DNA from: Diacronema lutheri
Lineage: Eukaryota; Haptophyta; Pavlovophyceae; Pavlovales; Pavlovaceae
Reading direction: 5' to 3'
Assembly: GCA_019448385.1 (NCBI GenBank)
Contig: JAGTXO010000001.1
Location: 2,666,001-2,730,000, forward strand
Length of the DNA: 64,000 nucleotides
Position 1 is the first letter of the stretch. Every line of letters begins with the position of its first letter. The notes under the pieces are model-generated. The model did no database searches. It had not been told where the DNA came from and saw nothing but the letters and a program-made list of their open reading frames with translations. A program made the position numbers and the translations under genes. This document shows positions 1-64,000 of the stretch, piece after piece.

Positions 1-7121
<7,121 letters not shown>

Positions 7122-7188
7122 GTGGCCGCGCTGCATGCGCGTGCGTCCGAAAGTTGCCGCAATCGCGCTTTCAGAACACTGCCAAAAG

Positions 7189-8600
7189 TTACGGCGGCGC
7201 CAGCCGGATTACGCGCGCGCCGCTGTTGGGCGGCGGCGCGACGGTGTCGAGCAGGACGATGTTGTCGATTGGCGTGTCCTTGCCCGAGATCACCTTGATC
7301 GCCTCCTGCCCGAGGAGCCCGCCGAGGATGGCGCAGACGGGCGCGAGCGCGGGCGCCGCGTGCGGCGCGAGCTCGTCGAGCAGCGCGGCGCTCAGCGTGT
7401 CCTGCGGCAGGCCGAGCCGCTCGAGGGTGCGCTGCGCGCTCACGCGCACGTCCTCGGCGCAGTGGAAGGCACGGTGCGCCGTGAGGATCGTAGCAATGTC
7501 GGCGGGCTGCCGTGCGGCCGAAACGTGCGCAAAGGCGGCCTGCGAGGGTATCCGGACAGACGGCGCACCGTGCAGTCCGGGGTGGCGCAGGGTCCGGGTT
7601 GGCGCAGGGTGTGGGGTGGAGCAAGGAAGGCGCAGGCGTTGTGCGGGTTTGCTCGGTGTCTAGGGTGGCCCATGATGGCCGCAAGGGCTTGGGTGGAAGC
7701 GGCACGCGCAGTGAGAGGCGGACACTGAGCGATCGGGTGTAGCATGGCGCCCGCTGGGCGAGACGCTTTCGAAGGTGCGCGCTCGCTCGCGCACCGCGCG
7801 CTTGTGCCGCACGCCCGCGCGGCGCCATGCGGACCGCGTAAGCGATCTAGTAGCGGATCGCTTACGGCTCGCACGACGCGCAAGGCCCCACACGACGGCA
7901 GGAATGGGGAGGCGGCGCGGCGCACCTCAACCGTAGGGTAGCTGATGCTCGCCGCGCTCGTCTCGCTCGTCTCCTCGCCATCCGCGCCTTTCTTCTTGGT
8001 CGTCACGCTGTAGACGTACTCGCCGAGGTCAAGTGCCGCCCACCCGTATAAGCCGACGGCGCCGGCGGCGAACAGGTGCACGCGCCGGCGCGCGGGGACG
8101 TGGCCGCCCTCGTCGGCCGCGGCGACGCGCGCGCGCTTCGCGGGCGTCTCGGTGTGCAGCTCGCGCGCCGCGCGCACGAGCGCGCCGAGCTTGAGGACGT
8201 CGTCGAAGTGGAGCTCGGTCGCGATCACCAGGTCAAACTGGGCGAGGTGCTCGGCGGTCGCGGCGCGCGCGTCGTCCGTGCACGCGTCGACGGTGACGGT
8301 CGGGTTGAGGCCGCGCAGGAAGGGCAGCGACGCCTCCGCGCGGCTCGCGCCCACCTCGGCGTCGCCGAGCAAAAACTGGCCGCCGCGCGAGAGGTCGTCG
8401 GCCGTGACGCGCGCATGGTCCTGCAGCGTCACGTGCCCAACGCCGGCAAGCACGAGGTTCTTGGCCACCTCGGCGGCGAGCCCGCCGGCGCCGCAGATGA
8501 GGACGCGCGTCGTCGACATCCGCAGCTGCGTCTCCATGCCCCACAGCCGGATCTGCCGGTCGTACCGTTTGGTGTCGAGCGCGGTCTGCGCGACCGCCAT
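7189..8600 (-). CDS. SAE1: SUMO-activating enzyme E1 subunit 1 (AOS1/SAE1)
   Basis: Non-catalytic-cysteine half of the SUMO E1; pairs with UBA2 to adenylate SUMO. Two exons (8600-7926, 7539-7189) give 341 residues, close to the usual ~346. The N-terminus carries 'YDRQIRLWGMETQ', then the nucleotide-binding 'VLICGAGGLAAEVAKNLVLAG'-type Rossmann motif (about residues 33-52), and the C-terminus has 'PVCAILGGLLGQEAIKVISG'. The intron (7925-7540, 386 nt) is GAG|GTGCGC...CGCAG in phase 0 and joins 'SYPTVE' to 'AAFAHVSAARQ'. The ATG at 8600 puts the first conserved block about 12 residues in; an upstream in-frame Met would add a basic, unconserved leader. Divergent from the FMRP-like gene 119 bp away. 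Confidence 0.93.
7837..7866. repeat. 11-bp inverted repeat within the SAE1 intron
   Basis: CGTAAGCGATC (7837-7847) and GATCGCTTACG (7856-7866) form a perfect 11-bp stem with an 8-nt loop, inside the intron of SAE1. No function is implied. Confidence 0.6.
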
Positions 8601-8719
8601 CGTCGCGGTCCGTGTTCGCGCCCTCCGTCTCACTACTGCGCGTCGGGCCTTCTTTTGGGTCAACTGCCCGCCGCGAGCGCCACTTCTTACTGCGAACCGA
8701 TCGGCGCCGTCGCGGCGTG

Positions 8720-11700
8720 ATGGAGGCGTGCGCGTGGCTTGAGGCCTACCTGCCGGAGCAGCGGTGCTTCTACCGCGTCAAGCTGCTCGACGTGCAGAGC
8801 GACCAGTGCTTTGTCCGCTTCGACGCCCTTCAGCCGCCCGAGACGCCCGAGAGCGACACGGAGTGGGTCCGCTGGGAGCACCTCCGCGACGCCGCGCCGC
8901 CGCTTAACGAGCCCTACTGGCCGCGCGAGGTGCGCGCGTGGGCGCACGCGGCGCAGCGAGGTTCGACGCGCGCGTGTACCACGATGCGTGTGCCGCACAG
9001 CCCGCACGTTTGACACGCGTGCGCGGCGTACCGCGCGGGCTCGCGCGCACCGCCCCGTGTCGCGCAGGGCGAGGTGGTCGAGGTGCGCGCGCAGGCGCAG
9101 CTGCACGAGCCGTTCTCGTGGTGGGAGGCGAACGTGCTGCGCATCCGCGGCGACTTCATCCAAGTCCACTATCTCGGCTGGGAGAACGGCAAGGACGAGT
9201 TCGTCGAGCTCGAGGTTGTGCGGCCGGCGTATGGCCGTGCGGGCGTGCCGGGCAGCCGCGCGCCGCCCGCGAGCGCACCGGCGTGCTCGAAGGGCGAGTA
9301 CGCGCTGACGGACAAGATGCACACGTGGCTCCTCTCGCACGGCGGTGGCCTCGCCATCCTTTCGAACGTCGTCACTCGCGCCGGTGCGCAACCGCGCATC
9401 CCCTTCCCCACCACAGTCAGTCAGCCCGCCCGCCATGCTTTCGCTCGATCGCTCGTCTCGCTTCGCGTGCGTGGCCCGCGCCCGGCCAGTCCCACGCCCA
9501 CGCCCGCATCATGGCGTCCATGTCGCACGCGCGTGCGCTGACGTGCCGGCCATGCGTCGCGCGCTCGCTACGCCTAAAACGCGCCGCGCGTCGTGCAGCG
9601 CTCTATTCAGCGCGCCTCGAGCCGTCGCGCGCGGTCGTTACGCTGCTCGGCCTCGACGGGCCGCTGCGAACGGCGATGGTCATGCTTGACGTGCACGTGA
9701 AAAACCAGGTGCGCTCGGCCGCGCTGCACGCCGCGGCAGCTGCCGCCGCACTGCGCGCGTCGCGCGAGCGCGCGCGCGGCGTTAGCTGCGGCGGCTGCGC
9801 GCGCGTCCGTCGGAGTGCCCATTTCCCCCCGTCCGCCATCGCGCGGCGCGGCCGTGCACTCGGCCAACCGACGCCTCGCGTGGCCTCACCGCACCCACCC
9901 GCCTGCCCCCTACGCGCCGCGCGCGGAATATTCTACACGCCGCGCCGCGTGTGCCGCGACGCGCCGCCGAGCGCAGGTCGACCTTGCGCGCTTGCACGCC
10001 GAGCGCGAGTCCCTCATCCTCAGCCGCAACCGCGTCGAGACGGGCGCGCGCGACTCGTTCGCCGTGCCGCGCGCGCTGATGGGCCTCGTGATCGGAAAAG
10101 GCGGGAAGCACGTGCAGCACGTCAAGTCAGTTACTGGCGTCTACCAGATTGAAACGCCGCAAGGCGACAGTGCGGAATGCATCGTAAGAGCGCCGCGCCG
10201 ACTGACTCGCGCCGCGTCCCGGCTCCATGCTGCGCTCCGCCGTCCGTCCGCGCTGGCCGTTTCGTCGGCCATCGCCTCGCATCGCCTCACACTCCGCGTG
10301 CCGACGCGGTCGCGCCGCGCGCGCAGGTGACAGTCGTCGGCCCGACCGTCGAGGCGGTGGCCAAAGCGCGCGAGATGCTTGAGCTCGCGGAGGAGGAGAT
10401 CGAGATCCCGCAGAGCGCGGCCGCGTCGCTCCTTGGCAACGGCGGCAACCCACTCCGCGCCATCGAAGAGCGAGCCGGGCTCGTGCACGCGAACATCTGG
10501 AAGAACGCCAAGGCGCTCAAGCTCACCGGCTCGCGCGCGGCGCTGGAGAAGGCCAAGCTGATCGTCGAGCTCGAGCTCGACTACATCGCGACGTACGCCG
10601 AGGAGTCGTCCGAGGTGCGCAAGCTCGTGCTGCAGGCACGCGCGCTCGGCATCGCAACGCCATCGTCGCTGCACGATGGCGGCGGTCCGTCGCACGCGGC
10701 CGGATTTGGCGCCTTCCGAGGGGGGCGAGGCGGCATGATCGCCGTCTTTGGCAGCCGCGGCCGCGGCGGCGGGCGCGGCGCGCCTGCCGCCGGCCGCGGC
10801 GTTGGTCGCGGCGCGCCCGCGCACGCGCCGCCGGAGCCGCAGGGGGCGCGCGCCTCGACCGCGCACGCGGGTGGCGGCGGCAGGGCGCAGGTGCAGGGTC
10901 AGCTTGTTCCGCCGCATCCGTCAGGCGCGGTGCAGCCGCAGGGGCAGGGACAGCAGCCGTCAAAGCTGCGGCAGCCAACCCCCGCCCCTGCGCCTGTTGA
11001 GCAAGCGGCTCGCGCGGCCAATGGCTGCGGCGATGGTGGACGCGCAAGCGGTCGGGCTGCCGGCGGTGCTACGGTCGCGGCAGCAACGGCAAGCTCGCGC
11101 GACAACGCCGCCGCCGGCCGGGGCGGCAGTGGCGGCGCGGGGGCGGCGAGCGGCTCGACGGAGCCTGCCGTCGCCGCCAGGCAGGGGGGCAAGCGCGTTG
11201 GCGGCGTGCCGCAGCCGGGCGCGCCGTCTCACGCGACCGCGGGCACCGCTACCGCGGCGCTCGGCGGCGTCGGCACTCCCCGCAAGGGCAAGGTGAGCGG
11301 CGCCACGCCGGCCGCGCCGGCCGCACCGGCCGGTGGCGCGGACGCGTCAGCCGCTGCGCAGGCCGGCACGGGCCCTGCCGCGGCGGGCGGACCGTTGGCC
11401 GTGTCGGCGGGCAAGGCGGGAGGCGTGCCACGGCCTGCAGGCGCGGCGCGAGTGCAGCGCGTTGGGCGCGACGGCTTGGCCACGCCGGCCGCGGCAATGG
11501 CCGCAGACTCTGCTCACAACGCCGCGCCTGCGCCGGCGGTGGGCACGGGCGATGGCGGCGGCGGAGGCGGCGCAGCTCGCGGGGCCGGCCGCGCGGGCAG
11601 GGCGCGCGGGAGCCGCGCGCCGGAGGGCGGCGAGCAGGGGAGCGGCGCAGCAGGTGACGCACCAGCGCCCGCTGGTGCGAACCCTCCGCCCGCGCCCAAG

Positions 11701-12424
11701 TCGGGCCAGCGTGGCGGGAAGGGGCGGAAGGTGGGCGAGGCCGCATCAGGCGGCTCGGGCGGCGATGGGCTGGCCGGCGGCATAGCGAGCGCAACGGCGG
11801 GCAGCGGCGGCGGCGCTGCTGCCGCCGCCGCCGTCGCTGCCGATGGCTCGAACCGGGAGCCGGCCGGCCCCAGCGGCGCGGCGGCCGCGGCGAACGGCGC
11901 TATGAGCAGTCGTAACGGGCGCACGCGTAACGGCGCCTTGGCCGGCGGCGCGCCCAAGGCCACAGGCGGCGGGCGCGGCTCAGGGAGCAGGTGCGAGGGC
12001 GAGCGCGCGCCACACGGCGAAGGCGCGGATGAGGCGGCGGGCGCGGCGGGTCGCGGCGGCACGCCACGCAAAGCCGCGTCGAGCGCGCCCGCGCGGCCCG
12101 AGCGCACGGCGCCCAATACGACACGCGTCGAGCCGACGCCGAATGCGGGCGCGAGCGAGGTGCGCGCGCCACACGGGACGCTCGTGCGACGAGTTGGCGC
12201 GCGCCGCGTTCGCGTGCGCGAGGCTTGCGAATCGCGCTTTCATATGTTCTTCACTAATCGCGCGTTGCCCTCCCCAGCCCCCACGCCCGCCGGGAGCCGC
12301 ACCGCTCACGCGCGCATCACGTGCGTGCGCACACGCGTCCGTCCTCGCGCGCCGCTTGCAGCTTTCTACCGCACCGTCGCCCGCAATTGCCAACGGCGCC
12401 GCCAAGCCGCATCCACAAAACTGA
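8720..12424 (+). CDS. FMRP/FXR-family RNA-binding protein (tandem Agenet/Tudor + KH1-KH2 + RG-rich tail)
   Basis: Likely an mRNA-binding translational regulator. Six exons: 8720-8929, 9068-9383, 9599-9708, 9977-10183, 10327-12159, 12362-12424 (912 aa). Order matches FMRP. Two Agenet/Tudor modules come first (residues ~1-70 and ~72-120, 'WWEANVLRIRGDFIQVHYLG'). A KH0-like segment ('AVVTLLGLDGPLRTAMVML') precedes KH1 with GKGG ('GLVIGKGGKHVQHVKSVTGV') and KH2 ('EEEIEIPQSAAASLLGNGG'). The spacer 'REMLELAEEEIEIPQ' parallels FMRP's 'RSFLEFAEDVIQVPR'. After KH2 comes a short RG-rich patch (near 10715-10815) and a long Ala/Gly/Pro-rich disordered tail. Donors are mostly GTGCGC. The last intron (GAG|GTGCGC ... 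TTGCAG) is inferred; without it the frame would run to 12540 and overlap the converging gene. Confidence 0.82.
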
Positions 12425-12456
12425 TGTCGCCTAAGACGGCACGTGCGGCCATTTTG

Positions 12457-12513
12457 CCTGCGCTGTGCATGGGCGATCGAACTTTTCGAATGATCGCCCA
12501 TGCGCAGCGCAGG
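12457..12513. terminator. 22-bp inverted repeat between convergent genes
   Basis: Arms 12457-12478 and 12492-12513 pair over 22 bp with one mismatch, around a 13-nt AT-rich centre. The hairpin sits between the inferred stop of the FMRP-like gene (12424) and the stop of the converging UBX gene (12529), so it would fall in both 3' UTRs. A 3'-end or insulating role is inference; it could equally be the scar of a small mobile element. Confidence 0.5.
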
Positions 12514-12528
12514 GAATCCGACATTTGT

Positions 12529-14406
12529 TCACACCAGTGAAGCGGACTCCTCGTCGGCGTCCTCCACGTGGAGCAGCACGCTCGACGCCCTTTCCGCGCC
12601 CTGTAGCGCCTCGCCGATCGTCACGGCATGCACGGTACCTTGGCCGTCGCCTTGACCACGCGGCGCCACGCCGCAAGCGCCCCCGAGCACTCGGCGCGGG
12701 AAGGAGGCCGCGAGTGCAAACTGCTCGGCCGCGTCGTCCTCGCTCGCGCAGCTCGCCTCGACCCACGCACGCAGTTTTGCAAGCGGTGCGTCCACGTGGA
12801 AGCGACGGCACACCCTTCGCCCCGTCCGCATGCGAACGACGACGCCCAGCACGCCCTTGCCGCGCGCCGGCTCCTCGCCAAGCTGCGCGCTCGTGCCCGC
12901 AGCCTGCCGGGCGAGCCACCACGCGGGCGCCTCGACCGGCGCATCCATCGCGCTGCCGGGCTCAACTGCCGCCCGCGCAGCCGCGCCATCGTCTCCGCAG
13001 GCGGCGCGCGCCGGCGCCGCGCGCACTTCTCCGGACGCGGCCGCCTCCGCGCCCGCCTCGGGCCCGTGCGTCCCACGGGCGGCCTCGGCGCGCGTGGCGC
13101 CCTCCGCCTGGCGCGCATCCGCGGCGAGCGCCGCCGCAAACTCCGCGTCTTGCTGCGCCAACAGCTCAAGTCGCTCCACGCGGAGCCTCGCGTCGCGTGC
13201 TGCGATCGACTCCGCGGGCTGCGGAGGCGGACGCGCGCGGAAGCGCGCAAGCGCGGCGATGAGGCCCAACGCCGCCTCCGCGGCGCGCGCGCGCATCGTG
13301 CCGCGCGCTCGCGCGTCGGCCGCCACGAGCGCGCCGAGCGCGCTCGAGCGGTGCAGTTGGCGCCCGCGGATGACGACGCGTTCCGCTGCGCTCGGCCCCC
13401 AGACGAGAACGAGCGCGGGCGCCGCACCCAGCCCAAAATGGTGGCGCGCAAATTCGAAATCGAGCGACGACTCGCGCAAGGCGTCTCCGCCGGCCGCGCC
13501 CGCGGCCGTGGCGGGTTCGGTGAACGCGGCGGCGACGACGAGCGCGTGCACCGCCTCGTGCACACGCGCGGCGATCGCAAATGGCGCGCTCGAGCGTGCG
13601 CAGCCCACACCGCCATCTACGCCAACCTTGGTGCGATCGCCACGCGGCGCGAGTGCGAGCAGCGCGCCGCCGAGCGCGGGCGCGACGCTGCGCGCAAAGC
13701 CGAGCGAATTTGGTCCCGACGCCTCGAGCGTAAGCACGAGCAGGCCGGCGTCGCAGCCGGGCGCTCGCCACCGCTCGAGCGCGCGCGCGAGCCCACCCGC
13801 GGCGGAGAAGGCCGCGCTCCAGTGCGGCGAGCCGGGCGCAGCTCCCGGCACGTCGGCGCTGCGCGCGGCTGCCGTGCGCGTCGTCTCGCAGCTCGCCAGG
13901 AAGTGCGCTCGCGCCGTGCGAGGCGACGGAGTGCGCGCCGGCTCGGCAGCGCGCGCGAGCAAAGTGTGCGAGGACGCCCGCGTCGCAGCGCCCGCCGGGC
14001 CCGCCGCCGTCGAGACCAACCGGCCGAGAAGCGAGCGATGTGCGCGCACGTGCGCCGGCGGAATGGCGACAGCTGCGGGCCCGGTGCACGCCGATGAGGA
14101 CGTGTGCGATGCGGTTAGCCGGTCGAGCAGCGCGCCACGCATCGCTGCGCGCGCCGGCTCTGCGGACGCGGATGCCAACGGCATGTCGTCGGACGACGGC
14201 CGCACGTCCAACTGAACTGCGCGAGCGCGCGCGCCCCCGCGAGATGCCGATTTGCCTGCCGCTGCCGATGAGGCGGGTGGCGCGGCGCCCAGGGTTCGAC
14301 CGGTCGACCAGTGCTCGGCGAGGCGCTGCGCCGTGGCCAGCAGCCAGAGCGTCGCTACGATGACGACACCCCAGTGCAATACCGGCGGGAGGAGGAGGGG
14401 CGCCAT
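12529..14406 (-). CDS. UBX-domain membrane protein, UBXD8/FAF2-like
   Basis: Probably a Cdc48/p97 adaptor at the ER or lipid droplets, acting in ERAD. The single-exon frame gives 625 aa from the ATG at 14406, which places a hydrophobic segment (residues ~9-26, 'VVIVATLWLLATAQ') right at the N-terminus. A longer start at 14511 exists but would overlap the diverging gene. The middle (~190-400) fits a UAS/thioredoxin-like fold. The motif 'ELLAQQDAEFAAALAADA' is the typical UBXD helix before the UBX domain, which fills the last ~107 residues ('VVVRMRTGRRVCRRF...' to 'SSVLLHVEDADEE'). No UBA domain is obvious at the N-terminus, unlike animal FAF2. Family call good; localisation inferred. Confidence 0.8.
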   Translation of the reverse strand: MAPLLLPPVLHWGVVIVATLWLLATAQRLAEHWSTGRTLGAAPPASSAAAGKSASRGGARARAVQLDVRPSSDDMPLASASAEPARAAMRGALLDRLTASHTSSSACTGPAAVAIPPAHVRAHRSLLGRLVSTAAGPAGAATRASSHTLLARAAEPARTPSPRTARAHFLASCETTRTAAARSADVPGAAPGSPHWSAAFSAAGGLARALERWRAPGCDAGLLVLTLEASGPNSLGFARSVAPALGGALLALAPRGDRTKVGVDGGVGCARSSAPFAIAARVHEAVHALVVAAAFTEPATAAGAAGGDALRESSLDFEFARHHFGLGAAPALVLVWGPSAAERVVIRGRQLHRSSALGALVAADARARGTMRARAAEAALGLIAALARFRARPPPQPAESIAARDARLRVERLELLAQQDAEFAAALAADARQAEGATRAEAARGTHGPEAGAEAAASGEVRAAPARAACGDDGAAARAAVEPGSAMDAPVEAPAWWLARQAAGTSAQLGEEPARGKGVLGVVVRMRTGRRVCRRFHVDAPLAKLRAWVEASCASEDDAAEQFALAASFPRRVLGGACGVAPRGQGDGQGTVHAVTIGEALQGAERASSVLLHVEDADEESASLV

Positions 14407-14430
14407 TTCGCCTTGTTCAAACGGACGAGG

Positions 14431-15199
14431 ATGCTGCAGGAAATGCGCGCGGATGCGCTGCTCCACGCCTTCTCCGCCATGTGCTCCCGCGCAGAGGCGC
14501 TTGCGCGCCACGACTTTGTCAACTTGGCTGGCACGCCACCCGTTGACTCGCCCGTCTCTTCCTCCTCTTCGTCAGCGAGTACGCAGCTCGCAGTCGCCGC
14601 GCATAGCCGGACGCGTGCAGAGCGTCTATGCGGATATGACTTTGCGCCGACGGGCGAAGTGCCTGCCGCTCGTTCAGTGGTCCGCGCCTCACGCGCGCAC
14701 ACGCCCCCTCCGCCAGGCGGCGTTGCTGGCCCACGGCCAGCTCCCGTGGCCACGTCGCCCTCGGAGGCGAGCGTAGCGGCAACCGGGCCGACGCGCTCGT
14801 GTGAGCTGCCGTATGCGCACGGTGCAAGCGCCCGGTCCTCGGCCGAGCTGCGGCTGTCGGCGTGCGGCTCGCGGCTCTCCCCAAAGCCCGCCCATTTTTT
14901 TGGCGTCCAGGACGCAGGCGCAAGCAGCGCCCCCCGGCCAGACGCACTGGCGCCATGCGCTCCGCCGCGCACGCCGACGGAGGCGTTCATCGGCGGCGCG
15001 GACACTGCGCTGCTTCTCGCGCGCATCGATCAACTTCTCTCGCAAAGGCTCGCGGACGAATCGAGCAAATGGGAGCGGATGCAAGAGAAGCTCCTTGCCG
15101 TCGCCATGCAAGCGGTCGTCGACTCGACGAACGCGGCCGCGCTGCCGCGCGCAATGGCCCGCGTGCCGTCTCCTACGCGCACGTTGCCGCCGTTGCCGC

Positions 15200-15241
<42 letters not shown>

Positions 15242-16427
15242 GTGCGCCGCCCGCCGCGTGCGCGCGTGCGCTCACGCCCCCATGGCCGAGGGTTGCGAAC
15301 GCGCCTTCCCATGGGCCACCGCCGAGCGCGCCGCCTCCGCCGCCAAAGCCCGCGGCGCCGAGCGCGCCGCGCCGCGGCAACGTGACGGCAGCGGACGCGA
15401 TCAAGGTCGCACTGAGGCGCAAGGCCAACGAGCGCCTCGTCTCGCGTCGGCCCGATGTCCTCGCGCTGCTCGCGCGTGCGGCGGACGAGCGCCTCGGTTC
15501 GGCGAAGGACGCGGAGGCGTACGCGCGCGAGCTCGAGGAGCTCGCTGACTCGCTTGGCTTGAGCTTGAGCGGCGAGCCGTGGAGCGTGCGCCTGCGCATC
15601 AGCAAGAAGGGCGGAGGCGCCGACGCGTTCCACTTTGCTCCGGACGAGCTCGAGCGCGCGGACGTCGCCCAGCGCCGCCTCGGCCTCGCATCGACCGCAG
15701 CGGGCTGGTCCGAGCAGCTGCGCGCGCAGGCGCGTGCAGCTGCTGCTGCTGCTGGCAGCTCCGGACTTGACAGCGGGTCCGGCGCCGTCGGGCCGCAAAC
15801 TCGCCTCGACACGATCGCGCGCTGCTCTGACGTCGTCGCTGGCGGTGTGCGCGTGTGGCGCGCGGTGATTGAGGACGGCTTCTTCGGCGCGGCCACACGC
15901 GAGATGGCGCAACTCGGCGTGCCGCACGCACTCGACGAACTCGGCGCGCAGCTGCTCAGCGCGCTGCGTTCGTTCGAACGCCTTGCATGCAGCCTTGCTC
16001 TCGACGAGCTGGTAAGTGGACGCGCAACGTGCGAGCCACGCGTTTGCGTGCGCTGCCGCTGCCGTGTGCGCGCAATGCGCGTGCGATGCCCTTCACCCTT
16101 CTTTCTCCGTGCCCCTGCACGTGCTCCTCCCGAACGCCGTCGCAGGACGGGATGCGCTCCGAGCAGGCCGCGCTCGCGCGCAGGCTGCGTACACCAAAGA
16201 GCGAAGCGCTCGTGCGCGCGACGTTGCAGCTGCTGCAAGACTTGGACAAGGTTCCCCGCCCGCTGGCGCGCGCAGCGGCGCCGACGGGCTCGCCGTCGTC
16301 GAGCGACACGCTGGCGCACTCGATAAACCAAGTTGAGGCCGCGCTTTCCGAGATTTGCGCGCTCCGGCCTAGTGCGGATGCATTCACCGGCAACGGAGGA
16401 GCGGACGACATGTCAGACGCCGTGTAG
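14431..16427 (+). CDS. Unidentified proline-rich protein with a helical C-terminal half
   Basis: Two exons, 14431-16011 and 16146-16427 (620 aa), joined in phase 0 by a canonical GTAAGT...CGCAG intron. After a Ser-rich N-terminus come a short helix ('ALLLARIDQLLSQRLADE'), a polyproline tract (about 15184-15240, 12 or more Pro in a row), and 'GNVTAADAIKVALRRKANER'. The C-terminal half is predicted all-alpha ('YARELEELADSLGL', 'WRAVIEDGFFGAATREMAQL', 'SEALVRATLQLLQDLDKV'). The layout, a polyproline tract before a helical domain, recalls actin-linked proteins such as plant CHUP1, but no motif proves this. The ATG is only 24 bp from the diverging UBX gene's ATG; Met at 14443 or 14479 are alternatives. 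Confidence 0.7.
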
Positions 16428-16479
16428 CTTTGCAGTCTGCGAGTCTTATCATCTCGACCGCAGCGGCGAGAACGGCCAA

Positions 16480-18916
16480 CAGGTGAAGTAAGGCCAGGCT
16501 GGCTGGGGCTCCCTCCCAGCGGCGATATCAGCTGCTTGTGATCTCGACTCTTGCATAAGCCTCATCTGAATGAGCGCATTCGCCAGCGAGCTGCGGTGCC
16601 TTCCGGAAGCCCACGTCGCCCTGCGTCCGGAAGGCACCGCAGCTCGCTGGCGACGTCGACGAGGAAGACGGGCGTCTTGATGGCAATCTCGATGTACTCG
16701 GTGTACGGCGGGTAGAAGTCCGCCTGCAGATGGTTGAACGCCGACGCCGCGCCGAACGCGCCACCGCCGATCAAGCGCGCGCCATCGAACGCGCGGCGCA
16801 GCGGGCTCCACGCGGCCGAGCTCGGCACGTCGATCGCCACGCGCGGCACGTCGACGGGCGGCGGGTCGGCGAGCGCCGGATCGCAAGCGCCCGGATAGAT
16901 GCGGCTCGCATTCGGCGCGAGGTCAAAGCCGCAAGGTACAAAGGCCCACGAGCTTCCGCTTGTCACATTCTTGAAGAGGCGCTCGTACCGGATCGTGACC
17001 GTCGGTGAGCCGTCGGACGCGCTCACCACGCGCGCGGCGATGCCGGAATGCTGCACCGCTGCGCCAACTGGCGGCGCGATCGACAAGTCGCTCACCCACG
17101 CGCCGTCCGGCCGACACTCGCCGAACGTCGAGCAGTCGGGCGCGCCGAGGATCTGCAGCGCCGCGTACGTCGCGAGCGGCGGCTGGCCCCAATACGACGA
17201 GACGGCGACGACTTCGTGCGCGTACTGCTGCAGAATGCCCTCAACGTCGTACGCCGAGAAGACGCGGTCGATGGGCGTGCGGTTGCCGTCGGCCTGCGGC
17301 ATGTAGAGCATGCCATGGCGTGGCAGGCCGGTAATCACGCGCGCGACACCGCGCGCCGTCTCCGCGTCGGTCGCGACGAGCGGCACGGCGATGCCGCTCG
17401 TGCCATTCTCGTCCTCGAGCATGGACACGCGCACGCTCTCGACGACGGGCGGGTCGTTGACCTCGGCCACGTAAAAGGCCACTTCGGCAGCCCCGCTCGT
17501 GAGCTGCGGGTAGTCGGCGTCGACCAGAACGTACGTGAAGCTGTCGTGCCGCTGGCCCGTGGGCGACGAGCTGCCGGGCGCGGGCTGGTAGACAAACCCA
17601 CGATCCGCGCTCTGCACGATGTGGCCGCTCGCGTTGACGAGCGCACCACGGTCGCCGGGCTGGCCGATCGCTCGCTCGAAAAGCGAGCCGCGCGTCGGCA
17701 GTACGTCGATGCGCACGAACACGCGCGCGCCTTGCGGGTGCCTCGAGAAGAGCTGAAAGACCGACGTCGTGTCCTCGTGGAGCGTGAGCTCCGTCGACGC
17801 GTACATCACCTCGGGCCGCGCGCGCGGCAGCACGCGCACGCCCACGGGCGTAGGCCCGGCGTGCGCGCTGCCCGCGCTGCGCACGAGCGCGAGCCCAAAC
17901 TCGGCATCGAACGGCACGGGCGTAACCACCTCGATCGAGTCGTACCCGTCGAGCGCGATCGTCGCATTCGCGCCGGCGGGCAGCACGGCGATGAGCGGCG
18001 CGCTCGCGTCTGGCGGCGTTCGCGGCGCACAGCCGCGGCCGCCGAGGCCGGCGGGCGAGCGGATCGGCGCGGCAAGGAGATACACCTCGCCGTCGCGCGT
18101 CGACTTTGCGCGGCTCGCAAAGTAGTCTTGCGTCTTTGGCAGCCGGCCGAGGAGCAGGTCGTAGGCCGGCCCGGCCGAGCCGAGGTTGATCGCAACGTCG
18201 CCTGAGCCCTCGTCGTCAAAGTCGTACAACAGGACGAGGTCAGGCTCGAGCCCGTCGCGCAGGCGCGCGGTCAGCGACGCGTTTGCGCGCACGCGCACGT
18301 CGTCAGGCTCGAGCACTGCGCCGAAGAGCCCGATGTCGTCGACCTGGCCGCGCATGAATGCGTTGGCGTTGAATTTGGCGTGCTCAAAGTCATCGTACAC
18401 GCCGTTATCCGCGACGAGATGTGCGCCGAGGATGATGAACGCGTCGTCGGCGAGCCAGTCGGAGCCGACGCCGACCGTGTGGCGCGCGCGCTCCTTGCCG
18501 TCGATGTACGCGACGAGCGCGCCGTCGGCCCGGCGCCACGTTCACGCGTAGTGGTGCCAATCGAGCGCGCCCGCGCCGAGCAGACCGACGTGCGACGGGC
18601 TCAGCACGGCGTTCCACTGGAAGCCGCCGCTCACGCCGGCAAAGGGCTCCCAGCGCTGCCCGCTGCGCGTCGTCACGACGAAGCTTGGCGCGACGAGGCG
18701 CGGGTCCAGGTCTTCGAAGCGCACGAACGCCGTGAACGTGAAGCCGTCGGCGAGCGTCGCGATCTGCGGGTTGGCCGAGTCGAGCAGGAGCGTGCGCGTG
18801 CTTGCGATTGTCGGCACGCCGTCAAAAGTAAGCGCAAAGCCGCGCGCAAACTCGCCGCCGCAGATGGCCTGCGCCGACGCGCGCGCGCAGAGCGCGGCGA
18901 CGAGCAGAGTTCGCAT
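16480..18916 (-). pseudogene. Decayed duplicate of the adjacent HET-like receptor gene
   Basis: A direct-orientation copy, offset 5316 bp from the intact gene. From 16651 to about 18900 the two differ at only a few positions, so the duplication is recent. The copy has its own ATG (18916) and signal peptide but stops at 18544-18542, where TGA replaces the TGG (Trp) of the intact copy (23860-23858). Beyond that the frame is open again to 16562. A deletion removed everything corresponding to about 19375-21966, including the transmembrane helix and the HET-like domain. The remnant rejoins the original 3' tail: 16490-16605 resembles 19180-19373, including 'ggcgatatcagctgct'. A 27-bp inverted repeat marks the junction. 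Most likely non-functional, though a truncated secreted ectodomain cannot be excluded. Confidence 0.85.
16581..16652. repeat. Perfect 27-bp inverted repeat at the deletion junction
   Basis: Arms 16581-16607 and 16626-16652 are perfect reverse complements around an 18-nt spacer. The left arm continues sequence of the gene's 3' tail ('cgccagcgagctgcg' also occurs near 19360). The right arm is absent from the intact copy at the matching place (21966), so it was newly made from the left arm, apart from a shared 'CG' at the joint. This is the pattern of fold-back template switching. Confidence 0.9.
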
Positions 18917-19124
18917 CGCTACCTGAAAATAGGACCTTGTTACCATACTTCCATATTTCCATACTGGCGTCAATCAGCCGTCAAAAGTCCGAAAGTCGAG
19001 GCGGTGTGCAGGCGCAGGCACAGCCCGAGGTTCCAATTTTACAACCTTTCAAAATAAGGCGCGGGGCGACTGAGCGTGTCACGTGGTCGAGTACGATCCG
19101 TTACCAGCGTCATTTTAAAAGGGA

Positions 19125-19142
19125 CCCCCCCCCCCCCCCCCC
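19125..19142. repeat. C18 homopolymer followed by (AC)n
   Basis: Eighteen C residues followed by a short 'acacacacac' stretch, in the ~255-bp spacer between the pseudogene 5' end and the 3' end of the intact receptor gene. Nothing else was recognised in that spacer. Confidence 0.8.
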
Positions 19143-19171
19143 AACACACACACACGGGGGGCGGGCCCCCA

Positions 19172-22100
19172 TCATAGCCCCTGCAAGGCCAGGCTGGCTC
19201 GCGGCGTCCCTGTGATGGGGGTCCCTCCGGGCGGCGATATCAGCTGCTCGTGATCGCGACGCTCCAGCGCTTGCGTGGCGCTGCCGCACGCCGAGCTGCC
19301 GCTGCGCGCAAAGCCACGCTCGAATGCGGTGAACGCCTTGCTTGAGGGAGCGGATTCGCCAGCGAGCTGCGACGACATGCCCTGCGTTGAACTACCCGCA
19401 GAGCTCCGCCCATAGCGCTTTGTCGGCGAGATGGGCCCATGGCTGCGCGGCTGCGCACGGTTGGCCAAGTCCTTCTTGGCCTCGTCCAGTACAGTTCGGA
19501 TCGATTCGAGAAGCGATCGCTCCTCACGCGGCTCGCCATGCGAAGCGTGCAACGCGTCGGCGTCGCGTCGCTCGATCCGCTCCTCGAGGCCCTGAAGCAG
19601 GTCGCCAAAGAGCTCGCGCTTCTCGACGCCCGCAGGCGAAACGTACTCAAAGTTTTTGGGGAAGAAGGCCTGCTGCTGCTCTCGAGTGAGGTTGGCCTGC
19701 GCAGTGGTGCCATGGCGCGGGCAGCAGCGCACGCATGAGTGGCAATCATGGGCACGCGAGCATTGGCCGCCACCTTCTCGCGCGCAGGCGCGCGCACGCA
19801 CAAAGGACGGGCCTGCGTGCTCTCCGCTTTCTTGTGAGGACTGCGACGCGCGACGCTCAGCGACGTGGGAGAGCCGCGCGTTGGCCTGCCCAGCCCAGAA
19901 TTGAGTGTCGAGCAGCTGGTCGCCCGTGCCGGCGCCGGCCTGAAGCGGCTGCACACGTCCACCGTGCTGCAGCTTGCTGACCAGCTGCTCTCGTGTCCCC
20001 AACGCTCGAGGCACGCGAGACTGCTGTGCAGCGCGCTTCTTAAGGAGCACGTCGCCGTACAAACCGAGAAATGGGCGCACGAGAAGCTCGCGGTCGCACG
20101 GGCGTCCCGAGACGCCGCCAAAGTCGTGCTTGAGCTGGCAGCACGTCGCATCACCCTTGAAGACATGCAATGCATCGTCAAGCCACGCCGCGTCTACCTT
20201 GCGTGCTTCGCTCTCGGTGTGATCCACGATCCACATGTTGCGGCCCTCATCGCGAAGGGAGTGGCTGAGCTGCTCGGCGCGGCACCTGCAGCACGACGGG
20301 GCACGCGTGACGCGACGCGCGACTCGTCAGGCGCACGCGCGCGCACAGGCTGCCGAGCGCAATACGCGCGCGTCGCCTCGCGGACATTGCGTCGCGCGCG
20401 TGCACGCGCGCATCGGCTGCGCGGACCAGAGCCGCCGCTGGTAGGTGGACGCATCGCACGTGAGGCCCGTCTGCTTGTGGGCGGCGGCCGGCGCGATGAT
20501 CACAAACGCCGTTGCGATCGCCGAGTAGATGGGTAAAGTGTCGATCGCGAGCTCCTGCAGCGCCTTGGACTTTTGCGGGATCGAGCAGCAGTCGCACCAT
20601 ACGAAGCAGTCGTCGACGCGCCAGCCGTTCGCCGCCGCGACCTGCTCAATCGCAGGAATCATGACGTGGTATTGCACGCCGAGCGGATCGGGCGCGTCGA
20701 AAGCGAGCCACTGGTGCGAGAGGAAGATGATCTGTTTGCCCGCCTGCATGATTGAGACGATCTCTTCCAAGCTGTCGAGCACGACGTGGCTCTGCTGCTT
20801 GCGCAGCTGCTCAAAGTAGACAAGCGAGCCGAGGGACAAGAAGGTGCGCGCATCGACGACGTGCATCGGAAACTTGAGCTCGCGCGTCGTCCTGAGCGCC
20901 TGGTCGATTATCTCGTCGCGCCGCGCTTTCCGCCCACGCTCGAGCTCGACGTAGTGCTGGAACGCTTTGCGAGCCCTGCGCCCGACGCACACGCATGCCA
21001 GCACGACGAGTGCCACGGAGACCGCGACCGCCACTATAATGAGCACCTGTGCGTCGACGACGAGCGCGCCCTCGTTCAGCTTGGCGTCTTGATCACTGCC
21101 GTTCGTGCCACCGCCGTCGTCGTCCTGGTCGCTCGCCGTGGCGGCCGGCTCGATGACGGTCACCGTCACGCGCGCGCGCGCCGACTGCAGCCCGAGCGCG
21201 TCTTCCGTGACGAGGTCAAACCCATCAGAGCCGATGCGCTGCCCGAGCGAGTCGGTGTGGATCGACGCGGCGCCGTCGATCGACGTGGCCGCGTAATAGA
21301 GACGCAGTGCGCCGGGCGCGAGCGCGTGCGGCGCGCGCGAGATCGGCTCTGCCGACAGCTCGCCCGCGTACAGCGTGCCTGCGGCCGGAAGCCGCGTCAC
21401 GATGAGGCGCACTTCGCCCGCGCCAACGTCGTGGTCGAGGTCGCTGGCGGTGAGGCTGATGAGCACCGGCTCGTTGCCAAGCGTGTATGTTGCGCCGGTG
21501 CCGCTCACATGGGGCGCATCGTTGACGGACACCACATTGATGCGAGCCGTCGCGTCGCGCACGGACGAACGGAACGCGACGCCGAGGCAGTCGGTCGCCG
21601 AGAAGGTGAACGAGTCCTCGCCGTGAAAGTGCGCGTTTGGCACGTACACCACGTGCTCCGCCGCCTCGAGCAGCACCGACGGCGAGAGCGTGCGCGCGCC
21701 GATCACCTTGACCGCGTCGAGGTAGTTCCAGTCGGCGACGCCCGTCTCCACCGTCGTGTCCAGCTCGAGCCGCAGATACTTTACCTTGAACGGCGTGCGG
21801 CACACCTCGGGCGCCCACGAGTGGTAGGTGCGCGTGCGTGTCAGCTCTTCGTTCAGCTCGATCATCGGCTCGCCGCTGTAAAGCGTCGCCCATTCCTCAG
21901 CGCTGCCGCCCTCGCCGCGCGCCTTGATGCCCACGATTGCGCCCATGCCACGCGGCGAGAAGACCTCGACGTCGACGAGGAAGACGGGCGTCTTGATGGC
22001 AATCTCGATGTACTCGGTGTACGGCGGGTAGAAGTCCGCCTGCAGATGGTTGAACGCCGACGCCGCGCCGAACGCGCCACCGCCGATCAAGCGCGCGCCA

Positions 22101-24277
22101 TCGAACGCGCGGCGCAGCGGGCTCCACGCGGCCGAGCTCGGCACGTCGATCGCCACGCGCGGCACGTCGACGGGCGGCGGGTCGGCGAGCGCCGGATCGC
22201 AAGCGCCCGGATAGATGCGGCTCGCATTCGGCGCGAGGTCAAAGCCGCAAGGTACAAAGGCCCACGAGCTTCCGCTTGTCACATTCTTGAAGAGGCGCTC
22301 GTACCGGATCGTGACCGTCGGTGAGCCGTCGGACGCGCTCACCACGCGCGCGGCGATGCCGGAATGCTGCACCGCTGCGCCAACTGGCGGCGCAATCGAC
22401 AAGTCGCTCACCCACGCGCCGTCCGGCCGACACTCGCCGAACGTCGAGCAGTCGGGCGCGCCGAGGATCTGCAGCGCCGCGTACGTCGCGAGCGGCGGCT
22501 GGCCCCAATACGACGAGACGGCGACGACTTCGTGCGCGTACTGCTGCAGAATGCCCTCAACGTCGTACGCCGAGAAGACGCGGTCGATGGGCGTGCGGTT
22601 GCCGTCGGCCTGCGGCATGTAGAGCATGCCATGGCGTGGCAGGCCGGTAATCACGCGCGCGACACCGCGCGCCGTCTCCGCGTCGGTCGCGACGAGCGGC
22701 ACGGCGATGCCGCTCGTGCCATTCTCGTCCTCGAGCATGGACACGCGCACGCTCTCGACGACGGGCGGGTCGTTGACCTCGGCCACGTAAAAGGCCACTT
22801 CGGCAGCCCCGCTCGTGAGCTGCGGGTAGTCGGCGTCGACCAGAACGTACGTGAAGCTGTCGTGCCGCTGGCCCGTGGGCGACGAGCTGCCGGGCGCGGG
22901 CTGGTAGACAAACCCACGATCCGCGCTCTGCACGATGTGGCCGCTCGCGTTGACGAGCGCACCACGGTCGCCGGGCTGGCCGATCGCTCGCTCGAAAAGC
23001 GAGCCGCGCGTCGGCAGTACGTCGATGCGCACGAACACGCGCGCGCCTTGCGGGTGCCTCGAGAAGAGCTGAAAGACCGACGTCGTGTCCTCGTGGAGCG
23101 TGAGCTCCGTCGACGCGTACATCACCTCGGGCCGCGCGCGCGGCAGCACGCGCACGCCCACGGGCGTAGGCCCGGCGTGCGCGCTGCCCGCGCTGCGCAC
23201 GAGCGCGAGCCCAAACTCGGCATCGAACGGCACGGGCGTAACCACCTCGATCGAGTCGTACCCGTCGAGCGCGATCGTCGCATTCGCGCCGGCGGGCAGC
23301 ACGGCGATGAGCGGCGCGCTCGCGTCTGGCGGCGTTCGCGGCGCACAGCCGCGGCCGCCGAGGCCGGCGGGCGAGCGGATCGGCGCGGCAAGGAGATACA
23401 CCTCGCCGTCGCGCGTCGACTTTGCGCGGCTCGCAAAGTAGTCTTGCGTCTTTGGCAGCCGGCCGAGGAGCAGGTCGTAGGCCGGCCCGGCCGAGCCGAG
23501 GTTGATCGCAACGTCGCCTGAGCCCTCGTCGTCAAAGTCGTACAGCAGGACGAGGTCAGGCTCGAGCCCGTCGCGCAGGCGCGCGGTCAGCGACGCGTTT
23601 GCGCGCACGCGCACGTCGTCAGGCTCGAGCACTGCGCCGAAGAGCCCGATGTCGTCGACCTGGCCGCGCATGAATGCGTTGGCGTTGAATTTGGCGTGCT
23701 CAAAGTCATCGTACACGCCGTTATCCGCGACGAGATGTGCGCCGAGGATGATGAACGCGTCGTCGGCAAGCCAGTCGGAGCCGACGCCGACCGTATGATG
23801 CGCGCGCTCCTTGCCGTCGATGTACGCGACGAGCGCGCCGTCGGCCCGGCGCCACGTCCACGCGTAGTGGTGCCAATCGAGCGCGCCCGCGCCGAGCAGA
23901 CCGACGTGCGACGGGCTAAGCACGGCGTTCCATTGGAAGCCGCCGCTCACGCCGGCAAAGGGCTCCCAGCGCTGCCCGCTGCGCGTCGTCACGACAAAGC
24001 TTGGCGCGACGAGGCGCGGGTCCAGGTCGTCGAAGCGCACGAACGCCGTGAACGTGAAGCCGTCGGCGAGCGTCGCGATCTGCGGGTTGGCCGAGTCGAG
24101 CAGGAGCGTGCGCGTGCTTGCGATTGTCGGCGCGCCGTCAAACGTGAGCGCAAAGCCGCGCGCAAACTCGCCGCCGCAGATGGCCTGCGCCGACGCGCAC
24201 GCGCAGAGCGCCGTTGCGAGCAGTGCCGCCAAGAGGGCGCGTCGACCTCTCGCGCGCGGAGATCGCATTGCGCGCAC
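19172..24277 (-). CDS. Single-pass receptor-like protein: LamG/cadherin-like/discoidin-like ectodomain, TM, HET-like cytoplasmic domain
   Basis: Exon 1 (24277-20427) and exon 2 (20285-19172) give up to 1654 aa. A signal peptide (1-31, 'LLAALLATALCACASAQA') leads into a LamG/ConA-like domain (~32-240, 'HHYAWTWRRADGALVAYIDG'), then a cadherin-like repeat (~460-560), a discoidin/F5-8C-like region (~720-865) and a second cadherin-like repeat (~880-1025). One TM helix lies at ~1070-1095 ('VLIIVAVAVSVALVVLACVC'). The cytoplasmic part has 'IIFLSHQWLAFDAPDP', 'CFVWCDCCSIPQ', 'LPIYSAIATAFVIIAP' and, across the intron (TG|GTCCGC...TGCAG), 'QRRLWCRAEQLSH' and 'CDRELLVRPFLGLYG'. The SHQW/WxDxxSIPQ/RxWCRxE order resembles fungal HET domains. 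A 105-nt in-frame segment (19801-19697, GTGCGT...GCGCAG) is probably another intron. Function unknown. Confidence 0.8.
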
Positions 24278-24447
24278 GACTTAAACCCGGAAACGAAGAG
24301 GATTGGAGACTTTTTCGCCGATAGGTATCAGAATTCGGCTCTCACATTAACGACTATACTAACGACGCTTTCCGACGGGTCAACAGATGGGGTCAGGAAG
24401 TGCGCAGCGAGGCGCCAGGCGGAGCAGGCCCAAAGGCCCACACGCGC

Positions 24448-25614
24448 CTAGCCACCGCGCGCCGCCGCCCGCGCGCCGCCGCACCGGTGGCCGCCGTCAA
24501 TCACACCACCGGCCGACGCGCACGCGCACGCCGAGGCCCGAAGATCGTCGGCGACGACCGCCACCCCCGAGCCGCCGCCTGCCACGTCGCCAAGCCGCCC
24601 GCCGCCGCTGCAGAGCGCGACGCCCGCCGCCAGCGAGCCGCCGCCCTCCCCGCCGCGTCGCAGCCCCCTGCCGCCGCCGCGAAGCGCACCGCCACCCGCC
24701 GCCAGCGTGGCAAGCGCCGCGATGCTGGCCGCGTGGCCGCGCACGCGCGCCCCGCCACCCCCAAACCCACCGACCGGGGCGAAAAGTACGTTGTTCGCGG
24801 TGCCGGCGCAGTCGATGGGCAGGGGCGGCGGGGCGCGCGGAGCGCGGCCAGCAGAGCGCGAGGGCGCAGCCGTCGCAAGCGAAGATTTCGTCGTAGAGAA
24901 GGCCACGCCGCCGTCGCTCGTGCGGCCGTGCGCGCGCGCCCCGCCACCTCCAAACCCACCGACCGGGGCGAAAAGTACGTTGTTCGCGGTGCCGGCGCAG
25001 TCGATGGGCAGGGGCGGCGGGGCGCGCGGAACGCGGCCATCAGAGCGCGAGGGCGCAGCCGTCGCAAGCGAAGGTTTCGTCGTAGAGAAGGCCACGCCGC
25101 CGTCGCTCGTGCGGCCGTGCGCGCGCGCCCCGCCACCCCCAAACCCACCGACCGGGGCGAAAAGTACGTTGTTCGCGGTGCCGGCGCAGTCGATGGGCAG
25201 GGGCGGCGGGGCGCGCGGAGCGCGGCCAGCAGAGCGCGAGGGCGCAGCCGTCGCAAGCGAAGGTTTCGTCGTAGAGAAGGCCACGCCGCCGTCGCTCGTG
25301 CGGCCGTGCGCGCGCGCCCCGCCACCCCCAAACCCACCGACCGGGGCGAAAAGTACGTTGTTCGCGGTGCCGGCGCAGTCGATGGGCAGGGGCGGCGGGG
25401 CGCGCGGAGCGCGGCCAGCAGAGCGCGAGGGCGCAGCCTGGATGGCAAAGGCAGGCGTCGTCAAGGCAGCCGGCGTTTCGAAGCTGCCGGCCGGCACGGC
25501 CGCGCCGGCGCGCGCCGCGCCGACGGGGACCACGGTGCCTCGCAGCTGTTCAAAAGCCTTTGGATTAACGACTATGAGGTTTCCCCCCGAACCGACGTGG
25601 CCACATGCCCACAT
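24448..25614 (-). CDS. Doubtful gene: 388-aa frame spanning 189-bp tandem repeats
   Basis: The minus frame has a plausible non-repetitive start ('NLIVVNPKAFEQLRGTVV'), then about 3.7 copies of a 63-residue unit that includes 'PIDCAGTANNVLFAPVGGF' and 'GGVAFSTTKPSLATAAPS', and ends in Gly/Ala-rich sequence. Because the unit is a multiple of three and very GC-rich, other frames on both strands are open too, so openness is weak evidence. A stop codon immediately upstream of the ATG abuts the MITE pair, so a 5' part could have been cut off by that insertion. No family recognised. Confidence 0.3.
   Translation of the reverse strand: MWACGHVGSGGNLIVVNPKAFEQLRGTVVPVGAARAGAAVPAGSFETPAALTTPAFAIQAAPSRSAGRAPRAPPPLPIDCAGTANNVLFAPVGGFGGGGARAHGRTSDGGVAFSTTKPSLATAAPSRSAGRAPRAPPPLPIDCAGTANNVLFAPVGGFGGGGARAHGRTSDGGVAFSTTKPSLATAAPSRSDGRVPRAPPPLPIDCAGTANNVLFAPVGGFGGGGARAHGRTSDGGVAFSTTKSSLATAAPSRSAGRAPRAPPPLPIDCAGTANNVLFAPVGGFGGGGARVRGHAASIAALATLAAGGGALRGGGRGLRRGGEGGGSLAAGVALCSGGGRLGDVAGGGSGVAVVADDLRASACACASAGGVIDGGHRCGGARAAARGG
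24741..25438. repeat. 189-bp tandem repeat, about 3.7 copies
   Basis: The marker string 'ttgttcgcggtgccggcg' recurs at 24791, 24980, 25169 and 25358, exactly 189 bp apart. Units differ by only a few substitutions (for example near 24888 and 25030). The period is far too long, with no spacers, for CRISPR. Confidence 0.95.
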
Positions 25615-25618
25615 CTAA

Positions 25619-25777
25619 GGCCCGTTCCCTGGAGACAAAAATTTCTGCAGACAAAAATCGTGACGCTCTTCGGGCCCCTATTCGATTTTGCGCCGCCATG
25701 GATTTTCGGTATCGTCACATATGCCGAAACCCAAAATTTCGTAAACTTGACGCCAAAAAGTTTACAGGGAACGGGCC
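25619..25777. mobile_element. MITE copy 1 (159 bp, Tourist/Harbinger-like)
   Basis: Perfect 13-bp terminal inverted repeats (GGCCCGTTCCCTG / CAGGGAACGGGCC), flanked by TAA at 25616-25618 and 25778-25780. TAA/TTA target duplications and TIRs starting with GG are typical of PIF/Harbinger MITEs. The interior is AT-richer than its surroundings and has no coding capacity. Confidence 0.85.
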
Positions 25778-25780
25778 TAA

Positions 25781-25939
25781 GGCCCGTTCCCTGGAGACAA
25801 AAATTTCTGCAGACAAAAATCGTGACGCTCTTCGGGCCCCTGTTCGATTTTGCGCCGCCATGGATTTTCGGTATCGTCACATATGCCGAAACCCAAAAAT
25901 TCGTAAACTTGACGCCAAAAAGTTTACATGGAACGGGCC
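25781..25939. mobile_element. MITE copy 2 (159 bp), tandem with copy 1
   Basis: Differs from copy 1 at three positions, one of which breaks the right TIR (CATGGAACGGGCC). It shares the middle TAA with copy 1 and is followed by TAA at 25940-25942. Its last base plus the first two bases of that TAA form the TAG stop codon of the J-domain gene on the minus strand. Confidence 0.85.
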
Positions 25940-27686
25940 TAAGCAGCCCTTGCCGCGGCGACGAGCGCGAGCGCACGCGCGAGCTGCGCGCGATCAGCCG
26001 TTGCCATCGTCGCGGCAGCGCGCGCCAGCTCCATGTCAAGCTCGGCGAGCAGCTCGCTGACGGAGCGGCCGCCGCCGGCCAGCGGCGCGGCCGGTGGCGC
26101 GGCCGGCGGCGAGCCGCCGCTCTCGGCCTCCTGTCGCGCGCCCGCTTGGTGGGATACCGCCGCCTGCGCGAGCAGCTGCATCACGGCCACGTGGCCGCGC
26201 TCGACGGCCTTGTCCTGCGCCGTCTCGCCTGAGCTGTCGACGAGCGTTGCATCCGCGCGCCGTTCGAGCAGCAGGCTCGCGACCTGCGCCGTGAGAGCGC
26301 AGGTCGCGGCGCGCCGGCATTGGCGTCGGCGCACGATGGCGCGCGCCTCGCCGTGGCGCAACGCGCGGCGCGCACGCGCTCTCGCGCACCTGCAGGCAGC
26401 CGTTTGCAGCCGCGGAGTGCAGGGGCGTCGAGCCGACTTTGTTGGGCACATTGACACTCAAACCGTGCTCGAGTAGCCAGTGCACGGCTTGCATGCCGTT
26501 GCGCACGGCCGCCCAGTGCAGCGCCGTGTTGCCTAACGCGTTGCTTTGTTGGAAACCTGCGCCGCGCGCGCGGAGCAGGAAATAAAAATGGAGGCGGGGG
26601 GGGGGGGGGGGGGGGGTGGGCGGGCACTGGGCCGCGGCGGTCGGCGCGAGCGGCGGAGGTGCGGGACGCAGGCCGGCGGGCTCCGCGCGTTGTGCTCCGC
26701 GCCGCACCGAGCACGTCCGGGTGCTTGTCGAGCACCCTGCGCAGGCCGGCCGTGTCGTTCGCCTTGGCGTGCTCGAGCCAGACCGCCGTGTGTGACCCAG
26801 CCGCCGCGCCGTCGCCATCGTCGCGCGCGGGCCGCTCGGGTCGGTCGCGCGCGGCGGGCGCGCGCGACGGCGTGGCGGCTGCGGCGGCGCGCGCCACGCC
26901 CGAGGCTGAGGTCGACGACGACGACGACTCGCCCCTGCCCTCGGGCGCGCGGCTCTTCTTGCCGTTTGCACCGCGCTTGCGCCGGCCGCGCGCGCCGCTC
27001 GGACCGCGCGCGCCGCCTTTGGCGCGCACGCGGCCAAAGCCGGCGCCGCCGAGGCCAGCGCCGCCGAAGAAAGCGCCGAGCCCGCCCGCACCGCCGCGCC
27101 CCATCGCGCCCATCATCGCCATCAGCTCGGCGAGCTCGTCCTCGTCTTCGAGATCGACGTCGTCGCCCAGCCCGCCCGCCGCCATCATGAGCGCGACCAT
27201 CTCCTCGCTGTCGGCAAGGGCGGCGAAGGGGACGCGCGAGCCGTCGGGCATCAGCACCTTGCCGTCTGGGTCGCCCTTGCCCATCGACGCCTTGAGGTAC
27301 GACTCGAAGGAGCGCTTCATGCCGTCGAGGTCCTCGTCGTCCTCCGGCTCGATGCCGCCCATCGCGATCAGCTCGGCGAAAACGTCGGCGAAGGAGCCGC
27401 CTTCGCCAAAGGCGGCGTCCATGAAGTCGTCCAGGTCGAAGTCGTCCATATCCGCCTCGCCAAACTGGTCGTAGTTGCGCCGCTTGCCCGCGTCGGAGAG
27501 GACCGCGTACGCCTCGGAGATGTGCTGAAATTTGCCGGTCGCGCTCTCGTCCGACGCGTTCTTGTCGGGGTGGTACTGCAACGCGAGTCTGCGGTACGCT
27601 TTCTTGATCTCCTCGTCGTTCGCGCTACGCGCCACGCCCAGCCGCTCGTACAGGTTGGCCGCCTCCGGGTCGGCGGCGGCGCTCAT
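25939..27686 (-). CDS. J-domain protein with C-terminal ankyrin repeats
   Basis: Hsp70 co-chaperone-type protein. Three exons, 27686-26708, 26556-26390 and 26283-25939, give 496 aa. The J domain is at ~10-75 ('[20 protein letters not shown]', 'YHPDKN' with HPD intact). An acidic '[15 protein letters not shown]' and a Gly/Met-rich region follow, then a basic patch ('[15 protein letters not shown]'). Ankyrin repeats come last ('[20 protein letters not shown]', '[15 protein letters not shown]', '[19 protein letters not shown]'). Introns: G|GTGCGG...CGCAG (151 nt, with a poly-C tract) and CAG|GTGCGC...CGCAG (106 nt). The stop codon overlaps the target site of a MITE, so the original C-terminus may have been longer. 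Divergent from the next gene by 51 bp. Confidence 0.85.
26596..26616 (-). repeat. Intronic homopolymer C21 (minus-strand sense)
   Basis: Lies in intron 1 of the J-domain/ankyrin gene. On the sense strand it is a run of C ending about 38 nt before the acceptor AG at 26558-26557, where a polypyrimidine tract would be expected. Confidence 0.85.
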
Positions 27687-27737
27687 CGCGCCCTTCTTCT
27701 GAGGGCGGGACCAACGACCTCTCCGATCTGAGGCACG

Positions 27738-28196
27738 ATGGCGATCGTGCTGCTCGGCGCACTCAGTTTGATTGGCAGACCCCATGTGCGACGACCGCTC
27801 GCACCACTTGCGCTCCAAATGCACGTGCAGCTGCAGCTCGCGGAGGGCGACCTCGTGGAGTACCGGTTGCCAGTCGACGAGGCGGGCCGCGTGCCCGACG
27901 GCAAGCGGCTTGGCGTGGGCTCCGTGCACCAAGGCCAAGTCTTTCCGCTGTGCAAGTGGTCGGCGGAGGCGGACGAATTTCTCGTCGACGAGGACGCGAG
28001 CCCCGTGGACGTCGCCGAGGCCGAGCGCCTGCTCGACATGGGCCGCGTGTGGTTCAGCAACCGGCTCGTCGGGGGCGGCATGGGTCCGGGCAACCCGCAC
28101 GGCGAGGAGAGCGAGGATTGCTGGAGCCTGGCTGACGTCGAGTTGAGCGCGGAGACCCGCGTCGTCGTGCGCCCCGAGAGAGAAGTCTGGTGGTGA
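27738..28196 (+). CDS. Unidentified 152-aa protein
   Basis: Single-exon frame with a hydrophobic N-terminus ('[13 protein letters not shown]') that could be a signal peptide or anchor. The rest looks globular, with balanced composition ('[19 protein letters not shown]', '[19 protein letters not shown]', '[12 protein letters not shown]'). Not recognised. The low frequency of Ala/Arg runs compared with antisense frames supports coding. Starts 51 bp from the diverging J-domain gene. Confidence 0.6.
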
Positions 28197-28239
28197 GAGT
28201 TGCAAGGCGATGACCCTACAGGGCCTACGGTGAGAATGT

Positions 28240-28749
28240 CTACTTCTTGACGGACTCGTGAAAGAGCATCTCGGCGGGCTCTTTCGAATACCACAGCTTC
28301 TTGTTGTCGCACAACCCAAAGTACTTCTTGCCGTGCACCGTCGCCACGTGCCGATCGAGGACTGCGCGGTCCGAGCAGCCCTCGCCGATCGCGCCAAAGT
28401 TGAGCATCTTTGGGTCGATCTCAAAGCCGAGCTCCTCCTCGAGATCGCGCCACGTGACATTGAACTGCCCGGGCAGCACCTTATGCCCCTTACGCCCGGC
28501 GCGCATCGGGTCCTGCGCCGGCACCTGCGACGCCTCGCGCTCTGCGAACGTCACGTGCGCCTTTCGCACGCCCCACGTGGCCGACAGGTTGATCGGCGCG
28601 TCGGTCGTGAAGGGCTTGGCCAGCGCGGGCACCTTTGGATCACACGCGGCTGGCACGCGCATGTTCACGGAGAACGACTCGATCGCGTCGCGCTCGTAAA
28701 GCGCGTCCATCAAGCCGCGCCCCGTCCGCGAGCCCGGCGCTGTCGACAT
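28240..28749 (-). CDS. Unidentified 169-aa protein
   Basis: Single exon starting at the ATG at 28749. Charged and globular-looking, with '[19 protein letters not shown]', '[19 protein letters not shown]', '[20 protein letters not shown]' and a 'FHESVKK' C-terminus. No transmembrane segment or known motif. Head to head with the next gene, only 35 bp between ATGs, so co-regulation is likely. No family recognised. Confidence 0.65.
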
Positions 28750-28784
28750 CCCTCCTGAATTCGTTACACTTTTTCGTTCGTGCG

Positions 28785-29058
28785 ATGGCCGGCGTCGCCC
28801 ACTCGGCGAGCGTGGGCACGATGTCGCGCACCCGCCGTGCCATGGCGGCGGACCTGCACGAGGTGATTGTCGACCGGCCGCAATGGCACTTGCAGTCCAA
28901 ACGGCGCGCGCCGCAGCTCCCGTCGGTACGCCATTCAACCGGCGCTCTACGCGCCGCGCGCGCGAGCGTGCCCTGCGCGCTCAGCCGCGCGCGTTGATTG
29001 CACCCGCTTGCATCACGCCGCGTGCTCAAGCTCACACGCGATGTGGTTGTCTCGCAAA

Positions 29059-29089
<31 letters not shown>

Positions 29090-29820
29090 CCCCCCCCTCG
29101 CCGCGCGCGCGCATGCTCCGCCGGTAGGCGTTGAGCGGCGGCCTCGGCGCCGTCGCCGAGCAGACCGTCGCTCGGCATGGGAAGGCGCGCGCCGCGCAGC
29201 AGCGCGGTCCTTCCGATACGCACGGCTTTTCACGCTACGACAGAGACGACGCGCCGCGCGCGACGGGCAGGCGCCGGCTGCTGCCCCCGCCCGTGGTCGA
29301 CCGCGCGATGGGCATGCGCTCGATCCGCGTGCCACCCACCATCGAGAGCGAGGACCCATATGCGTGGATGGGCGCGCGGCCGGGGCGGCGCGCGGTCACG
29401 CCGACGACCACCGAGTTGCACGGGCCGAGCGCGTGGCCCGCGAAGCACGCCAAGCGCCGCGAATTTGCTGAGATGCGCGAGCAGAGGTACACGTGCTGGC
29501 GTGCGGAGACGCTCGGCAACGTCTCGCAGTGGGGCGACGGGCCGGGCGTGTACAATCTGACCAACCCGACGGAGCCCAAAGGCGCACAAATACCGTACAT
29601 CACCGACATGCGCGGCGGGCGCCGGCTCTTCCCCGCGCGCTCCGTCTCGAGCATCCTGTTCGCGGGCCCCGTGGAGTATGCGCGCGGCAATCCTCGCCTT
29701 TTTGCCGAGCAGCAGATCTCCGCCAGCTTCGAAATCGAGCCGCCGCCGCGCGTTGCACACCCACTGCCTTGCGGCTATGGCGCGCATAACGAGGCGCTCT
29801 CACGGCTTGAGCTCACGTGA
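28785..29820 (+). CDS. Unidentified 277-aa protein
   Basis: Exons 28785-28925 and 29128-29820. The intron is TCG|GTACGC...CGGTAG and contains a long poly-C tract. Segments such as 'SRYDRDDAPRATGRR', 'PYAWMGARPGRRAVTPTTTE', 'TLGNVSQWGDGPGVYNLTNP' and 'ARSVSSILFAGPVEYARGNP' look like an extended, basic protein, perhaps structural or flagellar, but no motif is recognised. The acceptor is chosen because it is the first AG after the poly-C tract in the right phase. Its stop is 16 bp from the stop of convergent CFAP58. Confidence 0.6.
29059..29097 (+). repeat. Intronic poly-C tract (C28-T-C10)
   Basis: In the intron of the 277-aa gene. It ends about 29 nt before the acceptor AG (29126-29127). Confidence 0.85.
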
Positions 29821-29836
29821 GGGTCAAGGTTTGTAA

Positions 29837-32650
29837 TCATTCTACGCCCGCGTCGCTGCCGCCGCCAGAAGCCGCGCCGCCGCCCAACCGCGAGCTCATC
29901 GCGATCGCGCCCGTCGGCCCAGCGGTCGAGAGCTGCGCGTTCAACCTCTGCTCGTGCATCCGGTCGAGCTCGGCGAGCGCCGCGTCAATTTCGGCGCCCG
30001 CGTGCCGCTTGCGCGCGCGCATCTGGCTCGCGAAGAATTCCTTCTTCAGCGCGCGCATCTGCTTGCTCATCCCGACGGCCTCGGTCTTGAGGTCGCCGAC
30101 CTGCGCGCGGTACGCGCCAAGCTCGACGTTCATCCCCTTGAGCTGCTTCGTCTTGTCCGCGAGCACCGTCTGGTAGACGGTGAGCTGCTCGGCGACCTCG
30201 GGCCCCGGCTGGCGCGCAAGGATGTTCTTCAGCTCGACGTATAGCTTCTCCTTCTGCTGGATCAGCGCGTCCTTCGCCTCGACCTCGTCGGTCTTAGCGA
30301 TCAGCCGGCGCTGCAGCGAATGAATGCGCACGACCATCGCGTAGACCGTCGGCTCGGCGCCCTCGAGCTTGCGCCAACGGTGCACGTTGAGCGGGTGCTC
30401 CAGCTCCTCCTGCAACGCGCGCACCTTGGTGCGCTCGCGGAGCAGGTCACGCTCGAGGCGGACGACGTCGCGCTTGAGGTCGGGCACGGCCGCCACCGCC
30501 GCGCGCAACGCCGAGAGCTCGGCGCGCAGCGTGTACACCTGCTCCTTGAGCGCGCCGATGTCGTCGAGCTTGAACGCGTACGCGGCCTCCCCCTTGCGCA
30601 GCATCGACTGGTTGAGCTTGATCTGCTCGTAGAGCTGCTGCAGTTCGTTGTTGCGCTTAATGAGCTGGCCGCCGAGCACGTCGCGCTCCGCGAGCACGAT
30701 CGCGTACTCCTTGCGCTGCTTGGCGCGCTCGGCGTCGGCGTCGTTGACGATGGCGTGCAGCTTTGCAATCTCCGCTTTCGTCGCCGCGATTGACCGTTCA
30801 GCATCGCCCACCTTGCCCTTGATCTCGTCGACGAGCGCACGGATCTGCACGCGGTCCTTGTCGACGCGCATGTGCTCAAAGTGCTCGCGCGTGAGGTGCT
30901 GGTCCTTGGACTGAATCTCGTCCTTGAGCTGGTCGATCTGCGACGACATGGTGCGGAACCGCCGCTTCATGTCCGCGATCTCTTCCTGCGACTCGATCAA
31001 GTTCTTCGAATAGAGGTTGCGGTCGGCGCGGACGGCCTCGTACAGGTTTTGCTGCTGCTTCAGCTTGGCGTCACCCTCCGCGATCCGTCGCTGCAGCTCG
31101 AGCACGTCGCCCTCCTTGCGCGCGACGCCCTCGACCGCCTCGCGGTGCTTGGCGCTCGCGGCGAGCGCCTCCGCGGCGTACTTTGCGCGCTCGCGCTCGA
31201 GCGCCTGGATTTGGCGGCGCGCGCGGTGCGCGTCGGCGCGGTAGGCGGCCATCTCGTGCTCCAGATTCTTCTTCTCCGAGTCGGTGATCTTGACCAAGTC
31301 GACGCACCGCTGCGTCGAGCCGACGGCCGTGAGCAGCGACTTGTTCAAAATGTCGCGCTCGCGGACGAGGTCCTCGTGCGTCTTGCGCTCGCCCTCGACC
31401 TCGCGCGAGACAAGCTCGAGCTGACGCTCGAGCTCAACCACCTGCGCGCGCACCCCCTCGCGCGCCACCTCCGCCGCGACGCGCTCGTCATCGAAGCCGC
31501 GCACCTTCTTGCCGACGGCCGCGATCAGCTTGTCCAGCCGGCGCGCCTCCGCCTTGGCCGTCTCGGCGTCGTCGAGCTTCTGCCGGAGCTCGGCCTGGCG
31601 GTGCTTATTCTCCTGGGCGAGCGAGGCATTCGATCGGATCTGCTCCGCCAGCTCGAGCTCGAGCGACGCGAGGCGGCTCTGCTGCACCTCGTAGCCTTTT
31701 GAAATTCGATCGGCGTGCGCCTTTTGCTCGCGCACAGTCGCGTCGAGCCGCGCCACGAGCTCGGCGCCCTCGGCGAGGCGCTGCTGCTTCGTCTTGATCT
31801 CGGCGTTGCGCGCCTCGAGCCGTGCCTTCAGCTCGACCAGCTCGCGCTCCAGCCGCTCCTTGCGCCGCGCCTCGCGCTCCGCCTCGGCGCGCTTGCCCTC
31901 AACCTGCGTGCGCAGCAGCTGCGCGGCCGCCTCCGCCGCGAGCCGCTCGGCCTCGATGACGCGCAGCTTCTCGTGCGCGTCGGCGATGTCGCCCTTGCTT
32001 ACCGAGATCTGCGCGCTCACCGTCTCGCGCTCGCGCACCAGCTCGTCGCGCTTGTGCACCAGCTCGCGCAGCGCGATCTCCTTGGCGCCCTGGTGCTCCG
32101 ACTCCTGCCGCGCGCTCGACTGCAGCGCCGCGAGCTCGACCTTGAGCTGGGCGATGAGCTCTCTGAGGCGCGTTTCCTTCTCGTGCGACGCGTCCACCGC
32201 CTTCCACGTCCGCTCGATCTCCTTGCGCAGGTTGGCGATTGCCGTCTGGTCCTCCTGCGAGAGCTTGGACGCCTGCGTCACCTTCTGCACGTAATTCTCG
32301 ACCTCGACGCGCAACTCTTTGCACTTCTTGATGAGGCGGCGCTCGGACTCGTGTGACTTGCGCAGCGCGCGGAACAGCGTCTCGTATTCGTTCTTGAACG
32401 GCTCGAGCTGCGGCTCGCCCTGCAGCTCGATGAGCACCGACTCGAGGTCCGCCTCGAGCCGTTCAAACTCGGCCGGGTCGAATCCGAGCGTGTCGAAGTT
32501 CTCCGCCTCCTGCGCAGCGAGGCGGGCGGCGTGGCGCAAGCGACACGGCGCGAACGGCGCGAGACGGGCGGCGCGCGCGCAGTGGAAGGTGGTGATGTGA
32601 GGTGGGAGCTTGGCGAGCCGGCCGCAACAGAGGGGAGCGCTCACCGCCAT
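29837..32650 (-). CDS. CFAP58: Cilia- and flagella-associated protein 58 (CFAP58/CCDC147)
   Basis: Axonemal coiled-coil protein required for motile flagella. Exon 1 is just ATG GCG (32650-32645), then a GTGAGC...GCGCAG intron (32644-32510) and exon 2 (32509-29837); total 892 aa against 872 in human. The start 'MAEAENFDTL' mirrors the short acidic start of animal CFAP58. Almost the whole chain is heptad-rich coiled coil. Highly conserved signatures are 'KLKQQQNLYEAVRADRNLYS', 'ERDILNKSLLTAVGSTQRCV' and 'HPLNVHRWRKLEGAEP', followed by 'ILARQPGPEVAEQL'. Divergent from a plastid-protein gene with 65 bp between ATGs. Shows the organism builds a motile flagellum. Confidence 0.95.
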   Translation of the reverse strand: MAVSAPLCCGRLAKLPPHITTFHCARAARLAPFAPCRLRHAARLAAQEAENFDTLGFDPAEFERLEADLESVLIELQGEPQLEPFKNEYETLFRALRKSHESERRLIKKCKELRVEVENYVQKVTQASKLSQEDQTAIANLRKEIERTWKAVDASHEKETRLRELIAQLKVELAALQSSARQESEHQGAKEIALRELVHKRDELVRERETVSAQISVSKGDIADAHEKLRVIEAERLAAEAAAQLLRTQVEGKRAEAEREARRKERLERELVELKARLEARNAEIKTKQQRLAEGAELVARLDATVREQKAHADRISKGYEVQQSRLASLELELAEQIRSNASLAQENKHRQAELRQKLDDAETAKAEARRLDKLIAAVGKKVRGFDDERVAAEVAREGVRAQVVELERQLELVSREVEGERKTHEDLVRERDILNKSLLTAVGSTQRCVDLVKITDSEKKNLEHEMAAYRADAHRARRQIQALERERAKYAAEALAASAKHREAVEGVARKEGDVLELQRRIAEGDAKLKQQQNLYEAVRADRNLYSKNLIESQEEIADMKRRFRTMSSQIDQLKDEIQSKDQHLTREHFEHMRVDKDRVQIRALVDEIKGKVGDAERSIAATKAEIAKLHAIVNDADAERAKQRKEYAIVLAERDVLGGQLIKRNNELQQLYEQIKLNQSMLRKGEAAYAFKLDDIGALKEQVYTLRAELSALRAAVAAVPDLKRDVVRLERDLLRERTKVRALQEELEHPLNVHRWRKLEGAEPTVYAMVVRIHSLQRRLIAKTDEVEAKDALIQQKEKLYVELKNILARQPGPEVAEQLTVYQTVLADKTKQLKGMNVELGAYRAQVGDLKTEAVGMSKQMRALKKEFFASQMRARKRHAGAEIDAALAELDRMHEQRLNAQLSTAGPTGAIAMSSRLGGGAASGGGSDAGVE

Positions 32651-32715
32651 CCTTGAACGCGGTGTAACTGTCACACTTGAAAGTCGACAGAAGCGGAGGA
32701 TTGGAGTGTGTCAGC

Positions 32716-34134
32716 ATGGCGCTCATCGCGCTCGCCCTGTACGCTTCCGGGTTCGTGGCGCCTCCGCGAGCGCATATCCTGCCGCAAAGGCTCGGCGCTG
32801 CGTCGCGAGTCGGACCGAAAATCTCGCGCGTTGTCGCTGCGTCCCCGTCGCAGCCCGACCCGCCGCCTCGCGCGCGCACGGGCGCGGGCGGCGCATCTGT
32901 CGAGGTCGACGGGCAAGTGCTGAGCGAAGGCTCCGCCATCCTCGTCGCGGACGAGCACGGGACGTGGTGGACGGCGGTCGTCGTCGACGTGCGCAGCGCG
33001 GGCGGCGACGTGGACATCCTTGTGCATTACCGCGGCTGCGATCCCGCCTGGGACGAGTGGCTCGCCGCCGCGTCGGGCCGCGTCGTGCCGCAGCCGCCCG
33101 CACCAGACGGCCTCAGCGCGAGCGACGAGACATGGCGCGACGTGGACGATGGCCTGGACCCTGTGACCGACGCGGAGCTGCTCGCCAAGCTCCGCGCAGA
33201 ACGGCAAATTGTCGTCGACCAGTGGCAATACAACACGCTCTGCGCTGCGCACGGTGGGCAGTGGGCGGGCGTTGCGCTCAGATACGCCGTACGTGGCCAG
33301 CCCGACGGCGCGCGCATCCGGCTGCAGGCGGACGAGTGGTGCGCGTGCAGCGCGGCGGTGCGCGCCGAGGGCGAACTCGCCGACACGCGCACCATCACCA
33401 TCTCCGAGGCTGCGCCTTCCGGCCGCGCGGCGGCGGGGGCGCGCGCCTCTCTGACGCTCACCGCCTCGCAGATGCGCGCGCCGTTCGGGCACATGGCGGT
33501 GGGCGGCGCGTACACGCTCACGCACAGCCCCGCGGCCGCCGCGCTCGGCGCGCGGTCCGACGACGAGCCGCTCGTCGTCGAGATCGGCGTCGCGCACGCG
33601 TCGGAGGGCGCGGCCGAGCGCGCCGAGCGTGCTGGTGCGGGCGCACACCCAGCGCAGCGGCCGCTGCAACGGGTGCGCTGCACGCTCGGCTACTCGCCGT
33701 TTGCCGATATGGGCGCTGGTGCCGACATGCGCCGTCGCGCGAGGCAGATCGAGTGGGTCGAGGTCGCGCGCGAGGTGCTGCTCGCGTCGGGCGCGAGCGC
33801 GCTGCCAGCGCCGCAAGGCTTGGCGGCGCGGCCGGCCGCGCCGGTTGAGCTTCCGGCGTGGGCGACGGCGCTGGCGGGCGAGGCGGGAAAGGGGCTGTAC
33901 GATCCGGAGGCGCAGCGCGATGGCGTTGGCCTCTACTCACTCTACTGCGCCGGCGGGCTAACGGTCGTGCTGCCGACCGAGTTGCTCGCGGGCACGCCGG
34001 CCGCGCTCTCCGTCGACTGGGACGCGGGCGAGATGCGCTACCAGGCGGACCGCAAGTTTGGCGGCGAGCACAACGGCAGCCTGCTCACGCTCGAGCTGAC
34101 CGAGGCGATCGGCTCCGACGGCGACGGCATGTGA
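32716..34134 (+). CDS. Plastid-targeted protein: Tudor-knot/chromo-barrel-like module plus DUF3598/lipocalin-like domain
   Basis: Single exon, 472 aa. The leader 'MALIALALYASGFVAPPRAH' is a signal peptide with Phe at the predicted +1 position followed by a basic Ser/Pro-rich stretch, the bipartite signal of red-derived complex plastids. Residues ~60-115 ('GSAILVADEHGTWWTAVVVD', 'HYRGCDPAWDEWL') look like a chromo-barrel/Tudor-knot fold. The rest has 'WQYNTLCAAHGGQWAGVALRY' and a C-terminal 'GLYSLYCAGGLTVVLPTEL', which recall cyanobacterial DUF3598 lipocalin-like proteins. Role unknown; targeting is fairly clear, the fold assignments are tentative. An upstream ATG at 32677 would bury the signal peptide, so 32716 is preferred. 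Confidence 0.7.
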   Translation: MALIALALYASGFVAPPRAHILPQRLGAASRVGPKISRVVAASPSQPDPPPRARTGAGGASVEVDGQVLSEGSAILVADEHGTWWTAVVVDVRSAGGDVDILVHYRGCDPAWDEWLAAASGRVVPQPPAPDGLSASDETWRDVDDGLDPVTDAELLAKLRAERQIVVDQWQYNTLCAAHGGQWAGVALRYAVRGQPDGARIRLQADEWCACSAAVRAEGELADTRTITISEAAPSGRAAAGARASLTLTASQMRAPFGHMAVGGAYTLTHSPAAAALGARSDDEPLVVEIGVAHASEGAAERAERAGAGAHPAQRPLQRVRCTLGYSPFADMGAGADMRRRARQIEWVEVAREVLLASGASALPAPQGLAARPAAPVELPAWATALAGEAGKGLYDPEAQRDGVGLYSLYCAGGLTVVLPTELLAGTPAALSVDWDAGEMRYQADRKFGGEHNGSLLTLELTEAIGSDGDGM

Positions 34135-34216
34135 GTTGTGCGTCGAAAGGTCAGGTTCAGTTCCGTGTCCACCGGCCCATGCTCTCGGGGCGATTGCAGA
34201 GCACGGTCAGCGCCTA

Positions 34217-35034
34217 CTACATGAACGCCGCCCAGAAGAGGAGCACGAAGCAAAACCCCGCGGTTCCGCCGAGCACCAGCACGTCGCGCCGCTTGCGCGC
34301 GCCGATCGCGCCAATCAAATTGCCAATTACCGGCAGCTTGGTGCCCAGGGTGAGCAGGTTGCCGCGTATGTTGGCGAACATGGTGCGCTGGTCGTTGAGC
34401 GAACCCTGCGTCGACTGCGCCCGGCCGATCACTTCGTCCGCGAGCCTGACGGCGTGGTGCAGCGCGTTGCGCTCGCGCAGCAGGGACGCGTCGCCGGCCC
34501 GGCCGCCTGCCGGCTGCGCAGCGTCGCGGTGGTGGCGGATTTCAGAGCGGACGGTGTCGAGCAGAGAGGCGCGCTCGCGTGCAACCTTGATCGAGGCGCG
34601 CGTCTTTTGGAACTCGGCCGAGTAGTCGTGCAAAATCTCGCGATGCCGCTGAAGCGTGTGAAGCGAGATTGCGCCCGGGCCGGACGCGTGCCGGCTCATC
34701 GCGTCATTGAGCTCGGCGAGCTGCGGGCGCACGGGCGGGTGGGAAACGGGCACGCGTTATCGCAGAATGAGCGGTGGCGCGAGAAGCGTCGCGTGCGTCC
34801 CACGGCAGGCGCGCGCGGGCCACAGCGCGCCGCGCGCATCGGCGCGCCGACCTGCTCCAAGCACGCGGTGAGCTCGCTCTCCAAGCGTTCGGCGGGTTCA
34901 GCATCGGCCGACGAGGCCGGGGCGGGATTGCTTGTCGACAAGGACGAGGTCAAGTTCGATAAGGCCACGAGAGACGACTCAATCCTGTTCTCCAACCCTC
35001 GCGCCGATCGCCGCAGCTGGTCAAGCGACGACAT
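34217..35034 (-). CDS. GOSR1: Golgi SNAP receptor complex member 1 (GOS28/GOSR1), Qb-SNARE
   Basis: SNARE for ER-Golgi and intra-Golgi fusion. Exons 35034-34852 and 34720-34217 give 228 aa. The intron is CAG|GTCGGC...CGCAG in phase 0. The N-terminal helix 'SLDQLRRSARGLENRIESSL' matches the GOS28 Habc start. 'LQRHREILHDYSAEFQKTRA' is the family signature. The SNARE motif runs up to 'LNDQRTMFANIRGNLLTLG' (Gln of 'DQR' at the zero layer), then 'GARKRRDVLVLGG' and a C-terminal TM anchor. Divergent from GOSR2 with 85 bp between ATGs. A longer start (35094) is possible but not conserved. Confidence 0.95.
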
Positions 35035-35119
35035 TCTTTGGCCGTCCGCTCGCTGGTCGTCCTTCCATGGCTGCCGCCCTGCAGGTGACGACAAGCGGAG
35101 TCGCTAGAGAGCGGTGTTG

Positions 35120-36084
35120 ATGACCGCATCCGAGCTCGACGCGCACTACGCGATTGCGCGCCGCGTCGCATTCCAGGTGGAAGAGCAGCTCCAGGAGCTC
35201 GAGACCGGCCGGGACACGTCCCTCACCTTCCAGGGTAACATCTCGACCAACCTCAACCAATTAGCGCGTGAGCTCGAAGCGCTCGAAGCGCTGCTCACCA
35301 GCGAGCACGACGGCGCTCGTCGCGGCGCGTGGCGCAAGTGCGCGCCTTTCATCAAGACCGCTCCGCGTTTATCCGCACAATCATGCGCTCGCGCGTCGCG
35401 CGCCGCAGGCGCGCGCACCCTCACGCGCGCCGCGCGCGCCCGCGCGACCCGTGCGCGCGCGCAGGAAGCTCAAGCAGCTGCAGGACAACTCAGCAGGGCT
35501 GCGCGCGGCGCTCGAAAAATTCGCCACGCGCACGTTCAGGTGCGCAGCATGTGAACGGGGGCCGCACCCGCGCGAATGTGCCTCCGCCGCCGCGCGCTCA
35601 CGCGCGCCGGCTGTGCCGCCCCGCGCCGCCGCGCGGCGCTGGGCCGCTCAGGGCGCAGCGCGAGGCGGACGAGCGGCGCGAGCTGCTGCAGCGACGAAAT
35701 GCGGCCGGGCACACGGCGATCGAGGTGTCCTCGCTCTCGCGCGAGACACGCGCGCTCGACGAGGCGTCGATCGCGCTCGACAACCTGACGCGGCACGGCG
35801 AGGCTGTCATTCTCGGTCTGCACGCACAGCGCGGCGTGCTCAACTCGAGCAAGCGCAAGTTGCTGTCCATCTTTGACGCGCTCGGCTTGTCCAACTCGCT
35901 CCTCCGGCTGATCGAGCGCCGGCAGATGATGGACCGGCTGCTCGTCTTCGGCGGCATCGGCGCCTGCTCTCTTCTCCTCTGGCTCCTCGTGCACTGGAGC
36001 GGGGGGGCGCCCGCCGAACTGCGAATGCCGGATGCTGCGGGCGGCGCGCACGCGCTCGACGTCGGCTCAACGGCGACGAGCTGA
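35120..36084 (+). CDS. GOSR2: Golgi SNAP receptor complex member 2 (membrin/GOSR2), Qb-SNARE
   Basis: SNARE of the early secretory pathway. Exons 35120-35337, 35465-35539 and 35652-36084 give 241 aa. Both introns are phase 2 with GTGCGC donors. The joins restore 'GAWRKKLKQLQDNSAGLRAAL' and 'ATRTFRAQREADERRELLQR', matching membrin's central helix and linker. The SNARE motif includes 'ALDNLTRHGEAVILGLHAQR' (Gln zero layer), then 'LLSIFDALGLSNSLLRLIER', followed by one C-terminal TM helix ('LLVFGGIGACSLLLWLLVHW') and an unusually long ~30-residue lumenal tail. Shares its promoter region with GOSR1. Confidence 0.95.
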
Positions 36085-36136
36085 GGCCGCGCGTCAAGTT
36101 GGATAGAAACTCTTGATTTTTCAAATCTCGCGCGCC

Positions 36137-36622
36137 TCAGCGGCGCGGTGTCGAGAGCGAACGCAAGGCGACGGCAAAAGTCGCCGCCGCGATGAGCGTG
36201 CGCGGGTGGTGCAGCATGCAGAAGCGGCGTGCAATCGTCGCCACTTTGGCTGTGCCCGCGTCGCGTAGCGCCGCAATGTCCTCACCGAGCACGACGCGGG
36301 TGTACGGACCGATCGATGTCGCAGCCGCGGCCGTCCACAGCCAGCCGAGCTCGGATGTGAGCGCGTATGCAGCGCCGTGCAGCGCGCCCGTCGTGAGGAC
36401 AAGGGGAAGCATCAGGTCCCTGCCGTTCGGCCACCACACGCTGAAGTAGCGCGTGACGAGCTTGCTCTCGCCCTCGTGTACGAGCCGAAGGATTGTGCGT
36501 GTGTCGACGAAGGAGACGAATGTGAGCGCCCCGGCGAGGAGACCCGAAGCCGCCGTGGCGAGCAGCTTCGCGTTGTCGCCCGCCTCAGCCCTCGTGAACT
36601 GACCCGCCGTCAGGCCGGGCAT
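36137..36622 (-). CDS. DUF1772-like small membrane protein
   Basis: 161 aa, single exon, from the ATG at 36622 (a longer frame upstream is antisense to BUD23-like). Four hydrophobic stretches are visible: 'LLATAASGLLAGALTFVSFV', 'LMLPLVLTTGALHGAAYALT', 'LGWLWTAAAATSIGPYTRVV' and 'TLIAAATFAVALRSL'. The first, followed by a short loop with 'DTRTILRLVHEGESKLV', fits the DUF1772/anthrone oxygenase-like family. Substrate unknown. Divergent from the BUD23-like gene by 51 bp. Confidence 0.65.
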   Translation of the reverse strand: MPGLTAGQFTRAEAGDNAKLLATAASGLLAGALTFVSFVDTRTILRLVHEGESKLVTRYFSVWWPNGRDLMLPLVLTTGALHGAAYALTSELGWLWTAAAATSIGPYTRVVLGEDIAALRDAGTAKVATIARRFCMLHHPRTLIAAATFAVALRSLSTPRR

Positions 36623-36673
36623 GGCTTCCCGTCCGTCCGCGTGGGAGCACCCGCCTCGGTTGTCCTTGCAGCG

Positions 36674-38116
36674 ATGGCGTCCGACGCGGCCATCGAGACG
36701 CGAGACGCGCCCGCTGGACGAGTCGGAGAGGGGCAAGGGCTCGGACGAGTTGGCGAGGGCTCGTTGGCAACGGGCAAACGATCCCGTCCGAGTGAGTCGG
36801 AAGGAGAGGACGCCGACCGAGCGCGCGAGCCGAGCGATGGCGAGCGCGAGCGTGCGCTCGCCATCAAGTTTAGCGACGGCAGCGAGCGCATTGTCGGCAC
36901 CTTCGCCACGCGCCTGCACACGGACATCCGCACGATCATCCTCTCAATACGGCGCGGCCTGCGCAAGAAGGGCCGGCCGATCGCTCTGAGCGCCGAGCGC
37001 ACGGCGGCGGTCGACGCGGCGCTGCGCGCGGGCTCGACATTTGAATCCATCGACGGCTTGCGCATCGCGCTCGAGCGCTGGACGCAGGAGGCGCTCGACC
37101 CGTCGGCGAATGGCATCAACCAATACTACTCCGCCGAGCGCACCGTGCACTATTCGCAGCACAACGCGCGCGCGCAGCAGACGCTGTCGACGCGCGTGTG
37201 GGAGCTGCAGGCCGCGCGCGCCGACTCGCCCGCCGACCTCGTCCTCGACCTGGGCTGCGGCTCGGGCCTCTCGTCGCGCGCGTTCGAAGAGCTTGGCGCG
37301 CAGCGCGTGATCGGGTGCGACCTCTCCCTTGCGATGCTTGCGCACGCCCGCGCCGAGCGCGCGGCGCTTGACGTCGTTCAGGTGGACGTTTCAAAAGCCC
37401 TTCCATTTCGGGAAGCGACGTTTGCGTCGGCGCTAAGCGTTTCAACGGTCCAGCACCTGCTCAATCCGGCGGACGGCGTGAGCGGAGAGGCGAGGCTGCA
37501 AACCATGTTCCGCGAGATGGCGCGCGTCCTACGTCCCGCGCGGGCTCTGCCCGCCTGCTTCTCCGTCCAGTTCCACGTGAATGATGCGGCCGATGCTCTG
37601 CGCGTGCGCGACGCGGCACGCGGTGTCGGCGTCGGTTGCGAGCTCGTCGTCGACCAGCCGCACCAGTCTGACTCTCGGCGCTGGTTCCTCGCGGCCGTGC
37701 CCGCCGCCGCCCACGCCTCCGCCGCGCAGCAGGGCCGCCGGCCGCGCCCGTGCGCCTTATATTGGGATCTGAGCGATGGGTGTGCGACGTGCCCCCTCGA
37801 GCTGCACGCCACGCTCGGCGCCGCGTCGCTGCTCGGCGCGGAGCACGCGGCGTGGTGCACGCAGGAGCACCTGCGCGAGGCGCACCGCTGGGTGCGTGTC
37901 CTTCGCCGGGCGCGGCGCGTCGACGCCCGTGCTGCTGGGAACGCCGAGCCGACGACGCGGCGCGGCGAGGTCTCGTCGCTCCACGCCGCGCACGCGTCGG
38001 TCGCCGACGCGCTGATGAGCGCGCACGGCGTCGACATTGACCTTTCCACGCTCAAGTTGCACGCGGCGGCCGTGCTCGAGCTCATGCACAACGGCCGTGC
38101 CGCTGGGCAGCTGTGA
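36674..38116 (+). CDS. BUD23/WBSCR22-like SAM-dependent methyltransferase with N- and C-terminal extensions
   Basis: Family members methylate G (N7) of 18S rRNA late in small-subunit maturation. Single exon, 480 aa against about 280 for BUD23. The core begins near residue 150: 'INQYYSAERTVHYSQHNARA', motif I 'LVLDLGCGSGLSSRAFEELG', 'VIGCDLSLAMLAHA', 'ALPFREATFASALSVSTVQH' and 'VDQPHQSDSRRWFLA'. These match BUD23 order closely. The ~150-residue N-terminal part is charged ('SEGEDADRAREPSDGERER') with 'IRTIILSIRRGLRKKGRPIA'. The ~150-residue C-terminal part has several Cys ('DGCATCPLELH'). It may be a paralogue rather than the true BUD23, since the canonical basic C-terminus is missing. Confidence 0.78.
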   Translation: MASDAAIETRDAPAGRVGEGQGLGRVGEGSLATGKRSRPSESEGEDADRAREPSDGERERALAIKFSDGSERIVGTFATRLHTDIRTIILSIRRGLRKKGRPIALSAERTAAVDAALRAGSTFESIDGLRIALERWTQEALDPSANGINQYYSAERTVHYSQHNARAQQTLSTRVWELQAARADSPADLVLDLGCGSGLSSRAFEELGAQRVIGCDLSLAMLAHARAERAALDVVQVDVSKALPFREATFASALSVSTVQHLLNPADGVSGEARLQTMFREMARVLRPARALPACFSVQFHVNDAADALRVRDAARGVGVGCELVVDQPHQSDSRRWFLAAVPAAAHASAAQQGRRPRPCALYWDLSDGCATCPLELHATLGAASLLGAEHAAWCTQEHLREAHRWVRVLRRARRVDARAAGNAEPTTRRGEVSSLHAAHASVADALMSAHGVDIDLSTLKLHAAAVLELMHNGRAAGQL

Positions 38117-38297
38117 AATCCACCATGATTTTCTTCTGCCACGCCGGAGAGCGTTGAGCTAGCAGCTCACACGCGGAGAGCCCCTAGCTTGTCTGACGTT
38201 GACGGTGTGCGCGCGACACTGCGCACATCCGGACGCCCGGCGCATTCGCGCAGGCGCGCTGGAGCGTTGCGTGCAGCGCAGCGTCCTTCGCCATCGC

Positions 38298-40757
38298 TCA
38301 TTTGGGCATCGGCGCGACGCCGCCGCCGCCGCCGCCGCCGCTCGCCGAGCGGCAGACCGCGCCCGACCGCACGCCGCTCGCCTTCTGCGCGAAGCGAAGG
38401 GAGCAGAGGGATTCGTTCCAGCAGCTCGGGTCAGACGCGACGTTGACCACCCTGGCGGCGCGGCACGAGGCCGGGCGGCGGACGGTGGTGCGCGGCAAAG
38501 CGGCGACGCAATGAGCGCACGCGGCGCGCGCGTCCGCACGCAGCGCGTGCGCGGCGCGTCGCGTGCGCGTGTGCGTCGCGTGTGCGTCGCGTGCGCGTGC
38601 GCGTCGCGTCGCGTCGCGTCGCGTCGCACATGAGGGCCTTTGCGCTGCCGCCGAGCGATGGCTGCAAGAGCGCAGTGAGCTTGGAGTTGCGGAACGGAAC
38701 GTGCCGCTCCTTGGCAGCGAGCGCGGCAATGACGTCGCCGAGCGCCGAGAGGCTCTTGTTGATCTGCTGCGCCTCCTTGAGCCGCGCGCCGCACACGCCG
38801 GACTCCTTCACGCGCTCCGAGCCGGCAAGGTCGACGAGCGTGAGCGAGCCGCACGCGGCCTCGCCCGACTCCGCGTGGGTGCCCGCCACACGCAGCACAA
38901 AAACGGAGTGTGAGCGCGACGAGTGCTCGTTGCACGCCGTGCGTGCGGTCGCGCGCGCGCCGGCGGCGCGCTCGAGCAGCGCATAGGCATCCTCTTCGCC
39001 CAGCACGGCGTGCGCCGTGAGGCCGATCACGCTCACGTCGCCCGAGCGCTCGTGCCGCAGCTCGAGCTTGGGCGGCGCCGGCGCGCTCGCGGTCGGCGCT
39101 GCGGGGAGCAGGTCGCGGATCTCGTCGTTGTAGATCTCAAGGAGTGACGCTTCGAAGGCGTACACCCAACCGGCAAGCCGCGCCTGCCGTGCCCGTGCGA
39201 AGAGCAGTGCGAGCGAGCGCGGAATGACGCCCGCGCTGCAGGGCAGCGCGAGCGCGGGCGCAGCAACCACGCCGACTCCGCGCCGCGCGCGCAGCTCGCC
39301 CGTCATCGTGTGCGTCTTGCCCGAGCCCGTCTGGCCGTATGCAAATATGGCCACGCGGAAGCCGTCGAGGGCGGACTGGCAGAGCGGCGCGACCTCCACG
39401 AACACGTCCTCCTGCGACGCGCTCTCGCTGAGCACGCGGTCGAACGAGAAGGACCACTTGGCGTTGGCCGGCGGGCCGTTCTCCTTGCTCGCGCCGCCCG
39501 CGTTCGCCGAGCTCAGCTCGAGCGACCGGCCAGCATCGAGCGTTTTAAAGATGGGCGGCACGGGCGCACGCGGCTGCGTCGGCGCGGCGGGCGGGCGCAG
39601 CCGGCAGATCACGCGGATGTTGCCGCGCAGCGCGTGCAGCTGGTCGTGTATCTCGCGGCGCACACGCTCGCCCGCGAGGAGCTCCGCGCGCATGCTTGCC
39701 AACTCGTCCGCGTGCGCGCGCCCTGCGGCGTCAGCGGCCGCGCGCGCGGCTGCGGCGTCGGCGCGAGCGGCCGTGAGCTCGGCCGCGCGCTCTGCGAGCG
39801 CGGCATTGGCGCGCGCTGCCTGCTCGGCGAGCGCGGCCTGCTGTGCGCGTATGTGCGCCTCAAAGGCCGCCACCTGAGCGGCGCGGCGGTGCAGCAAAGC
39901 GGCGCGGCGCAGTCGGGCGGCGCAGTCGGCGGGCAGGAGTGGGTGGGGGAGGGGGATGGGGACAAGCGCCAGGCAAAAGCCCGAGGCGCGGAGCTTCAGG
40001 GGGGGAGGGTGGGGGAGGGGGGGAGGGGGACAAGCGCCAGGCAAAAGACCCGAGGCGCGGAGCTTCAGGGTCGCGGTGTGGACGGCGCACGCTCGAACGC
40101 ACGGGCGCGCACACCTGCTCGGTGGCCGCGCGCGAGACTGCGGCTGCCCGCGAGGTCGCGGTTGCCGCGCGCTCGTTGGCCTCCTCAACGGCGCGCGTCA
40201 GGTTTGCATTGTCATCGGCCTGCGCCAGCAGCTCGGCAGTCAGCTGTGCGGTGCGGCGCGGGGCGAGTCCGCGTTGGTCGTGTGGTCACGCTGCACGGGC
40301 GCTCGCAGGCGCGCAGACAGGCCGAACGGGCGGTGGGGCCCAGGGGCGGGTGGCTTGGGAGGCGTGCGCGCGCACGCTCGCTTACCCGCTCGAGCTCCGG
40401 GTCGAGTGCGGCGGGCTTGCTCGCGCCGTGAGTGGCCGTGCGCACCTCGGCGCGCTTTACAAGGCCTGAGCCGGCCTTACTCGTGGCCACTGGCGGCGCG
40501 CCCGTACGCGCTGCCGCGAGTCGTGCGCGCCGATCCGCTGCGCCAGCGCCCGGCGCCGGTTGCGAGACCGTGGCGGCGAGCCTCTTCGGCTTAGACACGC
40601 CGCGCAGCGGCAGCGGTGGCGCGGCGGCGTCAATCTTGGCGCGCGTCAGCGTCGACGCGCCCTGCGCCGCGCCCGCCGGCGGGCGCCCCTGCTTCGCCAC
40701 GCGGCCGCGCGTGGACGGCGTCGACCTCGCCGGCGTCGACCCCACGGATTTCCCCAT
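38298..40757 (-). CDS. Kinesin-14 (C-terminal motor, minus-end directed)
   Basis: Four exons, 40757-40386, 40243-40115, 39873-38630 and 38451-38298, give 632 aa. A basic Ser/Pro-rich N-terminal tail, likely microtubule-binding, leads into an Ala-rich coiled coil (~125-235). The neck-motor junction 'LHALRGNIRVICRLRP' is typical of kinesin-14. The motor shows the P-loop 'GQTGSGKTHTMTG', switch I 'NEHSSRSHSVF', switch II 'LVDLAGSER' and 'LTALLQPSLGGSAKALM', with the last exon adding 'VVNVASDPSCWNESLCSLRF'. Introns: CGG|GTAAGC, CAG|GTGTGC and AT|GTGCGA. The last joins exactly inside the conserved ALM-(F/V)VN block. The tail ends in poly-Gly. Confidence 0.92.
38560..38628 (-). repeat. (GACGC)n-type simple repeat in kinesin intron 3
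   Basis: Irregular 5-mer repeats ('gcgtc' on the plus strand), purest at 38600-38627, directly after the donor of the third kinesin intron. Several introns here carry such tracts. Confidence 0.7.
39961..40070. repeat. Direct duplication of ~41 bp in kinesin intron 2
   Basis: 'gacaagcgccaggcaaaag' with about 22 following bases occurs at 39961 and 40029, 68 bp apart, separated by a G-rich (sense C-rich) stretch. It lies wholly within the intron 40114-39874. Confidence 0.85.
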
Positions 40758-40833
40758 CGCAGTCGTTTTTGAATCCGTGGGGAGGGAAGGGCAAGGGCAA
40801 GCCTTTGATTTCAAAAAAAAAACCCGGGCAAAG

Positions 40834-43647
<2,814 letters not shown>

Positions 43648-43654
43648 CGGTGGG

Positions 43655-43687
43655 TGGGGGGGGGGTGGGGGGGGGGGGGGGGGGGGG
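43655..43687. repeat. G-rich homopolymer tract between convergent genes
   Basis: Runs of G broken by single T or C in the 114-bp gap between the AIR9-like stop (43647) and the COG6 stop (43762). It has G-quadruplex potential on the plus strand. Confidence 0.8.
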
Positions 43688-43761
43688 CGGATGACAGCCC
43701 CCCTTCCAGTCGTCTACTTCGTTCTGACTTCAAATGCGTGACGGCATGTGCACGGTCCGAA

Positions 43762-46209
43762 TCAGCTCCCCGCGTCACCGCAGTCGAGGAGCGTCTCGAC
43801 CTGCGCGGGCGAGTGCAGCGCGACGCGCGGCTCTGCGTCCACGTACCCGTTGCGCGGCTCGCTGATCGCCTCGTGGAGCGAGCGATGGGCGAGCGCCACG
43901 GTGCGGCACACGCGCTTCGTCGCAAGCTGGCGCAGCGCGCCGTCGACCACGCGGTCGCAGCTCGGCGTGAGCGACGCGCCCGCACTCCCAGCTGTCGCGC
44001 CGTAGAGCATCGCATACACCGTCCGCATGAGCGCAGCCATTGCTGCCGGCTCGAGGCTCGGAATCGCCGCGAGGCGCAGCTCGGGGCGCTCGCGCGCGGT
44101 CTGCAGCGCGGCCAGCTTGTGCGTCAGCCCGCAGCGCTCGAAGAGCGCGCCGGTCTCCGCCTCGACGAGCGCGTCGCACAGCCGCGCCACGTCGGTTCGC
44201 AGGCGGGCCACGTGCGGCGCGCACGCCGCCGCGCACGCGCCGACGTCGGGCGCAGCCGGCGTGGCCGCGTTTGCAGCCATGGCCACGTCGGCGAGCGCGC
44301 CTGCGAGCGCGCTCGCGCAGTTGAGCCCGAAGACGATGCGCTCGGCGTCGGTGAGCGCGGCGGCCGGCGCGGGCGCGCGCCGCTCGGCCACGCCGGTTGC
44401 GTCGAGGGTGTGGCAGAGCGCGCCGACGGCGCGATCAGCAATTGCGCAGGCGCGCGCCGCGCGCTCGCGCGGCGTGGCGTCAGCGCGCTCGATTGCGCGC
44501 AGCACCTCGATAGTGCCTTCGAGCGCGTTGAGCATGGCGGCGGGGCACGCAAGATCCGTCGGCGGGATGGCAACCGTCTCCGCGGCGCGCTGCAGCAGCG
44601 CGCCGAGCGACGCGTCGGCGCTCGCGTCGGCGCGCTCAGCGCAGCGCAGTAGCGCGATGACAAGCGGCGGCGCCGCCGGGCCCGAGCCCACGCCGCCGCT
44701 GGCCGCCGCAGACGGCGCCGCGCCGATGAGCGGTGCGCCAAAGGTCTCGGCCAAGCGCGCCGCGAAGGACCGGAGTGCCAAGCTCAGCGCGCAGAGCGGG
44801 CCGATGGCGCCGAACGCGCGGCCGGTGGCGCCGCGCGCCGCCGCGCCGGGCGCGGGCGCGCCGGCTGCCGCCGCGCCCGCCGCCGCCGCTGCGCTGATCG
44901 ACTCGACGACCGCGCCGACGCGCAACTCGAGGATACGACCCGCTCGCTCGAGCGACGCCAACACGGCGTCCGCGAGCATCGCCCGCCGCGCATCTCCGTC
45001 GGGCGCGCCACCCGCGGGCACGCCGTCGTCGGCGCTGCGGGTGGCGGCAGCACCGTGCACCTCCGGCTCGCACAGCGCGTCGAGCGCCGCGCGCTCGGCG
45101 AGCGCGGCCGTGTAAAACCACGCAAGCATGGCGTCTATGTACGAGGTCGGCTCGGCGGCGAGAAGCTCGATCGCGCGCGCGCCGGACGGGCCGCCGCCTC
45201 CGTCGGTGAGTGCAAGCTGGAACGCGTCGGCGACGATCTGCGAGCGCGCGGCCGCGAGCTCGCGCACGCACGCCGCGAAGAGCGGCGTGCACTTCCGTAG
45301 CGCGCGCAGCGCGCGCGCAAAGGTTGTCGACGGGGCACCGGGAGCGTCTGCGTGCGGCGCGCCGAGCTCGTGCGCGCGCGAGACGAGCCAGTGGTAGAGC
45401 TGCTGGTGGCCGCGCTCCTCCCAGCGCGCCATCTCGTCGCGCAGCTCGATCCCGACCGCCTGCTGCCCCGTCCGCTGAAGCTCGAGGGCGCGAGCAGACA
45501 TGGCCGCAAGGCGCTCGAGCACTGCCAGGACGGCGTCGACGTCAAGCTGCGCATCGCCGCGCGCGCTCGCGCGCCCGGCGCCGCCGTGGGCGAATGTGCA
45601 GCTGGCACCGCTGCCGCCGGCTGAGGCCGCGCCGACGCCTGCCGGCCGCGAGAGCAGCGCCTTCTCCGCATCGGTGAGTTCAAATGCCTCGAGAAACGCT
45701 GCGATCGCGCTGCGCCGTTCGTCGTTCGCGCGGATCGCGGCGCGCGCGGTCGTGACCTGCTCGACGAGGACGCGCGACGAGGCCTTGATCGCGCTGAGCC
45801 GGCCGGCCATCACGTCCAGGTCGTCCGACACCGCTGTCGCATCCGCCTCGACCGTTTTGAGGCGCTGCCGAGGCGGTAGCGCGCGCGCAAGCGCGCGAGC
45901 ACGTCAGCCAAGCGCGCGCGCACAGGCGCAGCGCGCGCAGCGGGCACCGGGTACGTGGGTGACGATCCCCAAGGGGCGTCGACCGTTGTTGGCGCGCACC
46001 TCCGACAGCCCGTCAAAGGCCGCGAGGAACGCGTGGTTGATCGCAATCGACCGCTGCTCCACCGCGCCGCGCAGCGTGCGACGGTCCTCCTGCGGGACGA
46101 GGTGCGGCTCGTGAAACTCGGTGAGGTTGCGCAGCGACGTGATCACGCCCGACTCGTCCGAGCGCAGCGCCTGCAGCCGCTTGAGCTTGAGCTGCACCGT
46201 CGTGTTCAT
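43762..46209 (-). CDS. COG6: Conserved oligomeric Golgi complex subunit 6 (COG6)
   Basis: Lobe-B subunit of the COG tether for intra-Golgi retrograde transport. Exons 46209-46000 and 45864-43762 give 770 aa (human 657). The intron is GAG|GTGCGC...GGCAG in phase 0 and joins 'AFLAAFDGLSE' to 'RLKTVEADATAVSDDLDVMA', the COG6 N-terminal coiled coil. Downstream blocks match the family: 'AIAAFLEAFELTDAEKALL', 'QTGQQAVGIELRDEMA'-type helix, 'QQLYHWLVSRAHEL' and 'EPTSYIDAMLAWFYTAALAE'. The extra length comes from Ala/Gly-rich loops. The C-terminal half is helical. UBE2G1 lies upstream on the same strand with a 257-bp gap in which nothing else was seen. Confidence 0.92.
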
Positions 46210-46466
46210 CGTGGCCTGGCCGCGGTCGACCAGCCTCGCACGATGGCCGTCGACCACACGGCCGGCCCTACTTAGAGGCCGAGGGACGACGAGTTCGGCT
46301 CGACGAACTGACGGGCCGCGTACGCGGATGGCACGGGTCCGGGCGCGGCCGCGCGCCGCGGCGCCTTTAGGCAGCCGTACACTGCACACTGCACTGCAGA
46401 GCATTGCTCTCGCGATCGAAGCGTCGCCATTCGACGCGGCGCGCCGCGCGGCGCCCGGGCTCAGCC

Positions 46467-47834
46467 TCAGAGCGAGTCCTGCGACTTGCGCACACACCGT
46501 GCCACGCGTTTCCGAAAGGCCTCCGGGTCATCTCGCCACTCCTTGGCCGCGTCGATGTTCGCCGGCGACTCGTCATTGGGCGACGAGAGCATGGATATGA
46601 CCGAAACCATTATGGATTCGACCGTGTGCACGGGTAGCCATCGCTCGGACGCGCTCTCGTAGCCAAAGTTGTCCTCGCCCGGCGGGTGCAGGATGCTGCG
46701 CGCATGCGACGGCGCCGCGGCGCGAGTCGCGGCGGGAAGTCAAAGGGCAGCCCAGAGCGACAGTAATGGAGGAGCCAAGCGGCGCGCAACGGGCAACGCG
46801 CCAGGCGGCGGCATGGCGCGCGCGTGAGCCAGAGAGCGCGCGCGCGCGCGCGCGCGCATGGCGACGGGAGAGGACGGTTATAGAACGCGCAAGAGGAGGC
46901 GTACGCGACCTGCTTCTGAGCAGATCGCCTCCGTCTGGCGCTCGAAAGGAGGGCATCTCGCGCGCCCGTCGCACACGGGGCGAGGTCGGCGATGGGCGGC
47001 GCGGTGGCGCTTGGGTGCGCCACGCGGCGCTGTGCGGCGCGCGTGGCGCTCACGAGATGCAGACTTTGCCATCCGCGTGAACTGCGCGGCGGGGACCAGG
47101 GGAGGGGCGAGCGGCGAGCGGGGAGCGCGCACGGACAGGGCCAGGCGAGCGGCGAGCGGAGAGCGTGCGCGAGCATGGCGGCGACGTGCACGGCGTGGCG
47201 GGAGGGGGCGCATGGTGAGGGCCTAGTACGGCGGGCGCTCGCTTCTTCTGCGCGCCAGGGCGCCGGTCGGCACGCGGCGCGGCGCGGCGCGCGTCGCGGC
47301 GCGAGGCGCAGAGTGAGGTGCATGGTGGGGCGCCGCACCGTTAGGGTGCCAGAACTCCGACTTGATGAGGAGCTTGGGTGGCGCGTTTGGGTAGTCTCTC
47401 GGGAAGGTCATGAGCGCTTTGAAGAAGCCGCCCTCGCTGCGGAGCGGGTGGTGGCGCCGCGCGTCGCGTAAGCCGCTCGATCGGCTACGGAGGCCAACCG
47501 CCGGCGCGCGCGACCGGCGCGCGCGCGTACTAGGGCGTATCGGGCGGGCCCATGATGCAAATGTCCCAGTCAAAGGGATTGCTCTCATCCACGAGGCCCG
47601 CCGAGAACCCCTCCACGGGGCTCTTGTTGAGCTCTGCGATGCGCCGGCACCGGGCAGCCCGCCAGGAGCGGCCGCACGGGCAGCGTGCCAGATTCCGGTG
47701 CGCGCGCGCGGCCGAGGCGTGGGCGGGTGAGCCGACGGCACAAACGGCGCTCACGCTCAGATGCGCGCGCTCGCGGCTGCGCGCGCACCCTTGAGCTGCT
47801 TCATGAGCAGTAGCGTCGCGCGCGAGTCGCCCAT
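46467..47834 (-). CDS. UBE2G1: Ubiquitin-conjugating enzyme E2 G1 (UBC7 type)
   Basis: E2 of the UBC7/UBE2G class, linked to ERAD and Lys48 chains. Five exons, 47834-47789, 47633-47531, 47436-47339, 47081-47054 and 46695-46467, give 167 aa (human 170). Assembled blocks: '[20 protein letters not shown]', '[19 protein letters not shown]', '[20 protein letters not shown]', '[19 protein letters not shown]', '[18 protein letters not shown]' and '[12 protein letters not shown]'. The catalytic Cys is residue 90, as in animals, and lies in the 28-nt fourth exon. The acidic loop after the active site ([14 protein letters not shown]) is the G1/G2 hallmark. Every exon junction keeps phase and restores family sequence, so the structure is well supported despite five small exons. 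Confidence 0.93.
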
Positions 47835-47952
47835 GGTGAAGTCTCCCGGCAAAGCCCCACGTCTTGGCACCGCCAACCCCCACCTCCCTGTCTCCTATGA
47901 GAGTCACGATGGCGGCCCGGCAACGGCTGGCCGGCTGGGCTCCGCGTCGATT

Positions 47953-49458
47953 TCATCTCGACCGACGTTTCCGCCGCTTACGCTCGAGGTGGGCATCCGG
48001 CCGTGCGTCCGCGTCGCGCCCTGCGTGCACAACGAGCGCGCCTGCGTAGAGCAGCGCGCGCAGCAGGTCGACGAGCTCGCGCGCGGCCGCGCCCGCGCCG
48101 ACCGCGTTCGTCATCTGCGCGACGGTGCTTCCGCGCGGCTCGAGGAGCAGCCGCACGCCCGGCTCGACGCGCGCGGCGCAGAGCACGCTGAAGCGCAGGA
48201 ATTCGGTGCCCGTCAGCGCGGACGCGCCCGTCACGTGCACAAGCAGCCGGTCCGCGCCGCGCGCCTTGAGCGCGAGCGCGACGAGCGCGCTCGGGCGCAT
48301 CGACGCGTCCGGGCCGACGTCGGACGTGCGCGCGAGGCAGCCGCGCGCGACGAGGAAAGACAGGCTCGCGCCGCGCTCGAGCCCGTCCGAGAGCGCTCGC
48401 TCGGAGGGCAATGCGCGCGGCAGCGGGCACGCGCGCAGAAGGCGTGGAAGCGCGTCGCGCGCGCTCGCGGCGAGCTCGCGCATCGCACCGGAGGGCGCGC
48501 TCGCGCCAAAGTCGACCGTGCCTGCGGGGCACATGGCGGCGACGCCGAGCTCGCGCGCAAGCGCGCCGCCCCCGTCGTGCGGCGCGGCGGCGAGCGCGGC
48601 GAACAGGGCCTCGCACAGCCAGCGCGCGCGCAGGAGCTGGCCGATGCGCAGGTTGACCGAGACGCATGGCCCCGCGACGGGCACGACGCGGTGCCAGTGT
48701 CCGGGCGGCAGATAGAGCACGCTGCCGGGCGCCATGCTGACGCACGCGCAGCCGGCCAGCCCGGCCGGCGGCGCGCGCGCGAGCTGCTCGGCGCGGTTGC
48801 GCGGCGCGTCGAACATGCCGCGGCTGGCATCGGGCCGCGCGCCGCGGTCCGGCGCCTCGGCCGACGTGTGGTACCAGTCCTTCGAGCCGAGCAGCTGGAA
48901 GGTGAAGTTGTGGTTCTCGTCGCGGTGCCACTCGGCGTGAATCGTGCGCGAGTTTGAAAAGTAAGCGCCCACCTCGACGTCATGCCCGCGCTCGGCGCAC
49001 GCGCTTACCCACGCGTCGCTCAGCCGATGCGCGCCGGCGGTGAAGCAGTAAGGCAGGTCCAGCGTTCGCGCGTGCGTCTCGAGGTCGCGCTCCATCGACT
49101 CCATCTCGTCGACCGCGTACCTGCGGCGCGCGCGGGCGCGCGGAAAACGCGCGCAGCGCGCTGGCGGGTCGAAGCCTGCCTCGCGGCGGCACGAGAGCAC
49201 GCGTGCGCGCATACGTGCCGAGCCGCACACGGCGCGCGAGCGCGAGCGCGAGCGCGCGCACGGCGAGTTGTCCGCCTTGCGGCAGTGCGGGAGGACGGCG
49301 GTGAGTTCGCCGCCGCCAAAGCCGTCGAGCAGCTCAGCGAGCACCTCCGGCTGCAGCGCCGTGGTGAAGGGCCGAACGCCCCAGCTCTCGGCGAGGAATG
49401 CCGCCAGCACCGACTCGTCACCTCCCAAGTACGACGCGAAGGACGTGCAGGCCACCAT
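47953..49458 (-). CDS. JmjC/cupin-type 2-oxoglutarate oxygenase, basic C-terminus
   Basis: Likely Fe(II)/2-oxoglutarate hydroxylase or demethylase of the JmjC cupin class. Exons 49458-49262 and 49120-47953 give 454 aa. The phase-2 intron (CC|GTGCGC...CCGCAG) joins 'CRKADNSP' to 'YAVDEMESMERDLETHAR'. The iron site is 'HAEWHRDENHNFTFQLLGS' (His131, Asp133), with the distal His in 'GSVLYLPPGHWHRVVPV' (His207 or 209), and 'VSVNLRIGQ' follows. The C-terminal ~200 residues are helical and end in 'HLERKRRKRRSR', a probable nuclear localisation signal. Relatives include ROX/NO66-like proteins, but the substrate cannot be read from sequence. Divergent from the protease-ClpS gene with 39 bp between ATGs. 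Confidence 0.82.
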   Translation of the reverse strand: MVACTSFASYLGGDESVLAAFLAESWGVRPFTTALQPEVLAELLDGFGGGELTAVLPHCRKADNSPCARSRSRSRAVCGSARMRARVLSCRREAGFDPPARCARFPRARARRRYAVDEMESMERDLETHARTLDLPYCFTAGAHRLSDAWVSACAERGHDVEVGAYFSNSRTIHAEWHRDENHNFTFQLLGSKDWYHTSAEAPDRGARPDASRGMFDAPRNRAEQLARAPPAGLAGCACVSMAPGSVLYLPPGHWHRVVPVAGPCVSVNLRIGQLLRARWLCEALFAALAAAPHDGGGALARELGVAAMCPAGTVDFGASAPSGAMRELAASARDALPRLLRACPLPRALPSERALSDGLERGASLSFLVARGCLARTSDVGPDASMRPSALVALALKARGADRLLVHVTGASALTGTEFLRFSVLCAARVEPGVRLLLEPRGSTVAQMTNAVGAGAAARELVDLLRALLYAGALVVHAGRDADARPDAHLERKRRKRRSR

Positions 49459-49497
49459 GCTGCTTCGTCCACATTTCGCGCGAAGTCGCGCGTGCAG

Positions 49498-50646
49498 ATG
49501 CGCGCGGCCTGGCTGCTCGTGCTCGCCGCCGCACGGCCTCTCGTCTCGAGCATCGGTCGGAGCGCGCTCGTGCGCACGCGGGCTCGCGCGTGGGCGCGCT
49601 TCGCCGAGCCGCGCGCGCGCGCGGCGCTCTCGGCGCCGCAGGTCTCGCCTGTGCAGGCCTCCATCCACGCCGCTGCACCGTCCGTTGCCCTCGTGCTGCC
49701 GCGCGGCGTGCGCAACGCGACACTGCAGGGTACGGCGTTCCGCGTGCTGCGCGAGGACTTTGTGAGCGGCCCGCCGCTGCCCGCTGATGAGCACTGCTGC
49801 TGGCTCATCACCGCCGCGCATGTCGCTGCGCCCGGCTGCACGCTGAGCGTCCAGTTCCCGTCGCAGCGCGCGGCCGTGCGCGCGCAGCTCGTCGGCCGTG
49901 CGACACAAGTGGACGTCGCGCTGATCCGTGTTGAAGCCTCCGACCTGCCCGCCGCCCTTTGGCCGCCGCCACTCCGGTTGAGCGCGCAGCTTGCAACTGT
50001 CGGCGAGAGCGTCATCGGGCTCGGCTACCCGGGCGGCGTCTTTGGGCCCGCCGCGTCGCTTGGCATCGTCTGCGCGCACGCGCCCGCGCTCGAGCTCAAC
50101 GCGTCGACGCCGCTGCTCACGCAGCCGCTCCCCGCCGTCGCGTATGACGCGCGCGACGCCGTCAAGCCCACGTTCGTCGTCACCGACGCGGCACTCGCAG
50201 GCGGGATGAGCGGAGGGCCGCTCATCAATATGTGCGGCGAGGTGTGCGGGATCAACGTGCTCGTCCGGCCCGAGCTGCGCGCGCTCGGAAACTATGCGCT
50301 CGCCGCGCCGCGCGCCACCGAGGCCGTGCGCGCGCTCATCCTCGCGCCCGCGGCCGACGCCGCGGCCGGCGCGCCGCCGGCATCGTGGCGCGTGTTCCTT
50401 TACAATGACAGGATGAATTCGAAAGCGGCGGTTTCGAAGATCCTCGCGGACGCCGGCTTGCCGTCGGACGAGGCCGAGCGGGTCATGTCGGAGGCGCACT
50501 CGCGCGGCCGCGCCGTCGTGCGCACCTTCGCACCGCCGCGCGGCGCGGAGAGCGCCGCTGAGCTGTGCGAGCGGTTGCGTGCGGCCGACCTGCTTGTCGA
50601 GGCGGAGCGCGTCGCGGTCGAGCCCGAGGTTGCGGCGGCAGCGTAG
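49498..50646 (+). CDS. Trypsin-like serine protease fused to a C-terminal ClpS domain
   Basis: Single exon, 382 aa. A hydrophobic leader ('AAWLLVLAAARPLVSS') and basic stretch suggest secretory-route, possibly plastid, targeting. The protease domain (~55-285) has the full triad: His108 ('WLITAAHVAAPG'), Asp139 ('ATQVDVALIRVE') and Ser238 ('GGMSGGPLINMCGEVCGIN'), with 'VIGLGYPGG' between, as in HtrA/Deg-like enzymes. No PDZ domain follows. Residues ~297-375 look like ClpS instead: 'SWRVFLYNDRMNSKAAVSKI' with the Asn303-Asp304 pair, then 'ERVMSEAHSRGRAVV' with Met330 and His334. These correspond to E. coli ClpS Asn34, Asp35, Met62 and His66, which bind the N-degron. The frame is continuous across both domains with no splice signal between. 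Substrate and compartment are inferred. Confidence 0.85.
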   Translation: MRAAWLLVLAAARPLVSSIGRSALVRTRARAWARFAEPRARAALSAPQVSPVQASIHAAAPSVALVLPRGVRNATLQGTAFRVLREDFVSGPPLPADEHCCWLITAAHVAAPGCTLSVQFPSQRAAVRAQLVGRATQVDVALIRVEASDLPAALWPPPLRLSAQLATVGESVIGLGYPGGVFGPAASLGIVCAHAPALELNASTPLLTQPLPAVAYDARDAVKPTFVVTDAALAGGMSGGPLINMCGEVCGINVLVRPELRALGNYALAAPRATEAVRALILAPAADAAAGAPPASWRVFLYNDRMNSKAAVSKILADAGLPSDEAERVMSEAHSRGRAVVRTFAPPRGAESAAELCERLRAADLLVEAERVAVEPEVAAAA

Positions 50647-50784
50647 GCCGCTCGGCGCTCGGCACCTTGTGGTGCTCGGCACTACGCGCGCGCGCCTTGA
50701 CGATGCAACAGCCGTTCTCACGCTGCAACAGCCGTTCAGCTCGGCAATTTCCAGCGTGAGAGTTCTCAGAAATCACATCCATTC

Positions 50785-53036
50785 TCACAGCTCTGCGCTG
50801 CTCTCGATGGAAGGGATCCCGCGGGCTGGCCGGCCAGCCAGCTCGAGCATTGCGTTGTCCGCGCCGTACGCTCGCCCGCTGCCACCACCGCTGCCGACGC
50901 CGTTCCGCCGGAGCTTGAGGCTACCAGCCGATGCGCGTGGCCGCGCATCCAGCCCGCCGGCGCGCTGGTCGGCGAGCTCGGCGAACGGCGCGGCGCGCGC
51001 GCGCGAGGGCCGCATCGAGACCGACCAGTCTGCGCAGAGCGCGTGCGGCCCGTCGCGCTCGTCGGCGCCGCCAGCCGCTCCGGCGCCGGCACGTTCGGCC
51101 GGCAGGTGGCGTTCGCGCATCGCCGGGCTCGTCGACGCGTCCGACCGTTCCGAGTGAGCACTGGGCACCTCAAGGCCACCGCGCGACGCGAGCGCGGGCG
51201 CGGTGGCGGATGCGCCGACGGCGTCCGCGCCGAGCCACTCGGCGGTGAAACTTTGGCTCCGCTCGTCACGCAGGCCGGGCATGGACGCGCGCGCGGCCGG
51301 CGCCGCGCCGAGCGTCTGCTCGCACGCGTAGCCGGCGAGCGCGACGGAGAGCAGCGCCTTGAGGAGGAAGAGGAGGAGCCAGACGAGCGCAATTATCGCC
51401 CAGCCGGTCGGCGAGCGCGTCAGCTGCAGCCATCGCACGAACTGACCAACGGAGCGCACGACGAGGCAAATGAGCGGGATGCAGCTAAAGCCAATCCGCG
51501 TGGAGGCCGCCGCGCTTGACTGCAGCATGTGCGGGCCCGCTTGCCTGTCGTCGTGCCCGCCGGCGACCGAGTTGGCCAGGTCGCGGCACACGACGGCGTG
51601 GAAGCGGCGGTAGATCGTCGGTTGAATCCCGTTGAACTTGATGACGAACGCGTGCTTGATCCAGTCGACGAGTAGCTCGGCGGCGGAGACCATTCCAATC
51701 GCGCCGAGCACGTTGGCGAGCACGACCGAGTCGGCGTGCACGGTGAGGACATGGAGCGCCACGATGAGAAGATAGCATGTGAGCTGAAACCGCTCAATCA
51801 TATCCGAGCAGGACAGGACGAAGAGATTGTCCGGCTCGAAGCGCTTGAAGACGTTCGACTTGAGCTCGACAAAGTTGTTCGAGACGAGCAGCGTGAGCAT
51901 CACGTTGTTGTGCGAGTTGACCGCGACATTGAGAGACACCACCTGCGAAGGCGCGAAGTGAGGCGAGGCGCGCGCGGCGGCGTCGGCCCGGCAGCGCTCG
52001 CGGCGCGGACAGCGCGCGGCGAGTTGTGCCGAGCGCGCGCCTGGTAGAAGAGCACGCACGAGTGGACGACGAGGTACACGGCGACGATCGCAAAGTCGAG
52101 CAGCAGGTGCCCCTGCCACGTGCGCCTCGCCATCGAAGACCAGAAGAGGGTATGCAGAATATCCTGCGCGCGGCGGGCGGGCGGGCGGGCGGCGGGCGCG
52201 CGCACGCGCGGCGCGCGGCGCGGGCACGAGCGGGCACGTCGGCGACGTGGACGGTATCGTTGCGGTGGGTACGCGGAGCGTCCGCCCTAGGGGGACAGGG
52301 GCGCGCCACGGCGAAAACCGGCGGAGAAGCGCGCGCGCGCCTGGCCAAAGGATGCACACAGCTTGTCGAAGACCTCGAGCACGTTGAAGACGACGTACAG
52401 CTTGATCACGGCCTGCCCCTTCACCGAGTGGTACGCCTGCGACGTGTCGATCTGCTCGAGCGCGAGTACGGCGATAGCGATCGCGCCGACGCACATGGCG
52501 TCGCACACCTGCAGCCACGAAAGTCGCCGACGCGCGGCGAGCATGCAGAGGCTCGCTGCGACGCGGAGCGGGAGCATGGTAAGCATGAAGAGGAAGGAGT
52601 CGAGGCAAACGAGATAGCCGAGGACGAGCAGCTTTTCCAGCTCCCACGGCGCGCGCAAGAAGTGGTAGACCCCCTTGCGACGCCGGCGCGCCGACTCGTC
52701 CTCCATCTCCGCCGTCACGGTCTCGTCGACGCCGACGAGCAGCTGGTGGCCGATGAAGGAGAGGAAGGAGACGGGCGCGGGCGGTCCGGCGCTCGGACCC
52801 GTGCGCTCTTCCTCCTCGCTCGCTCGGCCGCCGGCCGACGGTGAGCGCGGTTGCGACGCGGGCAGCCGGCTCGGGAGCGCGGGCGACGTGCTCGCGGGCG
52901 ACAGCGCGAGCGGAGGCGTGAGCGCGCGGCGGCCGGGCGCGTCGGGCGCCGACGGCGCGAGCTCGTCGCGCGCAAGTAGCGGCTGCCGTGCCTCCCCGCA
53001 TCGCGGCGGCCTGTTGAAGAGCGGCGACGCCTCCAT
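50785..53036 (-). CDS. TAPT1: TAPT1/EMP65-family multi-pass membrane protein
   Basis: Homologue of TAPT1, found at the ciliary base or in the ER, and of yeast Emp65. Exons 53036-52341, 52163-52041 and 51942-50785 give 658 aa. Signature blocks: 'FLRAPWELEKLLVLGYLVCL', 'YHSVKGQAVIKLYVVFNVLE', 'DKLCASFGQDILHTLFW', 'SLNVAVNSHNNVMLTLLVSN', 'NNFVELKSNVFKRFEPDNLF' and 'LLVDWIKHAFVIKFN'. Both introns have a GC donor (CAG|GCGCGC). The joins are fixed by the FGQ-DILHTLFW and FYQ-VVSLNVA alignments and by phase, so no GT alternative fits. An N-terminal disordered region precedes the membrane part. The ~170-residue C-terminal tail is Ser/Ala-rich. The ATG at 53036 is the first available. Confidence 0.93.
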
Positions 53037-53212
53037 CCCGGCGCCCGTCCACACGTGGCTGAATCCTGGCCGCTAGCCGAGGGCGGCCGGCATGCCGAGG
53101 ATCAGATCCGGGGCGTCAGAGGCCAGTCAGCCATGTACTGACTGACGACTGACAGGCGGACCGCGTGACTCGCGCGGAGCCGCGCACACCCGAGCCGAGC
53201 GGGCGCAGCGCC

Positions 53213-54256
53213 TCACCGAAAGGGCCAGCGCCGCCACCGCTCGGTGTCGGCCGACACGCGCGCCTTCTCGCCGGCCGCGCCGCCAGGCTGGCCGAGCGAC
53301 GCGACGAACGGGTCGATCCTGTCGCTTAGCCAGCGTGCCGCTGCTTTCCCGCTTGGCTCGCGCATGCGCGCGAGGTGGACGGACGCGGCGACGTCGCCCG
53401 CGGCCATCTTTACGGCCTCGGCGCGCATCTTGGCGAACAGGTCTGCCATCCCCTGGCCCAGAATGATGTTCATCGCCCAGGTCGGCACAGCCGGGTGGAG
53501 CGGGTAGCTCACCGCGTACGTGAAGTGCACTGACGTCGGCGAGCGCGGCTCGACGCAGATGTCGATGTGCGCGGGCACGCGCTGCGGCGGAAAGGTGCGG
53601 CGCGCGCTCGGCGGCGGCGGAATGGTGACGCCCGTCGGCAGCGCCGTCTGCTCGAGCGGGCGCACGCAGATGAGCACCGCGCCCGCCTCGCGCAGGTGGA
53701 CACACCCCCAGCCGTGCAGCGCGAGGTCGGCGTGCACGAGCGCGGGCAGGTCGATCTCGAGGTGAAGCGCGACCTCGGCGGGGTGAAAGTCGTGGAGCAT
53801 CGCCGAGCGCGAGATGAGCGGCGACCAGTGCCGGAACAGCGACGCCTCGCGCCAGATGAAGAAGGCGTCCGCCGGCCGTATGCCGTCGACGGTCGCATCG
53901 ATCTTGATGCTCAGCACGCCGTTGGCGCGCCGGTAGCGCGTGCGCTGGCCATGGCGGTCGGCGTAGAGCACCCAGCCGTCATCGTCGCGCAGGTCTACCA
54001 ACGCGCGCTCCGCTGTGCGCCGTCGCGCCTCCACCAGCTCGAGCGCGCCGCCGCGCGCGAGCAGCGTGTCGAGCCGCGCACGCGACGCGAGCGCGCTGCG
54101 CGCGGGGCGGCCGTCGACAAACGCGCGCACGCGCTCAAGCAGCAAGCCCGCCTCAATGTACCGCCGCTCCTCCGCGAGGAAGACCGCGTGGTCGATCGCC
54201 TCGCCCAGCTGCGCCGGCCGGAGCGCGTCTCCGCCGCCGAAGTTGGGCTCCGCCAT
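53213..54256 (-). CDS. START-like (SRPBCC fold) lipid-binding protein
   Basis: Single exon, 347 aa from the ATG at 54256. After an N-terminal helical part ('ALRPAQLGEAIDHAVFLAEE') the segment 'DLRDDDGWVLYADRHGQRTR' to 'CVEPRSPTSVHFTYAVSYPL' fits a START-like fold: 'ILSIKIDATVDGIRPADAFF'-type strand-helix, 'HWSPLISRSAMLHDFHPAEV' and 'MNIILGQGMADLFAKMRAEA'. No membrane anchor. Ligand unknown. The family call rests on pattern rather than strict motifs, so confidence is moderate. Lies downstream of a diverging channel gene (57 bp between ATGs) and in tandem with TAPT1. Confidence 0.65.
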   Translation of the reverse strand: MAEPNFGGGDALRPAQLGEAIDHAVFLAEERRYIEAGLLLERVRAFVDGRPARSALASRARLDTLLARGGALELVEARRRTAERALVDLRDDDGWVLYADRHGQRTRYRRANGVLSIKIDATVDGIRPADAFFIWREASLFRHWSPLISRSAMLHDFHPAEVALHLEIDLPALVHADLALHGWGCVHLREAGAVLICVRPLEQTALPTGVTIPPPPSARRTFPPQRVPAHIDICVEPRSPTSVHFTYAVSYPLHPAVPTWAMNIILGQGMADLFAKMRAEAVKMAAGDVAASVHLARMREPSGKAAARWLSDRIDPFVASLGQPGGAAGEKARVSADTERWRRWPFR

Positions 54257-54313
54257 CGTGGCCGCGGAAAACAGAATTACTTTCAACTCAGGTTTCCTTT
54301 GGCCCCCATACTC

Positions 54314-57300
54314 ATGTTGATTGACCGAATCTTCATTGGTGATCTTGGACGCGCTGGGTGGACGCGCTGGGTGATGCTGCGTCGCACGAGCGATGGGCCG
54401 AAGCTCATCTCGCTGACGCCCGCGGAGCTGGAGCGGCTCATCGCGCAGCGCCTGCACGAGCACCACCAGCATTCGGATGGCGTTCACCTGCCACAGCGCG
54501 AGACGATCGACATGCTCAGCCGGTCGCGCGCGCCGCTCGTGCCCGCGTCGCCGCGCGCGCCGCCCGACGACCTGCGGCTTTCGCGTGGGCGGAGCGCGGG
54601 TTTGAGCGCGCAGGCTGGCCCGCCGCGCAATCGTCTTGCTGTCGCCCGCGACCGTGGCGCAACAAGCGGCTGCGACTTCCACTCAGCGCAGATCCTCGGA
54701 CAGCGCCGCTCGACGTTCAACGGGCCGGACGGCGCGTCGCCGACCACCACTGGCGCGGCGGATGCGGGCGCGGCAGTTGCGACGGTGCCGGCAGGTACGG
54801 CGCCCAATGCAAGCATCGCCGGCATCGCCGCCGGTCACTTGCCGCGCGGCGGCGAGATGAGCCTCTCGACGCCGTCGATGCACGCGGCCGCGCCGCTCGC
54901 GCCGCAGTGCGACGCGCAGTCGACGCGTACGCCGGCGGGCTCGGGCGCACAGGCGTCCGCGGCGGGTGAGCACGGCTCGGCGGCGCCCAGCGCGCGCGGC
55001 GGCGGCGGCCGGCTGCCGCGCGGCGGCGAGATGAGCTTGTCGACGCCTTTGATCCACGCGGCCGCGTCGGTTGCGCCCGACGCGCCGCCGCGCGGCCATG
55101 CGCCGGGTGCTCATCACGCGGCGCACGCGGCGCACACGCCGCCAACGCACCACCCGCCCACCTCGCTGCACCGGCAGACGAGCGCCGACGCGCAGCATGT
55201 GCCCGGGCCCGAGGCATTGCTCCTTGGCTTTGGGCCGTTGCCGACGATCCGCGACACATCGCGCCGTGGGATCGAGCTCGGCTCGGCACCGCCGCCGGCC
55301 GTTTCAGACGGCGCGCCCGAGGCGCTACTGCTCGTGCCCATCTCGCGCGAGAACTCGCGCAAGGGCATCGACATTTCGATGGACACGGCGCCTCGCGCCT
55401 CGTCGGGCGCGCGCTCATGGCTCGTGCGCTTGAGCCTCGGCGCGCGCGGCGCCGAGGCGGGCGCGCACTGCCCGTCCGCGTCGACGTCTGCGACGCACGC
55501 GCACGCGCCGTCGCCGACGCCGGCGGATGTGGCGGCGGCTGCGGTGCACGCGGCGCGCAAGGACAGCACGATCGTGCCCTTTGGCTCGTCCGGCGCGCGC
55601 AAGGACAGCCGGATGCACCTCATTCCGTTGACGGCCGCTGAGCCGGTGTCGGCCGGACACGCGTGGCGGCGCGCGCTCGGCGCGCTCGGCGGCGCGCTGC
55701 AGCTCGTGGTGATGCATCCGTACTCGCGCCGCCGGCTGCGCTGGGAGCGCATCATCTTCGCCGCCGTGATGCTCACGGTGATCGAGGCGCCCTTCTACGC
55801 GGCCTTTCTCGAGACCAACGCGACCGACTCGAGTGCCACGTCGGTGCTCACCATCTTCATCGACCTGCTCATCGGCGCCGATGTGTACGTGAACCTGCTC
55901 ACGGGCTACGTGTCGGACGACGCGAACGCGGTCGAGATGGGCCTGGTGCCCATCGCGCGCCATTATGCGCGCTCGTGGCTGCTGCTCGACGTCATCGCCG
56001 CGTGGCCCGTGCGGTGCGTCGCGCTGATGGCGACGGGCTCGGCCAACGAGACCTTCTCGACGATCGTGCGCGTCGGCCGGCTGGCGCGCTGCCTCAAGGC
56101 GCCGCTCGTGATGCGCACGCTACGGCGCAATCGCAATTCGTTGCTCGTCGTCGTCGTCCTCGCCTACCTGATTGCGATGCACTGGTTCACGTGCCTGCAG
56201 TGGGCATTGCCGCGCGCGATGGGCTACCCGCCTGACTCGTGGCCGATCGTGACGGGCACAATCAACGAGACCACGACGCGCCGCTACATCCAGACGGCCT
56301 TCAACACCATCAGCCAGAGTGCGCGCGCGCCGCGCCGCGCCGCGCCGCGCCGCGCCGCGCCGCGTCGCGCCGCGCCGCGTCGCGCCGCGTCGCGCGCGCC
56401 ACGCTGCCGCCACGGAGGCGGCGCCGCTCATCGCGACGACGCGCCGTGCCGCGCCGCGCCCCCGTTCAGTGGCAAGTATTGGGTACGGAAATTACCAGCC
56501 CAACACTGACCAGGAGCTCATCACCACGGTCTTCAACATCGGTGCGTGCCGCGCCGTGCGCGCGCCGACGCCGACGCCGACTGCTGCCCGATGCCCGCTG
56601 ACGCGACGCGCGCGCTCGACGCCCTCTCGCCCGCCGCCGCCGCCGCCGCGCCAGTCCTTGGCAACGCGTGTTTCGGCCTGCTCGTCTCGGCGTTCGCGGT
56701 GAAGCTCTCGTCGACCGACTCGTGCACGCGCGCGCACGACGAGCGCGTCGAGGCGATGAACCACTACCTCGCGCTCACGGCGATGCCCGTCGAGCTGCGC
56801 CAGCGCGTGCGCGCGCACCTGCTCGCGCAGTTCCCGACCAACAAGCTGTACGACGAGGAGGCGGTGCTGAGCATGCTGCCCTTCCAAGTGCGCCGCGACT
56901 TGAATCTCGTGCGCGCGCGCACGCTCTACCAGAAAGTGCCGCTCTTTCGCGTGGGCGGCGTCGCGTTCATGGTGCAGGTCTCGCAGCACCTGCGGCCGCA
57001 GCACGCGCTGCCGGGCGAGTACCTGCTGCACGAGGGCGAGCCGATCGTGTGGGTCTCGTTCATCGACGAAGGTGCCGTCGAGGTCCTCGTCGGCCCCGAT
57101 CTCGAGCTCGTCGCCGAGCTGCACGACGGCGAGTTCCTCGGCGAGAGCGCGTGCGTGCGCGAGCGCGTGTGCGCGATCACCACCGCGCGCGTGCTGCAGC
57201 ACTCGGTCATCTTCTCGATCCGCGGCAGCGCGCTTCGCGAGATTCTTGGGCGCTTCCCCGACGCCAAGCTCGCCGTCATGCATGTGATCAACTCGCGCCT

Positions 57301-57457
57301 CGACGTGCTCGACCGCCGCCGGCCGCGCGCGCACGGCACGCCGTACGGCGCTCGCGCCGCGCCGCAGCCGCGCGCACCGCAGCCGCACGCGCCGATGAGC
57401 CTGGCCGTGCCGCCCGCGCCCGCCACGCGGCGCTGTCGCTCTGCATCCTTCTCGTAG
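54314..57457 (+). CDS. Voltage-gated-type cation (K+) channel with cyclic-nucleotide-binding-like domain
   Basis: EAG/HCN/KAT superfamily. Exons 54314-56318, 56470-56541 and 56655-57457 give 959 aa; both introns are phase 1 (A|GTGCGC, G|GTGCGT). Residues 1-460 are disordered with repeated motifs. S1 starts near 475 ('RRLRWERIIFAAVMLTVIEA'). S4 near 580 has spaced Arg/Lys ('VRVGRLARCLKAPLVMRTLR'). The pore is assembled across intron 1 as 'NTISQMASIGYGNYQPNT', a K+-type GYG filter followed by Asn. S6 is 'VLGNACFGLLVSAFAVKLSS'. The C-linker leads to a CNBD-like domain (~780-900, 'GEYLLHEGEPIVWVSFIDEG', 'GEFLGESACVRERVCAITTA'). The Arg that normally contacts the cyclic-nucleotide phosphate is not evident, so ligand binding is doubtful. 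Confidence 0.88.
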
Positions 57458-58027
57458 CGCGCCGCCGCCGCTGGCCGCCACCGCCGCTGAGAATGACGCC
57501 GATGCGCGCGCGAGCGTCGGTGCGGCGCTCGCGCCGTGCGGCGAATTGTGGCTTGCCTCTCTCCCCTCCATGTGCATTCATGATTCATTATTTATTTCCT
57601 TTTGATCTTTTGCCCTTTTAAAATAAATTGCAGCTTAGTCACGAGAGTGCCACGGCCGGGGTTCCGTGCATGTGTGCCGCGCCGCGCGCGCTCGTCCGAC
57701 GTCTCAGCGCGCGTGCCCGCGTGGTGCGGGCGCGCGCAAAGAGCCGCGGGTGGAGGCGGCAGGCGGCGAACACGGAGGGGTTCGACGGCGTGTGCGATGG
57801 GTTAGATCTGGCCAACAGCTGTGGCGCGGCATGCGCGCGGCGGAAGAGGGGCTGGGGCGGGTTACAGCGGGCCGCCAGGCGGGTTGCCCGGCTGGCTGGC
57901 CGCGGCCGCCGGCGCCCCCCCGCCGCCGCGCGCGCCGACACCAACGGTTTGCGCAGGAAGGCGAGACAGGCGGCGCCCGTGCGGGCGGGCGCGCGCGCGC
58001 GTGGTTGCGGTCACGGGTCCTGCCTGG
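57458..58027. other. Intergenic gap between convergent channel and EFL genes
   Basis: 570 bp holding the two 3' UTRs. An AT-rich island lies at about 57575-57640, otherwise rare in this window. No convincing coding frame; open frames here are arginine- and alanine-rich and lack conserved features. Confidence 0.6.
57623..57628 (+). promoter_or_regulatory. AATAAA, possible polyadenylation signal of the channel gene
   Basis: Canonical hexamer 166 nt after the channel stop codon, in an AT-rich stretch. Such signals are not obvious after most other genes here, so its use is uncertain. Confidence 0.4.
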
Positions 58028-59703
58028 CTACTTCTTGCCGACGTCCTGCTTCTGCGTGACGGAGACGACCTTGCCAAGCATGACCGCCGTGTTGCCATCG
58101 AGGAAGGCGATGCGCGAGAGGCCCTCGCAGTTCTTAAACGAGTCGACGACGAGGGGCTGCTGCGGCGCGAACACGCACTCGGCCATTTCGTTGGACTTGA
58201 GCGAGTGCGGCGCCTCGAGCTTCTTGCCGCCCGTCTCCTTGCCGACTTTGAACTTGATCTCCGTCATGCGGCACGCGGCGCGGCCGCAGCGGACGAAGCC
58301 GATGGGCGAGTAGCCCACCTTGAGCTCGCCCGGGATGTCGAGCGTCTGGATCTGCGCGTTGAAGTTCTCGGCCGCCTTGAGCGTGCCGTCCTTCTTGTAC
58401 ACCATCACGTCGCCGGTGCGCGGCATGTTCTCCTTGACGAGGCCCTTAATGTTCATGCCGACGTTGTCACCCGGGCCGGCCTGGTCGATGCGCGTGTGGT
58501 GCATCTCGACGGTGAACACCTTGCCCACGCATGGGTTGACCGTCGTGTGCGTCGGGAGGAAGATGACGTCCTCGCCGGGCTTGACGATGCCCTGCTCGAC
58601 GCGGCCGGCGAGAACGTCGCCGACGCCCTTGATCTTGTAGCACCCAGAGATCGGCAGGCGCATCGGCGCGTCGGTCTTGCGCTCGGGCGGCTTGACCATG
58701 TCGTTGAGCGCGTCGTAGAGCGTGTGCACGTGCACCTTGCCGCCCGCGATGTCGACGTCCGTGCCGGTCCACCAGTCCATCTTGGCGGACTTGGTGTTCA
58801 GGTTGTCGCCCATCCAGCCCGAGATGGGCAGAACGGGCACGCCCGACTCGACGAACTCCTTCTTCCAGCCGACCTTGATGAGCATCGACTTCATCTCGCC
58901 GCCGACCTCGTCGTACCGCGCCTTGGAGTACGGGCCCGCCGGGTCCGAGTCCATCTTGTTGACGCCGACGATGAGCGTCTTCACGCCGAGCAGGTTGAGG
59001 AGGCGCGCGTGCTGGCGCGTCTGGCCCTGCACCTCGCCGGCCTTGTGGTTGCCCTTCTGGATCGCCGTGGTGAAATTGCCGTCCGCCGGCACCATGAGCA
59101 GCGCGACGTCCGCCTGCGCGGCGCCCGAGATCATGTTCTTGATAAAGTCGCGGTGGCCGGGCGCGTCGATGATCGTGTAGTGCCACTTCTCCGTGAAGAA
59201 CTCCTTCGTGGTGCACGAGATGGTCACGCCACGCTCGCGCTCCTCCTTCTGGCGGTCCATGTAGAAGGCGAAGGCGAACGACGACTTGCCCAGGCGGTCG
59301 GCCTCGGCGCGGAGCTTCTCCATCTCGCGCTCGGGGATGCCGCCAAGCTCGAAGAGCAGGCGGCCGGTCGTGGTCGACTTGCCAGAGTCGACGTGGCCGC
59401 AGATGACGATCGAAAGGTGCTCCTTCCTGCGCGGCGGAAGCGCGCGGCGCGGCGCGCGCGGTGGCGGCGCGGCGAGGCGAGGCGAGCGCGGCCGAGGCGG
59501 GCGGGCGGGCGGGCGAGCGGCGAGCGCGACACGGCGCGCGCGCACGCGAGGGCGGCGGAAGGCGCGTCAGCATCGCGCGCGCGAGAGCGAAAGCACGAGC
59601 GCATCGAGAGCCACCCGCGACGCCCGCCGCCCGCCCGCCGCCCGCCTGGCCGGCCCGTCGGGGCGCGTCGCGCCCCCGGGGCGCGGGCGACGCACTCAGG
59701 CAT
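58028..59703 (-). CDS. EFL: Elongation factor-like GTPase (EFL)
   Basis: Delivers aminoacyl-tRNA to the ribosome in lineages that lack eEF1A. Exon 1 is 8 nt (59703-59696), then a 269-nt intron (GA|GTGCGT...GCAG) and exon 2 (59426-58028); 468 aa. The start reads 'MPEKEHLSIVICGHVDSGKS'. GTPase motifs are GHVDSGKS (G1), DAPGH (G3) and NKMD (G4). It is EFL rather than eEF1A because of 'FELGGIPEREMEKLRAEADR', 'SSFAFAFYMDRQKEERERGV', 'CTTKEFFTEKWHYTIIDAPG' and 'NFTTAIQKGNHKAGEVQGQT', where eEF1A differs throughout. Haptophytes are among the groups known to use EFL. Divergent from the next gene by 201 bp. Confidence 0.94.
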
Positions 59704-59904
59704 GGTCGCGCGTAGCCCGTGGGAGGCTGGGTCCCCGATCGTGCGTTTTGACCCACCACACAGCACGTTCCTCCGGACCTTCTCGCGGCCAGGCGGAGTG
59801 CCCGGACTGCACAATCGAAAAAGAGCGCAAGTCTAGGACCTTTCACACACCAAGTCGCTGCCCGCGCTTCTCACGGTCGTGTACGACTCGTGCGCGCCGG
59901 AGAG

Positions 59905-62900
59905 ATGCCACGCAAGCCGATGACGCGGCGCGACGAGTCGGAGGATGCGCCCTTCCAGGCGGGTGCGCGCGCCGCCGACACCGCATTTGACTCGGTCGAG
60001 GACACCAAGCTCGCAAAGTCGACCGCGCGCGGGCGCGGCGGCGGCTTTGGCGGTTTCATCGGCCCGACGCTCTACGAGGGCTTTGGCGGTTTTGGCGGCG
60101 GCGGGGCGTGGGACGACTCGTCGGACGACGACAAGGACGGCGACATCCCGGCGTGGGGTGACGCCGACGCGGCTGCCGATCTTACCACTGCCGCCGACCT
60201 CGCGCTCGGCGGCGCGGGCGCGCGGCCGGCCGGCGCGCGCCCGCGCGGCGCCGACGGCTCGGACGACGGTGCGGCGCGCGGCGGCGGCGGCGCGGGGAAG
60301 AAGCGCGAGCGGACGCCGGGAGGTGGCGGCGACGCCGATTCTCTCTACGGCGGCTACGCGTGGGAATCGGCCGGGCTCGCCGCCGACTTTCGCGAGGGCG
60401 GCGGCCTGCCCGAGGGCCTTGCGTTCACGTCAGGCGCCGAGCCGACGCTGCTCGCGGACGAGGACGGCTCCTTCTCGCTGCAGATGCCGGTGGACGAATC
60501 GGCGCACCTGACGATGAACCTTGGCTACGAGCACGGCATCACGTCATGGACCGTCGAGGACGACGGCAAGCTGCACACGTACACGCTCGTCCTCGCGATC
60601 CGCATCGAGAACCTGCCGACGACCAACCTGCCACTCTTTACAGGCGGGCCGGCGACGTCGGCGGAGGGCAAGAACGCGCTCGAGGCGGTGCAGGTCTTCA
60701 AGAACGGCGGCGTCGGCGCGCTCGGCCAGTGCGGCACCGCCGAGACGGCGATCAAGCCCGGCCGCTGGGCGTGGGTCGTCGTCACGCGCAAGCTCGGCGA
60801 GCTCGTCACGTACGTGAACGGGCGCAAGTGCGCGGTGGTCAAGCTCGAGCTCAAGAAGGGCAAGGAGAAGGGGAAGAAGGGCGGCGACAGCAAGGCCGCG
60901 GAGGGCGGCCTGAAGCCCAAAACTGACGACGGCAAGAAGGAAGGCGCGGACGGTGCAAAGGAGCCGACGGTGAACGCCTCGTTCGCCATCGACCCGAAGC
61001 TATGCGCGCTGCTCCCCGGCGAGAGCGGGCAGCGCGAGGCGTGCGGCGTCTCGATCAAGTGCGCGCGTCCGCGAGCCCGCGCGCCCGCGTCCCCGCGTCC
61101 GCGCGCGACGATCGCCCGTTGTGCCGTGCCCCATGTTGGCGCTCGTGCCCCCCATCACTTCCCCCCCCCCCCCCCCCCCCCCCGCGGGCCCCCTCGCGCG
61201 CGCGCGCTCGCAGGTACGTCGCGCTCAAGACGACGCGATGGGAGGACGAGGCGCGCGTGCGCTCGGAGCTGCTCAAGGTGCGCAACGTCGACGAGGTGGC
61301 CGACGAGGCCGCCGACGCGCGCGAGGCCATGTCGGACCAGCTCTCGCTGCAGCCGCTCTACGGCAAGCCGCCACCAGCATGGCTGCATCCGACCTTCTGC
61401 GCCGCCTTCGCCGACCACTGCATCGAGGGGACTGGCCTCGACTCGATGGGCTCGGCGCACACGTCGTACGAGTTCTTCAGCCTCGCGCTCAAGCGCATGC
61501 TCTCCAACCGCGCGCTCGGCGCGCTCTTCGGCGCGTCGCTCGCGCACGCGGACTGGCAGGCGTGCAATGCGCTCCTTCTCGCGCTCGACGAGGCCAAGAA
61601 GCTCGCGCACCGCTTCGCGCAGGCCTTCGCGTCGGGGCACGCGCGCATGTTCCTCTCGCAGCTCGTCGGCGCGCTGCGCAAGCAGAAGGCGGGCGAGGCG
61701 AAGGTCGTGCCCGGCGCGCTGATGGGCGTGCCGATCGCGTTCGTCATCACGCGCGACGCCGATGAGCCCGAGCTCGCGCGCTTCGTCGTCGTCTCGACCG
61801 ACCCGGCGCTGCTCGCGTACCACGACGCGATCGGCGAGCCGCCCAAGATGCGTTACCGCACGTGCCTCGAGCTTGAGCGTGTCGCATGGGCGCGCGTAAC
61901 TGACGAGGCATTTTGGGGCCTCGCCTGGTACTGCGCGACGTGCAGCGAGACCAACGTGAACATGCCGCCGCCGCGCCTGCTCTACGAGGTGCTCCTCGCG
62001 TTCCTCCTCGGCCGGCCGCTCGAGGACGCGCTCGAGGAGACGCGGGCCGACGCTGACGCCCACGCCCACGCCGACGACAGCGGCGGCGCCAGCGGCGGCG
62101 CCAGCGGCGGCGCCAACCGCGCGCGCGCGCGCACGGGCGCCGACGCGGCGGCGGCCGTGGAGCGCGCGAAGGACTCGCGCGCGGCGCCCATGTCGCCGCA
62201 AAAGTCGGGCACGTCCCACTATCGCACCATCATGCACGCCTTCCGATTCCTGATGGGCGCGCGTGGAGTCGGCGCGTCGGCGCGCAAGCGCGTGACGCTC
62301 ATGCTCCGCCTCGAGATGCTCACGATGGCGTCGCACGACCTCAACTTTGTGCCGTCGGCGTCGGGCGCCGAGCGGCGGATCCTGCAGATCGCTTGCCGGC
62401 AGGTCGCGCACCACGCCGCCAAGTTGTCGCCCATGCCGACGGGCGACTCGCGCGAGTCGACCGCCGGCCTGCGCGGCCTGCGCGACGAGCTCGCGATTGC
62501 CGACGCCGAGTTCCAGCCCGGCATGGTGCTGCCCGGCGGCGAGACGGCACCGCCGAGCCTGCGCCCGCCAACGCTCACGTACATCGAGCGCGTCAAGGCG
62601 AGCAAGCTTGCGGCGCCCGCCGCAGGCGGCGACGCGGCTGCTGCCGTCGCCGACGCGGGCGGCGACCCGAGCCTCGTCGAGGGTCTCGCCGCGGCGGCGG
62701 CGTCGGCGGCCGAGCTCGGCGAGCTCAGCCTGAATCAGATGGTGTTCATCTACGTGTCGCTGCTGCGGATCGACGCGCAGCTCGCCGGGCTGCCGTCGGG
62801 TGAGGGCGACACCGTTGCCGCGCCGCCGCCGCTCATCTTGAACGATTCCGATCGTCATCTCGGCGAGCGCTCGTGGGCGCAGCTCGTCGGCCAAGTCCTC

Positions 62901-64000
62901 GAGCGCAATGTGGCCGCGGCGGACGGCTCGCTCGACGCCGCCGTGGCGGCCGACAAGCCGCCGCCGCACCGCGCGCACGGCGAGCCCGGCGGCGCCAACG
63001 GCGCGAATGACAGCGCGGCGAGCGCGCAGCCGCTCCGCACCGGCCAGGACGACGTGGTCTGCACCGACGACCGCTGCCTGCCGCGCGTGCGCAAGCCAGC
63101 GCTGCCCGGCGGCGCGGCGGGCGCGGGCGCGGACGCGGACGTGGTCGACCGCCCGGCGCGCGCGGTGCAGCACGTCTTCGCCGAGCAGACGCTCGCGCAG
63201 TCGGAGGTCGTCGCGCTCTACTTCTCCGCGTCGTGGTGCCCACCGTGCCGGCGCATGTCGGCGGTGCTCAAGACGCTGTACACCAAGCTGCGCGCGCTCG
63301 GCCACCGCTTCGAGGTTGTCATGATCTCCGCGGACAACGAGGAGGCGGACCATGACGCCTACTTTGGAAGTATGCCGTGGCTCGCCGTGCCCTACTCGCA
63401 GGCGCGCATCCGCGCCGAGCTCTCCGAGCTCTACCAGGTCGAAGGCATCCCGACGATCGTGCTCCTCGATGGCGCGCTGCGCACCGTCATCTCCGTCGAC
63501 GGCGTGCGCGTCCTCGCGCGCCACCCGATGCGCTTCCCGTGGAAGAGCGCGCAGCCGCCGTGCACGCCGTCGCTTCACCCGCTCGCCGACCGCCTGCTCC
63601 GCCGCCAGCCCGTCGACGCGGGCGCGCAGACGCTGCTCCCCATGTACGTGCCGATCGACCTGCTCGCGCAGCCGACGCGCGCGCGCTCGATCGTCGAGGC
63701 CGTCGCCGCGCTGCGGCACTGCGACAAGCTGTGCACGCTGATCGCGGTGCAGGACCACGCGGTGAAGAACACGGCGTACCTCGCGATCGCGCTCGTGCAG
63801 CACACCTTCACCGCGCTACTGCCGATGCCCGAGCCGGCCGACGCGCCCGCCGACGCGCGCGCCGCGTGCGTCTGGCGCGCGGATGTCGACTACGAGACGC
63901 AGCTCGACACGATGGTCCTGCTACAGCGGCTCGTCGAGCACTTCGCCGCGGCGGTGTTCACCGTCGACCACACGCGCCCGATCGACGCGGTGCGTATGGT
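59905..64000 (+). CDS. Large nucleoredoxin-like protein with LamG/ConA-like N-terminal region, 3' partial
   Basis: Exon 1 59905-61058, intron 61059-61213 (AA|GTGCGC...CGCAG, with C23), exon 2 from 61214 open to the window end (over 1300 aa so far). The first part is Gly/Asp-rich and disordered. Residues ~190-310 resemble a LamG/ConA-like sandwich ('LHTYTLVLAIRIENLPTTNL', 'RWAWVVVTRKLGELVTYVNG'). A long helical middle follows ('DQLSLQPLYGKPPPAWLHPT', 'SYEFFSLALKRMLSNRALGA'). Near 63195-63480 lies a tryparedoxin/nucleoredoxin domain, 'VVALYFSASWCPPCRRMSAV' with the WCPPC redox centre, 'EVVMISADNEE' and 'YQVEGIPTIVLLDG'. No signal peptide, so probably cytosolic or nuclear. The role of the middle region is unknown. 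Confidence 0.82.
61161..61183 (+). repeat. Intronic homopolymer C23
   Basis: In the intron of the nucleoredoxin-like gene. It ends about 30 nt before the acceptor AG (61212-61213), the same placement as the poly-C tracts near 26600 and 29060. Confidence 0.85.

Follow-up and report, generated by a model that had tools for sequence, protein, structure and literature searches.

The usual role of ClpS is confined to handing substrates over to an unfoldase powered by ATP. What, then, does a ClpS domain do at the C-terminus of a serine protease, where we find it in Diacronema lutheri, and could the two together select and cut N-degron substrates in a single chain? The gene lies in the window analysed here, a 64,000-nt stretch of contig JAGTXO010000001.1 (assembly GCA_019448385.1, positions 2,666,001 to 2,730,000 of the forward strand). 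All coordinates below are window positions.

A single open frame joins an HtrA-type protease to a ClpS domain

The gene and its features are as follows:

49498..50646, +, coding sequence of the protease-ClpS fusion; ATG to TAG, 382 aa and a stop codon, no internal stop
49498..49653, +, leader at the N-terminus, aa 1-52; hydrophobic at first, Arg/Ala/Ser-rich further on
49666..50304, +, protease domain resembling HtrA/DegS, about aa 57-269
49819..49821, +, catalytic His108, from the alignment; kept in 91/92
49912..49914, +, catalytic Asp139, from the alignment; kept in 91/92
50083..50172, +, variable loop before the nucleophile, aa 196-225; low pLDDT at about 200-220
50209..50211, +, catalytic Ser238 in GMSGGP, from the alignment; kept in 92/92
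50305..50364, +, helical connection between protease and ClpS, aa 270-289, from structure prediction; without a PDZ domain
50374..50613, +, ClpS domain, aa 293-372, from Pfam, alignment to solved ClpS, fold prediction with Foldseek, and tree
50404..50409, +, Asn303-Asp304, equivalents of the pair that binds the N-degron amino group; 88/92 each, alignment to solved ClpS
50422..50424, +, gatekeeper residue Lys309, where E. coli ClpS has Met and Arabidopsis ClpS1 has Arg
50497..50499, +, His334, corresponding to the pocket His; 88/92, the preceding Ala333 replacing Val as in Arabidopsis ClpS1

A sequence-only reading of this DNA had described one uninterrupted frame, and the translation is indeed open throughout its 382 aa. 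Searched against its own genome, the coding sequence finds its best place at 100% identity with no stops inside. This is the single strong match to the fusion, the next being HtrA-like loci at E 2.7e-5 and 5.8e-5. The genome, of strain NIVA-4/92, is described as a polished long-read assembly in the excerpted text of its report (PMC8379373).

The surrounding sequence contains several other coding regions. An antisense frame of 922 aa (47953-50721, -) overlaps the fusion gene; its only Pfam matches are JmjC_2 and Cupin_8, the latter just below cut-off, and both fall at frame residues 580-690, outside the fusion gene. The overlapping part of this frame looks like a by-product of high G+C; a divergent cupin-type gene on the minus strand, probably beginning near 49460, would stand back to back with the fusion gene. 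Beyond it, a piece of a ubiquitin-conjugating enzyme (47223-47741, -; PF00179, E 2e-7) is probably one exon. Just downstream of the fusion, on the opposite strand, lies a eukaryotic membrane protein of the PF05346 (DUF747) family (50785-53052, -; E 4e-64).

The protease domain matches Pfam Trypsin_2 (PF13365) at aa 102-252 (E 5.6e-18; 66.5 bits against a cut-off of 27.6), and Pfam, alignment and a fold search with the predicted model together point to an HtrA-type chymotrypsin fold with a His-Asp-Ser triad. An HtrA/Deg-like protease with a complete triad had been read from the sequence; the His108/Asp139/Ser238 numbering is right, and the three residues are near-invariant in the alignment of P0001-P0092, from which all conservation counts out of 92 are taken. 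The misses at H108 and D139 are gaps, P0083 and P0091 each being incomplete or misaligned at one triad position. GMSGGP is invariant in the same alignment, its Met before the nucleophile contrasting with Asn or Ala in aligned HtrA chains. HtrA-type families rank first among NCBIfam models but score far below cut-off (degP_htrA_DO, 59.1 versus 416.2 bits). These scores, together with the missing PDZ domain and the family's own motifs (GVRN, GMSGGP and LRALGNYA), distinguish the fusion from HtrA/Deg proteases such as DegS, DegP, HTRA1 and plant Deg1. P0098 (378 aa), found later and outside the 92-sequence alignment, has Leu instead of the nucleophile Ser and is possibly an inactive paralogue. 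It retains its ClpS domain despite this change.

The loop before the nucleophile (aa 196-225), which we take to sit at the place of HtrA loop L3, varies widely in length: 8-70 residues separate two sequence marks in 86 of 97 members (median 38), and by eye the ordinary Do protease P0093 has 19 between the same two marks. The C-terminal PDZ domain of HtrA proteases binds C-termini and switches on the active site. Where that domain is usual, the gene encodes ClpS, as had been proposed: no PDZ domain appeared among the Pfam matches (E 0.01) of the 48 members scanned. PDZ-less HtrA/Deg members have already been described (PMC3473262, in excerpt).

The ClpS domain matches PF02617 at aa 293-359 (E 4.7e-8; 33.1 bits against a cut-off of 23). 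The earlier assignment, which was to fall if the profile match lay below significance, therefore stands on this score. Isolated ClpS domains of the family match the same profile in 12 of 12 cases at E 0.01; NCBIfam ClpS families match weakly, below cut-off. In the fold search with the whole predicted model, the matches were filled by the protease, and the ClpS part was therefore folded and searched alone. The resulting model has a predicted ClpS fold, with the ClpS cores bound to ClpA N-domains (1mbu, 1r6o) among its matches.

The fusion is conserved among diatoms and Pavlovales

Of the 7,998 candidates scored in a protein search, 93 (counting the query) reached E 0.01 or better, and 88 of the 93 carry both PF13365 and PF02617. 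A profile search returned 104, falling into two groups: 85 reach E 3.9e-64 or better, and 81 of these combine both domains; the other 19, at E 2.7e-14 or worse, have no ClpS domain, and 16 of them bear PDZ. The family as we define it totals 97 (P0001-P0092 and P0094-P0098), with both domains in 93. One member, P0075, derives from an MMETSP transcript whose complete ORF includes both domains, and some members are only 31-40% identical to the query. ClpS is not recognisable in the remaining four, P0005, P0085, P0090 and P0092. The last three stop at one common point immediately ahead of the Asn-Asp pair, in what looks like a read-through intron in the genomic translation.

Named members come from Pavlovales sp. 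CCMP2436, Seminavis, Cyclotella (two), Thalassiosira, Stephanodiscus, Attheya and Amphora. The architecture thus occurs in another haptophyte, the group in which the sequence-only reading had proposed to look for it, and is common also to diatoms rather than confined to haptophytes. The distribution is read from these named members, and the candidates scored were those sharing most words with the query, so that the absence of other lineages proves nothing. In a 16-sequence tree, the nine fused ClpS domains cluster together, separate from their free counterparts (93% ultrafast bootstrap), which fits a single fusion event. An origin from D. lutheri's own free ClpS finds no support in this tree, whose 16 sequences are short and whose inner nodes are weak.

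We also looked for the fusion elsewhere. Scanning prokaryote genome contigs with two peptide patterns, which could miss distant fusions, yielded 48 stretches and five relatives, none of them a fusion. All five match the protease part only (query residues 103-255 or less), and a ClpS profile run over all frames of the five loci at E 10 found nothing, although both controls were found. Within this two-pattern scan, a prokaryotic origin of the fusion is thus not supported. Viral carriage fared no better, four viral stretches containing no relative by the same two patterns. A search with the ClpS part of P0006 alone gave three matches among 20 candidates, the query and two known members, and is uninformative on other ClpS fusions.

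Two bacterial arrangements known from excerpted papers were considered and set aside. In the conflict systems of PMC7159879, an 'L12/ClpS' domain is inserted in vWA proteins and is not fused to trypsin, which those systems pair with other domains; in the actinobacterial operon of PMC1779556, ClpS belongs to a set of neighbouring genes with no protease fusion. Excerpts of a study of an Antarctic Nitzschia report an expansion of 'ClpS (K06891)' genes (PMC13149256), which might include such fusions. The earlier statement that no fusion of this kind had been described holds within the literature searched: the matches listed, mostly from outside subscription papers and preprints, include no description of a protease-ClpS fusion. 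Automatic annotation does already combine both domains in one name ('S1-C subfamily serine protease/ATP-dependent Clp protease adapter protein ClpS').

The fused ClpS pocket resembles that of Arabidopsis ClpS1

In ClpS, an Asn-Asp pair and a His bind the free amino group of the N-degron. These residues are kept in the fusion, as had been noted from the sequence, with N303, D304 and H334 each present in 88 of 92 members. In P0042 and P0080 the Asn of the pair is replaced by Asp. A333 is kept in 89 of 92 and M330, which aligns with a conserved ClpS Met, in 88 of 92. A further claim, that the pocket Met is kept, was mistaken as to the gate. In the alignment to solved ClpS, K309 shares its column with a Met in E. 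coli ClpS (NDDYTPM) and with an Arg in both Agrobacterium ClpS2 and Arabidopsis ClpS1; the gate is therefore basic, and M306, beside the Asn-Asp pair, is not the gate Met. Across the family the same column holds 51 Arg and 36 Lys, a basic residue in 87 of 92. A Met gatekeeper is not a requirement of all ClpS.

Arabidopsis ClpS1 (PDB 7d34) is the best solved sequence match (profile E 1.2e-13) and the first Foldseek match, and the likeness takes in the basic gatekeeper, the Ala for pocket Val and, probably, a plastid location. Excerpts of PMC7966870 describe its gatekeeper as Arg instead of Met, and report that it recognises Phe and Trp, and Leu only weakly, in one study, and Phe, Tyr and Leu, with Trp lowest, in another. 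Its Val-to-Ala change is associated with a weaker Leu contact and a slightly enlarged pocket (PMC11371169, in excerpt). Because the basic gatekeeper and the Val-to-Ala change are common to both proteins, we predict a preference of the fused ClpS for Phe and Trp.

The two proteins differ in architecture. Arabidopsis ClpS1 is a small free adaptor to ClpC/ClpP, whereas the fused ClpS forms the C-terminus of a protease. Its connection through the helix at aa 270-289 leaves it without the free disordered N-terminal extension that ClpA engages in ClpS adaptors (PMC9663308, in excerpt). Apicoplast ClpS (PDB 4o2x) has no protease domain of its own and carries Phe at the gatekeeper column, not a basic residue. 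UBR-type N-recognin E3 ligases resemble the fusion in that a ClpS domain is covalently joined to an effector, but their effector function is ubiquitin ligation in the cytosol, not direct proteolysis.

Leaders suggest a plastid location in diatoms

The first 52 residues of the D. lutheri protein may comprise a signal peptide and a transit-like region, judging from composition: a hydrophobic peak begins at aa 3, mean pLDDT stays below 60 over each of the first four ten-residue blocks, and there is no Phe motif. In diatoms, the ASAFAP signature denotes plastid import, and its +1 Phe is described as common and crucial (PMC4329603, in excerpt). We searched for a comparable motif, [AVSGTC]x[ASGCT]-Phe following the hydrophobic part of the leader, in 72 of 97 members, leaving aside eight non-Met starts, nine sequences without the mark for the protease start and eight leaders shorter than 30 residues. 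It occurs in 51 of the 72, against 21.8 +/- 3.4 in 500 shuffles (maximum 33), a comparison to be read knowing that the test was devised after some leaders had been viewed, that many sequences are closely related and that some matches (e.g. P0068) may fall in the protease start. Among named diatoms, five of seven have the motif (P0010, P0018, P0029, P0059 and P0085; not Attheya P0024 or Stephanodiscus P0082). By the same test it is absent from the transcript ORF P0075, from the D. lutheri query (P0001) and from its four closest relatives (P0002-P0005). P0001-P0005 are pavlophyte-type, P0004 by name and the others as placed by identity.

In D. lutheri itself, an ASAFAP-like aromatic residue was seen by eye in 16 of 26 distinct stretches upstream of light-harvesting genes (L034-L063; 15 Phe, one Tyr); these 30 loci were taken from 52 matches and include several near-identical paralogues, and the other 10 of 26 are without an in-frame leader. 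Such an aromatic was also seen at four of seven Clp loci looked at (L027, L030, L031 and L032; not L026, L029 or L033). The leaders of two free ClpS proteins, L004 and L007, are likewise without it. Another compartment or self-protection would be candidate reasons for its absence from these two and from the fusion.

A plastid location of the diatom members is thus well supported by their leaders. For D. lutheri it is only plausible, with a periplastid location as the alternative, since P0001-P0005 lack the Phe motif that light-harvesting proteins of D. lutheri have. The earlier suggestion of a plastid or secretory leader accordingly divides: a plastid-type leader is borne out statistically for the family and in five of the seven named diatoms, and the D. 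lutheri leader is only signal-peptide-like.

The fusion is an addition to the ordinary Clp route

Other N-degron components are present in the same genome. L007 encodes a ClpS whose gate reads NKR; it was recognised from profile pieces and probably spans two exons. L004 is a ClpS that groups with apicoplast ClpS in the 16-sequence tree. L006 is a UBR-type frame with a UBR box (E 6e-20) and ClpS (E 4.5e-7). Clp_N matches occur at four places and ClpP matches at ten, exons counted apart. Because free ClpS, a UBR-type frame, Clp_N and ClpP are all represented, the fusion is an addition to the ordinary Clp route, not a replacement of it. We also noted a doubtful ClpS-profile match below cut-off at L008 (G000:C75:306129-306311; 21.9 versus 23 bits), in a frame that by eye seems to contain two similar repeats.

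A probable protease with a built-in N-recognin

On balance, we think it rather probable that the gene encodes a plastid-type, ATP-independent protease that selects N-degron substrates through its own recognin. The product would be a preprotein with a signal-peptide-type leader. The mature form would be an HtrA-type serine protease that needs no ATP, in which a PDZ domain binding C-termini has given way to a ClpS domain binding N-termini. ClpS would capture proteins or peptides that start with a bulky aromatic residue, Phe or Trp by our prediction, and either hold them beside the active site or switch the protease on through the loop before Ser238. With an N-termini binder at the place of PDZ and a variable stretch before the nucleophile, such tethering or activation is the simplest reading. 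A single polypeptide would thus serve as both recognin and protease, in diatoms within the plastid and in Pavlovales probably there or in the periplastid space. Needing no ATP and having no unfolding power, the enzyme would likely act on peptides, transit peptides and unfolded proteins.

The architecture and its conservation are direct observations, the folds are predictions from models, and plastid-type leaders are indicated for much of the family by the motif. Peptide binding, specificity, activity, oligomeric state and the location in D. lutheri are what we infer from them. Several observations run counter to this explanation: the leaders without the Phe motif in P0001-P0005, P0024, P0082 and P0075, the Met in GMSGGP, the Ser loss in P0098, the Asp in P0042 and P0080 and the four members without recognisable ClpS. 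The pocket could also serve another ligand.

A narrower form of the same explanation, possible but doubtful, makes the enzyme a Phe-directed presequence protease, which would read the Phe exposed by signal peptidase and clear cut-off transit peptides and unprocessed precursors in red-lineage complex plastids. Diatoms and Pavlovales, the algae of the named members, have such plastids. An aromatic follows the presumed signal peptide in the light-harvesting stretches and Clp loci counted above, and the pocket is of the Phe/Trp-preferring Arabidopsis type. The importance of +1 Phe for diatom plastid import points the same way (PMC4329603). This evidence is circumstantial, however: plants share the pocket type without having such presequences, the stromal transit peptide is normally cut off and could go to other peptidases, and the distribution, read from named members, is incompletely known. 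That these algae as a group have a one-chain, ATP-independent N-degron pathway, in which the ClpS of an HtrA-type protease reads N-terminal Phe and clears transit peptides and failed imports, is accordingly a conjecture that we advance tentatively.

Rather than choosing substrates, ClpS might dock the protease, binding the N-domain of plastid ClpC and anchoring the enzyme at the Clp machine to trim or pre-cut clients, with N-degron binding secondary. ClpS cores do bind ClpA N-domains, as in 1mbu and 1r6o, and the genome has Clp_N and ClpP matches; yet docking alone has no need of N303, D304 and H334, and the protease here takes the place of the N-terminal extension on which ClpA acts. Moreover, the region of columns 345-352, which presumably faces ClpA in bacterial ClpS, is poorly kept, with columns 345-347 gapped in 50-71 of 92 members and 348-352 variable. 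We consider docking unlikely. Less likely again is a ClpS that has lost ligand binding and replaces PDZ structurally, for oligomerisation or stability. The gatekeeper and pocket do differ from those of E. coli ClpS, and two members carry Asp for Asn, but the amino-binding residues are near-invariant even among relatives 31-40% identical to the query, and the changed residues match a ClpS that binds N-degrons (PMC7966870). As for two neighbouring genes read as one through faulty assembly or annotation, the break-offs in P0085, P0090 and P0092 hint at a junction intron in some diatoms. Against this stand the single open frame in a polished long-read genome and the same domain order in 93 of 97 members; because the architecture is conserved and P0075 is a complete transcript ORF, we reject this artefact as extremely improbable.

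Implications for N-degron degradation in plastids

A conserved covalent recognin-protease, if our preferred reading is true, would amount to a second kind of N-degron degradation, one that is energy-independent. If the Phe reading also holds, +1 Phe would be both import ticket and degradation signal. According to excerpts of PMC11371169, what serves as a chloroplast N-degron in vivo has still to be established, and the selection and delivery of substrates through ClpS1 await demonstration in living plants. A protease with its own recognin offers a direct test, in that its cleavage products and trapped substrates would name chloroplast N-degrons. That the fused protein occurs in D. lutheri and in diatoms and is probably sent to the chloroplast points to a route, so far unstudied, by which chloroplast proteins may be selected for degradation.
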